A stretch of 45,322 bases of DNA from contig JADMJT010000022.1 of assembly GCA_018781585.1 (NCBI GenBank), positions 1-45,322 of the forward strand, read 5' to 3'. Positions within the stretch are counted from its first letter, which is position 1; every line of letters begins with the position of its first letter. Origin of the DNA: Burkholderiales bacterium (GTDB taxonomy: Bacteria > Pseudomonadota > Gammaproteobacteria > Burkholderiales > Thiobacteraceae). Of the stretch, positions 1-45,322 are shown one piece after another. Made by a program: the position numbers and the translations under genes. The notes under the pieces are model-generated. The model was not told where the DNA came from and ran no database searches. It saw only the letters and a program-made list of their open reading frames with translations.

Positions 1-203
1 GTCCCCAGTTCTACTTCCGCACCACGGACGTGACCGGATCGGTGGAATTGCCGGCCGGTACCGAGATGGTGATGCCAGGGGATAACGTGAGTATCACGGT
101 TGCGCTGATTCAACCGATCGCCATGGAAGACGGTTTGCGCTTCGCGATTCGCGAAGGTGGCCGGACCGTCGGTGCGGGTGTGGTAGCGAAAATTATTGAA
201 TAG
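1..203 (+). CDS. tuf: Elongation factor Tu, C-terminal end (partial)
   Basis: The frame from base 3 to the TAG at 201-203 encodes the last 66 residues of EF-Tu, the GTPase that delivers aminoacyl-tRNA to the ribosome. Domain 3 is recognisable: residues reading [12 protein letters not shown], then MVMPGDNV and the terminal [16 protein letters not shown] segment that contacts the tRNA acceptor arm. The gene begins outside the window, so its length cannot be judged. It lies directly upstream of rpsJ, as in the proteobacterial str-S10 junction, and a 20-bp palindrome occupies the 44-bp gap between them. Confidence 0.97.
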
Positions 204-211
204 GGATGTAG

Positions 212-231
212 GGGCGAGGCATGCCTCGCCC
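212..231. repeat. Perfect 20-bp palindrome between tuf and rpsJ
   Basis: The sequence GGGCGAGGCATGCCTCGCCC is its own reverse complement and would form a GC-rich hairpin in RNA. It ends 6 nt before the Shine-Dalgarno sequence of rpsJ (AAGGAAAA, 237-244). It is not followed by a T-run, so it is not a typical terminator. It may be a REP-type dispersed repeat or a structural element of the rpsJ leader; sequence alone does not decide this. Confidence 0.75.
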
Positions 232-247
232 TAACCAAGGAAAACTG

Positions 248-556
248 ATGCAAAGCCAAAAAATCCGTATTCGACTCAAAGCATTTGACTATCGTCTTAT
301 CGATCAGTCAGCGCTGGAGATCGTGGAAACAGCGAAGCGCACCGGTGCGGTTGTCAAAGGCCCCGTGCCCTTGCCCACCCGTATCGAACGCTTTGACATT
401 TTGCGCTCGCCGCATGTGAACAAGGCCTCGCGCGATCAATTCGAGATGCGTACCCATCTGCGTTTGATGGATATCATCGACCCCACCGACAAGACCGTGG
501 ATGCGTTGATGAAGCTCGATTTGCCCGCCGGCGTGGACGTCGAAATCAAGTTGTAA
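248..556 (+). CDS. rpsJ: 30S ribosomal protein S10
   Basis: This 102-aa protein is S10 of the small-subunit head, also known as NusE in transcription antitermination with NusB. The start [19 protein letters not shown] and the [19 protein letters not shown] loop are characteristic. The ATG at 248 is chosen because it is preceded by AAGGAAAA and gives the family length; an in-frame ATG at 221 lies inside the palindrome and would add nine residues not seen in the family. It is the first gene of the S10 cluster and the likely first translated member after tuf. Confidence 0.98.
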
Positions 557-564
557 TGTTAGGT

Positions 565-584
565 GCCGGTCAATTGTAACCGGC
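565..584 (+). other. Small stem-loop between rpsJ and rplC
   Basis: GCCGGT (565-570) and ACCGGC (579-584) form a 6-bp perfect stem with an 8-nt loop in the 46-nt rpsJ-rplC gap, just ahead of the rplC ribosome binding site (GAGGAAAA, 591-598). No T-run follows. It may tune rplC translation or RNA stability; this is inference. Confidence 0.35.
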
Positions 585-602
585 CTGAATGAGGAAAATA
601 AA

Positions 603-1241
603 ATGAGCCTTGGACTTGTCGGTCGTAAGATTGGCATGACCCGCTTCTTCACCGAAGACGGCGTAGCCGTGCCGGTGACGGTGGTGGACGTGTCCAACAA
701 CCGCGTGACCCAAATCAAGACCCAGCAGACCGACGGCTATGCCGCGCTGCAGGTTACCTATGGGGTACGACGCGCCACACGTGTCACTAAGCCGCAAACC
801 GGGCACTTCGCTAAAGCGGGAGTGGAAGCTGGAAGTGTCGTGCGCGAATTCAATGTCGCCGACGTGTCGAGCTATAGCTTGGGCAAACACATCGGTGTGG
901 ATATTTTTCAGGTGGGGCAAAAAGTGGATGTGTCCGGCGTGACCCAGGGTAAGGGTTTCTCCGGCGCGATCAAACGCCACCACTTCAGTTCCAACCGCGC
1001 CAGTCACGGTAACTCCCTGTCGCACAATTCTGCCGGTTCGATTGGTATGGCGCAGGATCCGGGGCGGGTGTTTCCCGGCAAGAAAATGGCGGGTCACTTG
1101 GGTGCGGTAACCCGCACCACGCAGCTACTCGAGATCGTGCGCATTGATGCTGAACGTCAACTGCTCCTGATTAAAGGCGCGGTGCCGGGCTCTAAAGGCG
1201 GCAATGTGGTTGTGCGTCCTAGCGTGAAGGCGGGTGCGTAA
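603..1241 (+). CDS. rplC: 50S ribosomal protein L3
   Basis: This 212-aa protein is L3, a primary 23S rRNA binder needed to start large-subunit assembly. The N-terminus [16 protein letters not shown] and the internal loop [13 protein letters not shown], which reaches towards the peptidyl transferase centre, are clear. A glutamine (about residue 151) sits in the AQDPGRVF context, the position methylated by PrmB in E. coli L3. The ATG at 603 follows GAGGAAAA at a good distance. The stop overlaps the rplD start by one base (TAATG), indicating translational coupling. Confidence 0.98.
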
Positions 1242-1861
1242 TGGAACTAAAACTAATTAACGAGCAAGGCGCGCAAGTGTCGAGTGTGCAAGCTTCCGAC
1301 AGCACGTTTGGTCGTGAGTACAACGAGGCGCTGGTGCACCAAGTCGTGACCTCCTTTTTAGCGAATGCCCGTAGCGGCACGCGCGCCCAGTTGGATCGCG
1401 GCGAAGTATCACACACCACCCACAAACCCTGGCGGCAAAAAGGCACGGGCCGTGCCCGCGCCGGTATGTCCTCCAGCCCGATTTGGCGTGGCGGTGGAAA
1501 AGCATTTCCGAACAGCCCGGACGAAAATTTTAGCCAGAAGGTCAACCGCAAGATGTATCGCGCCAGCATGCAGGCGATTCTGTCTGAGTTGGCACGTCAA
1601 GGCCGTCTGATGGTAATCGAAGATCTGAAAGTAGAAGGTCCGAAGACGAAAGCGCTTGCCCAGAAACTCAAGGGCATGGGCTACGAGCAAGTATTAATCG
1701 TCACCGACAATGTGGACGAGAACCTGTATTTGTCTTCGCGCAATCTCGCCAATGTATTGGTGATGGAAGCGCAACACGCCGATCCGTATAGCTTAGTGCG
1801 CTATCCGCACGTGTTGCTGACCAAGAGTGCGGTGAAGAAATTCGAGGAGCTGCTGGCATGA
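1241..1861 (+). CDS. rplD: 50S ribosomal protein L4
   Basis: This 206-aa protein is L4, whose long internal loop lines the peptide exit tunnel. The loop is visible as [16 protein letters not shown] followed by [13 protein letters not shown]. In E. coli, L4 also represses its own S10 operon at the leader; the equivalent leader here would lie upstream of or around tuf-rpsJ and no E. coli-like S10 leader is evident. It starts within the rplC stop and ends overlapping the rplW start by 4 nt (ATGA), so the three genes are tightly coupled. Confidence 0.98.
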
Positions 1862-2157
1862 ACGCTGAACGTCTGATGCTAATCATTTTGGCGCCGGTGA
1901 TCTCCGAGAAGAGCACCATGGTGGGCGACCTCAATAACCAAGTGCCGTTCCGTGTATTGGCGGATGCCACCAAACCTGAAATAAAAGCGGCCGCTGAACT
2001 CATGTTCGGCAAAAAAGTGGTCGGCGTACAAGTTACGAACGTGAAGGGCAAAGCCAAGCGCCACGGCCGTTTCATGGGCCGTCGCCGCGATTGGAAAAAA
2101 GCCTATGTGTGCTTCGAGCCAGGTACGGAGATCAACTTCGTCGGCGCGGAAGCGTAA
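1858..2157 (+). CDS. rplW: 50S ribosomal protein L23
   Basis: This 99-aa protein is L23, located at the tunnel exit where trigger factor and SRP dock. The conserved core [10 protein letters not shown] near the N-terminus and the [16 protein letters not shown] / [11 protein letters not shown] segments identify it. The start at 1858 overlaps the rplD stop in an ATGA arrangement; the alternative ATG at 1873 would remove the short beta-type N-terminal extension NAERL. Length is typical of the bacterial family. Confidence 0.97.
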
Positions 2158-2179
2158 TCGGGGCCTAGGAGAATAAATC

Positions 2180-3007
2180 ATGCCATTGGTCAAAGTTAAA
2201 CCGACTTCCCCCGGCCGTCGTGCCGTCGTGAAGGTCTATCATCCGAATCTGTATAAGGGCCGTCCAATCGACAGCCTCACCGAGTCGCAGTCGAAGAAAG
2301 CGGGCCGCAATCACAACGGTCACATCACGACGCGGCATCAGGGCGGTGGACACAAGCAGCAATATCGCATGGTCGACTTCAAACGCAACAAAGACGGCAT
2401 CGTCGCGAAAGTGGAGCGGATCGAATACGACCCGAACCGCAGCGCGCATATCGCCCTGTTGTGCTATGCAGATGGCGAACGCCGTTACATCATTGCGCCC
2501 AAAGGCGTGGTGGCGGGCAGTGAGCTGGTGAGCGGCGCGGAAGCCCCGATTAAACCGGGCAACACCTTGCCGCTGCGTAATATCCCCGTGGGTAGCACCA
2601 TTCATTGCATCGAAATGTTGCCGGGCAAGGGCGCGCAAATCGCCCGTTCGGCGGGCACCTCGGTGCAATTGCTGGCGCGCGAAGGCAGCTATGCGCAGTT
2701 GCGGTTGCGTTCAGGCGAGATTCGCAAAGTGCACGTGGATTGTAAAGCGACCCTGGGTGAAGTGGGCAATTCAGAACACAACTTGCGTTCCATTGGTAAA
2801 GCCGGTGCGATGCGTTGGCGCGGTGTGCGTCCGACGGTGCGCGGTGTGGTGATGAACCCGGTAGATCACCCGCATGGGGGTGGTGAAGGTAGAACCGCTG
2901 CTGGTCGTCATCCGGTGAGTCCATGGGGTTTGAAAACCAAAGGCTATCGTACCCGTAGTAACAAGCGTACCAGCGGCATGATCGTGCGCCGCCGTTTCCA
3001 GAAATAA
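2180..3007 (+). CDS. rplB: 50S ribosomal protein L2
   Basis: This 275-aa protein is L2, the large-subunit core protein needed for subunit joining and peptidyl transferase activity. The signature [14 protein letters not shown] is intact and contains the conserved histidine at about residue 230. RBS TAGGAGAA lies 10 nt upstream of the ATG. The C-terminal basic tail ends RRRFQK. Position between rplW and rpsS follows the canonical S10 order. Confidence 0.98.
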
Positions 3008-3020
3008 TTGAGGTTCTAAT

Positions 3021-3299
3021 ATGGCTCGTTCCGTTAAAAAAGGCCCGTTCATTGATGGCCACCTGGCGAAGAAGGTGGAATCCGCTGTCGCGACCCGCGA
3101 CAAGCGTCCGATCAAAACCTGGTCACGCCGTTCCACGATTCTGCCGGACTTTATCGGCTTGACGATTGCCGTGCATAACGGCAAACAACATATTCCGGTG
3201 TTCGTCACCGAAAACATGGTCGGTCACAAACTCGGCGAGTTCGCCTTGACGCGCACCTTTAAAGGGCACTCAGCGGACAAGAAAGCCGTGAGGAAATAG
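3021..3299 (+). CDS. rpsS: 30S ribosomal protein S19
   Basis: This 92-aa protein is S19, which works with S13 in the small-subunit head near the A site. The start [15 protein letters not shown], the central [17 protein letters not shown] and the C-terminal [14 protein letters not shown] are family hallmarks. RBS GAGGTT precedes the ATG. Only nine bases separate its stop from the chosen rplV start, consistent with cotranslation. Confidence 0.98.
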
Positions 3300-3308
3300 G
3301 AGATGGTT

Positions 3309-3638
3309 ATGAGAGTTTCCGCTGTATTGCGTGGCGTGCGGCTATCCGCCCAAAAGGGCCGACTGGTAGCCGACCAAGTGCGCGGCAAAAAAGTCGAGCA
3401 AGCTTTGAATATTCTTGCCTTCAGCCCGAAAAAAGGCGCTGGCATTATCAAGGGCGTGCTGGAATCGGCGATCGCCAATGCCGAGCACAACGAAGGTGCA
3501 GACATCGACGAATTGAAAGTCGCCACCATTTACGTGGATCAAGGAACGGTGATGAAACGCTTCCGCGCGGCTGCCAAAGGCCGTGGGGTGCATATTCACA
3601 AACCCACCTGCCACATCACCATCGTCGTCGGCGACTAG
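3309..3638 (+). CDS. rplV: 50S ribosomal protein L22
   Basis: This 109-aa protein is L22, whose beta-hairpin forms the narrow part of the exit tunnel. [15 protein letters not shown] at the start and [18 protein letters not shown] at the C-terminus are diagnostic. Two in-frame ATGs exist, at 3303 and 3309. The second is preferred because AGGAG at 3298-3302 is 6 nt ahead of it but abuts the first, and the resulting length matches the family. The difference is two residues. Confidence 0.96.
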
Positions 3639-3652
3639 GTAAAAGGAATAGC

Positions 3653-4357
3653 ATGGGACAAAAGATCAATCCAACCGGCTTTAGACTCAGCGTACTCAAA
3701 AACTGGTCCTCGAAGTGGTACGCCAATAGCCGTAAATTCCCAGTGATGTTGAATGAAGACATCAAGGTGCGCGAATTTCTGAAGAAAAAATTGGCGCATG
3801 CCATGGTGTCGCGCATCGTCATCGAGCGTCCGGCGAAGAATGCCAAGATCACGGTGTACAGCGCACGGCCCGGTATTGTGATCGGCAAAAAAGGTGAAGA
3901 CATTGAATCCTTGCGCGCCACCCTGCAAAAAATGATGGGTGTGCCGGTGCATGTCAATATCGAAGAAGTGCGCAAGCCTGAAATCGACGCCAAGCTGATC
4001 GCAGACAATATCGCACAGCAATTGGAAAAGCGCGTGATGTTCCGCCGCGCCATGAAACGCGCCATGCAAAACGCCATGCGCCTCGGCGCACAAGGTATCA
4101 AAATCATGAGTGCGGGACGGCTGAACGGCGCGGAAATCGCCCGTACCGAGTGGTATCGCGAAGGCCGCGTGCCGCTGCATACCCTGCGCGCAGACATCGA
4201 TTACGGCACCAGCGAAGCGAAAACGACTTATGGCATCATCGGAATTAAAGTGTGGGTCTTTAAAGGCGTGAGCATCGGCAAATTGGAAGTCGCTGCTCCA
4301 GTCGAGCCCGAGAAAAAACCACGCAAGGCAGGAGTGAGAAATGCTGCAGCCAGCTAG
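3653..4357 (+). CDS. rpsC: 30S ribosomal protein S3
   Basis: This 234-aa protein is S3, at the mRNA entry channel. Its KH domain shows the GXXG-type motif in [14 protein letters not shown] (around residues 76-90), and the C-terminal domain contains [20 protein letters not shown]. It starts [12 protein letters not shown] after AAAAGGAA. Its end overlaps the start of rplP by 17 nt, so ribosomes finishing S3 can re-initiate on L16. Length is typical for betaproteobacteria. Confidence 0.98.
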
Positions 4358-4754
4358 AACTAAATACCGCAAACAGCAAAAAGGCCGTAACACCGGCGTC
4401 GCCACGCGCGGCAACAAAGTCAGCTTCGGCGACTTTGGCCTGAAAGCCATTGGACGTGGCCGTCTGACGGCGCGTCAGATCGAAGCCGCGCGTCGCGCCA
4501 TGACCCGCCACATTAAGCGCGGCGGACGGATTTGGATTCGGATTTTCCCGGACAAACCAATCTCGACTAAACCTGCCGAAGTGCGGATGGGTAATGGTAA
4601 GGGCAATCCTGAGTATTGGGTCGCCGAGATTCAGCCAGGCAAGATGTTGTATGAAATGGATGGCGTGGACGAAGTATTGGCGCGCGAGGCGTTCCGCCTG
4701 GCTGCAGCCAAACTGCCGATCTCGACGGCCTTTGTCACGCGTCAAATCGGTTAA
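4341..4754 (+). CDS. rplP: 50S ribosomal protein L16
   Basis: This 137-aa protein is L16, which positions tRNA between A and P sites. [17 protein letters not shown] at the start and [18 protein letters not shown] in the middle are hallmarks; the arginine in EVRMG corresponds to the residue hydroxylated by YcfD/RoxA in E. coli. The start lies inside the rpsC end (17-nt overlap), with GCAGGAG of the rpsC coding sequence serving as RBS. Confidence 0.98.
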
Positions 4755-4768
4755 GGCAGGGGATTAAC

Positions 4769-4963
4769 ATGAAAGCCAACGAATTACGCAGTAAATCCGT
4801 GGATGAGATGAAGCAAGAGTTGAATGCATTGCTCAAGGCCCAGTTCGGCCTGCGCATGCAGCTTGCCACGCAACAGTCCACCAAGACCGACCAGAAAAAG
4901 AAAGTGCGTCGCGACATCGCGCGTGTGCGCACTCTGCTGACTGAAAAAGAGAGTAAAGCATGA
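4769..4963 (+). CDS. rpmC: 50S ribosomal protein L29
   Basis: This 64-aa helical protein is L29, next to L23 at the tunnel exit. It begins [19 protein letters not shown] and contains the typical second helix [26 protein letters not shown] is seen upstream. The stop overlaps the rpsQ start by 4 nt (ATGA). Size is normal for the family. Confidence 0.97.
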
Positions 4964-5229
4964 CTGACGCAGCCGCTAAAGTGAAACGCACCCTAACCGG
5001 GCGTGTGGTAAGCGACAAAATGGACAAAACCGTCACCGTGCTGGTCGAGCGCAAAGTCACGCACGCCTTGTACGGCAAGGTTCTGCGCCGCTCGCAGAAA
5101 TATCATGCGCACGATGAAAATAACGAATTTCATCCGGGCGACCTGGTGGAAATCGAAGAAACCCGTCCGCTGGCTAAAACCAAGGCTTGGCGCGTTGCGC
5201 GCTTGGTGGAAAAAAGCCGCGCCCTCTAG
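4960..5229 (+). CDS. rpsQ: 30S ribosomal protein S17
   Basis: This 89-aa OB-fold protein is S17, a primary 16S rRNA binder. [20 protein letters not shown] and the C-terminal [20 protein letters not shown] are family signatures. It is translationally coupled to rpmC by an ATGA overlap. It is the last gene of the S10 group; a 181-nt gap with a promoter-like sequence and a hairpin separates it from rplN. Confidence 0.97.
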
Positions 5230-5258
5230 GGATTTATCTGGGTTTTGTGCTTTAAACC

Positions 5259-5287
5259 TTGCGTAAGCACTAAACCTACCGTACAAT
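5259..5287 (+). promoter_or_regulatory. Candidate sigma-70 promoter for the spc cluster
   Basis: TTGCGT (5259-5264) and TACAAT (5282-5287) are separated by exactly 17 bp. The -10 box is a 5/6 match and the -35 box a 3/6 match. The predicted start near 5294 would give a leader of about 115 nt before rplN. The position matches that of the known spc promoter of E. coli, between rpsQ and rplN. Confidence 0.55.
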
Positions 5288-5300
5288 CTCGCGTTTCCCC

Positions 5301-5332
5301 TGGCGCGCTGGCTGCAAGGGCGTAGCGCGCCA
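5301..5332 (+). other. 9-bp stem-loop in the rplN leader
   Basis: TGGCGCGCT (5301-5309) pairs perfectly with AGCGCGCCA (5324-5332) around a 14-nt loop. It would lie at the very 5' end of a transcript from the promoter just upstream. There is no T-run, so a terminator is unlikely. It may stabilise the leader or bind a ribosomal protein. Confidence 0.5.
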
Positions 5333-5410
5333 AACCAAAACTGACCGTTACGTTCGCAGCCTTTCATTTCGCAAGGCGCGGCATTAAACGGATTAAGTTG
5401 GAGAGTAAAC

Positions 5411-5779
5411 ATGATTCAAATGCAATCCATGCTGGAAGTCGCTGATAACACCGGTGCCCGCACCGTGATGTGTATCAAAGTGCTGGGCGGATCCAGACGC
5501 CGCTACGCCGGCATCGGCGATGTCATCAAAGTCAGTATCAAAGACGCCGCACCTCGCGGTCGTGTCAAAAAGGGTGAAGTCTATAACGCCGTGGTGGTAC
5601 GCACCGCCAAAGGCGTGCGCCGCCCCGATGGCTCTCTTGTTAAATTCGATAGTAATGCTGCCGTGCTCCTGAATGCTAAGTTGGAGCCGATCGGTACGCG
5701 TATCTTTGGCCCAGTTACCCGCGAGTTGCGCAATGAGCGCTTCATGAAGATTGTTTCGCTCGCGCCGGAAGTACTGTAA
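5411..5779 (+). CDS. rplN: 50S ribosomal protein L14
   Basis: This 122-aa protein is L14, which forms intersubunit bridges with 16S rRNA and is the docking site of silencing factor RsfS. The start [17 protein letters not shown] and the core [15 protein letters not shown] are diagnostic, as is the end [18 protein letters not shown] precedes the ATG. It is the first gene after the internal promoter region and begins the spc group. Confidence 0.98.
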
Positions 5780-5788
5780 GGAGCAACC

Positions 5789-6106
5789 ATGCGCAAGATC
5801 AAAAAAGGGGACGACATTGTTGTCCTGACCGGAAAAGATAAAGGCCGTCGCGGCACTGTGTTGCGCGTGGTAGATGACGCAAAAGTGCTGGTTGAGGGGA
5901 TTAATAAGGTGAAGAAGCACGCTAAGCCCAACCCGATGCAGGGTGCGCCAGGCGGCATCATCGATAAAGAGATGCCGATTCAGGTATCCAATATCGCGCT
6001 GTTTAATGCGGCAACGCAAAAAGCAGACCGCGTAGGCATCAAGGTGCTGGCGGATGGTCGTAAAGTGCGTTTTTTCAAGTCTAACGGCGAAGTAGTGGAC
6101 GCGTAA
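5789..6106 (+). CDS. rplX: 50S ribosomal protein L24
   Basis: This 105-aa protein is L24, an assembly initiator of the large subunit. A KOW motif is clear at the N-terminus ([20 protein letters not shown]), followed by the central [15 protein letters not shown] loop and the [13 protein letters not shown] strand. RBS AAGGAG precedes the ATG by 5 nt. It follows rplN with a 9-nt gap. Confidence 0.98.
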
Positions 6107-6115
6107 GGAATCACC

Positions 6116-6655
6116 ATGGCTCGTTTACAAGATTTTTATAAAGAGAAAGTCGTGCCTCAGCTCATGCAGGAGTTTGGGTACAAGTCCATCATGGAAGTGC
6201 CGCGCATCGATAAAATTGTTATCAATATGGGCGTGGGCGAAGCGGTGGGCGACAAAAAAGTGATGGAACATGCGGTTGGTGATATGCAGAAGATCGCTGG
6301 CCAAAAGGTGGTTGTCACCAAGGCGCGCAAAGCGATCGCGGTCTATAAGATTCGTGAAGACTATCCAGTGGGTTGTATGGTGACCTTGCGTAAGCAGCGC
6401 ATGTACGACTTCCTCGACCGTTTGGTGACGATTGCCATTCCGCGGATTCGCGATTTTCGCGGCATCTCCGGGCGGGCGTTCGATGGTCGTGGCAATTACA
6501 ACATGGGGGTAAAAGAGCAAATCATTTTCCCCGAGATTGAGTACGACAAAATCGATGCGTTGCGTGGGATGAATATCACGATCACCACGACCGCAAAAAC
6601 CGACAAAGAAGGCCGCGCATTACTTGCAGCCTTTAGTTTTCCATTCAAAAACTGA
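6116..6655 (+). CDS. rplE: 50S ribosomal protein L5
   Basis: This 179-aa protein is L5 of the central protuberance, which binds 5S rRNA and contacts the P-site t[19 protein letters not shown], the [19 protein letters not shown] segment and the end AFSFPFKN are diagnostic. In E. coli, S8 represses the spc operon by binding near the rplE start; I could not confirm an S8-like helix here by eye. RBS AAGGAA is present. Confidence 0.98.
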
Positions 6656-6662
6656 GGTTGCT

Positions 6663-6968
6663 ATGGCTAAGTTAGCACTCATTAATCGCGAACAAAAACG
6701 CCGTAAAACGGTCAAAAAATTCGCCGTCAAACGCGCAGCACTCATGGCCGCTATCAACAACAGCAAGGCTTCCGACGAGGAGCGTTATGAAGCGCGCCAG
6801 AAGTTGCAAGCTTTGCCGCGTGATGCCAGTCCGACGCGTTTGCGCAATCGTTGCGAATTAACCGGTCGTCCGCGCGGCTATTTCCGTAAGTTTGGTCTGG
6901 CGCGTAGCAAAGTACGCGAATACGCGATGCGTGGAGAAATTCCAGGCATCACGAAAGCTAGCTGGTAA
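6663..6968 (+). CDS. rpsN: 30S ribosomal protein S14 (zinc-free type)
   Basis: This 101-aa protein is the long, zinc-free form of S14, in the small-subunit head. [14 protein letters not shown] starts it, and [20 protein letters not shown] is the family core; the CXXC pairs of the zinc form are absent. An in-frame ATG 39 bases upstream lies within rplE. The start at 6663 is chosen because it follows GAGGTT and yields the usual length. Confidence 0.97.
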
Positions 6969-6979
6969 GGGGTAGAACA

Positions 6980-7375
6980 ATGAGTATGAGTGATCCCATT
7001 TCCGATATGTTGACCCGTATCCGCAACGCGCAAGCGGCGGACAAAGTCAGCGTATCCATGCCTTCTTCCAAGCTTAAGGTGGCGATTGCCGCCGTGCTGA
7101 AGGATGAGGGTTACATCGATAATTTCGCGGTGCGCGAAAACGGCGCCAAACCGGCATTGGATGTTAGCCTTAAATACTACGCCGGTCGCCCGGTGATCGA
7201 ACGTATTGAGCGTGTGTCCCGCCCTGGTTTGCGTGTCTACAAAGGCTCCAGCGATATTCCCAAGGTCCTGAATGGCTTGGGTGTTGCCATCGTTTCCACT
7301 TCCAAAGGCGTGATGACCGATAAAAAGGCGCGTGCGGCTGGCGTGGGCGGTGAAGTTTTGTGCATCGTGGCATAA
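6980..7375 (+). CDS. rpsH: 30S ribosomal protein S8
   Basis: This 131-aa protein is S8, a key 16S rRNA binder of the platform and, in E. coli, the translational repressor of the spc operon. [15 protein letters not shown] and the C-terminal [19 protein letters not shown] are diagnostic. The ATG at 6980 has AGGGG 7 nt upstream; an in-frame ATG at 6986 would drop two residues. Confidence 0.98.
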
Positions 7376-7387
7376 GGAATAAACGAC

Positions 7388-7921
7388 ATGTCACGCGTAG
7401 CTAAAAATCCAGTCGCCATCCCCGCAGGGGTGGAAGTCAGCCTGGCGGCTGATGAAATTATCGTCAAGGGTCCCTTGGGTTCCTTGAAGCAGAAACAAAA
7501 CAGCAATGTCAAAATTATCAAAGATGGCAATGAGCTGAAATTCGAAAAAGTGGGTGGTAGTCTTGCTGCCCAAGCCATGTCCGGCACCATGCGCGCTTTG
7601 CTCGCCAATATGGTGCATGGGGTTAGCAAAGGCTTCGAGAAAAAACTTACCCTGGTGGGCGTGGGTTACCGCGCGGCGGCCAAGGGCGATGTGTTAAATC
7701 TCGCGCTCGGATTTTCTCATCCGGTTGATCACACGATGCCTGCTGGCGTCAAAGTGGAAACGCCGAGCCAGACGGAGATCATTGTTAAAGGGGCCGACAA
7801 GCAACAAGTGGGTCAGGTCGCCGCCGAGATTCGCGCCTATCGTTCACCTGAGCCTTATAAGGGCAAGGGCGTGCGGTACGCCAATGAGGTGGTGGTCATC
7901 AAAGAAACCAAGAAGAAGTAA
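7388..7921 (+). CDS. rplF: 50S ribosomal protein L6
   Basis: This 177-aa protein is L6, a two-domain protein near the GTPase-associated centre. It begins [18 protein letters not shown] and ends with the conserved [16 protein letters not shown] segment. RBS AAGGAA is present. It sits in canonical order between rpsH and rplR. Confidence 0.98.
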
Positions 7922-7948
7922 TTCTTAAGAAGTGATTAGGGGCAAGTC

Positions 7949-8302
7949 ATGAATCAGAAACAGGGTCGTCAGCGCCGCGCACGTAAAACCCGTGCCAAGA
8001 TCGCTGAGCTGAAAGCAGTGCGCTTGTTGGTGCATCGTACCAATCTGCACATTTACGCCCAGATTATTGATGCGAGCGGCAGCAAGGTGCTCGCATCCGC
8101 ATCTACGCTTGATAAAGCGCTGCGCAAAGATTTGAGTAACGGTGGCACCACGGCAGCTGCCGCCGCAATCGGCAAGCAGATTGCTGAAAAGGCGAAAGCT
8201 GCGGGTATCGACACCGTGGCGTTCGACCGTTCCGGTTTTAAATATCATGGGCGCGTCAAAGCGCTGGCGGAGGCCGCGCGTGAAGGCGGTCTCAAGTTTT
8301 AA
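7949..8302 (+). CDS. rplR: 50S ribosomal protein L18
   Basis: This 117-aa protein is L18, which binds 5S rRNA with L5 in the central protuberance. [20 protein letters not shown] at the N-terminus and [20 protein letters not shown] at the C-terminus are family signatures. RBS AGGGG lies upstream of the ATG. The 27-nt gap to rplF is the longest within this part of the cluster. Confidence 0.98.
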
Positions 8303-8314
8303 TAGAGGTTGAAA

Positions 8315-8824
8315 ATGGCTAAACCCCAAGCAACAGAAGAGCGCGGCGACGGTCTACGCGAAAAAATGATTTCCGTGAACCGCGTCACCAAAGTGGTGAA
8401 GGGCGGTCGCATCATGGGCTTCGCGGCACTTACCGTAGTCGGCGATGGCGATGGTGGAATCGGCATGGGTAAAGGCAAGTCCAAGGAAGTGCCGGTTGCC
8501 GTGCAAAAGGCAATGGAAGAAGCGCGCCGCAACTTGGTTAAGATTTCGCTTAAGAACGGCACGCTGCAGCATGCGGTGATCGGGCAACATGGCGCTTCTA
8601 CAGTGATCATGCAGCCGGCCTCTGAGGGTACCGGCATTATTGCCGGTGGTGCGATGCGCGCAGTATTTGATGTGATGGGTGTGCACAACGTGCTCGCCAA
8701 AATCATTGGTTCGACCAACCCCTATAACGTGGTGCGCGCAACGATCAATGGGTTGAAACAGATGTCCACCCCTTCCGAGATTGCTGCGAAACGCGGTAAG
8801 TCGGTCGAAGAGATTATGGAGTAA
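8315..8824 (+). CDS. rpsE: 30S ribosomal protein S5
   Basis: This 169-aa protein is S5, involved in decoding fidelity and mRNA unwinding with S3 and S4. The S5 signature [18 protein letters not shown] and the [20 protein letters not shown] segment are clear. An in-frame TTG at 8309 overlaps the likely RBS, so the ATG at 8315, 6 nt after AGAGG, is taken as start. Three bases separate it from rpmD. Confidence 0.97.
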
Positions 8825-8827
8825 GTC

Positions 8828-9013
8828 ATGGCAGCTGATAAAAAAGTCAAAGTGACCCTAGTCAAAAGCACCATCGGCACCATCCAATCGCATCGCGCCT
8901 GTGTGCGCGGCCTGGGCTTGCGCCGTTTGCATCACACCGTCGAACTGGTGGACACCCCTTCGGTGCGCGGCATGATCAACAAAGTGTCGTATCTCGTGAA
9001 ATGCGAGGGATAA
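8828..9013 (+). CDS. rpmD: 50S ribosomal protein L30
   Basis: This 61-aa protein is L30. The core [20 protein letters not shown] followed by [21 protein letters not shown] is the family signature. Its start follows the rpsE stop by 3 nt, with GGAGTAAG providing the RBS. The end lies two bases before the chosen rplO start, whose RBS is embedded in the rpmD C-terminus. Confidence 0.97.
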
Positions 9014-9015
9014 AA

Positions 9016-9450
9016 ATGGAACTCAATACCATCCAGCCGGCTCCCGGCGCCAAAAAACCCAAACGTCGTGTAGGCCGCGGCATAGGCAGCGGTCTAGGTA
9101 AGACAGCCGGGCGCGGGCATAAAGGACAGAAATCGCGTTCTGGCGGCTTCCATAAAGTGGGCTTCGAGGGCGGGCAGATGCCCTTGCAACGCCGCTTGCC
9201 TAAGCGTGGTTTCGTGTCGCTTACCAGGAACGATACTGCCGAGGTGATGCTGTATGCGCTGGAAAAACTAAGCGCCGACAAGATCGATTTGCTCACCCTC
9301 AAGCAAGCAGGTTTGGTGCCGTCGCGCGCCTTGCATGCGAAAATTGTACTGTCTGGCGCCATTTCTAAAGCCATTACGGTGCAGGGCTTGGGCGTGACCA
9401 AAGGTGCGCGCGCCGCGATCGAAGCAGCCGGCGGCAAGATCGCCGAATAA
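9016..9450 (+). CDS. rplO: 50S ribosomal protein L15
   Basis: This 144-aa protein is L15, a late assembly protein of the large subunit. [14 protein letters not shown] and the glycine- and basic-rich stretch [20 protein letters not shown] are diagnostic. An in-frame ATG at 9001 would add five residues and overlap rpmD; the ATG at 9016 is preferred because GCGAGGGA precedes it and the protein then starts as in relatives. Confidence 0.97.
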
Positions 9451-9482
9451 GTGAACGCACAGTAAGTGATATTAGGATACGT

Positions 9483-10802
9483 GTGGCTTTAAACAATATT
9501 CTTGGTGCGGGTGCGAAGCTGGGCGATTTAAAAAAACGCCTGTTCTTTTTGCTTGGCGCACTGATTGTTTATCGCATCGGTACACACATCCCGGTGCCGG
9601 GGATTGAACCGTCTCAGCTTGCGCAGTTGTTTGGCGGCGGCAAGGGCGGCGGTATTTTGGACATGTTCAACATGTTCTCGGGTGGTGCGTTAGGCCGGTT
9701 GTCTGTGTTGACGTTGGGGATCATGCCGTATATTTCGGCATCCATCATCATGCAGTTGATGACGGTGGTAGTGCCTTCGTTTGAGGCGCTTAAGAAAGAG
9801 GGAGAGTCGGGGCGGCGCAAGATAACCCAATACACCCGCTATGGCACAGTCGTGTTGGCCACTTTCCAGTCATTGGGTATCGCGATCGCGCTGGAGTCGC
9901 AGCAAGGGTTGGTGTTGGAGGCGGGAATCGCATTCCGGATCACCACGATGATCACGCTGATCACGGGTACGATGTTTTTGATGTGGCTAGGTGAACAAAT
10001 AACTGAGCGTGGTCTCGGTAACGGTATTTCGCTGATTATATTTGCCGGCATCGTTTCAGGCTTGCCCCAGGCGATTGCCAACACGTTTCAGTTGGTGGGC
10101 ACCGGTGCAATATCGATCCCGGTGGTGCTGATGATTATCGTCGGTGTGGTATTGGTGACTTATCTGGTGGTATTTGTCGAACGCGGTCAACGCAAGATTT
10201 TGGTGAATTATGCCAAGCGCCAAGTGGGCAACAAAGTATTTGGTGGGCAAACCAGTCATTTGCCGCTGAAATTGAACATGGCGGGCGTCATTCCGCCGAT
10301 TTTTGCGTCGAGCATTATTCTGTTTCCGGCAACGTTGGCTGGATGGTTTGGGTCGCACGAAGGCATGTCTTGGTTGAAAGACGTTTCTGGCGCGTTGTCC
10401 ATGGGGCAGCCCTTGTATGTAATGTTGTACGCTGCAGCGATTATTTTCTTCTGTTTTTTCTACACGGCGTTGGTATACAACCCGAAGGAAACGGCAGACA
10501 ACTTGAAAAAGAGCGGAGCGTTCGTGCCCGGTATCCGGCCCGGCGAGCAAACTGCGCGCTACATTGAGAAGATCATGTTGCGGTTGACGCTGGTGGGTGC
10601 GCTGTATATCACACTGGTGTGCTTGCTGCCGGAGTTTTTGATTTTGAAATTTAATGTGCCGTTTTACTTTGGCGGCACCAGTTTGTTGATTATTGTGGTG
10701 GTCACCATGGACTTCATGACGCAGGTGCAAGCGTACTTGATGACCCACCAGTACGAGAGCTTGCTCAAGAAAGCGAATTTCAAAGGCGGTTTCGCGCGGT
10801 AA
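9483..10802 (+). CDS. secY: Preprotein translocase channel subunit SecY
   Basis: This 439-aa integral membrane protein is SecY, the channel of the Sec translocon working with SecE, SecG and SecA. About ten hydrophobic segments are visible. Signature regions include [12 protein letters not shown] at the start of the plug region, SALIIMQL-like [20 protein letters not shown], and the cytosolic loop [19 protein letters not shown]. It starts with GTG at 9483, 5 nt after AGGA; another GTG two bases upstream is out of frame. Position after rplO is canonical. Confidence 0.98.
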
Positions 10803-10828
10803 TTGCGCGCGGTATTGGTTAGCGCAAG

Positions 10829-11047
10829 ATGGCAAAAGAAGACACGATCGAAATGCAGGGGGAGATTTTGGAAACGCTCCCCAACGCAACGTTCCGTGTG
10901 AAGCTGGAAAATGGGCATGTGGTTTTGGGTTATATCTCGGGAAAAATGCGGATGCATTACATTCGCATCTTGCCGGGAGACAAAGTCACCGTGGAAATGA
11001 CGCCCTACGATTTAACGCGTGCCCGGATTACCTACCGGGCGAAGTGA
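10829..11047 (+). CDS. infA: Translation initiation factor IF-1
   Basis: This 72-aa OB-fold protein is IF-1, which occupies the A site during initiation. [19 protein letters not shown], then [20 protein letters not shown], and [16 protein letters not shown] are typical. The upstream RBS is weak (GCGCAAG). It lies between secY and rpmJ, an arrangement common in betaproteobacteria and many other bacteria. Confidence 0.98.
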
Positions 11048-11059
11048 AGTTTAGGACTT

Positions 11060-11085
11060 GTCGTGGCGGGTGAGTCGCCCGCGAC
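11060..11085 (+). other. Stem-loop between infA and rpmJ
   Basis: GTCGTGG (11060-11066) can pair with CCGCGAC (11079-11085), with one G-T wobble, around a 12-nt loop. It sits between the infA stop and the strong rpmJ RBS (AAGGAGAG, 11093-11100). No T-run follows. A role in RNA stability or rpmJ translation is possible. Confidence 0.35.
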
Positions 11086-11105
11086 GAAAGTTAAGGAGAG
11101 TGATT

Positions 11106-11219
11106 ATGCGAGTACAAGCATCGGTTAAGAAAATCTGCCGTAAGTGCAAAATTGTCCGCCGCAAAGGCGTGGTGCGTGTGATCTGCGCTGAACCGCGTCA
11201 CAAGCAGCGTCAAGGCTAA
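11106..11219 (+). CDS. rpmJ: 50S ribosomal protein L36 (zinc-binding type)
   Basis: This 37-aa protein is L36, too short for many gene callers. It reads [20 protein letters not shown] and ends with HKQRQG. Cys11, Cys14, Cys27 and His32 form the zinc-ribbon set, so this is the zinc-binding C+ form. RBS AAGGAGAG lies 5 nt upstream. It is the last gene before the promoter-like gap preceding rpsM. Confidence 0.97.
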
Positions 11220-11231
11220 GCACTTAAGCTG

Positions 11232-11260
11232 TTGATCGTTAACGGATTGGATGTTAAAAT
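11232..11260 (+). promoter_or_regulatory. Candidate sigma-70 promoter for the alpha cluster
   Basis: TTGATC (11232-11237) and TAAAAT (11255-11260) are separated by exactly 17 bp; matches to consensus are 4/6 and 5/6. The predicted start near 11267 gives a leader of about 40 nt before rpsM. Just inside that leader TTTTCG (11267-11272) pairs with CGAAAA (11278-11283). In E. coli, S4 controls this operon through a leader pseudoknot; the short leader here makes an identical structure unlikely. Confidence 0.6.
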
Positions 11261-11306
11261 TGCGGGTTTTCGATTTGCGAAAACTTAGTTAGCTAGGAGT
11301 AATGGC

Positions 11307-11663
11307 ATGGCCCGTATCGCCGGGGTGAATATCCCCAACCACCAACATGCAGTAATCGCGTTGACCGCGATTTACGGCATTGGCCGCACGCGCTCGGAAC
11401 AGATTTGCGCGTCTGCGGGTGTGAACACTGCTACCAAAATGAAAGATCTCACTGACAGCGAAATGGAAAAGCTGCGTGAATCGGTCGCCAAGTTCACGGT
11501 GGAAGGCGATCTGCGCCGCGAAGTCACCATGAACATCAAGCGTTTGATGGATCTAGGCTGCTACCGTGGTCAGCGTCATCGCAAGGGGCTGCCAGCACGC
11601 GGTCAACGTACCCGCACCAATGCGCGCACCCGTAAGGGCCCACGCAAAGCGATCCGCAAGTAA
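11307..11663 (+). CDS. rpsM: 30S ribosomal protein S13
   Basis: This 118-aa protein is S13, in the small-subunit head and touching the P-site t[22 protein letters not shown], the [17 protein letters not shown] helix-hairpin-helix and the C-terminal [19 protein letters not shown] are diagnostic. RBS TAGGAG is 7-8 nt upstream. It is the first gene after the second promoter-like gap. Confidence 0.98.
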
Positions 11664-11708
11664 TCCCGGATTCCACGCAAGATTAGGTATTAAGGAAAAG
11701 TAAAAAAC

Positions 11709-12104
11709 ATGGCAACTAAAACCCCCACTACCCGGGTTCGTAAAAAAGTTAAGAAGAACGTGGCCGAGGGCATCGCCCACATCCACGCCTCCTTCAACAA
11801 CACCATCGTGACCATTACGGATCGCCAGGGCAATGCGCTGTCGTGGGCGACTGCAGGCGGCGCGGGCTTTAAGGGCTCACGTAAAAGTACGCCTTTCGCA
11901 GCGCAAGTCGCGGCGGAAAACGCCGGTAAAATCGCGCAGGAATGTGGCGTGAAAAACCTCGAAGTGCGCATCAAGGGCCCCGGCCCCGGTCGCGAATCCG
12001 CCGTGCGTGGGTTGAACGCCGCCGGCTTCAAAATTACCCAGATCGCTGATGTGACACCGGTGCCGCATAACGGCTGCCGTCCGTCCAAAAAGCGCCGCAT
12101 CTAA
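11709..12104 (+). CDS. rpsK: 30S ribosomal protein S11
   Basis: This 131-aa protein is S11 of the platform, near the E site and the Shine-Dalgarno helix. [21 protein letters not shown] and the C-terminal [18 protein letters not shown] are family signatures. RBS AAGGAAAAG is present. The 45-nt spacing to rpsM shows no clear structure. Confidence 0.98.
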
Positions 12105-12119
12105 TTTAGGAGAGACATC

Positions 12120-12749
12120 GTGGCCCGCTATACCGATGCCAAATGCCGTCTGTGCCGTAGAGAGGGTGAAAAACTCTTCCTCAAAGGCGAGAAGTGCTTT
12201 ACCGACAAATGCTCAATTGAGCGCCGTGAATACGCACCGGGCCAACACGGCCAAAAGAGCGGCATGCGCCTCTCCGACTACGGCCACCAATTGCGCGAGA
12301 AACAAAAAGTACGTCGCATTTACGGCATACTCGAGCGTCAATTCCGCGGCTACTACAAAGCTGCTGATCGCGCCAAGGGCGTGACCGGCGAGAGCCTGCT
12401 GCAATTGTTAGAATGCCGTCTCGACACCGTGACTTATCGCATGGGCTTCGGCGCATCGCGTTCCGAGTCGCGTCAGTTAGTGCGTCACAATGGCATTCTG
12501 GTGAATGGCCGTCGTGTGAATATTCCTTCCTATCAAGTTCGCCCAGGCGACGTGGTAGAAGTCGCCGGTCCGGCCAAAGCGCAGTTGCGCGTTAAAGGCG
12601 CGGCGACCGCCGCCGAAGGCCGCGGTTTTCCGGAATGGGTCGAAGTGGACATCACCGCGCTGAAAGGCACGTTTAAAGCCAAGCCGATTCGCAGCGAATT
12701 GCCAGCCACCATCAATGAGCATCTCGTGGTCGAGTTGTACTCCAAGTAA
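12120..12749 (+). CDS. rpsD: 30S ribosomal protein S4 (four-cysteine type)
   Basis: This 209-aa protein is S4, a primary 16S rRNA binder and fidelity protein. It starts with GTG after TAGGAGAG. The N-terminus carries four cysteines (9, 12, 26 and 31) in a CXXC...CX4C pattern, the zinc-binding C+ form, unlike E. coli S4. The S4 RNA-binding domain is visible in [20 protein letters not shown] and [17 protein letters not shown]. In E. coli S4 is the repressor of this operon. Length and C-terminus [12 protein letters not shown] are normal. Confidence 0.98.
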
Positions 12750-12777
12750 TCATCAGCACTAGAACGGGGACACATCC

Positions 12778-13767
12778 ATGCAAAGCAGCGCTACCGAATT
12801 CTTAAAGCCGCGAGTCGTCGACGTGGAGCAAGTATCTCCCTTGCGCGCCCGAGTTGTCATGGAGCCGTTCGAACGCGGCTACGGTCATACCTTGGGCAAT
12901 GCGCTGCGCCGCATTTTGCTCTCGTCCATGCCTGGCTACGCGATTACGCAAGTCAAGATTGACGGCGTATTGCACGAATATTCCGTGATCGAAGGCGTGC
13001 AAGAAGACGTCGTCGATATTCTGCTCAACTTGAAAGGTATTTCCCTCAAGTTGAACAATCGTTCCGAGACCACCCTGCGCTTGTCCAAACAAGGCAAAGG
13101 CATGGTCACTGCGGGCGATATCGAGGCGAGCCATGATGTTGAGATTCTGAACCCGGAACATGTCATTGCACACATGACAGGCAACGGCGCGCTCAATATG
13201 GAAATCAAGATTGAACAAGGCCGTGGCTACCAGCCCGTCGCGTCGCGTCGTTTGGAAGAACAAGAACACGCCATCGGCACCATCATGATGGACGCTTCCT
13301 TCAGCCCCGTGCGTCGCGTCAGCTATGCCGTTGAAAGCGCACGTGTGGAACAGCGTACCGATCTGGACAAGCTGGTGATGGACATCGAAACCAACGGCGT
13401 GGTCGATCCCGAAGAAGCCGTGCGTTACGCAGCGCGCATTCTGATGGACCAACTCGGTGTGTTCGCCGACCTGAAAGGCACGCCCGCACTCACCGAGGCG
13501 CCGCGTGCTCCCATGATCGATCCGATCCTGCTGCGCCCGGTGGACGATCTGGAGTTGACGGTGCGCTCGGCCAATTGCCTCAAAGCAGAAAATATTTATT
13601 ACATCGGCGATCTGATTCAACGCACCGAGAATGAATTGCTCAAAACACCGAACCTCGGCCGTAAATCGCTGAACGAAATTAAAGATGTACTCGCTTCCAA
13701 GAGCCTTACCCTGGGCATGCGTCTCGAAAACTGGCCGCCGGCTGGGCTCGAGCACCACAATAAATAA
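12778..13767 (+). CDS. rpoA: RNA polymerase alpha subunit
   Basis: This 329-aa protein is the alpha subunit, which nucleates RNA polymerase assembly and contacts UP elements and activators. The N-terminal domain contains [20 protein letters not shown], the dimerisation signature. The C-terminal domain contains [20 protein letters not shown] and [16 protein letters not shown], including the conserved DNA-contact helix. A 333-aa frame opposite this gene is a codon-bias shadow. Position between rpsD and rplQ is canonical. Confidence 0.99.
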
Positions 13768-13794
13768 GCGAGTTGAAGAAAAAAGGATAGCACC

Positions 13795-14181
13795 ATGCGT
13801 CACGGTAACGGTCTTCGTAAATTAAATCGCACCAGCAGCCATCGTTTGGCCATGTTGCGCAATATGGCTAACGCCCTGCTGCGTCACGAAGCCATTAAAA
13901 CCACGCTGCCCAAGGCCAAGGAATTGCGCCGCGTGGCTGAGCCTTTGATTACTTTGGGCAAGAAGCCCTCCGTCGCCAATCGCCGCTTGGCCTTCAATCG
14001 CCTGCGTGACCGCGACATCGTGGTCAAACTGTTCGATGAGCTGGGCCCGCGTTATCAAAACCGCAACGGTGGCTATTTACGCATCCTCAAGTGCGGCTTC
14101 CGCCAAGGCGACAATGCGCCCATGGCGTTTGTTGAACTGGTAGACCGTCCCGAGGCTACCGAAGCCGTCGCTACAGAATAA
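13795..14181 (+). CDS. rplQ: 50S ribosomal protein L17
   Basis: This 128-aa protein is L17, near the peptide exit. [20 protein letters not shown] and [13 protein letters not shown] are diagnostic, as is the C-terminal [29 protein letters not shown] precedes the ATG. It is the last ribosomal gene of the block, and a strong Rho-independent terminator follows 26 nt after its stop. Confidence 0.98.
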
Positions 14182-14207
14182 TTAACCGATAATATCGTTC
14201 CACACTT

Positions 14208-14234
14208 AAAAGCCGGCCTAGTGCCGGCTTTTTT
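14208..14234 (+). terminator. Rho-independent terminator after rplQ
   Basis: AAAAGCCGGC pairs with GCCGGCTTTT around a 5-nt loop (14218-14222), followed by a run of six T. It closes the whole ribosomal block and separates it from the adenosyltransferase gene. Confidence 0.9.
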
Positions 14235-14286
14235 ATTGCTAAGATTCTAAGTAATTGAAACAGTCAAAAAACCGGGAGTGGTTTTC

Positions 14287-15015
14287 ATGATCGTGCTATT
14301 CACTGATTTTGGCGCGGATGATCTTTATATAGGCCAAGTGAAGGCGGTGTTAGCCCATACCGCCCCGGACGTACCGGTGATTGACTTGCTGCATAGTGCG
14401 CCGAATTTCGATATCGATTCCAGCGCACATCTCTTGGCGGCGCTCTATCTGCGCTTTTCACCGGGCAGTGTCATCTTCGCAGTGGTCGATCCAGGGGTAG
14501 GTAGTGCGCGCGATGCAGTGGTCATGGTGGCGGATGGCTATTGGTTCGTCGGGCCGGACAATGGCCTTTTGTCTGTTGTAGCCGCACGTGCGCAGGCAAC
14601 ACGGATTTGGCGCATTACTTGGCGGCCGGAGAGCCTGTCGCAGACCTTTCATGGCCGAGATCTATTTGCGCCCATCGCGGCGTGGGTCGCCGTTGGCCAA
14701 TTCCCCGCAGACAAACTTGCCGAGACGAATGCGCTGCAAGTGCAATCGAGTGCGGTGGACAGGCAGCGTGTTATCTACATTGATCATTACGGCAATTGCA
14801 TGACGGGCATGCGTGCGGCCGGGCTGGGAAGCGACGCAGTGCTGCAAGTGGCGGGGCAGGAATTGCGCCGCACGAAAACTTTTTACGAGGCAATGCCGCA
14901 CGAAGTATTTTGGTATGAAAACAGCTTGGGCTTGGTAGAAGTTGCCATCAATCAGGGAAGCGCAGCTCAATCACTTGGCCTTCAGGTCGGTACCGTTATA
15001 ACCATGCTGAAATAA
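14287..15015 (+). CDS. SAM hydroxide adenosyltransferase (DUF62 family)
   Basis: This 242-aa protein belongs to the DUF62/SAM_adeno_trans family, whose members hydrolyse S-adenosylmethionine to adenosine and methionine. Family features are the N-terminal IVLFTDFGADDLYIGQVK, then VVDPGVG, FVGPDNGLL and TFHGRDLFAP, and the IDHYGNCMTG strand of the second domain. The ATG at 14287 follows GGGAGTGG; a GTG at 14278 would add three residues inside the RBS. The gene's last 20 bases overlap tail-to-tail with the MoaD-like gene. Its cellular role in betaproteobacteria is not established. Confidence 0.88.
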   Translation: MIVLFTDFGADDLYIGQVKAVLAHTAPDVPVIDLLHSAPNFDIDSSAHLLAALYLRFSPGSVIFAVVDPGVGSARDAVVMVADGYWFVGPDNGLLSVVAARAQATRIWRITWRPESLSQTFHGRDLFAPIAAWVAVGQFPADKLAETNALQVQSSAVDRQRVIYIDHYGNCMTGMRAAGLGSDAVLQVAGQELRRTKTFYEAMPHEVFWYENSLGLVEVAINQGSAAQSLGLQVGTVITMLK

Positions 15016-15241
15016 AAGCCACTTCATCCCCGCTTTTGATCGGTGCCGCGAGCTCGGAGAATTGCTTATTCACGGTAATACGCAGCGCGTCATTGCTGAA
15101 AACTTCTTCCCAGGCGCCACCGCGTTGTTTGAGTTGCGCTACCAATCCCCGCACATCATTCACGTTACTCGGCAGTTCGATTTGCTCGCTCGCCAGACCG
15201 AGCTTGTCCACCAATGCGGCAAAGTAAAGTAGTTTGATCAT
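14996..15241 (-). CDS. MoaD-like ubiquitin-fold protein lacking the C-terminal Gly-Gly
   Basis: This 81-aa protein resembles MoaD, the small subunit of molybdopterin synthase: it begins IKLLYFAALVDKLGL and has NDALRITVNKQF and IKSGDEVAFI as in the family. MoaD normally ends FPPVTGG or similar, and the final glycine carries the thiocarboxylate. Here the protein instead ends ISAWL, because the last codons run antisense through the end of the adenosyltransferase gene. No moaE or other molybdenum cofactor gene is nearby. The start overlaps the stop of the GspE-like gene by one base. It may be a non-catalytic paralogue or a damaged gene. Confidence 0.75.
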   Translation of the reverse strand: MIKLLYFAALVDKLGLASEQIELPSNVNDVRGLVAQLKQRGGAWEEVFSNDALRITVNKQFSELAAPIKSGDEVAFISAWL

Positions 15242-17037
15242 TAAGTTTCGAAGGGGGGTGGGGTGACTTTTAAAATCTCATCGGGTGTAGTGATTCCGGC
15301 CGCGACTTTAGCGGCACCGGAAACACGCAGGGCTTTCATGCCCTCGCGAAAAGCCGTTTCGCGCAACTTTGATAAATCGCACTGCGCCGTAATAAGCCGA
15401 GTGACGGCTGGTGTCATGGTGAGTATTTCATAGATGCCGCTGCGACCCCGATAGCCGGTCATGCGGCATTCCACGCAACCGACAGGCCCGTACACCGTGG
15501 CAGGTTTGGGCGCTTTCCACGGGCGCACCAACTCAGTCCAAGTGTCATCGTCTAGGGTGGTTGCTTGTTTGCAATGCGGGCAAAGCGTGCGCACCAGGCG
15601 CTGTGCCAGTACGCCGAGCACGGTGGACTGGATCAAATACGGCGGCACGCCCAGATCCATCAGGCGCGTAATGGCCGAGGGGGCATCGTTCGTGTGCAGG
15701 GTGGAGAGCACTAAGTGTCCGGTGAGCGCGGCTTGAATCGCCATTTCCGCCGTTTCCAAATCACGAATCTCACCCACCATGATGATGTCCGGATCTTGCC
15801 GCATCAGGGTGCGGATACCGCTGGCAAAATCCAGACCGATGCCGGGTTGCACTTGCATTTGATTGAATTGCGGCACCACCATTTCAATCGGGTCTTCCAC
15901 CGTACATACATTCACTTCCGGTTCGGCCAGTTGCTTGAGCGAAGTATAAAGCGTAGTGGTTTTGCCCGAGCCCGTGGGGCCGGTGACCAGCACGATCCCA
16001 TTGGGGTGAGACACCATCCCCTCCCAACATTTGGATTCATCGTCGCTAAATCCCAGCTCAGTAAAATTCCGCACCAGTACTTCCGGATCGAAAATGCGCA
16101 TCACCAATTTTTCGCCGAAGGCGGTAGGCATCGTTGACAAGCGCAACTCGATCTCGTCGCCCGCAGGGGTCACGGTTTTTACCCGGCCATCTTGCGGGCG
16201 GCGTTTTTCCACCATGTCCATGCGGCCCAACAACTTGATGCGGCTGGTGATCGCGTTGTACACCGCACTCGGGATTTGATACACCGCATGCAGCACGCCA
16301 TCGATGCGAAAGCGTACATTGGCGAACTCGCGTCGCGGTTCGATATGAATGTCGCTCGCGCGCTGCTCAAACGCATATTGCAGCAGCCAATCCACAATTC
16401 GCACCACGCTCTGATCGTTCGCATCGAGTTGCCCCATGCGTCCAAGCGCGACCAATTGTTCGAAATTGGTGATACCGCTTTGCACCGCACCCTCTTGCGC
16501 GCGCACTGCCTGCTTCACCGACAGCGCTAGGCTGTAAAACTCAGCAATGTAGCGATTCAGATCGAGCGGGCTCGCCATTACGCGCCGGATCGGCCGCCGC
16601 GCTACTTGTTGCACGCTCTCTTCCCAATCACGCACATAGGGCTCGGCGGTGGCCACCACGACTTCATTTGCGTTGACTTCCACCGGCAAGATCCGATAGC
16701 GCGAAGCGTAGGCTTGTGACATCACCTCTGTCACCGCAGCAACATCGATCTTCAGCGGGTCGATGTGATAAGCGGCAAGCCCAGCCTTGCCCGCCAGCCA
16801 TTCGATGAGGAACTCCATATTGATCACCGCGTGCGGCGGCAAGAGGCTACGCCATTTCTGAGCATTTATAAGTGCTAGAGGGTGCTGGTCTGCACGCTCA
16901 CTGCGCTGCGCGGCGAGCAGGTCGTTTCCTTCATCCTTGGGGATGTGGCCATCCGCCAGCAAATCCGCGAGCACGCCCTTGAGGCGCAAGGGTCCAGTAG
17001 GCATGGCGGTTTTGTCACTGGGGCGGGCGAGATCCAT
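15241..17037 (-). CDS. GspE/PilB-type secretion ATPase
   Basis: This 598-aa protein is a hexameric AAA-like ATPase of the type II secretion/type IV pilus assembly family. An N-terminal MshEN-like domain (roughly residues 15-160) precedes the ATPase. The catalytic part shows SDIHIEPR, Walker A GPTGSGKTT (Lys359), the Asp box, Walker B-region DPDIIMVGEIRD and the His box GHLVLSTLHTNDA. A zinc-binding tetracysteine loop is present (CPHC and CVEC). No other secretion or pilus gene is in the window, so the machine it powers is unknown. uvrA lies upstream on the same strand with a 59-nt gap. Confidence 0.9.
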   Translation of the reverse strand: MDLARPSDKTAMPTGPLRLKGVLADLLADGHIPKDEGNDLLAAQRSERADQHPLALINAQKWRSLLPPHAVINMEFLIEWLAGKAGLAAYHIDPLKIDVAAVTEVMSQAYASRYRILPVEVNANEVVVATAEPYVRDWEESVQQVARRPIRRVMASPLDLNRYIAEFYSLALSVKQAVRAQEGAVQSGITNFEQLVALGRMGQLDANDQSVVRIVDWLLQYAFEQRASDIHIEPRREFANVRFRIDGVLHAVYQIPSAVYNAITSRIKLLGRMDMVEKRRPQDGRVKTVTPAGDEIELRLSTMPTAFGEKLVMRIFDPEVLVRNFTELGFSDDESKCWEGMVSHPNGIVLVTGPTGSGKTTTLYTSLKQLAEPEVNVCTVEDPIEMVVPQFNQMQVQPGIGLDFASGIRTLMRQDPDIIMVGEIRDLETAEMAIQAALTGHLVLSTLHTNDAPSAITRLMDLGVPPYLIQSTVLGVLAQRLVRTLCPHCKQATTLDDDTWTELVRPWKAPKPATVYGPVGCVECRMTGYRGRSGIYEILTMTPAVTRLITAQCDLSKLRETAFREGMKALRVSGAAKVAAGITTPDEILKVTPPPFET

Positions 17038-17096
17038 GGGATGGGTGACCTAGTGTGGCTTGAATCGGCTAAAGCTACCCAGGACAGGGGTGTCTG

Positions 17097-19925
17097 TCAA
17101 CGGGAGCGATGCTTGAGCGTCTGCTTGAGATAGTGCCCGGTATACCCCGCTGTGTTCTGCGCGATTTGTTCTGGCGTACCTTGCGCGATAATTTGTCCGC
17201 CACCTTCGCCCCCTTCAGGGCCGAGATCGATGATCCAGTCCGCGGTTTTGATTACGTCCAAATTGTGCTCGATTACGACCACGGTGTTGCCATGATCGCG
17301 CAGGCGATGCACCACGGTGAGCAAGAGCTGAATGTCTTGGAAATGCAGGCCGGTGGTGGGTTCATCCAGGATATAGAGCGTGCGTCCGGTGTCGCGCTTG
17401 GAGAGTTCGAGCGCGAGTTTTACGCGCTGTGCTTCGCCGCCGGAGAGGGTGGTGGCGGATTGGCCCAGGGTGATGTAGCCCAAGCCGACATCGAGTAGCG
17501 TGCTGAGTTTTTTTGCGACTGTGGGCACGGCTTTGAAAAATTCGTATGCCTGCTCCACCGTCATGCCCAGCACTTCGTGGATGCTCATGCCTTTGTAGCG
17601 AATCTCCAGCGTCTCGCGGTTATAGCGCTTGCTGTGGCACACGTCGCACGGCACGTAGATGTCGGGCAGGAAGTGCATTTCCACGCGCAACATGCCGTCG
17701 CCCTGGCACGCCTCGCAGCGCCCGCCTTTGACGTTGAATGAAAAGCGTCCCGGCTCGTAACCGCGCTCGCGCGATTCCGGCACCCCGGCAAACAACTCGC
17801 GAATCGGGGTAAACATGCCGGTATAAGTCGCGGGGTTGGAGCGCGGCGTGCGGCCGATCGGACTCTGATCGACGTCGATCACTTTGTCGAAAAATTCCAA
17901 GCCTTCGATCTCCTCATGCGCCGCGGGCGCGGTGGAGGAGCCATACAAATGTTGCGCGATTGCCGGATACAGCGTGTCGTTGATGAGTGTGGATTTGCCT
18001 GAGCCGGAAACCCCTGTGACGCACACCAGTAGGCCCACCGGCAGTTTGAGCGTCACGCTCTTCAGATTATTGCCAGTTGCCCCGGTGAGCGTGAGCCAAC
18101 GTTCGGGGTCGGGCTGGACGCGTTTTTGTGGAATCTCAATTCGTTTTACACCGGATAAATACTGGCCGGTGAGCGAAGCGGGATTTTGCTTGATGTCTTG
18201 CGGCGTGCCTTCGGCCATGATTTGGCCGCCATGCACGCCTGCACCGGGGCCGATATCGATTACATGATCGGCGATGCCGATGGCTTCTTCGTCATGCTCG
18301 ACCACGATCACGCTATTGCCCAAATCGCGCAGGTGTTTGAGCGTGTCAAGCAGCCGGCTATTGTCACGCTGATGCAAGCCGATCGAAGGCTCGTCCAGCA
18401 CATACATCACGCCGGTGAGGCCGGAGCCGATTTGCGAGGCCAAGCGTATGCGTTGCGCTTCGCCGCCGGAGAGCGTCTCCGCCGAGCGGTCGAGCGATAA
18501 ATAATCCAGGCCGACATTGGTGAGGAAGCGCAGACGAGAGGCGATTTCTTTCACGATTTTTTCAGCGATAGCTTGCTTTGAACCAACGAGGCGCAGCGCT
18601 TCGAAGAAGGGCAGTGCGAGCTTTAAGGGCATGCGGCTGAGTTCATATATCGATTTATCGCCGACTTTGACATGACGCGCTTCGATACGCAGGCGCGTAC
18701 CTTCGCATTCCGGACAGGGTTTACTGTTAAGGAATTTTGCCAACTCTTCGCGCACGGTGACCGAGTCGGTTTCGCGATAGCGCCGCTCCAGATTGTGCAC
18801 GATACCTTCGAATGCATGCTTGCGCGTTTGCAGGCCGCCGCGTTCGCCCAGGTATTTAAAATCGATGGCGTCTTTGCCGCTGCCATAGAGCAGGATGTCT
18901 TGAATGGCTTGCGGCAGGTCTTCGAATGGTTGATCGAGATCGAATTCGTAATGCGTGGCCAAGCTTTGCAGCATGATGAAATAGAATTGATTGCGCCGAT
19001 CCCAGCCCTTGATCGCCCCCGCGCCAAGCGACAAATGCGGAACCGCCACCACACGTTTTGGATCGAAAAAGCTGATCACGCCCAAGCCATCGCACTTCGG
19101 GCAAGCGCCCATCGGGTTGTTGAATGAGAATAGTCGCGGCTCTAATTCCGAAAGTGAGTAGTTGCACATGGGGCACGCAAAGCGAGCGGAAAATAAATGC
19201 TCCTTGCCCGTATCCATCTCCACCGCCAGCGCGCGACCATCGGCATGACGCAACGCGGTTTCGAATGATTCCGCTAGGCGCTGTTTGATATCGGCGCGCA
19301 CTTTGATGCGGTCGATCACGACTTCGATCGTGTGTTTTTTGTTCTTGTCGAGCTTGGGCAGCTTATCCATTTCGTGCGCCTTGCCGTCGATGCGCACCCG
19401 GACAAAACCCTGCGCGCGCAACTCGTCGAATAATTCATGCTGCTCGCCTTTGCGCCCCGCCACGATCGGCGCCAAGATCATCAGCTTGGTGTCATCGCCC
19501 AGCGCCAGCACGTGATCCACCATTTGCGATACGGTCTGCGCCGAGAGCCCGATGCCATGCTCCGGGCAATACGGGTCGCCGACGCGGGCGAACATCAAGC
19601 GCAGGTAATCGTGGATTTCCGTCACCGTGCCCACGGTGGAGCGCGGGTTGTGCGAGGTCGCCTTCTGCTCGATGGAAATCGCGGGCGATAAACCTTCGAT
19701 CAAATCCACATCCGGCTTTTCCATCATTTGCAGGAATTGCCGCGCATAGGCGGAGAGCGATTCGACATAGCGGCGCTGGCCTTCGGCATACAGGGTGTCA
19801 AAGGCGAGCGACGATTTACCCGAGCCGGACAAGCCGGTAATCACCACCAATTGATTGCGGGGGATATCGAGATTGATATTCTTCAGGTTGTGGGTGCGCG
19901 CACCGCGCACGCGAATAAAATCCAT
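17097..19925 (-). CDS. uvrA: Excinuclease ABC subunit A
   Basis: This 942-aa protein is UvrA, the damage-recognition ATPase of nucleotide excision repair. Both ABC modules are complete: Walker A motifs GLSGSGKS (31-38) and GVSGSGKST, and two LSGGEAQR signatures. Zinc fingers are visible as CPMC...CPKC and CEAC...CDVC. Length is that of the family. The gene is divergent from the yajR-like gene across a 148-bp gap. I saw no LexA-type CTGT-N8-ACAG box in that gap, so SOS control is not supported by the sequence. Confidence 0.98.
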
Positions 19926-20002
19926 AGGGTCTATAAGCTACTGAGTATTAAGTTGATTTTCTGAAATTTACGGCCAATAGACGATTCGCACGACACGTAA
20001 AC

Positions 20003-20024
20003 CCCCGCTGCGTCGGCGGCGGGG
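20003..20024. other. GC-rich hairpin in the uvrA/yajR-like divergent gap
   Basis: CCCCGCTGC (20003-20011) pairs with GCGGCGGGG (20016-20024), including one G-T wobble, around the tetraloop GTCG. It lies about 50 bp before the transporter start and about 78 bp from the uvrA start. Without a T-run on either side it is not an obvious terminator. Confidence 0.45.
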
Positions 20025-20073
20025 AACCTGCTAATATACGCAATTTCCCCCGCTTTCCCAACCTGTTTCATCC

Positions 20074-21468
20074 ATGAAAAACATTGAGCGCATGTCGCCT
20101 TTTGAGCTAAAGGCGAGTATTAGCCTAGCCAGCATTTACGGTCTACGCATGCTGGGCATGTTTCTGATCCTGCCGGTGTTCGCGATTTATGCCGAGCAAA
20201 CCTTGGGCGCCACGCATTTTCAGGCGGGCTTGGCATTGGGTATCTATGGGCTGACCCAAGCCCTGTTTCAATTGCCGTTCGGCATGGCCTCTGACCGCTA
20301 TGGCCGCAAGCGCATGATCTACTTAGGTTTGCTCATGCTGGTGGTGGGCAGTTTTATCGCGGCCTATGCGCAGGATATAAACACCATCATTATCGGGCGC
20401 GCGTTACAAGGCGCGGGGGCGATTTCGGCTGTGGTGATGGCGCTGCTCGCCGATCTGACGCGCGAGGAACATCGCACCAAGGCTATGGCCTTGATCGGCA
20501 CCACCATCGGCCTGACCTTCGCGGTATCGCTGGTGATTTCCTCGCCGCTCAATCATTGGATCGGCGTGCCCGGCCTATTCGCATTGACCGGCGTGTTGGC
20601 CCTCGTGGCCATCGCGTGGGTGCGCTTCGTGATCCCCGATCCGCGCGCCAGCCACTTCCACAGCGATACCGAAGCGACACCCGCCAAGCTTAAGGATGTA
20701 TTGCGCAACACCGAATTGCTGCGTCTCAATTTCGGGATCTTTGCCCTGCACGCCGCACAAATGGCGCTGTTTGTTGTCATTCCCTTCGCCCTGCTGAAGA
20801 GTGCGGGTATCGAACAAAACCAGCACTGGATGATCTATCTGCCGATCATGGCCGGATCGTTGGTGCTGATGCTGCCCGCCATCATTTATGCCGAGAAAAA
20901 AATCAAGCTCAAGGAAATATTCATCGCATCGGTGGCCTTGATGTTCGTCGCACAGCTGCTGTTGGCACAGTTCGTCGGCCAGTTTTGGGGGATCGTCCTG
21001 GCGCTCTTTTGCTACTTCGTTGCCTTCAATGTGTTGGAAGCGAGCCTGCCTTCCATCATCTCCAAGATCGCCCCGGCATCGGCCAAGGGCACGGCCATGG
21101 GCGTGTATAATACGAGCCAGTCTTTCGGGATGTTTCTCGGCGGCGCAGTAGGCGGTTATCTGTCGCAGCATTACGGCGCGTCGGCGGTGTTCATCTTCTG
21201 TAGCGTGCTGATTGGTTTGTGGTTGGTTTTCGCCTTCAGCATGGAGCGGCCACCCGCGGTACGCACGAAACTGTTCCATGTGCGCGAAATGAGTGCTACG
21301 CGCGCCACCGAATTATCGAAACAACTCGCCAAGCTCAGCGGCGTATCCGAAGCATTGGTAGTAGGGAATGAAGGCATCGCAATTCTTAAAGTGGATCTAC
21401 GCGGCTGGGACGAAGCTGGCGTGACCAAACTCATCGAGGGGGAGCAAGACAATGGCGTCAGTGAATAA
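20074..21468 (+). CDS. YajR-type major facilitator transporter
   Basis: This 464-aa inner-membrane protein is an MFS transporter with about twelve hydrophobic segments. The loop 2-3 signature reads [16 protein letters not shown], and motif B-like [16 protein letters not shown] follows. The C-terminal soluble tail (about residues 395-464) ending [19 protein letters not shown] matches the ferredoxin-like YAM domain of E. coli YajR. Substrate is unknown. Its last 17 bases overlap ssb, a pairing I recall as frequent in betaproteobacteria. The RBS is not obvious; an in-frame ATG at 20092 is an alternative start. Confidence 0.88.
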
Positions 21469-21916
21469 AGTGATTCTGGTGGGCCGCCTGGGCAAAGACC
21501 CGGAAGTCCGTTACATGCCGAATGGCGATGCGGTGGCGAATATCACCTTGGCGACCAGCGAAACCTGGAAAGACAAAAACGGCGAGAAGCAGGAAAAAAC
21601 CGAGTGGCATCGCGTCACCTTCTATCGCAAGCTGGCCGAAATCGTCGGCGAATATCTGAAAAAAGGCGGCATGGTCTATGTCGAAGGCCGCCTGGAAACG
21701 CGTAAATGGACCGATAAAGCGGGCGTGGAAAAATACACCACCGAGGTCATCGCCAACGAAATGGTCATGCTGGGCGGCAAGAGCGGCGGCAGCAATAGCT
21801 ACGAAGTGCAGGATAAACCTGCGAGCAGCGGCGCCCGTCCTGATAGCGGCGGCCAAGACAAGCCGGCGAAAAAAGGCGGCGACTTCTCGGATTTTGAAGA
21901 CGACATTCCGTTTTAA
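21452..21916 (+). CDS. ssb: Single-stranded DNA-binding protein
   Basis: This 154-aa protein is SSB, which coats single-stranded DNA in replication, recombination and repair. The OB-fold begins [20 protein letters not shown] and includes [14 protein letters not shown] and [16 protein letters not shown] short Gly/Ser/Lys linker follows, and the C-terminus DFEDDIPF is the acidic tip that recruits partner proteins. It overlaps the transporter gene by 17 nt and ends in a clear terminator, so both are probably one transcript. Confidence 0.98.
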
Positions 21917-21934
21917 AACGAACGGTTTGCACAG

Positions 21935-21962
21935 AAAAAGGCCGGCCATGCTGGCCTTTTTT
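21935..21962 (+). terminator. Rho-independent terminator after ssb
   Basis: AAAAAGGCCGG pairs with CTGGCCTTTTT (one G-T wobble) around loop CCATG, followed by T residues. It ends the transporter-ssb transcript. Confidence 0.88.
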
Positions 21963-22013
21963 ATTGCCTGGATAAACCCTGTACGAACCAGCGACATGAG
22001 GTAAGCTTTCATT

Positions 22014-23420
22014 ATGAAAATCACTTTTCTCGGCGCGGCGCATGAAGTCACCGGCTCCTGCTTTTTGCTTGAAGCCGAGGGTGTGCGCTTTCTCGTGGAT
22101 TGCGGGATGTTCCAAGGCGGGCGCGAAGCGGATGAGAAGAACCGGCGCTTTCCGCAATTCGATCCCGAGCGCATCGATTTCGTACTGCTTACCCATGCGC
22201 ATATTGATCACTCCGGCTTGCTGCCGCGGCTGACGAACCTAGGCTTTCGCGGCCCCATTTATTGCACGCCCGCGACGGCGGATTTGTTGCAGGTGATGCT
22301 GCTGGATTCGGCGCATATTCAGGAAAAGGAAGCCGAGTGGGTCAATTATTCTCGGCACAAAAAGCATAGTCGAAAGCGCGCCGAACTGGCGCCGCTCTAC
22401 ACCGTGATGCAAGCGCAAAATTGTTTGAAGCACATCAAAGCCATCGAATACGACATCCCGGTTCACCCCCATCCCCAGATCCGGGTGAGCTTCCGTGATG
22501 CAGGGCATATCTTGGGTTCGGCGATCTTGGAGGTGTGGATCGAGCAGGCCGGCGTGACGCAGAAGTGGGTATTTTCGGGCGATCTCGGCATGCCGGCGCG
22601 GCCGATCATGAATGACCCGACGGTGATCGAAGCGGCGGATTACCTGTTGGTGGAATCGACCTATGGCAACCGCGCGCACAAGGATATGGCGGCAACGATT
22701 GAGGAATTGGCGCATGCGGTGAATGACACCTTCGAGCGCAAGCAAGGCAATGTAATCATTCCCGCCTTTGCCGTTGGCCGCACGCAAGAAATTTTATATT
22801 TGTTGACCGATCTGATCCGCCAAGGCCGCATCCCTAAAACCACGGCGATCGTGGTTGATTCGCCGATGGCGACAAGGGCGACGGAGCTGACCCTGAAGCA
22901 TCGGGCGATCCTCGACCCCGAATCGCAATCGCTATTGGCCTGGGGGCGCAACGATGGCGGCCCACCGCACATCCGGTTTACCGAGAGCGTGGAAGATTCG
23001 ATGGCGCTGAATAATATTCGCCAAGGAGCCATCATTATTTCCGCCTCCGGCATGTGCGATGCGGGGCGAATCAAACATCATTTGAAGCGCAGTTTGCCGC
23101 GCGCCGAGTGCAGCGTGATCATCGTCGGTTTCCAGGCATTTGGCACCTTGGGGCGCAAACTGGTGGATGGCGCCGATGCAGTGCGCATTTTCGGGGAAAC
23201 GATTCCGGTGCGCGCGGATATTTATACGGTGGGCGGCTTGTCTGCGCATGCGGATCAGCGCGCGCTCATGGATTGGCTCAAGCATTTCAAAAAACCGCCA
23301 CGACAAACTTTTGTCGTCCACGGTGAGCAAGAAACCGCGCAGGGGTTTGCTGAATTGATTCATCGTCAGCTGGGTTGGTCGGTGGAAGTACCGATGCAGG
23401 CGGCTACGTTCGATCTATAG
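22014..23420 (+). CDS. MBL-fold beta-CASP RNA-processing nuclease
   Basis: This 468-aa protein belongs to the metallo-beta-lactamase/beta-CASP family of RNA nucleases (CPSF73/Ysh1-like bacterial branch). The zinc motif HAHIDH lies at 61-66, with further ligands in DAGHILGSA and FSGDLG. The beta-CASP region includes VIIPAFAVGRTQEIL and SASGMCDAGRIKHHL, and the C-terminal RMMBL part has GLSAHADQ and VHGE. It would act on RNA in the cytoplasm; the natural substrate is unknown. RBS GAGGTAAG is seen. It follows the ssb terminator, so it is probably separately transcribed. Confidence 0.92.
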   Translation: MKITFLGAAHEVTGSCFLLEAEGVRFLVDCGMFQGGREADEKNRRFPQFDPERIDFVLLTHAHIDHSGLLPRLTNLGFRGPIYCTPATADLLQVMLLDSAHIQEKEAEWVNYSRHKKHSRKRAELAPLYTVMQAQNCLKHIKAIEYDIPVHPHPQIRVSFRDAGHILGSAILEVWIEQAGVTQKWVFSGDLGMPARPIMNDPTVIEAADYLLVESTYGNRAHKDMAATIEELAHAVNDTFERKQGNVIIPAFAVGRTQEILYLLTDLIRQGRIPKTTAIVVDSPMATRATELTLKHRAILDPESQSLLAWGRNDGGPPHIRFTESVEDSMALNNIRQGAIIISASGMCDAGRIKHHLKRSLPRAECSVIIVGFQAFGTLGRKLVDGADAVRIFGETIPVRADIYTVGGLSAHADQRALMDWLKHFKKPPRQTFVVHGEQETAQGFAELIHRQLGWSVEVPMQAATFDL

Positions 23421-23584
23421 CGGCATAGTTGGCTTTTTGACGCGTAGATTAAGTTTTTCTGAGTTAACTTGACGTGCCGCTGCTTCAGTGGCAAAAAGAT
23501 GACATTTGGTTGCGCTCGGTACGGGCAACCCTTACGTTTGTTCCTATTCGGCGTCTACACCCACTGAATCCCCAAGGAATGACC

Positions 23585-26500
23585 ATGAGCCTGATTGTTA
23601 AGTCGTTACATTTTGTCGGCATCCTCCTGCTTGTCTTATTGGCTGGCCAAGTTCTGGCGCAGGAGGAGGGAGCCGATGCTTTTTTAAAGGTCAATCGCGT
23701 TGATTTGACTGATAAAGCACGTATCAAAGGCGAGATCGGCATTATTGTCGGGTTGGATGTTCCGACTGGTGCGTTGCCGCTACCGGCACGCGTATCGCCT
23801 GCTGTTTTGCAAAGGCGTGCGACGGATATAGCGACCGCGCAAACGCGCTTAATCGGTAGGCTGTCCAGATCAGTAACCAGCCATGTCAAAAAATTCAAAT
23901 ATCACCCCTACGTTGCGATGCGGGTGAATGAATGGACCTTGAACGAAATACTGCAAGACACCGAGGTTGTGAGCGTCGAGGAGGATCGCATACTGCGCCC
24001 CACGCTCACCGATACACCCGCTTTGGTGGATGCGGTCAATGCATGGAATGCCGGCCATACTGGGGCAGGGCAGGTGGTCGCGGTGCTCGATACCGGCGTG
24101 GATACGGCGCATCCTTTTTTATCCGGTAAAGCCGTGGCCGAGGCGTGCTTTTCCAATGCGCCGGTGGGCTACGCCGGTCTCTGTCCCAATGGGCAAAGCT
24201 CACAGATTGGCGCCGGCGCCGGTGTCAATTGCCCGAATTACAACGCCGGCTGTTATCACGGCACGCACGTCGCAGGGATAGCCGTGGGCAAGCGTGGCGT
24301 ACTCGGTGCAGATGCGGGGGGTATGGCGCCCGGCGCTAGTCTCATCCCGATCCAAGTATTCGTCGAGGATTGCACTGGAGGGACATGCGACCTGAGCGCG
24401 TTTACCAGCGACCTGGTTTTGGCGCTGGATCATGTGCATAGCTTGCGCAACACCTATAGTATCGCTGCGGTCAACCTGAGCTTGGGCGGTGCGCCAACCG
24501 CGTCTCCCTGCGATAATGCTTCGCCCTCGATGACCGCTTCCATCAATAGCTTACGCGCGGCGAATATCGCGACGGTCATTGCCACGGGCAACGATGGCAA
24601 TGCGACTCAAGTTAGTTTCCCGGCCTGCATCTCCTCGGCCATCAGCGTGGGTTCCACCACCAAGCAAAATGTCGTTTCCAGTTTTTCCAATGGCGGCACA
24701 GCAGTCGAATTATTCGCGCCTGGATCCAGCATCTATTCGTCCCTCCCGGGTGGAGAGTATGGCAATCTGAGCGGCACTTCCATGGCCACACCACATGTCG
24801 CGGGCGCCTGGGCCACGGTCAGGAGTGCAAGACCGCTGGCGCAAGTCAGTGATGTGCTCAATGCCTTTACGCTCACCGGCGCCCCCATTCTGGATGCGCG
24901 CAACGGTTTGACTATACCGCTGATTCAAATCAACCAAGCTATCAATGCGTTAGGCAACACGCTCCCGACGGTGAGCCTGACCGCGCCTGCCAACAACGCC
25001 GTCTATACCGCCCCGGCGAGCATCACATTGAATGCCACGGCGACGGACAGTGACGGCACGATCAGCCAGGTCGAGTTTTACAGCGGCGCGACGCTCATCA
25101 ACACCGACACCAGCGCACCTTACAGTTTCAACTGGAGCAATGTTCCGGCGGGCGCCTATACCCTAACCGCCAAGGCCTATGACAATGCCGGCGCGAGCAC
25201 CATATCGGCGCCAGTCACGGTCACTGTGAATGCGGGGAGTGGTGCTGACGTAATCTGGGTCGAAGACGCGACCCCGGTTGGCGCGACTTTAGCTGGAACG
25301 GGAGAAACCTGGGCCTGGATCAGCGCTAACCCGACACCCTTCTCAGGCAGTGCTGCGCATCAATCGGCGATAGGTGTCGGGTTGCACCAACATTACTTTT
25401 ACGGTGCGCCAGTCGCTAATCGGCTGACAGTTGGAGTAGGTGAAATCCTATATGCCTACGTCTATCTTGATCCGGCTAATCCGCCAAGTGAAGTGATGCT
25501 GCAATGGAATAACAACAACTGGGAACATCGCGCCTATTGGGGAGCTAACAGCATTGGTGGCTATGGCGTAAATGGCACGAACAGCCGCCGTTACATGGGT
25601 CCGTTGCCACCCGTGGGTCAGTGGGTGCGACTGGAAGTGCCGGCAAGCTTGGTGGGATTGGAGGGATACGCCCTCAACGGCATGGCATTTACTCTCTACA
25701 ATGGCCGGGCTACCTGGGATCAGGCAGGGAAAAGCGGGGGTGCATCAAATGTTGCGCCCGCAGTATCGATCACCGCCCCGCTTAACAACGCCGTCTATAC
25801 CGCTCCGGCGAACATCACATTGAATGCCACTGCGACAGATACCGATGGCACGATCAGTAAGGTTGAGTTCTACGAAGGTGCGACCCTCCTCAACACCGAC
25901 ACTACGGCGCCGTATAGCGTCAGTCTCGCCAATGTTGGCGCGGGGATCTACGCATATACTGCGAAGGCTTATGACAACTTGGGTGCGATTAGTACCAGCG
26001 CCGTAGTCAATGTCAGTGTCACGGGGACTAACGTCACCCCCACTTCCACGCTCACCGCGCCTGCCAACAACGCCGTCTATACCGCCCCGGCGAGCATCAC
26101 ATTGAATGCCACGGCGACGGACAGTGACGGCACGATCAGCCAGGTCGAGTTTTACAGCGGCGCGACGCTCATCAACACCGACACCAGCGCACCTTACAGT
26201 TTCAACTGGAGCAATGTTCCGGCGGGCGCCTATACCCTAACCGCCAAGGCCTATGACAATGCCGGCGCGAGCACCATATCGGCGCCAGTCACGGTCACTG
26301 TGAATGCGGGGAGTGGTGCTGACGTAATCTGGGTCGAAGACGCGACCCCGGTTGGCGCGACTTTAGCTGGAACGGGAGAAACCTGGGCCTGGATCAGCGC
26401 TAACCCGACACCCTTCTCAGGCAGTGCTGCGCATCAATCGGCGATAGGTGTCGGGTTGCACCAACATTACTTTTACGGTGCGCCAGTCGCTAATCGGCTG

Positions 26501-26812
26501 ACAGTTGGAGTAGGTGAAATCCTATATGCCTACGTCTATCTTGATCCGGCTAATCCGCCAAGTGAAGTGATGCTGCAATGGAATAACAACAACTGGGAAC
26601 ATCGCGCCTATTGGGGAGCTAACAGCATTGGTGGCTATGGCGTAAATGGCACGAACAGCCGCCGTTACATGGGTCCGTTGCCACCCGTGGGTCAGTGGGT
26701 GCGACTGGAAGTGCCGGCAAGCTTGGTGGGATTGGAGGGATACGCCCTCAACGGCATGGCATTTACTCTCTACAATGGCCGGGCTACCTGGGATCAGGCA
26801 GGGAAAAGGTAG
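23585..26812 (+). CDS. Secreted subtilisin-like (S8) serine protease with duplicated C-terminal modules
   Basis: This is a 1075-aa protein in this reading. A signal peptide (MSLIVKSLHFVGILLLVLLA, cut probably after VLA) is followed by an inhibitor-like propeptide and an S8 catalytic domain with Asp169 (VLDTGVD), His225 (HGTHVAG), oxyanion Asn336 and Ser399 (GTSMATPHVAG). Then come Ig-like and unnamed beta-rich modules in the order Ig1, X1, Ig2, Ig3, X2. Ig1-X1 and Ig3-X2 are identical at DNA level over 755 bp. The ATG at 23585 is chosen for its AAGGA and signal peptide; an ATG at 23579 and a GTG at 23474 are in frame. The protein ends at the end of module X2. The role is likely extracellular or cell-surface. 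Confidence 0.92.
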   Translation: MSLIVKSLHFVGILLLVLLAGQVLAQEEGADAFLKVNRVDLTDKARIKGEIGIIVGLDVPTGALPLPARVSPAVLQRRATDIATAQTRLIGRLSRSVTSHVKKFKYHPYVAMRVNEWTLNEILQDTEVVSVEEDRILRPTLTDTPALVDAVNAWNAGHTGAGQVVAVLDTGVDTAHPFLSGKAVAEACFSNAPVGYAGLCPNGQSSQIGAGAGVNCPNYNAGCYHGTHVAGIAVGKRGVLGADAGGMAPGASLIPIQVFVEDCTGGTCDLSAFTSDLVLALDHVHSLRNTYSIAAVNLSLGGAPTASPCDNASPSMTASINSLRAANIATVIATGNDGNATQVSFPACISSAISVGSTTKQNVVSSFSNGGTAVELFAPGSSIYSSLPGGEYGNLSGTSMATPHVAGAWATVRSARPLAQVSDVLNAFTLTGAPILDARNGLTIPLIQINQAINALGNTLPTVSLTAPANNAVYTAPASITLNATATDSDGTISQVEFYSGATLINTDTSAPYSFNWSNVPAGAYTLTAKAYDNAGASTISAPVTVTVNAGSGADVIWVEDATPVGATLAGTGETWAWISANPTPFSGSAAHQSAIGVGLHQHYFYGAPVANRLTVGVGEILYAYVYLDPANPPSEVMLQWNNNNWEHRAYWGANSIGGYGVNGTNSRRYMGPLPPVGQWVRLEVPASLVGLEGYALNGMAFTLYNGRATWDQAGKSGGASNVAPAVSITAPLNNAVYTAPANITLNATATDTDGTISKVEFYEGATLLNTDTTAPYSVSLANVGAGIYAYTAKAYDNLGAISTSAVVNVSVTGTNVTPTSTLTAPANNAVYTAPASITLNATATDSDGTISQVEFYSGATLINTDTSAPYSFNWSNVPAGAYTLTAKAYDNAGASTISAPVTVTVNAGSGADVIWVEDATPVGATLAGTGETWAWISANPTPFSGSAAHQSAIGVGLHQHYFYGAPVANRLTVGVGEILYAYVYLDPANPPSEVMLQWNNNNWEHRAYWGANSIGGYGVNGTNSRRYMGPLPPVGQWVRLEVPASLVGLEGYALNGMAFTLYNGRATWDQAGKR
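24980..25734 (+). repeat. Direct repeat copy 1 inside the S8 protease gene
   Basis: This 755-bp block is identical, by eye, to 26054-26808. The offset is 1074 bp, exactly 358 codons, so both copies are read in the same frame. It encodes one Ig-like module and one unnamed module. Confidence 0.95.
26054..26808 (+). repeat. Direct repeat copy 2 inside the S8 protease gene
   Basis: Second copy of the 755-bp block. A 319-bp spacer with a diverged Ig-like module lies between the copies. The repeat ends one codon before the stop codon of the gene. Confidence 0.95.
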
Positions 26813-26816
26813 GAAG

Positions 26817-26835
26817 TCTGCGTGAGCGCCGCAGA
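26817..26835. other. Weak stem-loop between convergent protease and kinase genes
   Basis: TCTGCG (26817-26822) pairs with CGCAGA (26830-26835) around a 7-nt loop, just after the protease stop and in the 62-bp convergent gap. No good T-run follows, so termination is only a possibility. Confidence 0.3.
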
Positions 26836-26874
26836 TTGGTTCGTTAAGAAACGAGCAATTGCGCCGAATAGCTA

Positions 26875-27534
26875 CTAAGGCAATAGCAAACTAAAAACCG
26901 CGCCGCCAGCATTGGCGAGTTTGACTTTGCCAATCCGTCCTTTGTTTTGGTGAACCTGCGCCACGCTGTTGGCGAAATACAGACCCAGGCCGGTGCCTTG
27001 TTGCGAGGCGCGCGGCGCGTCGAAGTTGTCGTTGAGCAGGGCGGGCGGGAATCCCGGCCCATCGTCGGCCACGCGGAACACCAAAAAATCGCCATCTTGT
27101 GCCGCACTCAAGGTAATGCGCGTACGGGCAAAACCCAGCGCATTGTGCAGCGCATTCATGAGCGCGCTCTGCGCCAATTCGCGATCAAAAAACCAGAACG
27201 GCGGCGCGCTGTCTTGTTGCAGATCAATCTTTAAACGACCCGCTGTCAGCGTTTGCGCTTCAAGCATTAGATCTTCTAAAAAATCGATCGGCGAGTGTGC
27301 GTCGATGCTCGGTGCGAGGTGCCCACCTTCCAGTTTATAGAGCGTAAGCATTTCGCTCAGCCGATCCACGATGCGGCGGCAGGCAAAGCGCGCGCCGGAA
27401 ATGGACGCTTCCGCGCCGGGGCAGCCGATTTCTGCGATGCTGTCGAGCGAAAGTGTTAATTGGCCAAGCAAATTCTTAACCTCGTGAATGCTGGCGGCGG
27501 CGAGCGTGTTTAGATCGAGCGGCGCCGTCTTCAA
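26875..27534 (-). CDS. Short soluble histidine kinase
   Basis: This 219-aa protein has only a dimerisation/phosphoacceptor helix pair and an ATPase domain. His17 lies in IHEVKNLL. The ATPase shows an N box (NALHNAL), a G1 box (VADDGPGFP) and a G2 box (GTGLGLYFA). There is no membrane segment or recognisable sensor domain, so it probably gets its signal from a partner. The start is TTG at 27534, overlapping the TGA of the upstream response regulator by 4 nt (TTGA), which indicates translational coupling and a dedicated pair. Confidence 0.85.
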   Translation of the reverse strand: MKTAPLDLNTLAAASIHEVKNLLGQLTLSLDSIAEIGCPGAEASISGARFACRRIVDRLSEMLTLYKLEGGHLAPSIDAHSPIDFLEDLMLEAQTLTAGRLKIDLQQDSAPPFWFFDRELAQSALMNALHNALGFARTRITLSAAQDGDFLVFRVADDGPGFPPALLNDNFDAPRASQQGTGLGLYFANSVAQVHQNKGRIGKVKLANAGGAVFSLLLP

Positions 27535-29156
27535 GCGGCAATCCCATATTTTTTTGCTACGTCCTGCGCCAGTTTGCTGATCGACAGCAGTTTGGGGTGG
27601 GTCGCGCTTTTTGAGCGCGCCACATCGAGATAGCGCCGGGCAGATGCCATGTAACTGTCATTCCAACCCAGCTTGTCGATATGCACCAGCAGGGCTTGCG
27701 CTGCATTGAGCACAATTTGCAAGTTCTCCGGCATTTTCGCTGCGGCTTCAGTAAGCAACTTGACCGAGCCTTCCAAATCGCCCTGCTGCGCTTTGAGTAC
27801 GCCTTGGTTGTTGAGTTGAATAATAGACTTCACGTTGCTGTCCACTAATGCGCTGCCTTCCGCACCTTTGCCCGCATCCTCGAACACCTGCTTTGCTTTC
27901 TGGATCAGTGCTTGGCTGTCATGGTTGTTACGCACCAGATTTTCGATCAGGCTCTTTGCTTCTTCTTCCTCACCATGGGCAAAGCAGGCCTTGGCGAGAT
28001 CAAGCGTGAGTTCCGCGCTGCTCTTGAAATCGCCTGCTTGCTTAGCATGCATGGCGGTGGCCAACGCCACGGACGAGGCCTGGTCGTTGCCGGCCTTGGT
28101 GTGTACCAAGCTTTCCATTACTGAAGCGGTGAAGGTTACCTCGGGGGAGTTGTTGAACGAGGTGCGCGCATCACGCAGTGTGCTCAGCGCCTCATTTAAT
28201 TTCCCGCATTCCATTTGCACACGAGAGAGATTTGCAAAGTCGTCTGCCACGCGAAAAAATGAGGTTTTGCCCCGTGCTACCACGTTCGAAAAAGCCTTTT
28301 CGGCGGCCGCCATATCGCCGTTGCGCATCGCCAGTTGCCCCATCTCCTTTTGTCGGTGCATGGTGTAGGGCGATGCGGCCACGGCTTGCTCCAGCACTTG
28401 CTGCGCGCGTTCGGTTTTGGCCTGCGCTTCGCACACTTTAGACAGTAAATCGTAAGCCGCCATGTACTCGGGCGCTTCTTCAATCACTTCTGCCAACAAG
28501 GCTTCCGCCTCTTGGTGATTACCTTTGCAGTGCAACATGGTGGCCAGCCCCATGCGCGCCCACGGCACGGCGCGTAGATCCACCACCTGCTGATAAATCT
28601 TCTGCGCCTCCTCGATATTGCCTTGCGTGACATACAGCTCCGCCAGCAGCCGCAATACATCGATGGTGTATTTGCTGTTTTGCTTGGAGAGCTCGGTACA
28701 TACTTGCGTGGCCTCGGCCAGTTTGCCGTCTTCGATCAGGCGATAGATCGGTCCGAACGCCAGCTTCTTCAGCATTACCCGCTCCAGGCGGTTTTTCAGT
28801 ACCTCGGCGGTAAATGGCTTGATCAGATAATCGTCCGGCGCCAGCTCGACCGCCGATACCACTTTCTCATACACGCTCTCGGCGGTGACCATGATGAATA
28901 CGGTGGATAAATTAATCAGCTTGTTGTGGCGAAGCTGCTCCAGGAGTTGCTGACCATCCGAACCGTCACCCAAAAAATAGTCGCAAATAATGATGTCGTA
29001 AGGCTTGGTTTGGAGGCGCCGAATCGCATCGTTGGCCGTGCCCGCCATCTCCGTATACACCACGCCAAAATTGCTGAGAATGGCGCGCATCGAAGAGCGC
29101 ATGCCGGAAACATCGTCGACGATGAGCACCCGCTTTGTTTCGAAATTAATATCCAT
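27531..29156 (-). CDS. Response regulator with TPR-rich C-terminus
   Basis: This 541-aa protein starts with a CheY-like receiver: acidic pair Asp14-Asp15, phosphoacceptor Asp59 (IIICDYFLG) and the conserved lysine in LIKPFTAEVL. The rest, from about residue 130, is a string of helical TPR-like repeats (for example RLLAELYVTQGNIEEAQKIY) with no DNA-binding domain. Output is therefore probably by protein-protein contact. The ATG at 29156 is preferred over one 36 bases upstream because the protein then begins just before the receiver fold. The kinase downstream is translationally coupled. Confidence 0.88.
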   Translation of the reverse strand: MDINFETKRVLIVDDVSGMRSSMRAILSNFGVVYTEMAGTANDAIRRLQTKPYDIIICDYFLGDGSDGQQLLEQLRHNKLINLSTVFIMVTAESVYEKVVSAVELAPDDYLIKPFTAEVLKNRLERVMLKKLAFGPIYRLIEDGKLAEATQVCTELSKQNSKYTIDVLRLLAELYVTQGNIEEAQKIYQQVVDLRAVPWARMGLATMLHCKGNHQEAEALLAEVIEEAPEYMAAYDLLSKVCEAQAKTERAQQVLEQAVAASPYTMHRQKEMGQLAMRNGDMAAAEKAFSNVVARGKTSFFRVADDFANLSRVQMECGKLNEALSTLRDARTSFNNSPEVTFTASVMESLVHTKAGNDQASSVALATAMHAKQAGDFKSSAELTLDLAKACFAHGEEEEAKSLIENLVRNNHDSQALIQKAKQVFEDAGKGAEGSALVDSNVKSIIQLNNQGVLKAQQGDLEGSVKLLTEAAAKMPENLQIVLNAAQALLVHIDKLGWNDSYMASARRYLDVARSKSATHPKLLSISKLAQDVAKKYGIAA

Positions 29157-29252
29157 GATCCGTATCTGAAATGGTTTGCAACGCACGACCATAGAGGCCT
29201 GCGTTAAATGCTATAACGGCATGAATATGGGGAAGATTGAGGGGGGGGGTGA

Positions 29253-29268
29253 CCGTAGTTAACTACGG
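29253..29268. repeat. Perfect 16-bp palindrome beside a G9 tract
   Basis: CCGTAGTTAACTACGG is a perfect inverted repeat, and a run of nine G lies at 29241-29249. Both are in the 126-bp gap between the carbonic anhydrase-like gene and the response regulator gene. It could be an operator for a dimeric protein or a weak terminator stem; there is no T-run on the minus strand. Confidence 0.5.
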
Positions 29269-29282
29269 GAAGAGGGCGCGTG

Positions 29283-29807
29283 CTATTTATAGCTGCAAGC
29301 TAAAGCGATGTAATGCTCAGCCGAGTAGTTGAAGTAAGCCAGTTCTTCCTCAGTCAGCGGCCGCAATTGTTTAGCGGGGCGGCCGAGATACAAATAGCCG
29401 CTTTGCAGCGTCTTGCCTTCCGGCACCAGTGAACCCGCGCCGAGCAAGACGCGCGGTTCGAGCACGGCTTTATCCATGATGATCGAGCCCATGCCAATCA
29501 GGCATTCGTCGTCGATGGTGCAACCGTGCAGGATCACGCTGTGGCCGACGGTGACGCGCTCACCGATGATGAGCGGCGCACCATTTGGATCCCCTGTGCT
29601 TTTGTGTGAGACGTGCAGCACGGATAGATCTTGGATGTTGCTGCCGGCGCCGATGCTAATGGCGTTTACGTCGCCGCGGATCACCGCGCCGCACCAGACC
29701 GACGCGTTTTCACCGAGGGTGACTTCACCGATGATTTGCGCGCTGGGGTGAACGTAAACGCTGGCGTGAAGGGCGGGATGGATGCCGTGATGGGGGATGA
29801 TGTTCAT
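29283..29807 (-). CDS. Gamma carbonic anhydrase-like hexapeptide-repeat protein
   Basis: This 174-aa protein has the left-handed beta-helix of the gamma carbonic anhydrase family (YrdA/PaaY-like). Hexapeptide turns are visible from VYVHPSAQIIGEVTLGENASVW onwards in pieces such as VIRGDVNAISIG and IIGERVTVGH. The expected zinc histidines are present in VLHVSHKS and VGHSVILHGC. Whether it hydrates carbon dioxide or does something else is unknown for most of this group. The ATG at 29807 has AAGGTC upstream; a longer frame to 29870 lacks support. It is divergent from prlC. Confidence 0.88.
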   Translation of the reverse strand: MNIIPHHGIHPALHASVYVHPSAQIIGEVTLGENASVWCGAVIRGDVNAISIGAGSNIQDLSVLHVSHKSTGDPNGAPLIIGERVTVGHSVILHGCTIDDECLIGMGSIIMDKAVLEPRVLLGAGSLVPEGKTLQSGYLYLGRPAKQLRPLTEEELAYFNYSAEHYIALACSYK

Positions 29808-29880
29808 AAAGATAGACCTTGAGTTTCGCGGCATTGCCTGACGCCTGATCACTGACGCCCGACGCCTCAACGTTGGCTAG

Positions 29881-29886
29881 TATAAT
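29881..29886 (+). promoter_or_regulatory. Candidate -10 box for prlC
   Basis: A perfect TATAAT lies 29 nt before the prlC ATG. No convincing -35 box is seen at the right distance. The preceding bases contain the near-repeat TGACGCC at 29839-29845 and 29853-29859, which could be a binding site. Confidence 0.4.
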
Positions 29887-29914
29887 TGGCGTATTCCCCA
29901 TTCGAAAGATAACC

Positions 29915-31945
29915 ATGAACCCTTTATTGGATATTTCCGGCTTGCCGCGCTTTGCCGAGATTAAATCGGAGCACGTCACCCCGGCCATTGAGCAGTTACT
30001 GGCGAACAATCGTGCCGTGGTTTCAACCCTTACTGCGGATACGAGCGCACCCACTTGGCAAACTTTCGTACTGCCCCTGGAAGATTCGAACGAGCATCTA
30101 TCGCGTGCCTGGTCACAGGTCTCGCACATGAATTCGGTGGTGAATAGCCCCGAGTTGCGCGAGGTGTACAACGCTAACCTGTCCAAGATCACCGAATACT
30201 ATGCCGAGCTGTCGCAGAATCTAAAGCTCTATGATCGATACAAGGCGATTAAAACCTCGCCCGAATTCGCGCAACTGAGCGCAGCGCAGAAAAAAATCAT
30301 CGATAACGAGCTGCGCGATTTTCGCCTCGGCGGCGCGGAGCTGCCCGAAGATCAAAAAATACGCTTTAAAGCGATTCAGGAAGAACTCGCCACCCTCTCC
30401 GCACGCTTCGAGGAAAACTTGCTCGACACCACCAATGCTTATGCAAAGTATGTCGAGCATGAAGCCGAACTCAAGGGACTTCCCGCCGATGTGTTGCAAG
30501 CAGCGCAAGAAGCGGCAAGCGCCGACGGCAAGCCGGGCTGGAAATTCACGCTGCACGCGCCCTCTTATATGCCGGTAATGCAATACGCCGAGCATCGCCC
30601 TTTGCGCGAGGCTTTGTATCGCGCCTATGTGACACGCGCCTCCGAATTCGGCAAAGCCGAGTGGGATAACACGCCCTTGATTGGGCAGATTCTCGCGTTG
30701 CGTCAGGAGGCCGCGCACCTGATCGGCTATAAGAGTTATGCCGAGGTGTCGCTCGCCACCAAGATGGCTGCGACCCCAGATGAAGTCATGGATTTCTTAA
30801 ATTCCTTGGGGCAGCGCGCCAAACCTTTCGCGCAAAAAGACCTGGCTGAAGTGCGTGCCTTCGCTGCGGAAAATTTCGGTATGCCCGAGTTGGAAGCGTG
30901 GGACATCGGCTATTACTCGGAAAAATTGCGCGAGGCGCGCTATGGATTCTCGGATGAGGAGGTGAAGCAATATTTCCCCGAGTCCACGGTGCTGCCCGGC
31001 ATGTTCAAGCTGGTGGAGACGATCTACGGCCTGAAAATTCACGAAACCCACGCACCGACTTGGCATGCGGATGTGCGCTTCTTCTCGATCACTGACCATA
31101 CTGGGCAACTGGTTGGCCAGTTTTATCTTGACCTGTATGCGCGCAAAAACAAACGCGGTGGGGCCTGGATGGACGATGCGATCACGCGCCGGCGCAAGCA
31201 GGAATCGATTCAAACGCCGGTGGCTTATCTCACCTGCAATTTCTCCGCGCCGGTCGGTGGCAAACCGGCGCTGTTCACGCATGATGAGGTGATCACCTTG
31301 TTCCACGAATTCGGCCACGGCTTGCATCACTTGCTCACCAAAATCGAAGACTTGGGCGTATCCGGCATCAACGGCGTGGAATGGGACGCGGTCGAACTAC
31401 CCTCGCAGTTCATGGAAAATTTTTGTTGGGAATGGGATGTGGTGCGCCACATGTCGCGCCATGTGGATACGGGCGAATCCTTGCCGCGCGCGCTGTACGA
31501 CAAAATGTTGCAAGCGAAAAATTTCCAAAGCGGCTTGTTCACCATGCGTCAAATCGAATTCGCGCTATTCGATATGCGGCTACATGATGAATTCGATCCT
31601 AAGGGTGCGCGTAGCGTGTTGCAATTGCTGGAAGAGGTGCGCGAGCAGGTGGCGGTGATCCGGCCGCCGGCTTTCAATCGTTTCCCCAACAACTTTTCCC
31701 ACATCTTCGCCGGTGGCTATGCCGCGGGTTATTACAGCTATAAGTGGGCCGAGGTGCTGTCGGCCGACGCCTACAGCCTATTCGAAGAAAACGGCGTATT
31801 GAGCGCCGAGGTGGGCCATCGCTTCTGGAGCGAAATATTAGGGCAGGGCGGCAGCCGCCCGGCGCTGGAATCATTTGTTGCGTTCCGTGGGCGCGAGCCG
31901 ACCTTGGATGCCCTGCTTCGCCATTCGGGTATGGTGGAGGCATAA
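29915..31945 (+). CDS. prlC: Oligopeptidase A (M3 metallopeptidase)
   Basis: This 676-aa protein is oligopeptidase A, a cytoplasmic zinc peptidase that degrades short peptides, including cleaved signal peptides. The zinc motif HEFGH lies at 464-468 (FHEFGHGLHHL), and the third ligand is in NGVEWDAVELPSQF. Length is that of E. coli PrlC. A TTG-initiated extension to 29873 is possible but the ATG at 29915 aligns with family starts (MNPLLDISGLPRF). A perfect TATAAT box lies upstream. Confidence 0.95.
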   Translation: MNPLLDISGLPRFAEIKSEHVTPAIEQLLANNRAVVSTLTADTSAPTWQTFVLPLEDSNEHLSRAWSQVSHMNSVVNSPELREVYNANLSKITEYYAELSQNLKLYDRYKAIKTSPEFAQLSAAQKKIIDNELRDFRLGGAELPEDQKIRFKAIQEELATLSARFEENLLDTTNAYAKYVEHEAELKGLPADVLQAAQEAASADGKPGWKFTLHAPSYMPVMQYAEHRPLREALYRAYVTRASEFGKAEWDNTPLIGQILALRQEAAHLIGYKSYAEVSLATKMAATPDEVMDFLNSLGQRAKPFAQKDLAEVRAFAAENFGMPELEAWDIGYYSEKLREARYGFSDEEVKQYFPESTVLPGMFKLVETIYGLKIHETHAPTWHADVRFFSITDHTGQLVGQFYLDLYARKNKRGGAWMDDAITRRRKQESIQTPVAYLTCNFSAPVGGKPALFTHDEVITLFHEFGHGLHHLLTKIEDLGVSGINGVEWDAVELPSQFMENFCWEWDVVRHMSRHVDTGESLPRALYDKMLQAKNFQSGLFTMRQIEFALFDMRLHDEFDPKGARSVLQLLEEVREQVAVIRPPAFNRFPNNFSHIFAGGYAAGYYSYKWAEVLSADAYSLFEENGVLSAEVGHRFWSEILGQGGSRPALESFVAFRGREPTLDALLRHSGMVEA

Positions 31946-31950
31946 AGCAC

Positions 31951-31979
31951 TTGATTTGACTCAGAACGTATGATATTAC
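31951..31979 (+). promoter_or_regulatory. Candidate promoter for the SH3/DUF4124 gene pair
   Basis: TTGATT (31951-31956) and TATTAC (31974-31979) are 17 bp apart, and the -10 is preceded by TGA, giving an extended -10 (TGN) element. The next start codon is at 32010. Confidence 0.45.
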
Positions 31980-32009
31980 ATGAAGAAATTCACGTAACGA
32001 GCTGAGCCA

Positions 32010-32477
32010 ATGAAGGTTTTTTTGATTACCGCATTGCTGATTTGGGCTTTTCCTGCACTGGCTAATACGGCCACCGTGGTGGAGGGGACGCGTGTTAATT
32101 TGCGTAGCGGCAAACTTGATACTTATCGCGTGGTCAAAGCGCTGGAGCCCGGCACGGAAGTCGAAGTGCTGCGCCAGGAGCAAACCTATGTCCAGGTTAA
32201 AACCAGTGAAGGCGATGTGGGGTGGCTTCCATTGCGCTTAGTGAAGATTACCGTTGCGCAGCCCGCACCGCCGGCGCCGACACCGGTGTCCGCGCCCGAA
32301 GCGGTAAACGCGGAAATAGCCCAAGCCGAACGCAAGCAAAGACACGATCCGGAATATGTTTTTTCGGTCTGGATGATAGTTGGCGTTGGCGTAGGCGGGC
32401 TGGTGCTGGGCATCCTGCTTGGCATGGGTAGCTTGCAGGCTTACTATCGAAAGAAGCTGAACGGGTTAAGGATTTAA
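32010..32477 (+). CDS. SH3-domain membrane protein (YgiM-like)
   Basis: This 155-aa protein has a signal peptide (MKVFLITALLIWAFPALA), a bacterial SH3 domain (VEGTRVNLRSGKLDTYRVVK to DVGWLPLRLVKI, about residues 22-80), a proline-rich linker and one C-terminal membrane segment (VFSVWMIVGVGVGGLVLGIL) with a short basic tail. This layout is that of the YgiM-type SH3 proteins. It would expose the SH3 domain in the periplasm, where such domains often bind peptidoglycan or partner proteins. One base separates it from the next gene. Confidence 0.85.
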   Translation: MKVFLITALLIWAFPALANTATVVEGTRVNLRSGKLDTYRVVKALEPGTEVEVLRQEQTYVQVKTSEGDVGWLPLRLVKITVAQPAPPAPTPVSAPEAVNAEIAQAERKQRHDPEYVFSVWMIVGVGVGGLVLGILLGMGSLQAYYRKKLNGLRI

Positions 32478-32478
32478 G

Positions 32479-33069
32479 ATGAAAATGCTGATGGTTTCGT
32501 TGCTAGGATTTACCTTTTTGCTGGGTGCGACCGCGCAAGCGGAGATGTACCGGTGGGTGGATAAAGACGGCAAAGTGCATTACACCGATCAACCGCCACC
32601 GCCCAATGAAGCCAAAAAAGTGGAAGAGAAAAAATTTGGCGGCAACCTGATTCAAGGCGGGAGCCTGCCCTATGCGACGCAGCAAGCCGCAAAAAACTTC
32701 CCGATAACGCTCTATACCGGCGATTGTGGTGAGGCATGCACCCAAGCAAAAACGTATTTGACCAAGCGCGGCATTCCGTATAGCGAGCGTTTGCCCGGCA
32801 AGAACCTGACCGACTCAGAACTATTTAAAAAGATAACCAAGGAAAATTTTATTCCCTTTTTACAGGTCGGCAGCAGCACCCAGTTAAAGGGCTTTGACGA
32901 GGCGGCGTGGGCCGCAGCCCTCGATCAAGCTGGGTACCCCAAGAGCAACCCTTTCCCCGCGGGCCAGCAGCCGAAACCGGCCGAGCCGGGCAAAGCGGAA
33001 ACACCACCCGCCGCCAACACGCCAGCCAACCCGAAGCCTGAAGATGGCAGCGGACGCAAAAGCTACTGA
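32479..33069 (+). CDS. DUF4124 and glutaredoxin-like secreted protein
   Basis: This 196-aa protein begins with a signal peptide (MKMLMVSLLGFTFLLGATAQA), followed by a DUF4124 domain (EMYRWVDKDGKVHYTDQPPP). Residues about 70-155 resemble a glutaredoxin fold: ITLYTGDCGEACTQAKTYL has the two cysteines in a CX3C spacing instead of the usual CX2C. A proline-rich disordered tail ends the protein. RBS AAGGA lies 7 nt upstream, overlapping the end of the SH3 gene. A periplasmic redox or structural role is possible but not shown. Confidence 0.85.
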   Translation: MKMLMVSLLGFTFLLGATAQAEMYRWVDKDGKVHYTDQPPPPNEAKKVEEKKFGGNLIQGGSLPYATQQAAKNFPITLYTGDCGEACTQAKTYLTKRGIPYSERLPGKNLTDSELFKKITKENFIPFLQVGSSTQLKGFDEAAWAAALDQAGYPKSNPFPAGQQPKPAEPGKAETPPAANTPANPKPEDGSGRKSY

Positions 33070-33157
33070 ACCGGCTTAATTCATTGTGCTCACTTCGCGC
33101 CAGCGGCGCCATGCTGGCACGAATCGATAATATCTCCCAACAGAAAGCTTCAATGCA

Positions 33158-33922
33158 ATGAAGATCGCGACTTGGAATGTCAACTCGCTCAAGGTGCGTT
33201 TGCCCCAGGTGTTGGAATGGCTGGCGCAAAATCAGCCTGATGTGTTGTGCCTGCAGGAGACCAAGCAAGAAGATAAGAATTTTCCGCATGCGGAACTGAA
33301 TGCTGCCGGCTATCAAGCCAGCTTCTCCGGGCAAAAAACCTACAACGGCGTGGCGATCTTGAGCCTAGCGCCGCAGCAAAATGTGCAGGTGGGTATTCCT
33401 GGTTTGGTGGACGAACAAAAGCGTGTTTTAGCCGCCACTGTGAATGGCGTGCGCATCGTGAATGTCTATATCCCCAATGGCCAAAGTATCGATTCGGACA
33501 AATATCAATACAAGCTCGCTTGGCTCAAGGCACTGACCGCCTGGCTGGAAGCCGAATTGAAAACCTATCCTCAGCTTGCGCTGCTGGGCGATTACAACAT
33601 TGCACCCGAAGATCGCGATGTGCATGATCCGCAAGCTTGGGCGGGGCAAGTGTTGTGCTCCGAGCCGGAGCGCGCGGCGTTTCAAGCCTTAATCAAACTT
33701 GGCTTGCAGGACAGCTTCCGCTTATTCGAGCAAGCGGAGAAATCGTTCTCGTGGTGGGATTACCGCATGAACGCTTTTCGCCGCAATCTGGGATTGCGCA
33801 TCGACCATATCGTGGTTTCCGCCGCGTTGATCCCCGCCTGCAAGGCAGCGCGCATCGACAAGGAAGCGCGCAAAGCAGAACGGCCTTCGGATCATGCGCC
33901 GGTGGTGCTGGAATTGGAATAA
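33158..33922 (+). CDS. xth: Exodeoxyribonuclease III
   Basis: This 254-aa protein is the exonuclease III/AP endonuclease of base excision repair. [20 protein letters not shown] begins it; Asn7, Glu34 (LQETK) and the [12 protein letters not shown] segment bind metal and DNA. The C-terminal RIDHIVVS and [12 protein letters not shown] contain the catalytic Asp-His pair. Length is typical. It is separated by 88 nt from the previous gene, with a small GCCAGC/GCTGGC stem in between and no strong promoter by eye. Confidence 0.97.
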
Positions 33923-34240
33923 AACTCAAAATACAAGAGGTGACTGCTTCGTTGTGTTCTCCAACAACCAAAGCCTGAACATCCCGCTTACATTTTCAAG
34001 TATTTTTTCACGAATTTCGTATTTTCTGCCCTGCGGTTGAAATCGCATGCCTGCCAGTTGCTGCCCGATAGTTTTCCCGGCAACGCTTCTTCAATCTTGA
34101 TTCGAACCCATCCACACTTGGTTTACACGAATGGCGAAATACTCTAGATTAAGACGTATTGAACCGTCTTGTTGACTAACGAAGAGCGTTTATCCAAACG
34201 GAGTTTAAGCGCATTGTCATGACTATACCCCCGCACCACC
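33923..34240. other. 318-bp gap upstream of the GGDEF/HD-GYP gene
   Basis: No gene of credible size or composition is seen. The right part contains the candidate promoter and inverted repeat listed separately; the left part (33923-34110) shows no recognisable element or terminator. Confidence 0.6.
34122..34150 (+). promoter_or_regulatory. Candidate sigma-70 promoter for the globin-coupled c-di-GMP gene
   Basis: TTTACA (34122-34127, 5/6 match) and TAGATT (34145-34150, 4/6 match) are 17 bp apart. Immediately downstream AAGACG (34151-34156) and CGTCTT (34165-34170) form an inverted repeat over the expected start site, which could be an operator. The leader to the ATG at 34241 would be about 85 nt. 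Confidence 0.45.
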
Positions 34241-36379
34241 ATGCCTGACACCTTGCACCTAAGTCCCGCGGAGGCAGCACAGCGTAAGGCCTTTCTGGAA
34301 TTCGGTGAAAAGGACGTCGTCCGGCTCAAGGATTTGCACGCCTTGTTGGCTGGCCAGGCGTCTTTTTTCGTCGAAGCATTTTATGCTCATCTGTTGGCTT
34401 TTGAAGAGACGCAGCGTTTAATTCAGGACGGCGCCAAGCTGGAGGGGCTCAAGAAAGCTCAGGCAGCGTATTTCGATCAACTGACCGCCGGCGAATATGG
34501 CGACGCCTACATTCAAAATCGCATTCGCGTCGGTATTGCGCATCGGCGGGTGGGATTGGATCCGAAGTGGTATCTTGGGGCTTATAACAAATACCTCGCC
34601 CTTCTGCTTCCCAAGGTGGGGAGCCTCCTGGGGGAGGATGCCGGGAAGACCCTGGAAACAACCCTGGCATTATTACGGATCATTTTCCTGGATATGGGAA
34701 TTGCCATCGATACCTATATCGATGCTGATCGTCAGGCCATCCGCAACAAAACCGAGCAGCTCGAAGCCCTCAATCAAGTGGCAATCGCCATATCGTCATC
34801 ACTGGGACTGCAAGAGGTTCTGGATCGGATCATGCGTTCCGGAATTGCGCTGAGCGTGTCAAAGGCCGCCTGCATCGCCTTCTACAGCGAGGAATCGCAG
34901 CGCTTTGAAGAGTGGCACACGCAAGGACTCTCGGCGCATTTCATCAAGAACATGTCATTCAGTCCCGGCGGCTTGGCGGATGAAACATTTACCTCGGAGA
35001 GCCACGTTGTCAGCAACGATCGGCCGGAAACCCGCCACAAGTTAAGCAAGCTGGCGCGCGATGAGGGTATTCTCGGCTTTATCTGTTTGCCGCTCATCAG
35101 CCATACGCGCCGTTTAGGCGTGCTTTATCTCTATCGCCACGACCGCGATACTTTCCTGCCGGAAGAGGTCAATCTGTTGACCACCTTTGCGCACCTTGCA
35201 GCAGGCGCCTTGGAAAATGCGCGCTTGCATGCGCAAACTCTGAGTTTGGCAACCACCGATACGCTGACCAGCCTGCTTAACCGGCGCGCGTTGGACGAGC
35301 GCCTGCATGGAGAAATGCAGCGTTCCCGCCGCTACGGAAAATCATTTTCCATCTTGATGCTGGATATCGATCATTTCAAGAAGGTCAACGACAGCTATGG
35401 ACATCCGGCTGGAGATGCCGTGCTTAAGCAGCTTGCCGCCATTCTGAAAAAACAGGCAAGAGATGTGGACAGCGTAGCGCGCTATGGCGGTGAGGAGTTC
35501 GTGATTGTGGCCCCGGAGTTGGACGGAAGCAGTGCGCAGCTAGTGGGCGAGCGTATTCGCAAGGCTGTCGCAGGCACCGCTTTTATCCTGCCGGACGGTA
35601 GGGAGATCGGCGTAACAGTGAGCATCGGCATCGCCTGCTTTCCACGCTGCGCCGATAGCGCCGAGGCCATGATCGAGCGGGCGGATCAAGCGCTTTATCT
35701 CGCCAAGCGGGAGGGCAGAAACCGGGTTTACCTGTACCGCGAACTGCTCCATGCCGAGCTGGAAAAATCACCAGGGCGCATTGCGGAATTGTTGAATCAA
35801 GACATCGAAAACGCCAAGGCCATCGCGACGGCCGTGAATGTCAAAACCGCTTATCTGCGTGATCACGCGGATAGGGTGGAGGCGTTTGCTATGAAGCTTG
35901 GCAGAAGGCTGCACCTCGCCAAAGCGGAACTGAAGTTGTTGCGTCACGCCAGCATTTTGCATGACCTGGGCTACTTAAGCGTCCCTGTAAGCATCGTCAA
36001 CAAGCGCGAACCCTTTACACCACAAGAGTGGGATATCATTAAACAACACCCCGTTGCGGCATCCGAAATGTTGAAAGAGGTTCCGGCTTTGCAAGACGCC
36101 ATGCCGTTGATCCGCCACCATCACGAATGGGTTGACGGCAACGGTTATCCGGATGGCCTCAAGGGGGAGGCCATTCCCTACCTTGCGCGCATCTTGTCGG
36201 TAGTGGACGCCTATAGTGCGATGACCAGCGACCGACCGCAACGCAGGGCGATGAAGCCTTACGAAGCACGCGCGCTGATCGCTGCGGGCGCCGGAAAACA
36301 ATTTGACGCCCATATTGTTGCCGAATTCATTCGTATGTTGGAAGGCGCGCAGGCCGATTCCTTCAAAGGGGATGCTTGA
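34241..36379 (+). CDS. Globin-coupled GAF-GGDEF-HD-GYP cyclic-di-GMP protein
   Basis: This 712-aa soluble protein has four parts. Residues about 1-160 resemble a globin-coupled sensor (protoglobin) with a proximal-type His101 in GIAHRRVGLDPKWYLGAYNK. A GAF-like domain follows (about 185-335). The GGDEF domain has GGEEF at 416-420 and an inhibitory-site RXXD (RDVD) five residues before it. The HD-GYP domain has HD at 574-575 and GYP at 635-637 (DGNGYPDGLKGEAIP). It may therefore both make and degrade cyclic di-GMP under control of oxygen or another gas. No clear RBS is seen and no earlier in-frame start exists. Confidence 0.9.
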   Translation: MPDTLHLSPAEAAQRKAFLEFGEKDVVRLKDLHALLAGQASFFVEAFYAHLLAFEETQRLIQDGAKLEGLKKAQAAYFDQLTAGEYGDAYIQNRIRVGIAHRRVGLDPKWYLGAYNKYLALLLPKVGSLLGEDAGKTLETTLALLRIIFLDMGIAIDTYIDADRQAIRNKTEQLEALNQVAIAISSSLGLQEVLDRIMRSGIALSVSKAACIAFYSEESQRFEEWHTQGLSAHFIKNMSFSPGGLADETFTSESHVVSNDRPETRHKLSKLARDEGILGFICLPLISHTRRLGVLYLYRHDRDTFLPEEVNLLTTFAHLAAGALENARLHAQTLSLATTDTLTSLLNRRALDERLHGEMQRSRRYGKSFSILMLDIDHFKKVNDSYGHPAGDAVLKQLAAILKKQARDVDSVARYGGEEFVIVAPELDGSSAQLVGERIRKAVAGTAFILPDGREIGVTVSIGIACFPRCADSAEAMIERADQALYLAKREGRNRVYLYRELLHAELEKSPGRIAELLNQDIENAKAIATAVNVKTAYLRDHADRVEAFAMKLGRRLHLAKAELKLLRHASILHDLGYLSVPVSIVNKREPFTPQEWDIIKQHPVAASEMLKEVPALQDAMPLIRHHHEWVDGNGYPDGLKGEAIPYLARILSVVDAYSAMTSDRPQRRAMKPYEARALIAAGAGKQFDAHIVAEFIRMLEGAQADSFKGDA

Positions 36380-36435
36380 CCCATCGTACTCTGCAATTCC
36401 TTGGGCGCCATTCAGATCAAATTGAACGCCGCATG

Positions 36436-36456
36436 GCGGGGCGTTTCAGCCCCCGC
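36436..36456. other. GC stem-loop in the convergent gap
   Basis: GCGGGG (36436-36441) pairs with CCCCGC (36451-36456) around a 9-nt loop in the 191-bp gap between the convergent GGDEF/HD-GYP and HDOD genes. No T-run follows. Nothing else recognisable was seen in the gap. Confidence 0.3.
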
Positions 36457-36570
36457 TCTGACCAGATCGAAGGCTCGACGCAGCAGATTCAGTTCGATCG
36501 TCGGGGTGCGTCAATTCTGCCGGGGCGAAGCCATGCTGTGCGACCACATAAAAGGGGAGGCAGTTTGGGA

Positions 36571-37467
36571 TTATGAACGAGTGGGTAGTAGTGGCAGCCA
36601 CGCCGCTGCCGGCGCAACGCCATACCAACTCCAACTTTTCGCGGCTTGCAGGGTGATGCGCTGAGTGCGTTCATGCACTTCTTCTTCGCGCAGATTCAAG
36701 AATTGACCAATTTCTTTGAAGTCGTCCGGTAGCCCGGCATCGAACCAATTGTTTGCGGAATGGCGTGCCAAGCGGCAGGCGAGCGCCACGTTTTTTGAAC
36801 GTGGCTGCTTAGCGTGTGTTTCATCCATCAGTAGTTGCAACAGCTTAGGTAAATGCCAGCGTTCGGCCAGCGCGAGTTGCAGATCTTGGCCGGGAAAACC
36901 TAACACACGCTTTTGTGCCTCGGCGCTGCGCAAGGTGGGGTCGGCGCGCATCATATCGCGGATAGTGAGCATTATTTGTGGCGCAAAACACCACATCAGA
37001 ATTTCCGCCAAGTCGCGCAGCAGCGCGGCGATGGCCACTTCATCCGACTCCATGTCATGCCGCAACATCGCCCAATCCTGTGCATACAAGGCAGCATGGC
37101 GTGCGCGGCTCATGCTGCGCATCACGCCGAATAGCGCATCCGGGTGATCCTTCAACGTGGATTCGATGGTGGGTAAACGCGCGAAATGGCGAAAAAAGGG
37201 CGTGGTGCCAAGCATCATCAAGGCGTGCGCAATAGTAGTAATTTCCATCGACTGACGCTTGCTGCGGTGCGTATGCAGATAGCGCAGCACCTTCAGTGTC
37301 ATCAGCGGATCGTGCATGATCGCATCCGCCAATTCGCGCCCATTCAGATTGTCTTCGTTGCCCTTGAACCGGATGAGTTCTTTCTCGGTGCGGGTGAGCA
37401 CCGGAATATCCGCCTGGTCGAAATACTCGACCCAAGCGGCGACATCTTTGAGCGGGCGCGTAATCAT
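36571..37467 (-). CDS. HDOD-domain signalling protein
   Basis: This 298-aa protein belongs to the HDOD family, relatives of HD phosphohydrolases that lack the catalytic metal site. Characteristic pieces are the N-terminal LADAIMHDPLMTLKVLRYLH and the central AALLRDLAEILMWCFAP. HDOD proteins usually act in signalling, often near GGDEF or two-component genes, as here. The ATG at 37467 is taken as start; a further 75 bases of open frame run into the palindromic repeat upstream. No clear RBS is seen. Confidence 0.82.
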   Translation of the reverse strand: MITRPLKDVAAWVEYFDQADIPVLTRTEKELIRFKGNEDNLNGRELADAIMHDPLMTLKVLRYLHTHRSKRQSMEITTIAHALMMLGTTPFFRHFARLPTIESTLKDHPDALFGVMRSMSRARHAALYAQDWAMLRHDMESDEVAIAALLRDLAEILMWCFAPQIMLTIRDMMRADPTLRSAEAQKRVLGFPGQDLQLALAERWHLPKLLQLLMDETHAKQPRSKNVALACRLARHSANNWFDAGLPDDFKEIGQFLNLREEEVHERTQRITLQAAKSWSWYGVAPAAAWLPLLPTRS

Positions 37468-37518
37468 GGCTTGAGTATAGATTAGCGGCAGATAAGCGGC
37501 TGACTTAATGGGGGTTTT

Positions 37519-37564
37519 GTAGCGCCGGCATCTTGCCGGCATGCCGGCTGGAAGCCGGCGCTAC
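37519..37564. repeat. REP-like nested palindrome
   Basis: The outer arms GTAGCGCCGGC (37519-37529) and GCCGGCGCTAC (37554-37564) are perfect inverted repeats. Inside them GCCGGCATGCCGGC (37535-37548) is itself a palindrome. The element lies between the 5' end of the HDOD gene and the 3' end of the histidine kinase gene. Its form is that of dispersed REP-type repeats; copy number in the genome cannot be seen here. Confidence 0.75.
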
Positions 37565-37573
37565 GAGCGGCGA

Positions 37574-39700
37574 TCAAACCACGGGCAAGGTTACCGTCAT
37601 CACGACTCCCGCCCCATCCTTGCGATTCTCAGCGCGCACGCCGCCGCCGTGGTATTCGGCGATTAGGCGCGCGATGTAGAGGCCAAAGCCCAAGTGCGGC
37701 TCGTCGTCTGTCTGCCGTGGACGTACCGAGACCATGGATTGGAACAGCTGCCCCGCCATCTCTGCGGGCAGGGGCGGGCCTTCGTTCGAGAGCGTGAGTA
37801 CTGCATGCTGCTTTTCGCACGCCAGCGCGATATCGATCGAGCTTTCCGCGCGGTGAAAATCCACCGCGTTCGAGATCAGCTTGTCCAGCATCTGCGCAAT
37901 TAAGTCGGGGCCGCCTGACAATAAAATCGGCTCCGACGGAATGCGCAAGTTGAAAGCTACGTCGGGATAAGCGCCGCGATAGCCTTCCACGCAACCCGCC
38001 ACCACCGGGATGAGATCGAATGTTTCGCGCTCGGTGTTTTGCAAAGCCTGCTCCAGTTGCCGCGCCTCGGTCATACGGGTGAGCAGCGTGTTCAGGCGGC
38101 GGATGCCGTCCTGCGCGCGCTCCATATAGATCCGCGCCTCGTCCGGCACCGATTGTTGCGCCAGGTTATCGAGCGAAGAGCGCACCACAGCGATTGGCGT
38201 GCGCAGTTCGTGCGATAGGCGCGAGGCCATATTCTCCAGATAGTGGTTGTACTGTCCGAGCCGCGCCAAGACGCTGGAAAAGCTCCGCGACAAATCACCG
38301 ATCTCATCCGTGGCCAGTGCGCTTTGCTTCAACCCGCCCACCACGCGGCCTTTAGCATCGATCGCTGCTTCTGCTTCGTTACTCAATTTGCGGATGCGAT
38401 AAGACAAGCGCGAAGCGAATAGCAACATACCCAGCGCAACGATTAAGAACACCGCCAACACGCTGGTAAACAGTTTTTCCAGCGCTTGGTTGCGCAGGGT
38501 GAGCACACTATTGGTGGTTTCTTCCGTCACGGCAGCACCGATGATTTGATCCTGCACCCAAATCGGATGCGCGCTAGAGACGATCACCGCCTGCCCATCC
38601 ATTGTGGCGCGCCGTCCGGTTTGCGGCACACCGCGCAGCGCGCTCTCGATTTCCCGGGTCTCAAGGCGAGATGCTTTCGCGGTGTCATCGGTAAATGCAT
38701 CGGTTGGTTGCTGGAGCAGACGCGCATAGATCGGTCGCAGCGTGTTTGCCTTGATGCGTTCCAGCAGCAAGGGTTGTATTGGCGCCAAGGCTTGCTGGGC
38801 CTGTTTCAAGCTGCCCATTTCCGCGATCACGCGTTGGCTTTTATCCACCACCCGTATCCGGCTCGTCGCGCGCCCCAAGCCTTGCACCACTTGTTGAATC
38901 TCGGGCGAGGGTACGATCAAGCGCCCCATGCCTTCGCGCTGAGTGACAATCGAGGTGCTGATCCAGGCATTGATCCCCGATTCGGGCGCGCTCACCTCTG
39001 CGATGGCGAACGACAGCTTTTCTCCCAACAGCGATTGCGGCAAAGACAGCTCGACGTTGTAGCCGCCGGGGGTTTCGCGCCATACCGTTCGGATGCGGGG
39101 CTCGGGCTCGCCCAAGGCAAGCTTGCCATCTTGAAATTGCACCGCATACGCCGCACCCGTGCCGGGCCGTAGGGGGCTCACGGTAAACCGTTTAAATTCA
39201 CCCTCGGGCGTGGTGAGCGCGAACTCAACATGGTCGGCTGACTCGAGCCAGCTATTTTGTGCTGCGCGGTAATGCACTTGCGCGTCGGTCACTTCAATCA
39301 ACGCATAGACATAGGCGCCATGTTGGCCGAGGCGCAGTTTAAACGCGGCGCTGCTGGCCGATTCTGAAGTAGGCGGCGGCGTGTAAGTGTGCGCTGCCAA
39401 TGTGGCTGGCCAATCGGATACTGCGCCATCCACCTCCATGGCCGCGGGCAGGGCAAACAGATATAAATCACCTGGCTCGTGCCAGGGCGAGGCATGCCCC
39501 GGTTGCGGCTCGAACAAGCGCGGCCGGTCGTGCAAGGCCGTGGCCACCGCCTGCGCCGTCGCCGCGACCGATTGCTCGTGGCCCTGGCGCAGCGCGCGCT
39601 CCACTTCTTTCACAAAGGAGAGGCCGACCCAGGGCACAGCGAGCAGGGTGAGCGAGACGAGCAGCAGTTTTGCGCGGATGCTAAAGCGGGGGGTGATCAT
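37574..39700 (-). CDS. pdsS: Sensor histidine kinase of the proteobacterial dedicated sortase type
   Basis: This 708-aa inner-membrane kinase starts with a membrane segment (LLLVSLTLLAVPWVGLSFV), followed by a large periplasmic region containing a CBM9-like module (EVDGAVSDWPATL, about residues 85-245), a second membrane segment (LFTSVLAVFLIVALGMLLF), a HAMP-like linker, and a kinase core with His497 in RLSHELRTPIAVV and the ATPase box GFGLYIARLIAEYHGG. The architecture matches the kinase of the proteobacterial dedicated sortase system. The ATG at 39700 is preferred over a TTG at 39724. The partner regulator gene lies upstream across a repeat element. Confidence 0.85.
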   Translation of the reverse strand: MITPRFSIRAKLLLVSLTLLAVPWVGLSFVKEVERALRQGHEQSVAATAQAVATALHDRPRLFEPQPGHASPWHEPGDLYLFALPAAMEVDGAVSDWPATLAAHTYTPPPTSESASSAAFKLRLGQHGAYVYALIEVTDAQVHYRAAQNSWLESADHVEFALTTPEGEFKRFTVSPLRPGTGAAYAVQFQDGKLALGEPEPRIRTVWRETPGGYNVELSLPQSLLGEKLSFAIAEVSAPESGINAWISTSIVTQREGMGRLIVPSPEIQQVVQGLGRATSRIRVVDKSQRVIAEMGSLKQAQQALAPIQPLLLERIKANTLRPIYARLLQQPTDAFTDDTAKASRLETREIESALRGVPQTGRRATMDGQAVIVSSAHPIWVQDQIIGAAVTEETTNSVLTLRNQALEKLFTSVLAVFLIVALGMLLFASRLSYRIRKLSNEAEAAIDAKGRVVGGLKQSALATDEIGDLSRSFSSVLARLGQYNHYLENMASRLSHELRTPIAVVRSSLDNLAQQSVPDEARIYMERAQDGIRRLNTLLTRMTEARQLEQALQNTERETFDLIPVVAGCVEGYRGAYPDVAFNLRIPSEPILLSGGPDLIAQMLDKLISNAVDFHRAESSIDIALACEKQHAVLTLSNEGPPLPAEMAGQLFQSMVSVRPRQTDDEPHLGFGLYIARLIAEYHGGGVRAENRKDGAGVVMTVTLPVV

Positions 39701-39746
39701 GTTATTTGTAACGCCATGATTCAAGTCTTGTAGTCATTAATCGCAC

Positions 39747-39837
39747 AAATCCCTCCTACCCTCCCTTTGCTAAAGGGAGGAATCATCTCAAAACAAAATT
39801 CAGAGGGCGCCCCCTTTGAAAAAGAGGGGTAGGGGGG
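39747..39837. repeat. MITE-like imperfect inverted repeat between kinase and regulator genes
   Basis: CCTCCCTTT (39760-39768) pairs with AAAGGGAGG (39772-39780), and CCCCTTT (39811-39817) with AAAGAGGGG (39821-39829). The outer ends AAATCCCTCCTACCC and GGGGTAGGGGGGTTT are also near-complementary, so the whole 91-bp region could fold on itself. No open reading frame is present. It looks like a small non-autonomous repeat inserted between two cotranscribed genes. Confidence 0.65.
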
Positions 39838-39917
39838 TTTTGCCATGCCATGAACTATGGAATCCCCAATAGGTAAACCCATTTCGTGGGTGTAAATAGA
39901 GCGCTTCTCCAACCCCC

Positions 39918-40607
39918 TCATTCCTTCCACCGATAGCCCATGCCATACAAAGTCTCGATGGCATCGAAGGCGCTATCGATTGCCACGAATTTTTTGCGGA
40001 TGCGTTTGATGTGCGAGGTGATCGTGGCGTCGTCCACGGTGAGCTTGGCTTCACTCATGAGGTGGTCGCGGTCTTTCATGTGGCCGGGGAATTTTGCCAG
40101 CGCATGCACCATCCAAAATTCAGTGAGCGTGAGCGGGATGGCTTGGCTATTCCAGCTTGCCGCCATGCGCTTTAAATCCAGCATCAATTTGCCGCGCGTC
40201 AGAACCTCGTCCGCATCGGCGTGCGTCGCCACGGCATCCATGCGCCGGAATAGCGCGCTGATGCGCGCCAGCAAATGCGGCAGGCTTACGTCCTTAGTGA
40301 GGTAGTCGTCGGCACCCATGCGCAAGCCGGCCACGGTGTCGAAATCGCTGTCGCGCGCGGTGAGAAAAATAATCGCCAATTTTTCCGACTTCGCGCGTAA
40401 ATCGCGGCACAAAGTGAAGCCGCCATCGATTTCATCTTCCAGACCAATGTCGATGATCGCCAGATCCGGCAGCCGCGTTTGCACACCGGCCATTGCCTCG
40501 CGCCGGTTGGCATAGTCGGCAACCTCATAGCCCTGGCGGCGCAGCGCATCGGCGTAGTTGGCCCGAATCGCGGGCTCGTCTTCCACAATCGCAATGGATC
40601 TTCCCAT
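39918..40607 (-). CDS. pdsR: Response regulator of the proteobacterial dedicated sortase type (OmpR/PhoB class)
   Basis: This 229-aa protein has a receiver domain with phosphoacceptor Asp53 (LAIIDIGLEDE) and a C-terminal winged helix ending HIKRIRKKFVAID...ETLYGMGYRWKE. The conserved lysine is followed by Asp (DDYLTKDVSLPHLLARI) instead of the usual Pro, as I recall for this regulator subfamily. The ATG at 40607 fixes the receiver start; an ATG at 40631 is an alternative. It is divergent from the small membrane protein/CreD unit, with a direct-repeat operator candidate in between. Confidence 0.87.
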   Translation of the reverse strand: MGRSIAIVEDEPAIRANYADALRRQGYEVADYANRREAMAGVQTRLPDLAIIDIGLEDEIDGGFTLCRDLRAKSEKLAIIFLTARDSDFDTVAGLRMGADDYLTKDVSLPHLLARISALFRRMDAVATHADADEVLTRGKLMLDLKRMAASWNSQAIPLTLTEFWMVHALAKFPGHMKDRDHLMSEAKLTVDDATITSHIKRIRKKFVAIDSAFDAIETLYGMGYRWKE

Positions 40608-40658
40608 GGCGGCGACTATACCCGATCTCATGCGCGTGTGAAGCGGGCCGAATCCGCT

Positions 40659-40678
40659 GCCACAATTTCGCCACAATT
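40659..40678. promoter_or_regulatory. 11-bp-period direct repeat, candidate response-regulator operator
   Basis: GCCACAATT occurs at 40659-40667 and again at 40670-40678, a spacing of 11 bp centre to centre, one helical turn. OmpR/PhoB-class regulators bind such tandem direct repeats as head-to-tail dimers. It lies 52 bp from the pdsR start and 87 bp from the start of the divergent unit. Confidence 0.55.
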
Positions 40679-40765
40679 CATCCCCGGCATGCCTGGATTG
40701 TCCCTGCCCGCGCCCGATTTGGGGGCTTAAATGGGCAGCGTCATCCACACCCAAGGAGCGCTGCT

Positions 40766-40993
40766 ATGAACACAAAATCCGCCAATGTTTTCACCCGCAC
40801 CGTTTACACCGATTTTTTACGTTTCATGCTGGCGAGCCTGGCTACCGGCATGGTCGCCGCTATGTTGTTGAGTTCGGCGGTGATCCTGCTGTCGGTACCG
40901 AAGGCTATTTCGAACGACGAAGTAATCACCAGCGACAGCGGTAAGCGCGTGCGCACCACCTGGGCCGGCTTGCCCGGCGCGGAGATGGCGTAA
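40766..40993 (+). CDS. Small single-span membrane protein upstream of the CreD-like gene
   Basis: This 75-aa protein has one hydrophobic segment (FMLASLATGMVAAMLLSSAV, about residues 20-43) and a polar C-terminus. I recognise no family. The ATG has a strong RBS (AAGGAGCG, 40753-40760), and the stop overlaps the CreD-like start by one base (TAATG), so it is very likely a real gene cotranslated with it. The coding frame could extend upstream but that part lies over the regulator's promoter region. Confidence 0.75.
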   Translation: MNTKSANVFTRTVYTDFLRFMLASLATGMVAAMLLSSAVILLSVPKAISNDEVITSDSGKRVRTTWAGLPGAEMA

Positions 40994-42240
40994 TGACGAA
41001 GCGACTGATTGCGATTGCCCTGGTATTCGGCGCGACCGCGCTGGCATGGATGATTTTGGGTGGCAGTATTTTCAGCCGCACGCATGAAACCGGTGGTCGT
41101 TTAAAAGATGGCGTGAGCGGCTTATGGGGCGGCGCGCAAATCCAAACTGCGCCCACCGCCACGCTTGCAGGAAAGGAGACTCGGCGAATTGAGAGCGAAG
41201 ATAAAAAGGGCAATCGCAAGTTCAAGCTGGTAGAAAGCGAATTCCAATCAGCTCTCCCGCTTGAAGCCAGCAAAATCAAAATCGGCTTCGATCTGGCGCA
41301 CCGGCAAAAGGGACTACTGTGGTATGCCACCTACAAAGTGCAATACGCGGGGCTGTATCGCTTCGTGAACGATAGCGGCAAGGCAGGCGACCTCACTATT
41401 ACTTTTCCCTTCCCCGACAAGCAAGCGGTGTATGACGATTTCGTGTTCCGCGCGCATAGCAAGGAGTGGAAAACCGCGCCGGCGCCCAGCGCAGGTTTCG
41501 TAAACGGCGTGCTCAGTTTAGCGCCCGGCGAGGCTGTGCAAGTTGAAGTTAGTTATCGTTCGCAAGGCCTGGATTCCTGGCGCTATCAATTCGGTTCCGG
41601 TGTGGGTGAAGTCAAAAATTTCCAACTCAATATGGATACCAATTTCCGCGACATCGATTTCCCCGCCGATGGCCTGGCGCCTGGCGTTAAAGAGAAAACC
41701 GACACCGGTTGGCGTTTGAGCTGGGACTACAAGCACTTGGTATCCGGTGCCAACATCGGCATGGTCATGCCGCAAAAGCTGCAACCCGGACCGCTCGCGG
41801 GGGAGATCGCTTACTTTGCACCGGTGTCGCTGCTGTTTTTCATCGTTGTTATGTTAGTGATCGGCGTGATGAAGCAGATCGACATACACCCCATGCACTT
41901 CGCGTTTATTTCAGCGGCGTTCTTCGCCTTCCACCTGCTGCTCGCCTACCTCGCGGATCAACTCGAATTCATTTGGGCATTCGGGCTATCCGCTGCCGTG
42001 TCGGTGTTCCTGGTAGTGAGCTACCTGCGCTTGATCTTCGGCAATCGCTTCGCCTTCGGCTACGCAGGCTTGGCCCAAGTCGTGTATCTGGTGCTGTTTT
42101 CCTACGCCTTTTTCTTCAAGGGCCTAACCGGCTTGACCATCACCGTGGGTGCGATTTTGACCTTGTTCGTGTTGATGCAAGTCACGGTGAAGGTGAATTG
42201 GAAGCAAGTTTTTGCGCAGAGGAGTGCTAGCGCCAGCTAG
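40993..42240 (+). CDS. CreD-family inner membrane protein
   Basis: This 415-aa protein has one N-terminal membrane segment (RLIAIALVFGATALAWMILG), a long periplasmic region (about residues 30-270) and a C-terminal group of about five or six membrane segments ending GLTITVGAILTLFVLMQVTV. The C-terminal part matches the CreD family, inner membrane proteins controlled by the CreBC two-component system in E. coli and linked to envelope integrity and beta-lactam response in other species. Function is not biochemically defined. It is cotranslated with the 75-aa protein and followed by a terminator. Confidence 0.82.
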   Translation: MTKRLIAIALVFGATALAWMILGGSIFSRTHETGGRLKDGVSGLWGGAQIQTAPTATLAGKETRRIESEDKKGNRKFKLVESEFQSALPLEASKIKIGFDLAHRQKGLLWYATYKVQYAGLYRFVNDSGKAGDLTITFPFPDKQAVYDDFVFRAHSKEWKTAPAPSAGFVNGVLSLAPGEAVQVEVSYRSQGLDSWRYQFGSGVGEVKNFQLNMDTNFRDIDFPADGLAPGVKEKTDTGWRLSWDYKHLVSGANIGMVMPQKLQPGPLAGEIAYFAPVSLLFFIVVMLVIGVMKQIDIHPMHFAFISAAFFAFHLLLAYLADQLEFIWAFGLSAAVSVFLVVSYLRLIFGNRFAFGYAGLAQVVYLVLFSYAFFFKGLTGLTITVGAILTLFVLMQVTVKVNWKQVFAQRSASAS

Positions 42241-42249
42241 CACGTTTGC

Positions 42250-42283
42250 CCGCCTGGGCCATTGGGCCTGGGCGGATTTTTTT
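42250..42283 (+). terminator. Rho-independent terminator after the CreD-like gene
   Basis: CCGCCTGGGCC (42250-42260) pairs with GGCCTGGGCGG (42265-42275), with two G-T wobbles, around loop ATTG. A run of seven T follows after one A. Confidence 0.82.
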
Positions 42284-42295
42284 GAGGAGAAAGCG

Positions 42296-42418
42296 ATGTT
42301 ACTAAGCTATTTAATTTATCGGTTTGCGTTGCCGCGCTATTTTACGAAGCAGCGTTATGAAGATGAGTCATGGTTGCTCGGTGCGGAAGCCTGGGTAGCA
42401 ACAGATAAAAACCGTTAA
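42296..42418 (+). CDS. Small open frame of 40 aa, unrecognised
   Basis: MLLSYLIYRFALPRYF begins a 40-residue peptide with an amphipathic start and polar tail. A strong RBS (GAGGAG, 42284-42289) lies 6 nt before the ATG. It follows the terminator of the CreD-like gene by 13 nt, so it would depend on read-through or its own promoter, which I do not see. I do not recognise a family. Confidence 0.4.
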   Translation: MLLSYLIYRFALPRYFTKQRYEDESWLLGAEAWVATDKNR

Positions 42419-42427
42419 GCAGTCACC

Positions 42428-42979
42428 ATGTTTATCGCACATTTACCCGCAGGCTATTTGATCTCAAAAGCGATGGTGGGAATGAATCATCTACGCCGCT
42501 TGAGTCAGCACGCCAAGCGCAGGCTGGTCGTGGCAGGCATGATCGGCGCGATCATACCCGACATTGACTTGCTGTATTTTTACCTCATCGATCATCGACA
42601 ACATGGCCACCATAGCTATTGGACGCATCTGCCGATTTTTTGGGTGGTCGCGATGCTGATATGGGCAGTGCTGTTTTGGAATCGAAGTCGCACCTGGTTT
42701 TGGCTCGGCACGGTTTTCGGCTCATCCGCGCTCGGGCATATGGTGCTGGATTCAACCGCCGGGGGGATACGCTGGCTGTACCCCGTATCGTTGGAATATT
42801 TCCGCTTAGCACATGTACAGGCAGGACAATCCTGGTGGGTGATGAATTTCGTATTGCATTGGACGTTTTGGTTGGAGATCGTGATTGTGGCGAGTGCGGG
42901 ACTGGTGTTTCTATGGTCGAGGCGGGCAGGATATATTTGTATGGCAGGAAAATCTGATTTATATTCTCTCTACCGTTGA
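42428..42979 (+). CDS. Membrane-bound metal-dependent hydrolase-like protein (YdjM/DUF457 family)
   Basis: This 183-aa protein has about four hydrophobic segments. Conserved polar motifs of the YdjM/DUF457 family are present: FIAHLPAGYLISK at the start, IGAIIPDIDLLYF, HHSYWTHLPIFW and ALGHMVLDS. These His/Asp clusters suggest a metal site at the membrane face, but no reaction is established for the family. It starts 9 nt after the small frame upstream, without an evident RBS. Confidence 0.8.
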   Translation: MFIAHLPAGYLISKAMVGMNHLRRLSQHAKRRLVVAGMIGAIIPDIDLLYFYLIDHRQHGHHSYWTHLPIFWVVAMLIWAVLFWNRSRTWFWLGTVFGSSALGHMVLDSTAGGIRWLYPVSLEYFRLAHVQAGQSWWVMNFVLHWTFWLEIVIVASAGLVFLWSRRAGYICMAGKSDLYSLYR

Positions 42980-43051
42980 TGATGGTTGCAGGTTCAGCGA
43001 CACCCCGCTATAAAAGATCCCGAAAAGGGGCATGCATAAGAGGATTCACGC

Positions 43052-43936
43052 GTGACCAGAAACAGCTATCGTCCTGCGCTTGGCACGATCGTGCTATTCC
43101 TGCTCTACCCCGCAATATCCCACGCCATCGATACTGAGCCGGGCGCATACACTGCCTTGCCGCATGGGGTGGATGCCTTGGGTATGTATTTTCAAAACGC
43201 GCATCGCAAGGAACGCTACTCGAATGGGGCTGCGCTGGCGGGTCGGCAAGAGCTGAATAGTACAACGGTGCAAGCGATTTACCGGAGTTATCGGCCGCTC
43301 GGCTCGTTGACGGCTGGCCCCGTAGTGATCGCGAGTTGTGGGCGGCAGGCGGCGGGCGGGGCGATTGCGGCGCTGGGGGAGGCGACGGGTTGCATCGATC
43401 CCATTTTTGGCGTGACGGTGTGGGCGATCAACGCGCCGGCGCAGAAAAATTATTTTGGTATTTCTCCCTATGTGGTTGCACCCATCGGTCACTACGATAA
43501 GAACAAAGGTTTGAATATGGGTGAGAACCGCTGGAAAGTCGGCGTCAACAGTGGGTATATCACGTCGTTGTCGGAGCGTTTTCTACTGGATGTAGTGGGT
43601 GACATCGTGTGGCATGGCAAGAATGATGAATACGGTGTGAGCGCCAGAACCCTCGAACAGAAACCGATTTATAACGCGCAAATTCATTTGCGCTATCAGA
43701 TCGACAGCACCAGTCGTGTGTCGATGTCGTATCTGCATGATTGGGGCGGAGAGAATTCGATTAACGGTGTTGAGCAACGCGACCGAAAAAATCAAGGACG
43801 GATACGCATCGGCGGCGCGAAGTTTTTTGACGCGAATAATCAACTACAAGTGGAGCTAGGCCGAGATACCAAGATAGCGAATGGTTTTAAGGAAGACAAT
43901 CGGTTGATTTTGCGTTATGTGAGGATTTGGCGTTAA
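43052..43936 (+). CDS. Outer-membrane MetA/phenol-degradation-type transporter protein
   Basis: This 294-aa protein begins with a signal peptide (GTIVLFLLYPAISHA) and continues as an amphipathic beta-strand pattern ending in an aromatic-containing final strand (NRLILRYVRIW), as expected for an outer membrane barrel. It resembles the phenol MetA-type family (Pfam Phenol_MetA_deg), whose members are often annotated as transporters without proof. The start is GTG at 43052 after AAGAGG. The gene ends 6 bp from the end of the convergent DUF2442 gene. Confidence 0.82.
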   Translation: MTRNSYRPALGTIVLFLLYPAISHAIDTEPGAYTALPHGVDALGMYFQNAHRKERYSNGAALAGRQELNSTTVQAIYRSYRPLGSLTAGPVVIASCGRQAAGGAIAALGEATGCIDPIFGVTVWAINAPAQKNYFGISPYVVAPIGHYDKNKGLNMGENRWKVGVNSGYITSLSERFLLDVVGDIVWHGKNDEYGVSARTLEQKPIYNAQIHLRYQIDSTSRVSMSYLHDWGGENSINGVEQRDRKNQGRIRIGGAKFFDANNQLQVELGRDTKIANGFKEDNRLILRYVRIWR

Positions 43937-43942
43937 GAAATC

Positions 43943-44368
43943 TTAAGCGGCGGCCAATTCTTTTTTCTTTTTCGGTCGTCCACCCAGCTTGCCATTCGCG
44001 CGCGCTGCGGCGGTCTTGGCTGCGCTCTTGTTTGCACCGCCTATTTTGCCGATCTGTGCTGCGATCCAGCGCTTGGATCCGAGGAAACCTTCGAGTAAAG
44101 CGGGGATATAGATGTCTGCATCAAGGCGCGGAAAGTGGATGCCTAAACCAGAAGGGCTAATTTCAGCACCCGTGAGATCGGCGGGATGCGCGTGCTCCAA
44201 CCCCTGTGCGTGTTTCGGTGAGAATGCGAGTTCAAGACCCGTCGCCAGGGTGATGACAACGCGCGATACGCGCCGGTCGTAACGAACCGAAACTGCGACT
44301 GGGAAGGCCGCTTTTTTCCCCACCCCGCGTTGGTTCGCGGCTGCAATTTCTTTATCGGTAATCGTCAT
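43943..44368 (-). CDS. DUF2442-family protein with basic tail
   Basis: This 141-aa protein carries a DUF2442 domain (VVITLATGLELAFSPKHAQG and the SPSGLGIHFPRLDADIYIP core). The C-terminal third is rich in Ala, Lys and Gly and ends LGGRPKKKKELAAA, a basic tail that could bind nucleic acid. It overlaps the upstream DUF4160 gene by 17 nt. DUF2442 proteins are often found beside DUF4160 proteins, and the pair is often proposed to be a toxin-antitoxin module; which partner would be toxic is unknown. Confidence 0.8.
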   Translation of the reverse strand: MTITDKEIAAANQRGVGKKAAFPVAVSVRYDRRVSRVVITLATGLELAFSPKHAQGLEHAHPADLTGAEISPSGLGIHFPRLDADIYIPALLEGFLGSKRWIAAQIGKIGGANKSAAKTAAARANGKLGGRPKKKKELAAA

Positions 44369-44603
44369 GGATATCGCTCCATTTTTCGCACAGCATGGCC
44401 AAATTGACGGCTAGATTGGCCTGAATTCTGACCAGTTCCTTTTTTGGAAAGCCGTAGTTCTCACGTAATTCTGGCGGGCCTTCCGGGCAATTCAGTTTAA
44501 ATATTACCTCGCAACCTTTTCCGATCACATGTACATGCGCTGGCTGGTGGTCGTTTGGATAGACCGTAACGCGCAGTCCATCGATCAACAGTATAGTCGG
44601 CAT
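44352..44603 (-). CDS. DUF4160-family protein
   Basis: This 83-aa protein matches the DUF4160 family: MPTILLIDGLRVTVYPNDHQ is followed by PAHVHVIGKG, the HXPXHVHV-type signature, and an acidic C-terminus (WSDIHDDYR). It is the first gene of a two-gene unit with the DUF2442 gene. The upstream 84 bp are markedly AT-rich compared with the surrounding DNA. A minus-strand TTGATT (44650-44655) and TAAATC (44627-44632) spaced 17 bp could be a weak promoter. Confidence 0.82.
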   Translation of the reverse strand: MPTILLIDGLRVTVYPNDHQPAHVHVIGKGCEVIFKLNCPEGPPELRENYGFPKKELVRIQANLAVNLAMLCEKWSDIHDDYR

Positions 44604-44687
44604 TCAGATAAAACCCAAGCGGCTTAGATTTATATTAGCTTTATTTAAAAATCAATTAATTGGGATCTTATCTGGTCGTGCGGCTAC

Positions 44688-45322
44688 TTATCCGCCTTCA
44701 TACACCCCATGCCCCGCCATCAAGGTGTAGCGTACTTTTCCGATCATTTCGTAGCCCAGGAACGGTGTGTTCTTGCCTTGGCTTTTCAGCGCTTTTGCTT
44801 CGACGCGCCAGGGTGCGGTAGGGTCGAAGATGCACACATCGGCGGTTTGGCCTAAGCCTAAGTGGCCGTTGTTTAAACCTAAGATGCGCGCCGGTTCGCT
44901 GGTGATTTTGGCGAGTGCGTCGAGCAGCGGGACTTTTTGTTCGGTGGCCCATTTCAGGGTGAGTGGCAGTAAGAGTTCCAATCCAGTCGCGCCGGTTTCT
45001 GCTTCGGCGAAGGGGACTTGTTTCGCATCTTCATCCACCGGCGTGTGATCGGAGCACAGGGCATCGATGGCGCCGTCAGCGAGGGCTATGCGCAGGGCGT
45101 CGCGGTCGCGCTGATCGCGCAGCGGCGGCATCAGGTTGGCATTGGCATCGAAGTAGCCGATGTCCCGGTCACACAAATGCGCGTGGTTGATCGAAATGTC
45201 ACAGCTAACCGGCAGCCCTTCCGCTTTCGCTTGGCGGATGAGTTCCACGCCATCGCGGCTGGAGAGTCGGCAGATATGTACGCGTGCGCCGGTTTCGCGC
45301 ATGAGATACAAAATGGTGGAGA
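44688..45322 (-). CDS. pyrC: Dihydroorotase, C-terminal part (partial, runs off the window)
   Basis: The minus-strand frame encodes the last 211 or so residues of a type I dihydroorotase of pyrimidine synthesis. ETGARVHICRLSSRDG, SCDISINHAHLCDRDIGYFD and ALCSDHTPVDEDAK are typical, and the aspartate of the SDH motif is present. The residues QVPFAEAETGATGLELL resemble the PyrX/PyrC' type that partners PyrB in many betaproteobacteria, and that type is often catalytically inactive. The N-terminal zinc motif lies outside the window, so activity cannot be judged. Confidence 0.88.
   Translation of the reverse strand, partial: STILYLMRETGARVHICRLSSRDGVELIRQAKAEGLPVSCDISINHAHLCDRDIGYFDANANLMPPLRDQRDRDALRIALADGAIDALCSDHTPVDEDAKQVPFAEAETGATGLELLLPLTLKWATEQKVPLLDALAKITSEPARILGLNNGHLGLGQTADVCIFDPTAPWRVEAKALKSQGKNTPFLGYEMIGKVRYTLMAGHGVYEGG

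Follow-up and report, generated by a model that had tools for sequence, protein, structure and literature searches.

What does a sortase-type two-component pair regulate in a genome that encodes no sortase? The question is raised by the pdsR and pdsS genes of a Burkholderiales bacterium, which lie in the 45,322-nucleotide stretch of DNA analysed here (the window), back to back with genes for a small membrane peptide and a protein related to CreD. A dedicated sortase system comprises PdsR (TIGR03787), PdsS (TIGR03785), a class GN sortase (TIGR03784), its target (TIGR03788) and PdsO (TIGR03789). The preliminary description of the window had proposed that the regulators are wired here to a CreD-like unit, in a circuit resembling CreBC-CreD, suggested to be an envelope-stress module, whose output would be the peptide plus CreD. 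The parts of the locus are the following.

37574..39724, minus strand: pdsS, sensor histidine kinase (TIGR03785, 748.3 bits, cut-off 612.2; HisKA and HATPase_c)
39918..40607, minus strand: pdsR, response regulator of the OmpR/PhoB type (TIGR03787, 387.2 bits, cut-off 335.7)
40615..40642, minus strand: candidate pdsR promoter TTCACA-16-TATAGT (one site against 1.2 expected by chance, weak alone)
40658..40682, plus strand: putative PdsR-linked operator TGCC-N7-CGCCACAATTCATC, tandem half-sites with an 11-bp period
40726..40732, plus strand: CTTAAAT, a possible -10 for the divergent promoter (distance to the second half-site, 57 nt)
40766..40993, plus strand: 75-aa single-helix membrane peptide with a [DE]-x11-G core, no Pfam or NCBIfam match
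40993..42240, plus strand: CreDl, diverged CreD-family membrane protein of 415 aa (PF06123, 50.8 bits)
42250..42285, plus strand: terminator-like hairpin and T-run after CreDl, the longest stem of its kind (11 pairs)
42296..42418, plus strand: 40-aa ORF with a W-x-LG-x-EAW motif, in the same slot in 7 of 7 PdsR-positive congeners

The divergent gap between pdsR and the peptide gene measures 158 bp (40608-40765). The peptide stop and the CreDl start share one base (TAATG), and with the Pfam CreD match this bears out the operon that had been proposed for the two. For pdsS, the ATG start is probably at 39703, and the pdsR mRNA may be leaderless, since the promoter-like -10 ends 7 nt ahead of the ATG. 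Terminator-like sites numbered four in the window against 3.7 expected.

PdsS and PdsR belong to the sortase family of two-component pairs, and their genome has neither sortase nor target. Both pass the cut-offs of their NCBIfam families, and their assignment to the sortase-system type stands. Searches of the whole genome (2.84 Mb in 134 contigs, 98.7% complete) with the sortase profiles TIGR03784 and PF04203 and the target profile TIGR03788 gave no match at E ≤ 0.001; the earlier remark that neither gene is visible near the pair thus holds for the entire assembly, and a sortase elsewhere in this genome was rejected on these searches. When the pair alone was searched, CreB was the second-best NCBIfam match of PdsR (156.7 bits, equivalog cut-off 273) and CreC the third-best of PdsS (135.9 bits, equivalog cut-off 356), neither cut-off being reached. 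The predicted model of PdsS (mean pLDDT 80.6) shows a beta-rich region ahead of the second long helix. A CBM9-like stretch of the protein scored 19 bits, under the Pfam cut-off of 23.4, and the 50 top rows of a Foldseek search with the model were kinases, phytochromes and the like.

Among 100 genomes of relatives (own genome included), 21 carry PdsR above the cut-off, with at least 344 bits against 158 for the next best match. Sortases above the cut-off occur in three (G001, G032 and G037), each less than 3 kb from pdsR, and G001 is the sole sortase-positive genome of the same genus in this sample. Two other sortase matches fall below the cut-off, one of 56.6 bits beside pdsR in G019 and one of 138.9 bits in G092. 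Seven congeners are PdsR-positive (G000, G001 and G003 to G007), and G002, which is 66% complete, is without PdsR. The divergent slot of these seven holds the peptide and CreDl in four (G000, G003, G004, G007), the peptide and no more than the last 15 codons of a deleted CreDl in G005, and a target and a sortase in G001 (TIGR03788, 819 bits; TIGR03784, 224 bits; both above cut-off). That of G006 has no peptide, CreDl, target or sortase, and a different short signal-like ORF instead. Thus, the slot is constant and its cargo is variable. A sortase preceded by the same repeat, which would have spoken against the CreD circuit, is absent from the genome itself but present in the sister species G001, whose target and sortase lie behind the operator. 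More widely, 46 of 103 pdsR loci hold neither a sortase or target nor a peptide of the 75-aa type; 11 of these 46 match the glycine-zipper pattern of PdsO-like proteins, and two PdsO-like proteins that were checked reached 157 and 227 bits with the PdsO profile, whose cut-off is 152.

The direct repeat that had been noticed in the divergent gap is real. It reads GCCACAATT-N2-GCCACAATT (40659-40678; a 9-bp unit with an 11-bp period) and forms part of TGCC-N7-TGCCACAATTSATC, a motif read by eye from 21 loci. In the 102 of 103 pdsR gaps compared with dinucleotide shuffles, a 14-base half-site with at most one mismatch was found in 43 (a fraction of 0.000 of shuffles) and with at most three in 86 (0.134 of shuffles), the gaps belonging to mutually related loci and not being independent events. 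Furthermore, 79 gaps of loci L051 to L130 (L053 has no gap sequence) played no part in defining the motif; the half-site occurs in 27 of them at one mismatch or fewer, against 0 of 476 control windows taken elsewhere within the same loci, and in 63 at three or fewer, against 9.2% of these windows. Of the 63 matches, 27 have TGCC at an upstream distance of exactly 11 nt, compared with none or one at each of the 13 other offsets between 6 and 19. Sortase loci, PdsO loci and peptide loci are all represented among the matching gaps, and a repeat particular to the peptide-CreD operon is out. Sixteen of the 102 gaps have no operator at three mismatches or fewer, among them those of peptide loci (L065, L115) and sortase loci (L052, L118, L120, L124, L129). 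Judged from this distribution, the repeat is a probable PdsR-linked operator that is present in most pdsR gaps sampled, including sortase loci. Its regulatory look, as first described, is borne out by both shuffles and control windows, but not its tie to a CreD circuit, as sortase loci share the operator.

Within the genus, a search of eight genomes at up to two mismatches returned 27 operator matches and a single one for the reversed control pattern. Seven are the congeneric pdsR gaps, all with 0 or 1 mismatch, two precede peptide genes unlinked to pdsR, and 18 are others, one with one mismatch and 17 with two. Three of these 18 (G002:C5, G000:C53, G000:C15) and a fourth imperfect site, G000:C128, were inspected; each lies across a long open frame, and no core peptide follows any of them. 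The candidate -10 CTTAAAT is separated from the second half-site by 57 nt in six congeneric pdsR gaps and by 47 nt in G003, about one helical turn less; in both unlinked copies (G001, G006) it lies 58 nt from the operator.

The peptide itself has one hydrophobic segment by hydropathy and belongs to a family of its own. Standalone peptides, picked by hydropathy and by eye, were counted in 26 of 103 pdsR loci (L033 is placed with the sortase loci, outside the 26), and these 26 loci are free of sortases and full targets, which is partly so by definition. Twenty-eight peptides align without gaps over a 31-column core, with an acidic residue and a glycine in 27 of the 28. When each cluster was left out in turn, 16 of 30 peptides (of L032, L036 and L042, the C-terminal part was used) outscored all 2293 control helices and 28 fell within the top 0.7%; the outliers were L042 and L071, whose scores were equalled or exceeded by 320 and 45 of the 2293 controls. 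At E < 1e-4, the family profile matched 18 of 21 PdsR-positive genomes and 0 of 79 PdsR-negative ones (Fisher 4e-17; best match among the 79, E 0.0027), with the qualification that 13 of the 18 supplied profile sequences, that the peptides of G004, G005 and G007 are near-identical to that of the own genome and that of G081 to that of G035, leaving only G019 clearly independent, and that distant peptides in PdsR-negative genomes could therefore be missed. The three PdsR-positive genomes missed are G032 and G037, where target and sortase are present, and G077.

Perfect operators also occur away from pdsR, at G006:C22 and G001:C60, in congeners without a peptide beside pdsR. The order is the same at both sites: the operator, CTTAAAT, and then an ORF with the same [DE]-x11-G core, of 69 aa from ATG (77 from an upstream TTG) in G006 and of 78 aa in G001. 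Both peptides were found by the operator, and with a profile built without them they outscore all 2293 controls. A link of the peptide to a PdsR regulon is supported at the sequence level. Eleven peptide pairs, chosen as near relatives and all reported here, gave dN/dS values of 0.08-0.20 in the five pairs drawn from four close congeners, 0.46 in the comparison with G003, 0.07 for L034/L035 and 0.27-0.60 in four other pairs; purifying selection within close groups is supported by these ratios. Chance origin of the open frame was rejected on the dN/dS values, the co-occurrence with PdsR and the leave-out scores. In the 13 of 26 peptide loci measured, the peptide accompanies PdsS of 712-787 aa (the long form) as well as of 509-601 aa (the short form), so a shared membrane or kinase contact would be likelier than one with the variable sensor region. 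Judged by where it occurs, the peptide is what stays constant in this branch, and it probably forms the core output of the circuit or its brake, because it is kept behind the operator where CreDl has decayed or where the peptide gene is unlinked. This role would hold for one mainly betaproteobacterial branch and not for every PdsSR system.

CreDl passes the Pfam CreD cut-off (23 bits) and scores 49.1 bits against the CreD equivalog NF008712, whose cut-off is 275. In its predicted model (mean pLDDT 68.6), a beta-rich domain lies between a helix at the N-terminus and helices at the C-terminus; a Foldseek search with it gave TM-scores of at most 0.29 by query length, with rows including aminopeptidase N and ligand-gated channels, none of which is taken as a relationship. 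Of 399 genomes of the order, six have a match above 700 bits to the CreDl profile, four from this genus and two, G138 and G266, from genus g83. Apart from the decayed g83 copies described next, the other matches reach at most 45 bits and align mainly at the C-terminal end, the pattern seen for canonical CreD. Two further g83 genomes keep remains of the gene, G175 as fragments with stops (best 124 bits) and G349 as the C-terminal 73 residues (114 bits), and in all four g83 genomes an intact peptide precedes CreDl or what is left of it. There, pdsR is divergent in G266 and G349, has its 5' end at the contig edge in G175, and lies beyond the end of the G138 contig. Elsewhere, CreDl follows the peptide in two named MAGs, L125 and L073 (the latter with the record name Bordetella parapertussis, the label as given), a full canonical CreD (489 bits) does so in L065, and a 111-aa CreD remnant follows an intact peptide in G067. 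The creD of G014 (L169) is separated from pdsS by other ORFs. The pdsR-creD linkage on which the first interpretation depended therefore recurs in four of seven congeners, in two intact g83 copies (one with pdsR on its contig) and in L073, L125 and L065. CreD is nevertheless a variable passenger: G005, G175 and G349 retain the peptide but have a deleted or decayed CreDl. Accordingly, the output first proposed for the circuit survives in part: the peptide is constant in the branch, and CreD is not. CreDl is perhaps optional, envelope-related cargo, by analogy with its family.

We propose that phosphorylated PdsR would bind the tandem half-sites in the divergent gap and would activate the divergent promoter with CTTAAAT as its -10. 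The core product would be a small, single-pass protein of the inner membrane, presumably with its basic N-terminus inside, and in this species it would be co-translated with the CreD-family envelope protein. In the membrane the peptide may contact the helices of PdsS and report to the kinase or damp it, as MgrB does with PhoQ; by that analogy, PdsS is its most likely point of action. The proposal is favored because the peptide tracks PdsSR across genomes and sits behind the operator even when unlinked. As a whole, with a small membrane protein switched on by PdsR and acting on PdsS and with CreDl as optional cargo, we give it an even chance of being right.

An envelope circuit like CreBC-CreD, with CreDl as the real output and the peptide as its small partner or translational coupler, would account for the one-base overlap, for the likeness of PdsR and PdsS to CreB and CreC, and for the fact that 6 of 6 intact CreDl copies in the 399 genomes directly follow such a peptide, an order that recurs in L073 and L125 and, with canonical CreD, in L065. 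CreDl is itself constrained (dN/dS 0.07-0.15), and loss of creD is described in PMC4689548 as harming the envelope of S. maltophilia. Nonetheless, of the 18 genomes found to have the peptide in the set of 100, 4 carry CreDl at pdsR, the peptide is intact where CreDl is lost or decayed (G005, G175, G349) or where a CreD remnant is left (G067), and the unlinked peptides of G001 and G006 have no CreD-like ORF after them, all of which makes CreDl as the output doubtful.

Small membrane proteins of an effector type, whether pore-, stress- or toxin-like, exist, and a small single helix behind a conserved operator could be one of them, induced by PdsR without regulating PdsS. We consider this rather unlikely, as a specific partner fits better with the conserved acidic residue and glycine, the co-occurrence with PdsSR and the likeness to target leaders described below. 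The same likeness, the lack of a full target in all 26 standalone-peptide loci (partly a matter of definition) and the intermediate look of G019 (L033), where a core-bearing ORF precedes a sub-cut-off sortase-like gene, would suit a relic, the peptide being a remnant of a lost sortase target that drift has preserved. Against this stand the dN/dS of 0.07-0.20 in close groups, the open frames maintained in many families, the unlinked copies behind perfect operators, and G001, which has a target at pdsR and the peptide elsewhere; a relic is unlikely, and we leave it only a slender chance. Regulation of PdsS by a PdsR-controlled peptide is thus the reading we prefer.

The likeness to leaders concerns a minority of targets. 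Nine of 28 targets have no leader by the rule used; among the 19 others, six leaders (L095, L126, L107, L121, L129 and L091) rank above 99.6% or more of the 2445 control helices, which include two slot ORF segments (L033, L047), and 13 are unremarkable, those of G001 and G037 among them. Of the 19 leaders, 5 have the [DE]-x11-G motif, compared with 74 of 2478 controls, and the L045 peptide can be read in parallel with the L095 leader. The most fitting view of the peptide is as a stand-alone relative of the leader that one branch of targets uses, and either form may have come first. It is possible, and we put it forward tentatively, that the membrane leader of a target became a free-standing, PdsR-controlled microprotein family that acts on PdsS and outlived the sortase, with optional cargo such as CreD added and lost. 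With the same reserve, this origin would place the family in the mainly betaproteobacterial branch, behind one conserved operator. It is weakened by the sister species G001, whose own target leader does not match the core, 65% of controls scoring as high. If it were true, the leader of the target in some intact sortase systems would itself talk to the kinase.

The locus can be compared with three known systems. With the dedicated sortase system it shares a regulator and a kinase that pass the cut-offs and an operator common to many sortase loci, including that of G001, and it differs in having no sortase or target in its genome and the peptide and CreD-like genes in the slot. Its resemblance to CreBC-CreD (BlrAB) is borne out at the level of layout: a two-component pair related at a distance to CreB and CreC adjoins a CreD-family gene, and a tandem operator has the same 11-bp period. 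The cre/blr tag is given as TTCAC-N6-TTCAC in PMC4689548; by eye, it is absent from the gap, which has GCCAC half-sites instead. Unlike CreBC-CreD, the regulators belong to other families by cut-off, the operator sequence differs, and the creD-like gene is divergent, diverged, lost in some relatives and preceded by a peptide gene. MgrB is described as a small protein in the regulon of its own pair, PhoQ/PhoP (PMC2789325), and the peptide, likewise small and with a single helix, apparently also belongs to the regulon of its cognate pair. In contrast to MgrB, it has no NCBIfam or Pfam family match and is similar to sortase-target leaders, and the contact with its kinase is proposed by analogy.

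No study of the PdsR/PdsS pair was found in the open-licence literature, subscription papers being mostly outside the search. Class GN sortase is said in PMC10581121 to have an unknown role in Gram-negative bacteria, TIGR03784 is mentioned in PMC3237569 and PMC3415414, and pdsO in PMC9927453 and PMC12114352. The conserved operator and the conserved microprotein give the PdsSR pair concrete, testable outputs, and the peptide may join the small membrane proteins that tune sensor kinases, its likeness to the leader of a secreted protein being traceable here.

Several other features of these loci deserve mention. The junction between pdsR and pdsS (39726-39915 in the window) seems to be a spot that collects hairpin elements, as does the same junction in L043, L039 and L050. 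Differing palindrome-like inserts are present there in the window and in G004, G006 and G007 (partly read as N), and the two genes are contiguous in three congeners (L038, L041, L044). An inverted-repeat search of the junction returned none at the settings used, and palindrome-like runs are visible by eye; such inserts could alter the dose of the kinase. Downstream of CreDl, the ribosome-binding site of the 40-aa ORF abuts the T-run of the terminator-like hairpin, and in G001 and G006 the small ORF with the W-x-LG-x-EAW motif is the first after the operator. Two adjacent small ORFs of 141 and 83 aa lie on the minus strand at 43943-44603, with similar ORFs in the congener loci L043 and L044.

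Among the more distant loci, L033 (G019) may carry a pseudo-sortase directly after its core-bearing ORF, at about +800 to +1456 from pdsR; this sortase-like gene scores 56.6 of the required 158.25 bits and, by eye, is without the catalytic-type histidine and cysteine of the G001 sortase. At about +494 to +2695 from pdsR in L047 (G077), a 242-aa ORF whose core-like helix is weaker is followed by an apparent transposase, identified by eye, and is perhaps a target gene cut by insertion. The 139-bit sortase-like match of G092 (G092:C92:368-676, L203) lies near a contig start, in a genome without PdsR above the cut-off. Finally, a second family of short peptides, with FEPLR before a C-terminal helix, is found near pdsR in seven loci: six of the 46 without sortase, target or 75-aa-type peptide (L076, L077, L088, L096, L103 and L116), and L087, where the FEPLR peptide stands together with a sortase target. 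Five of the seven records are Dyella, Rhodanobacter, Frateuria or Luteibacter.
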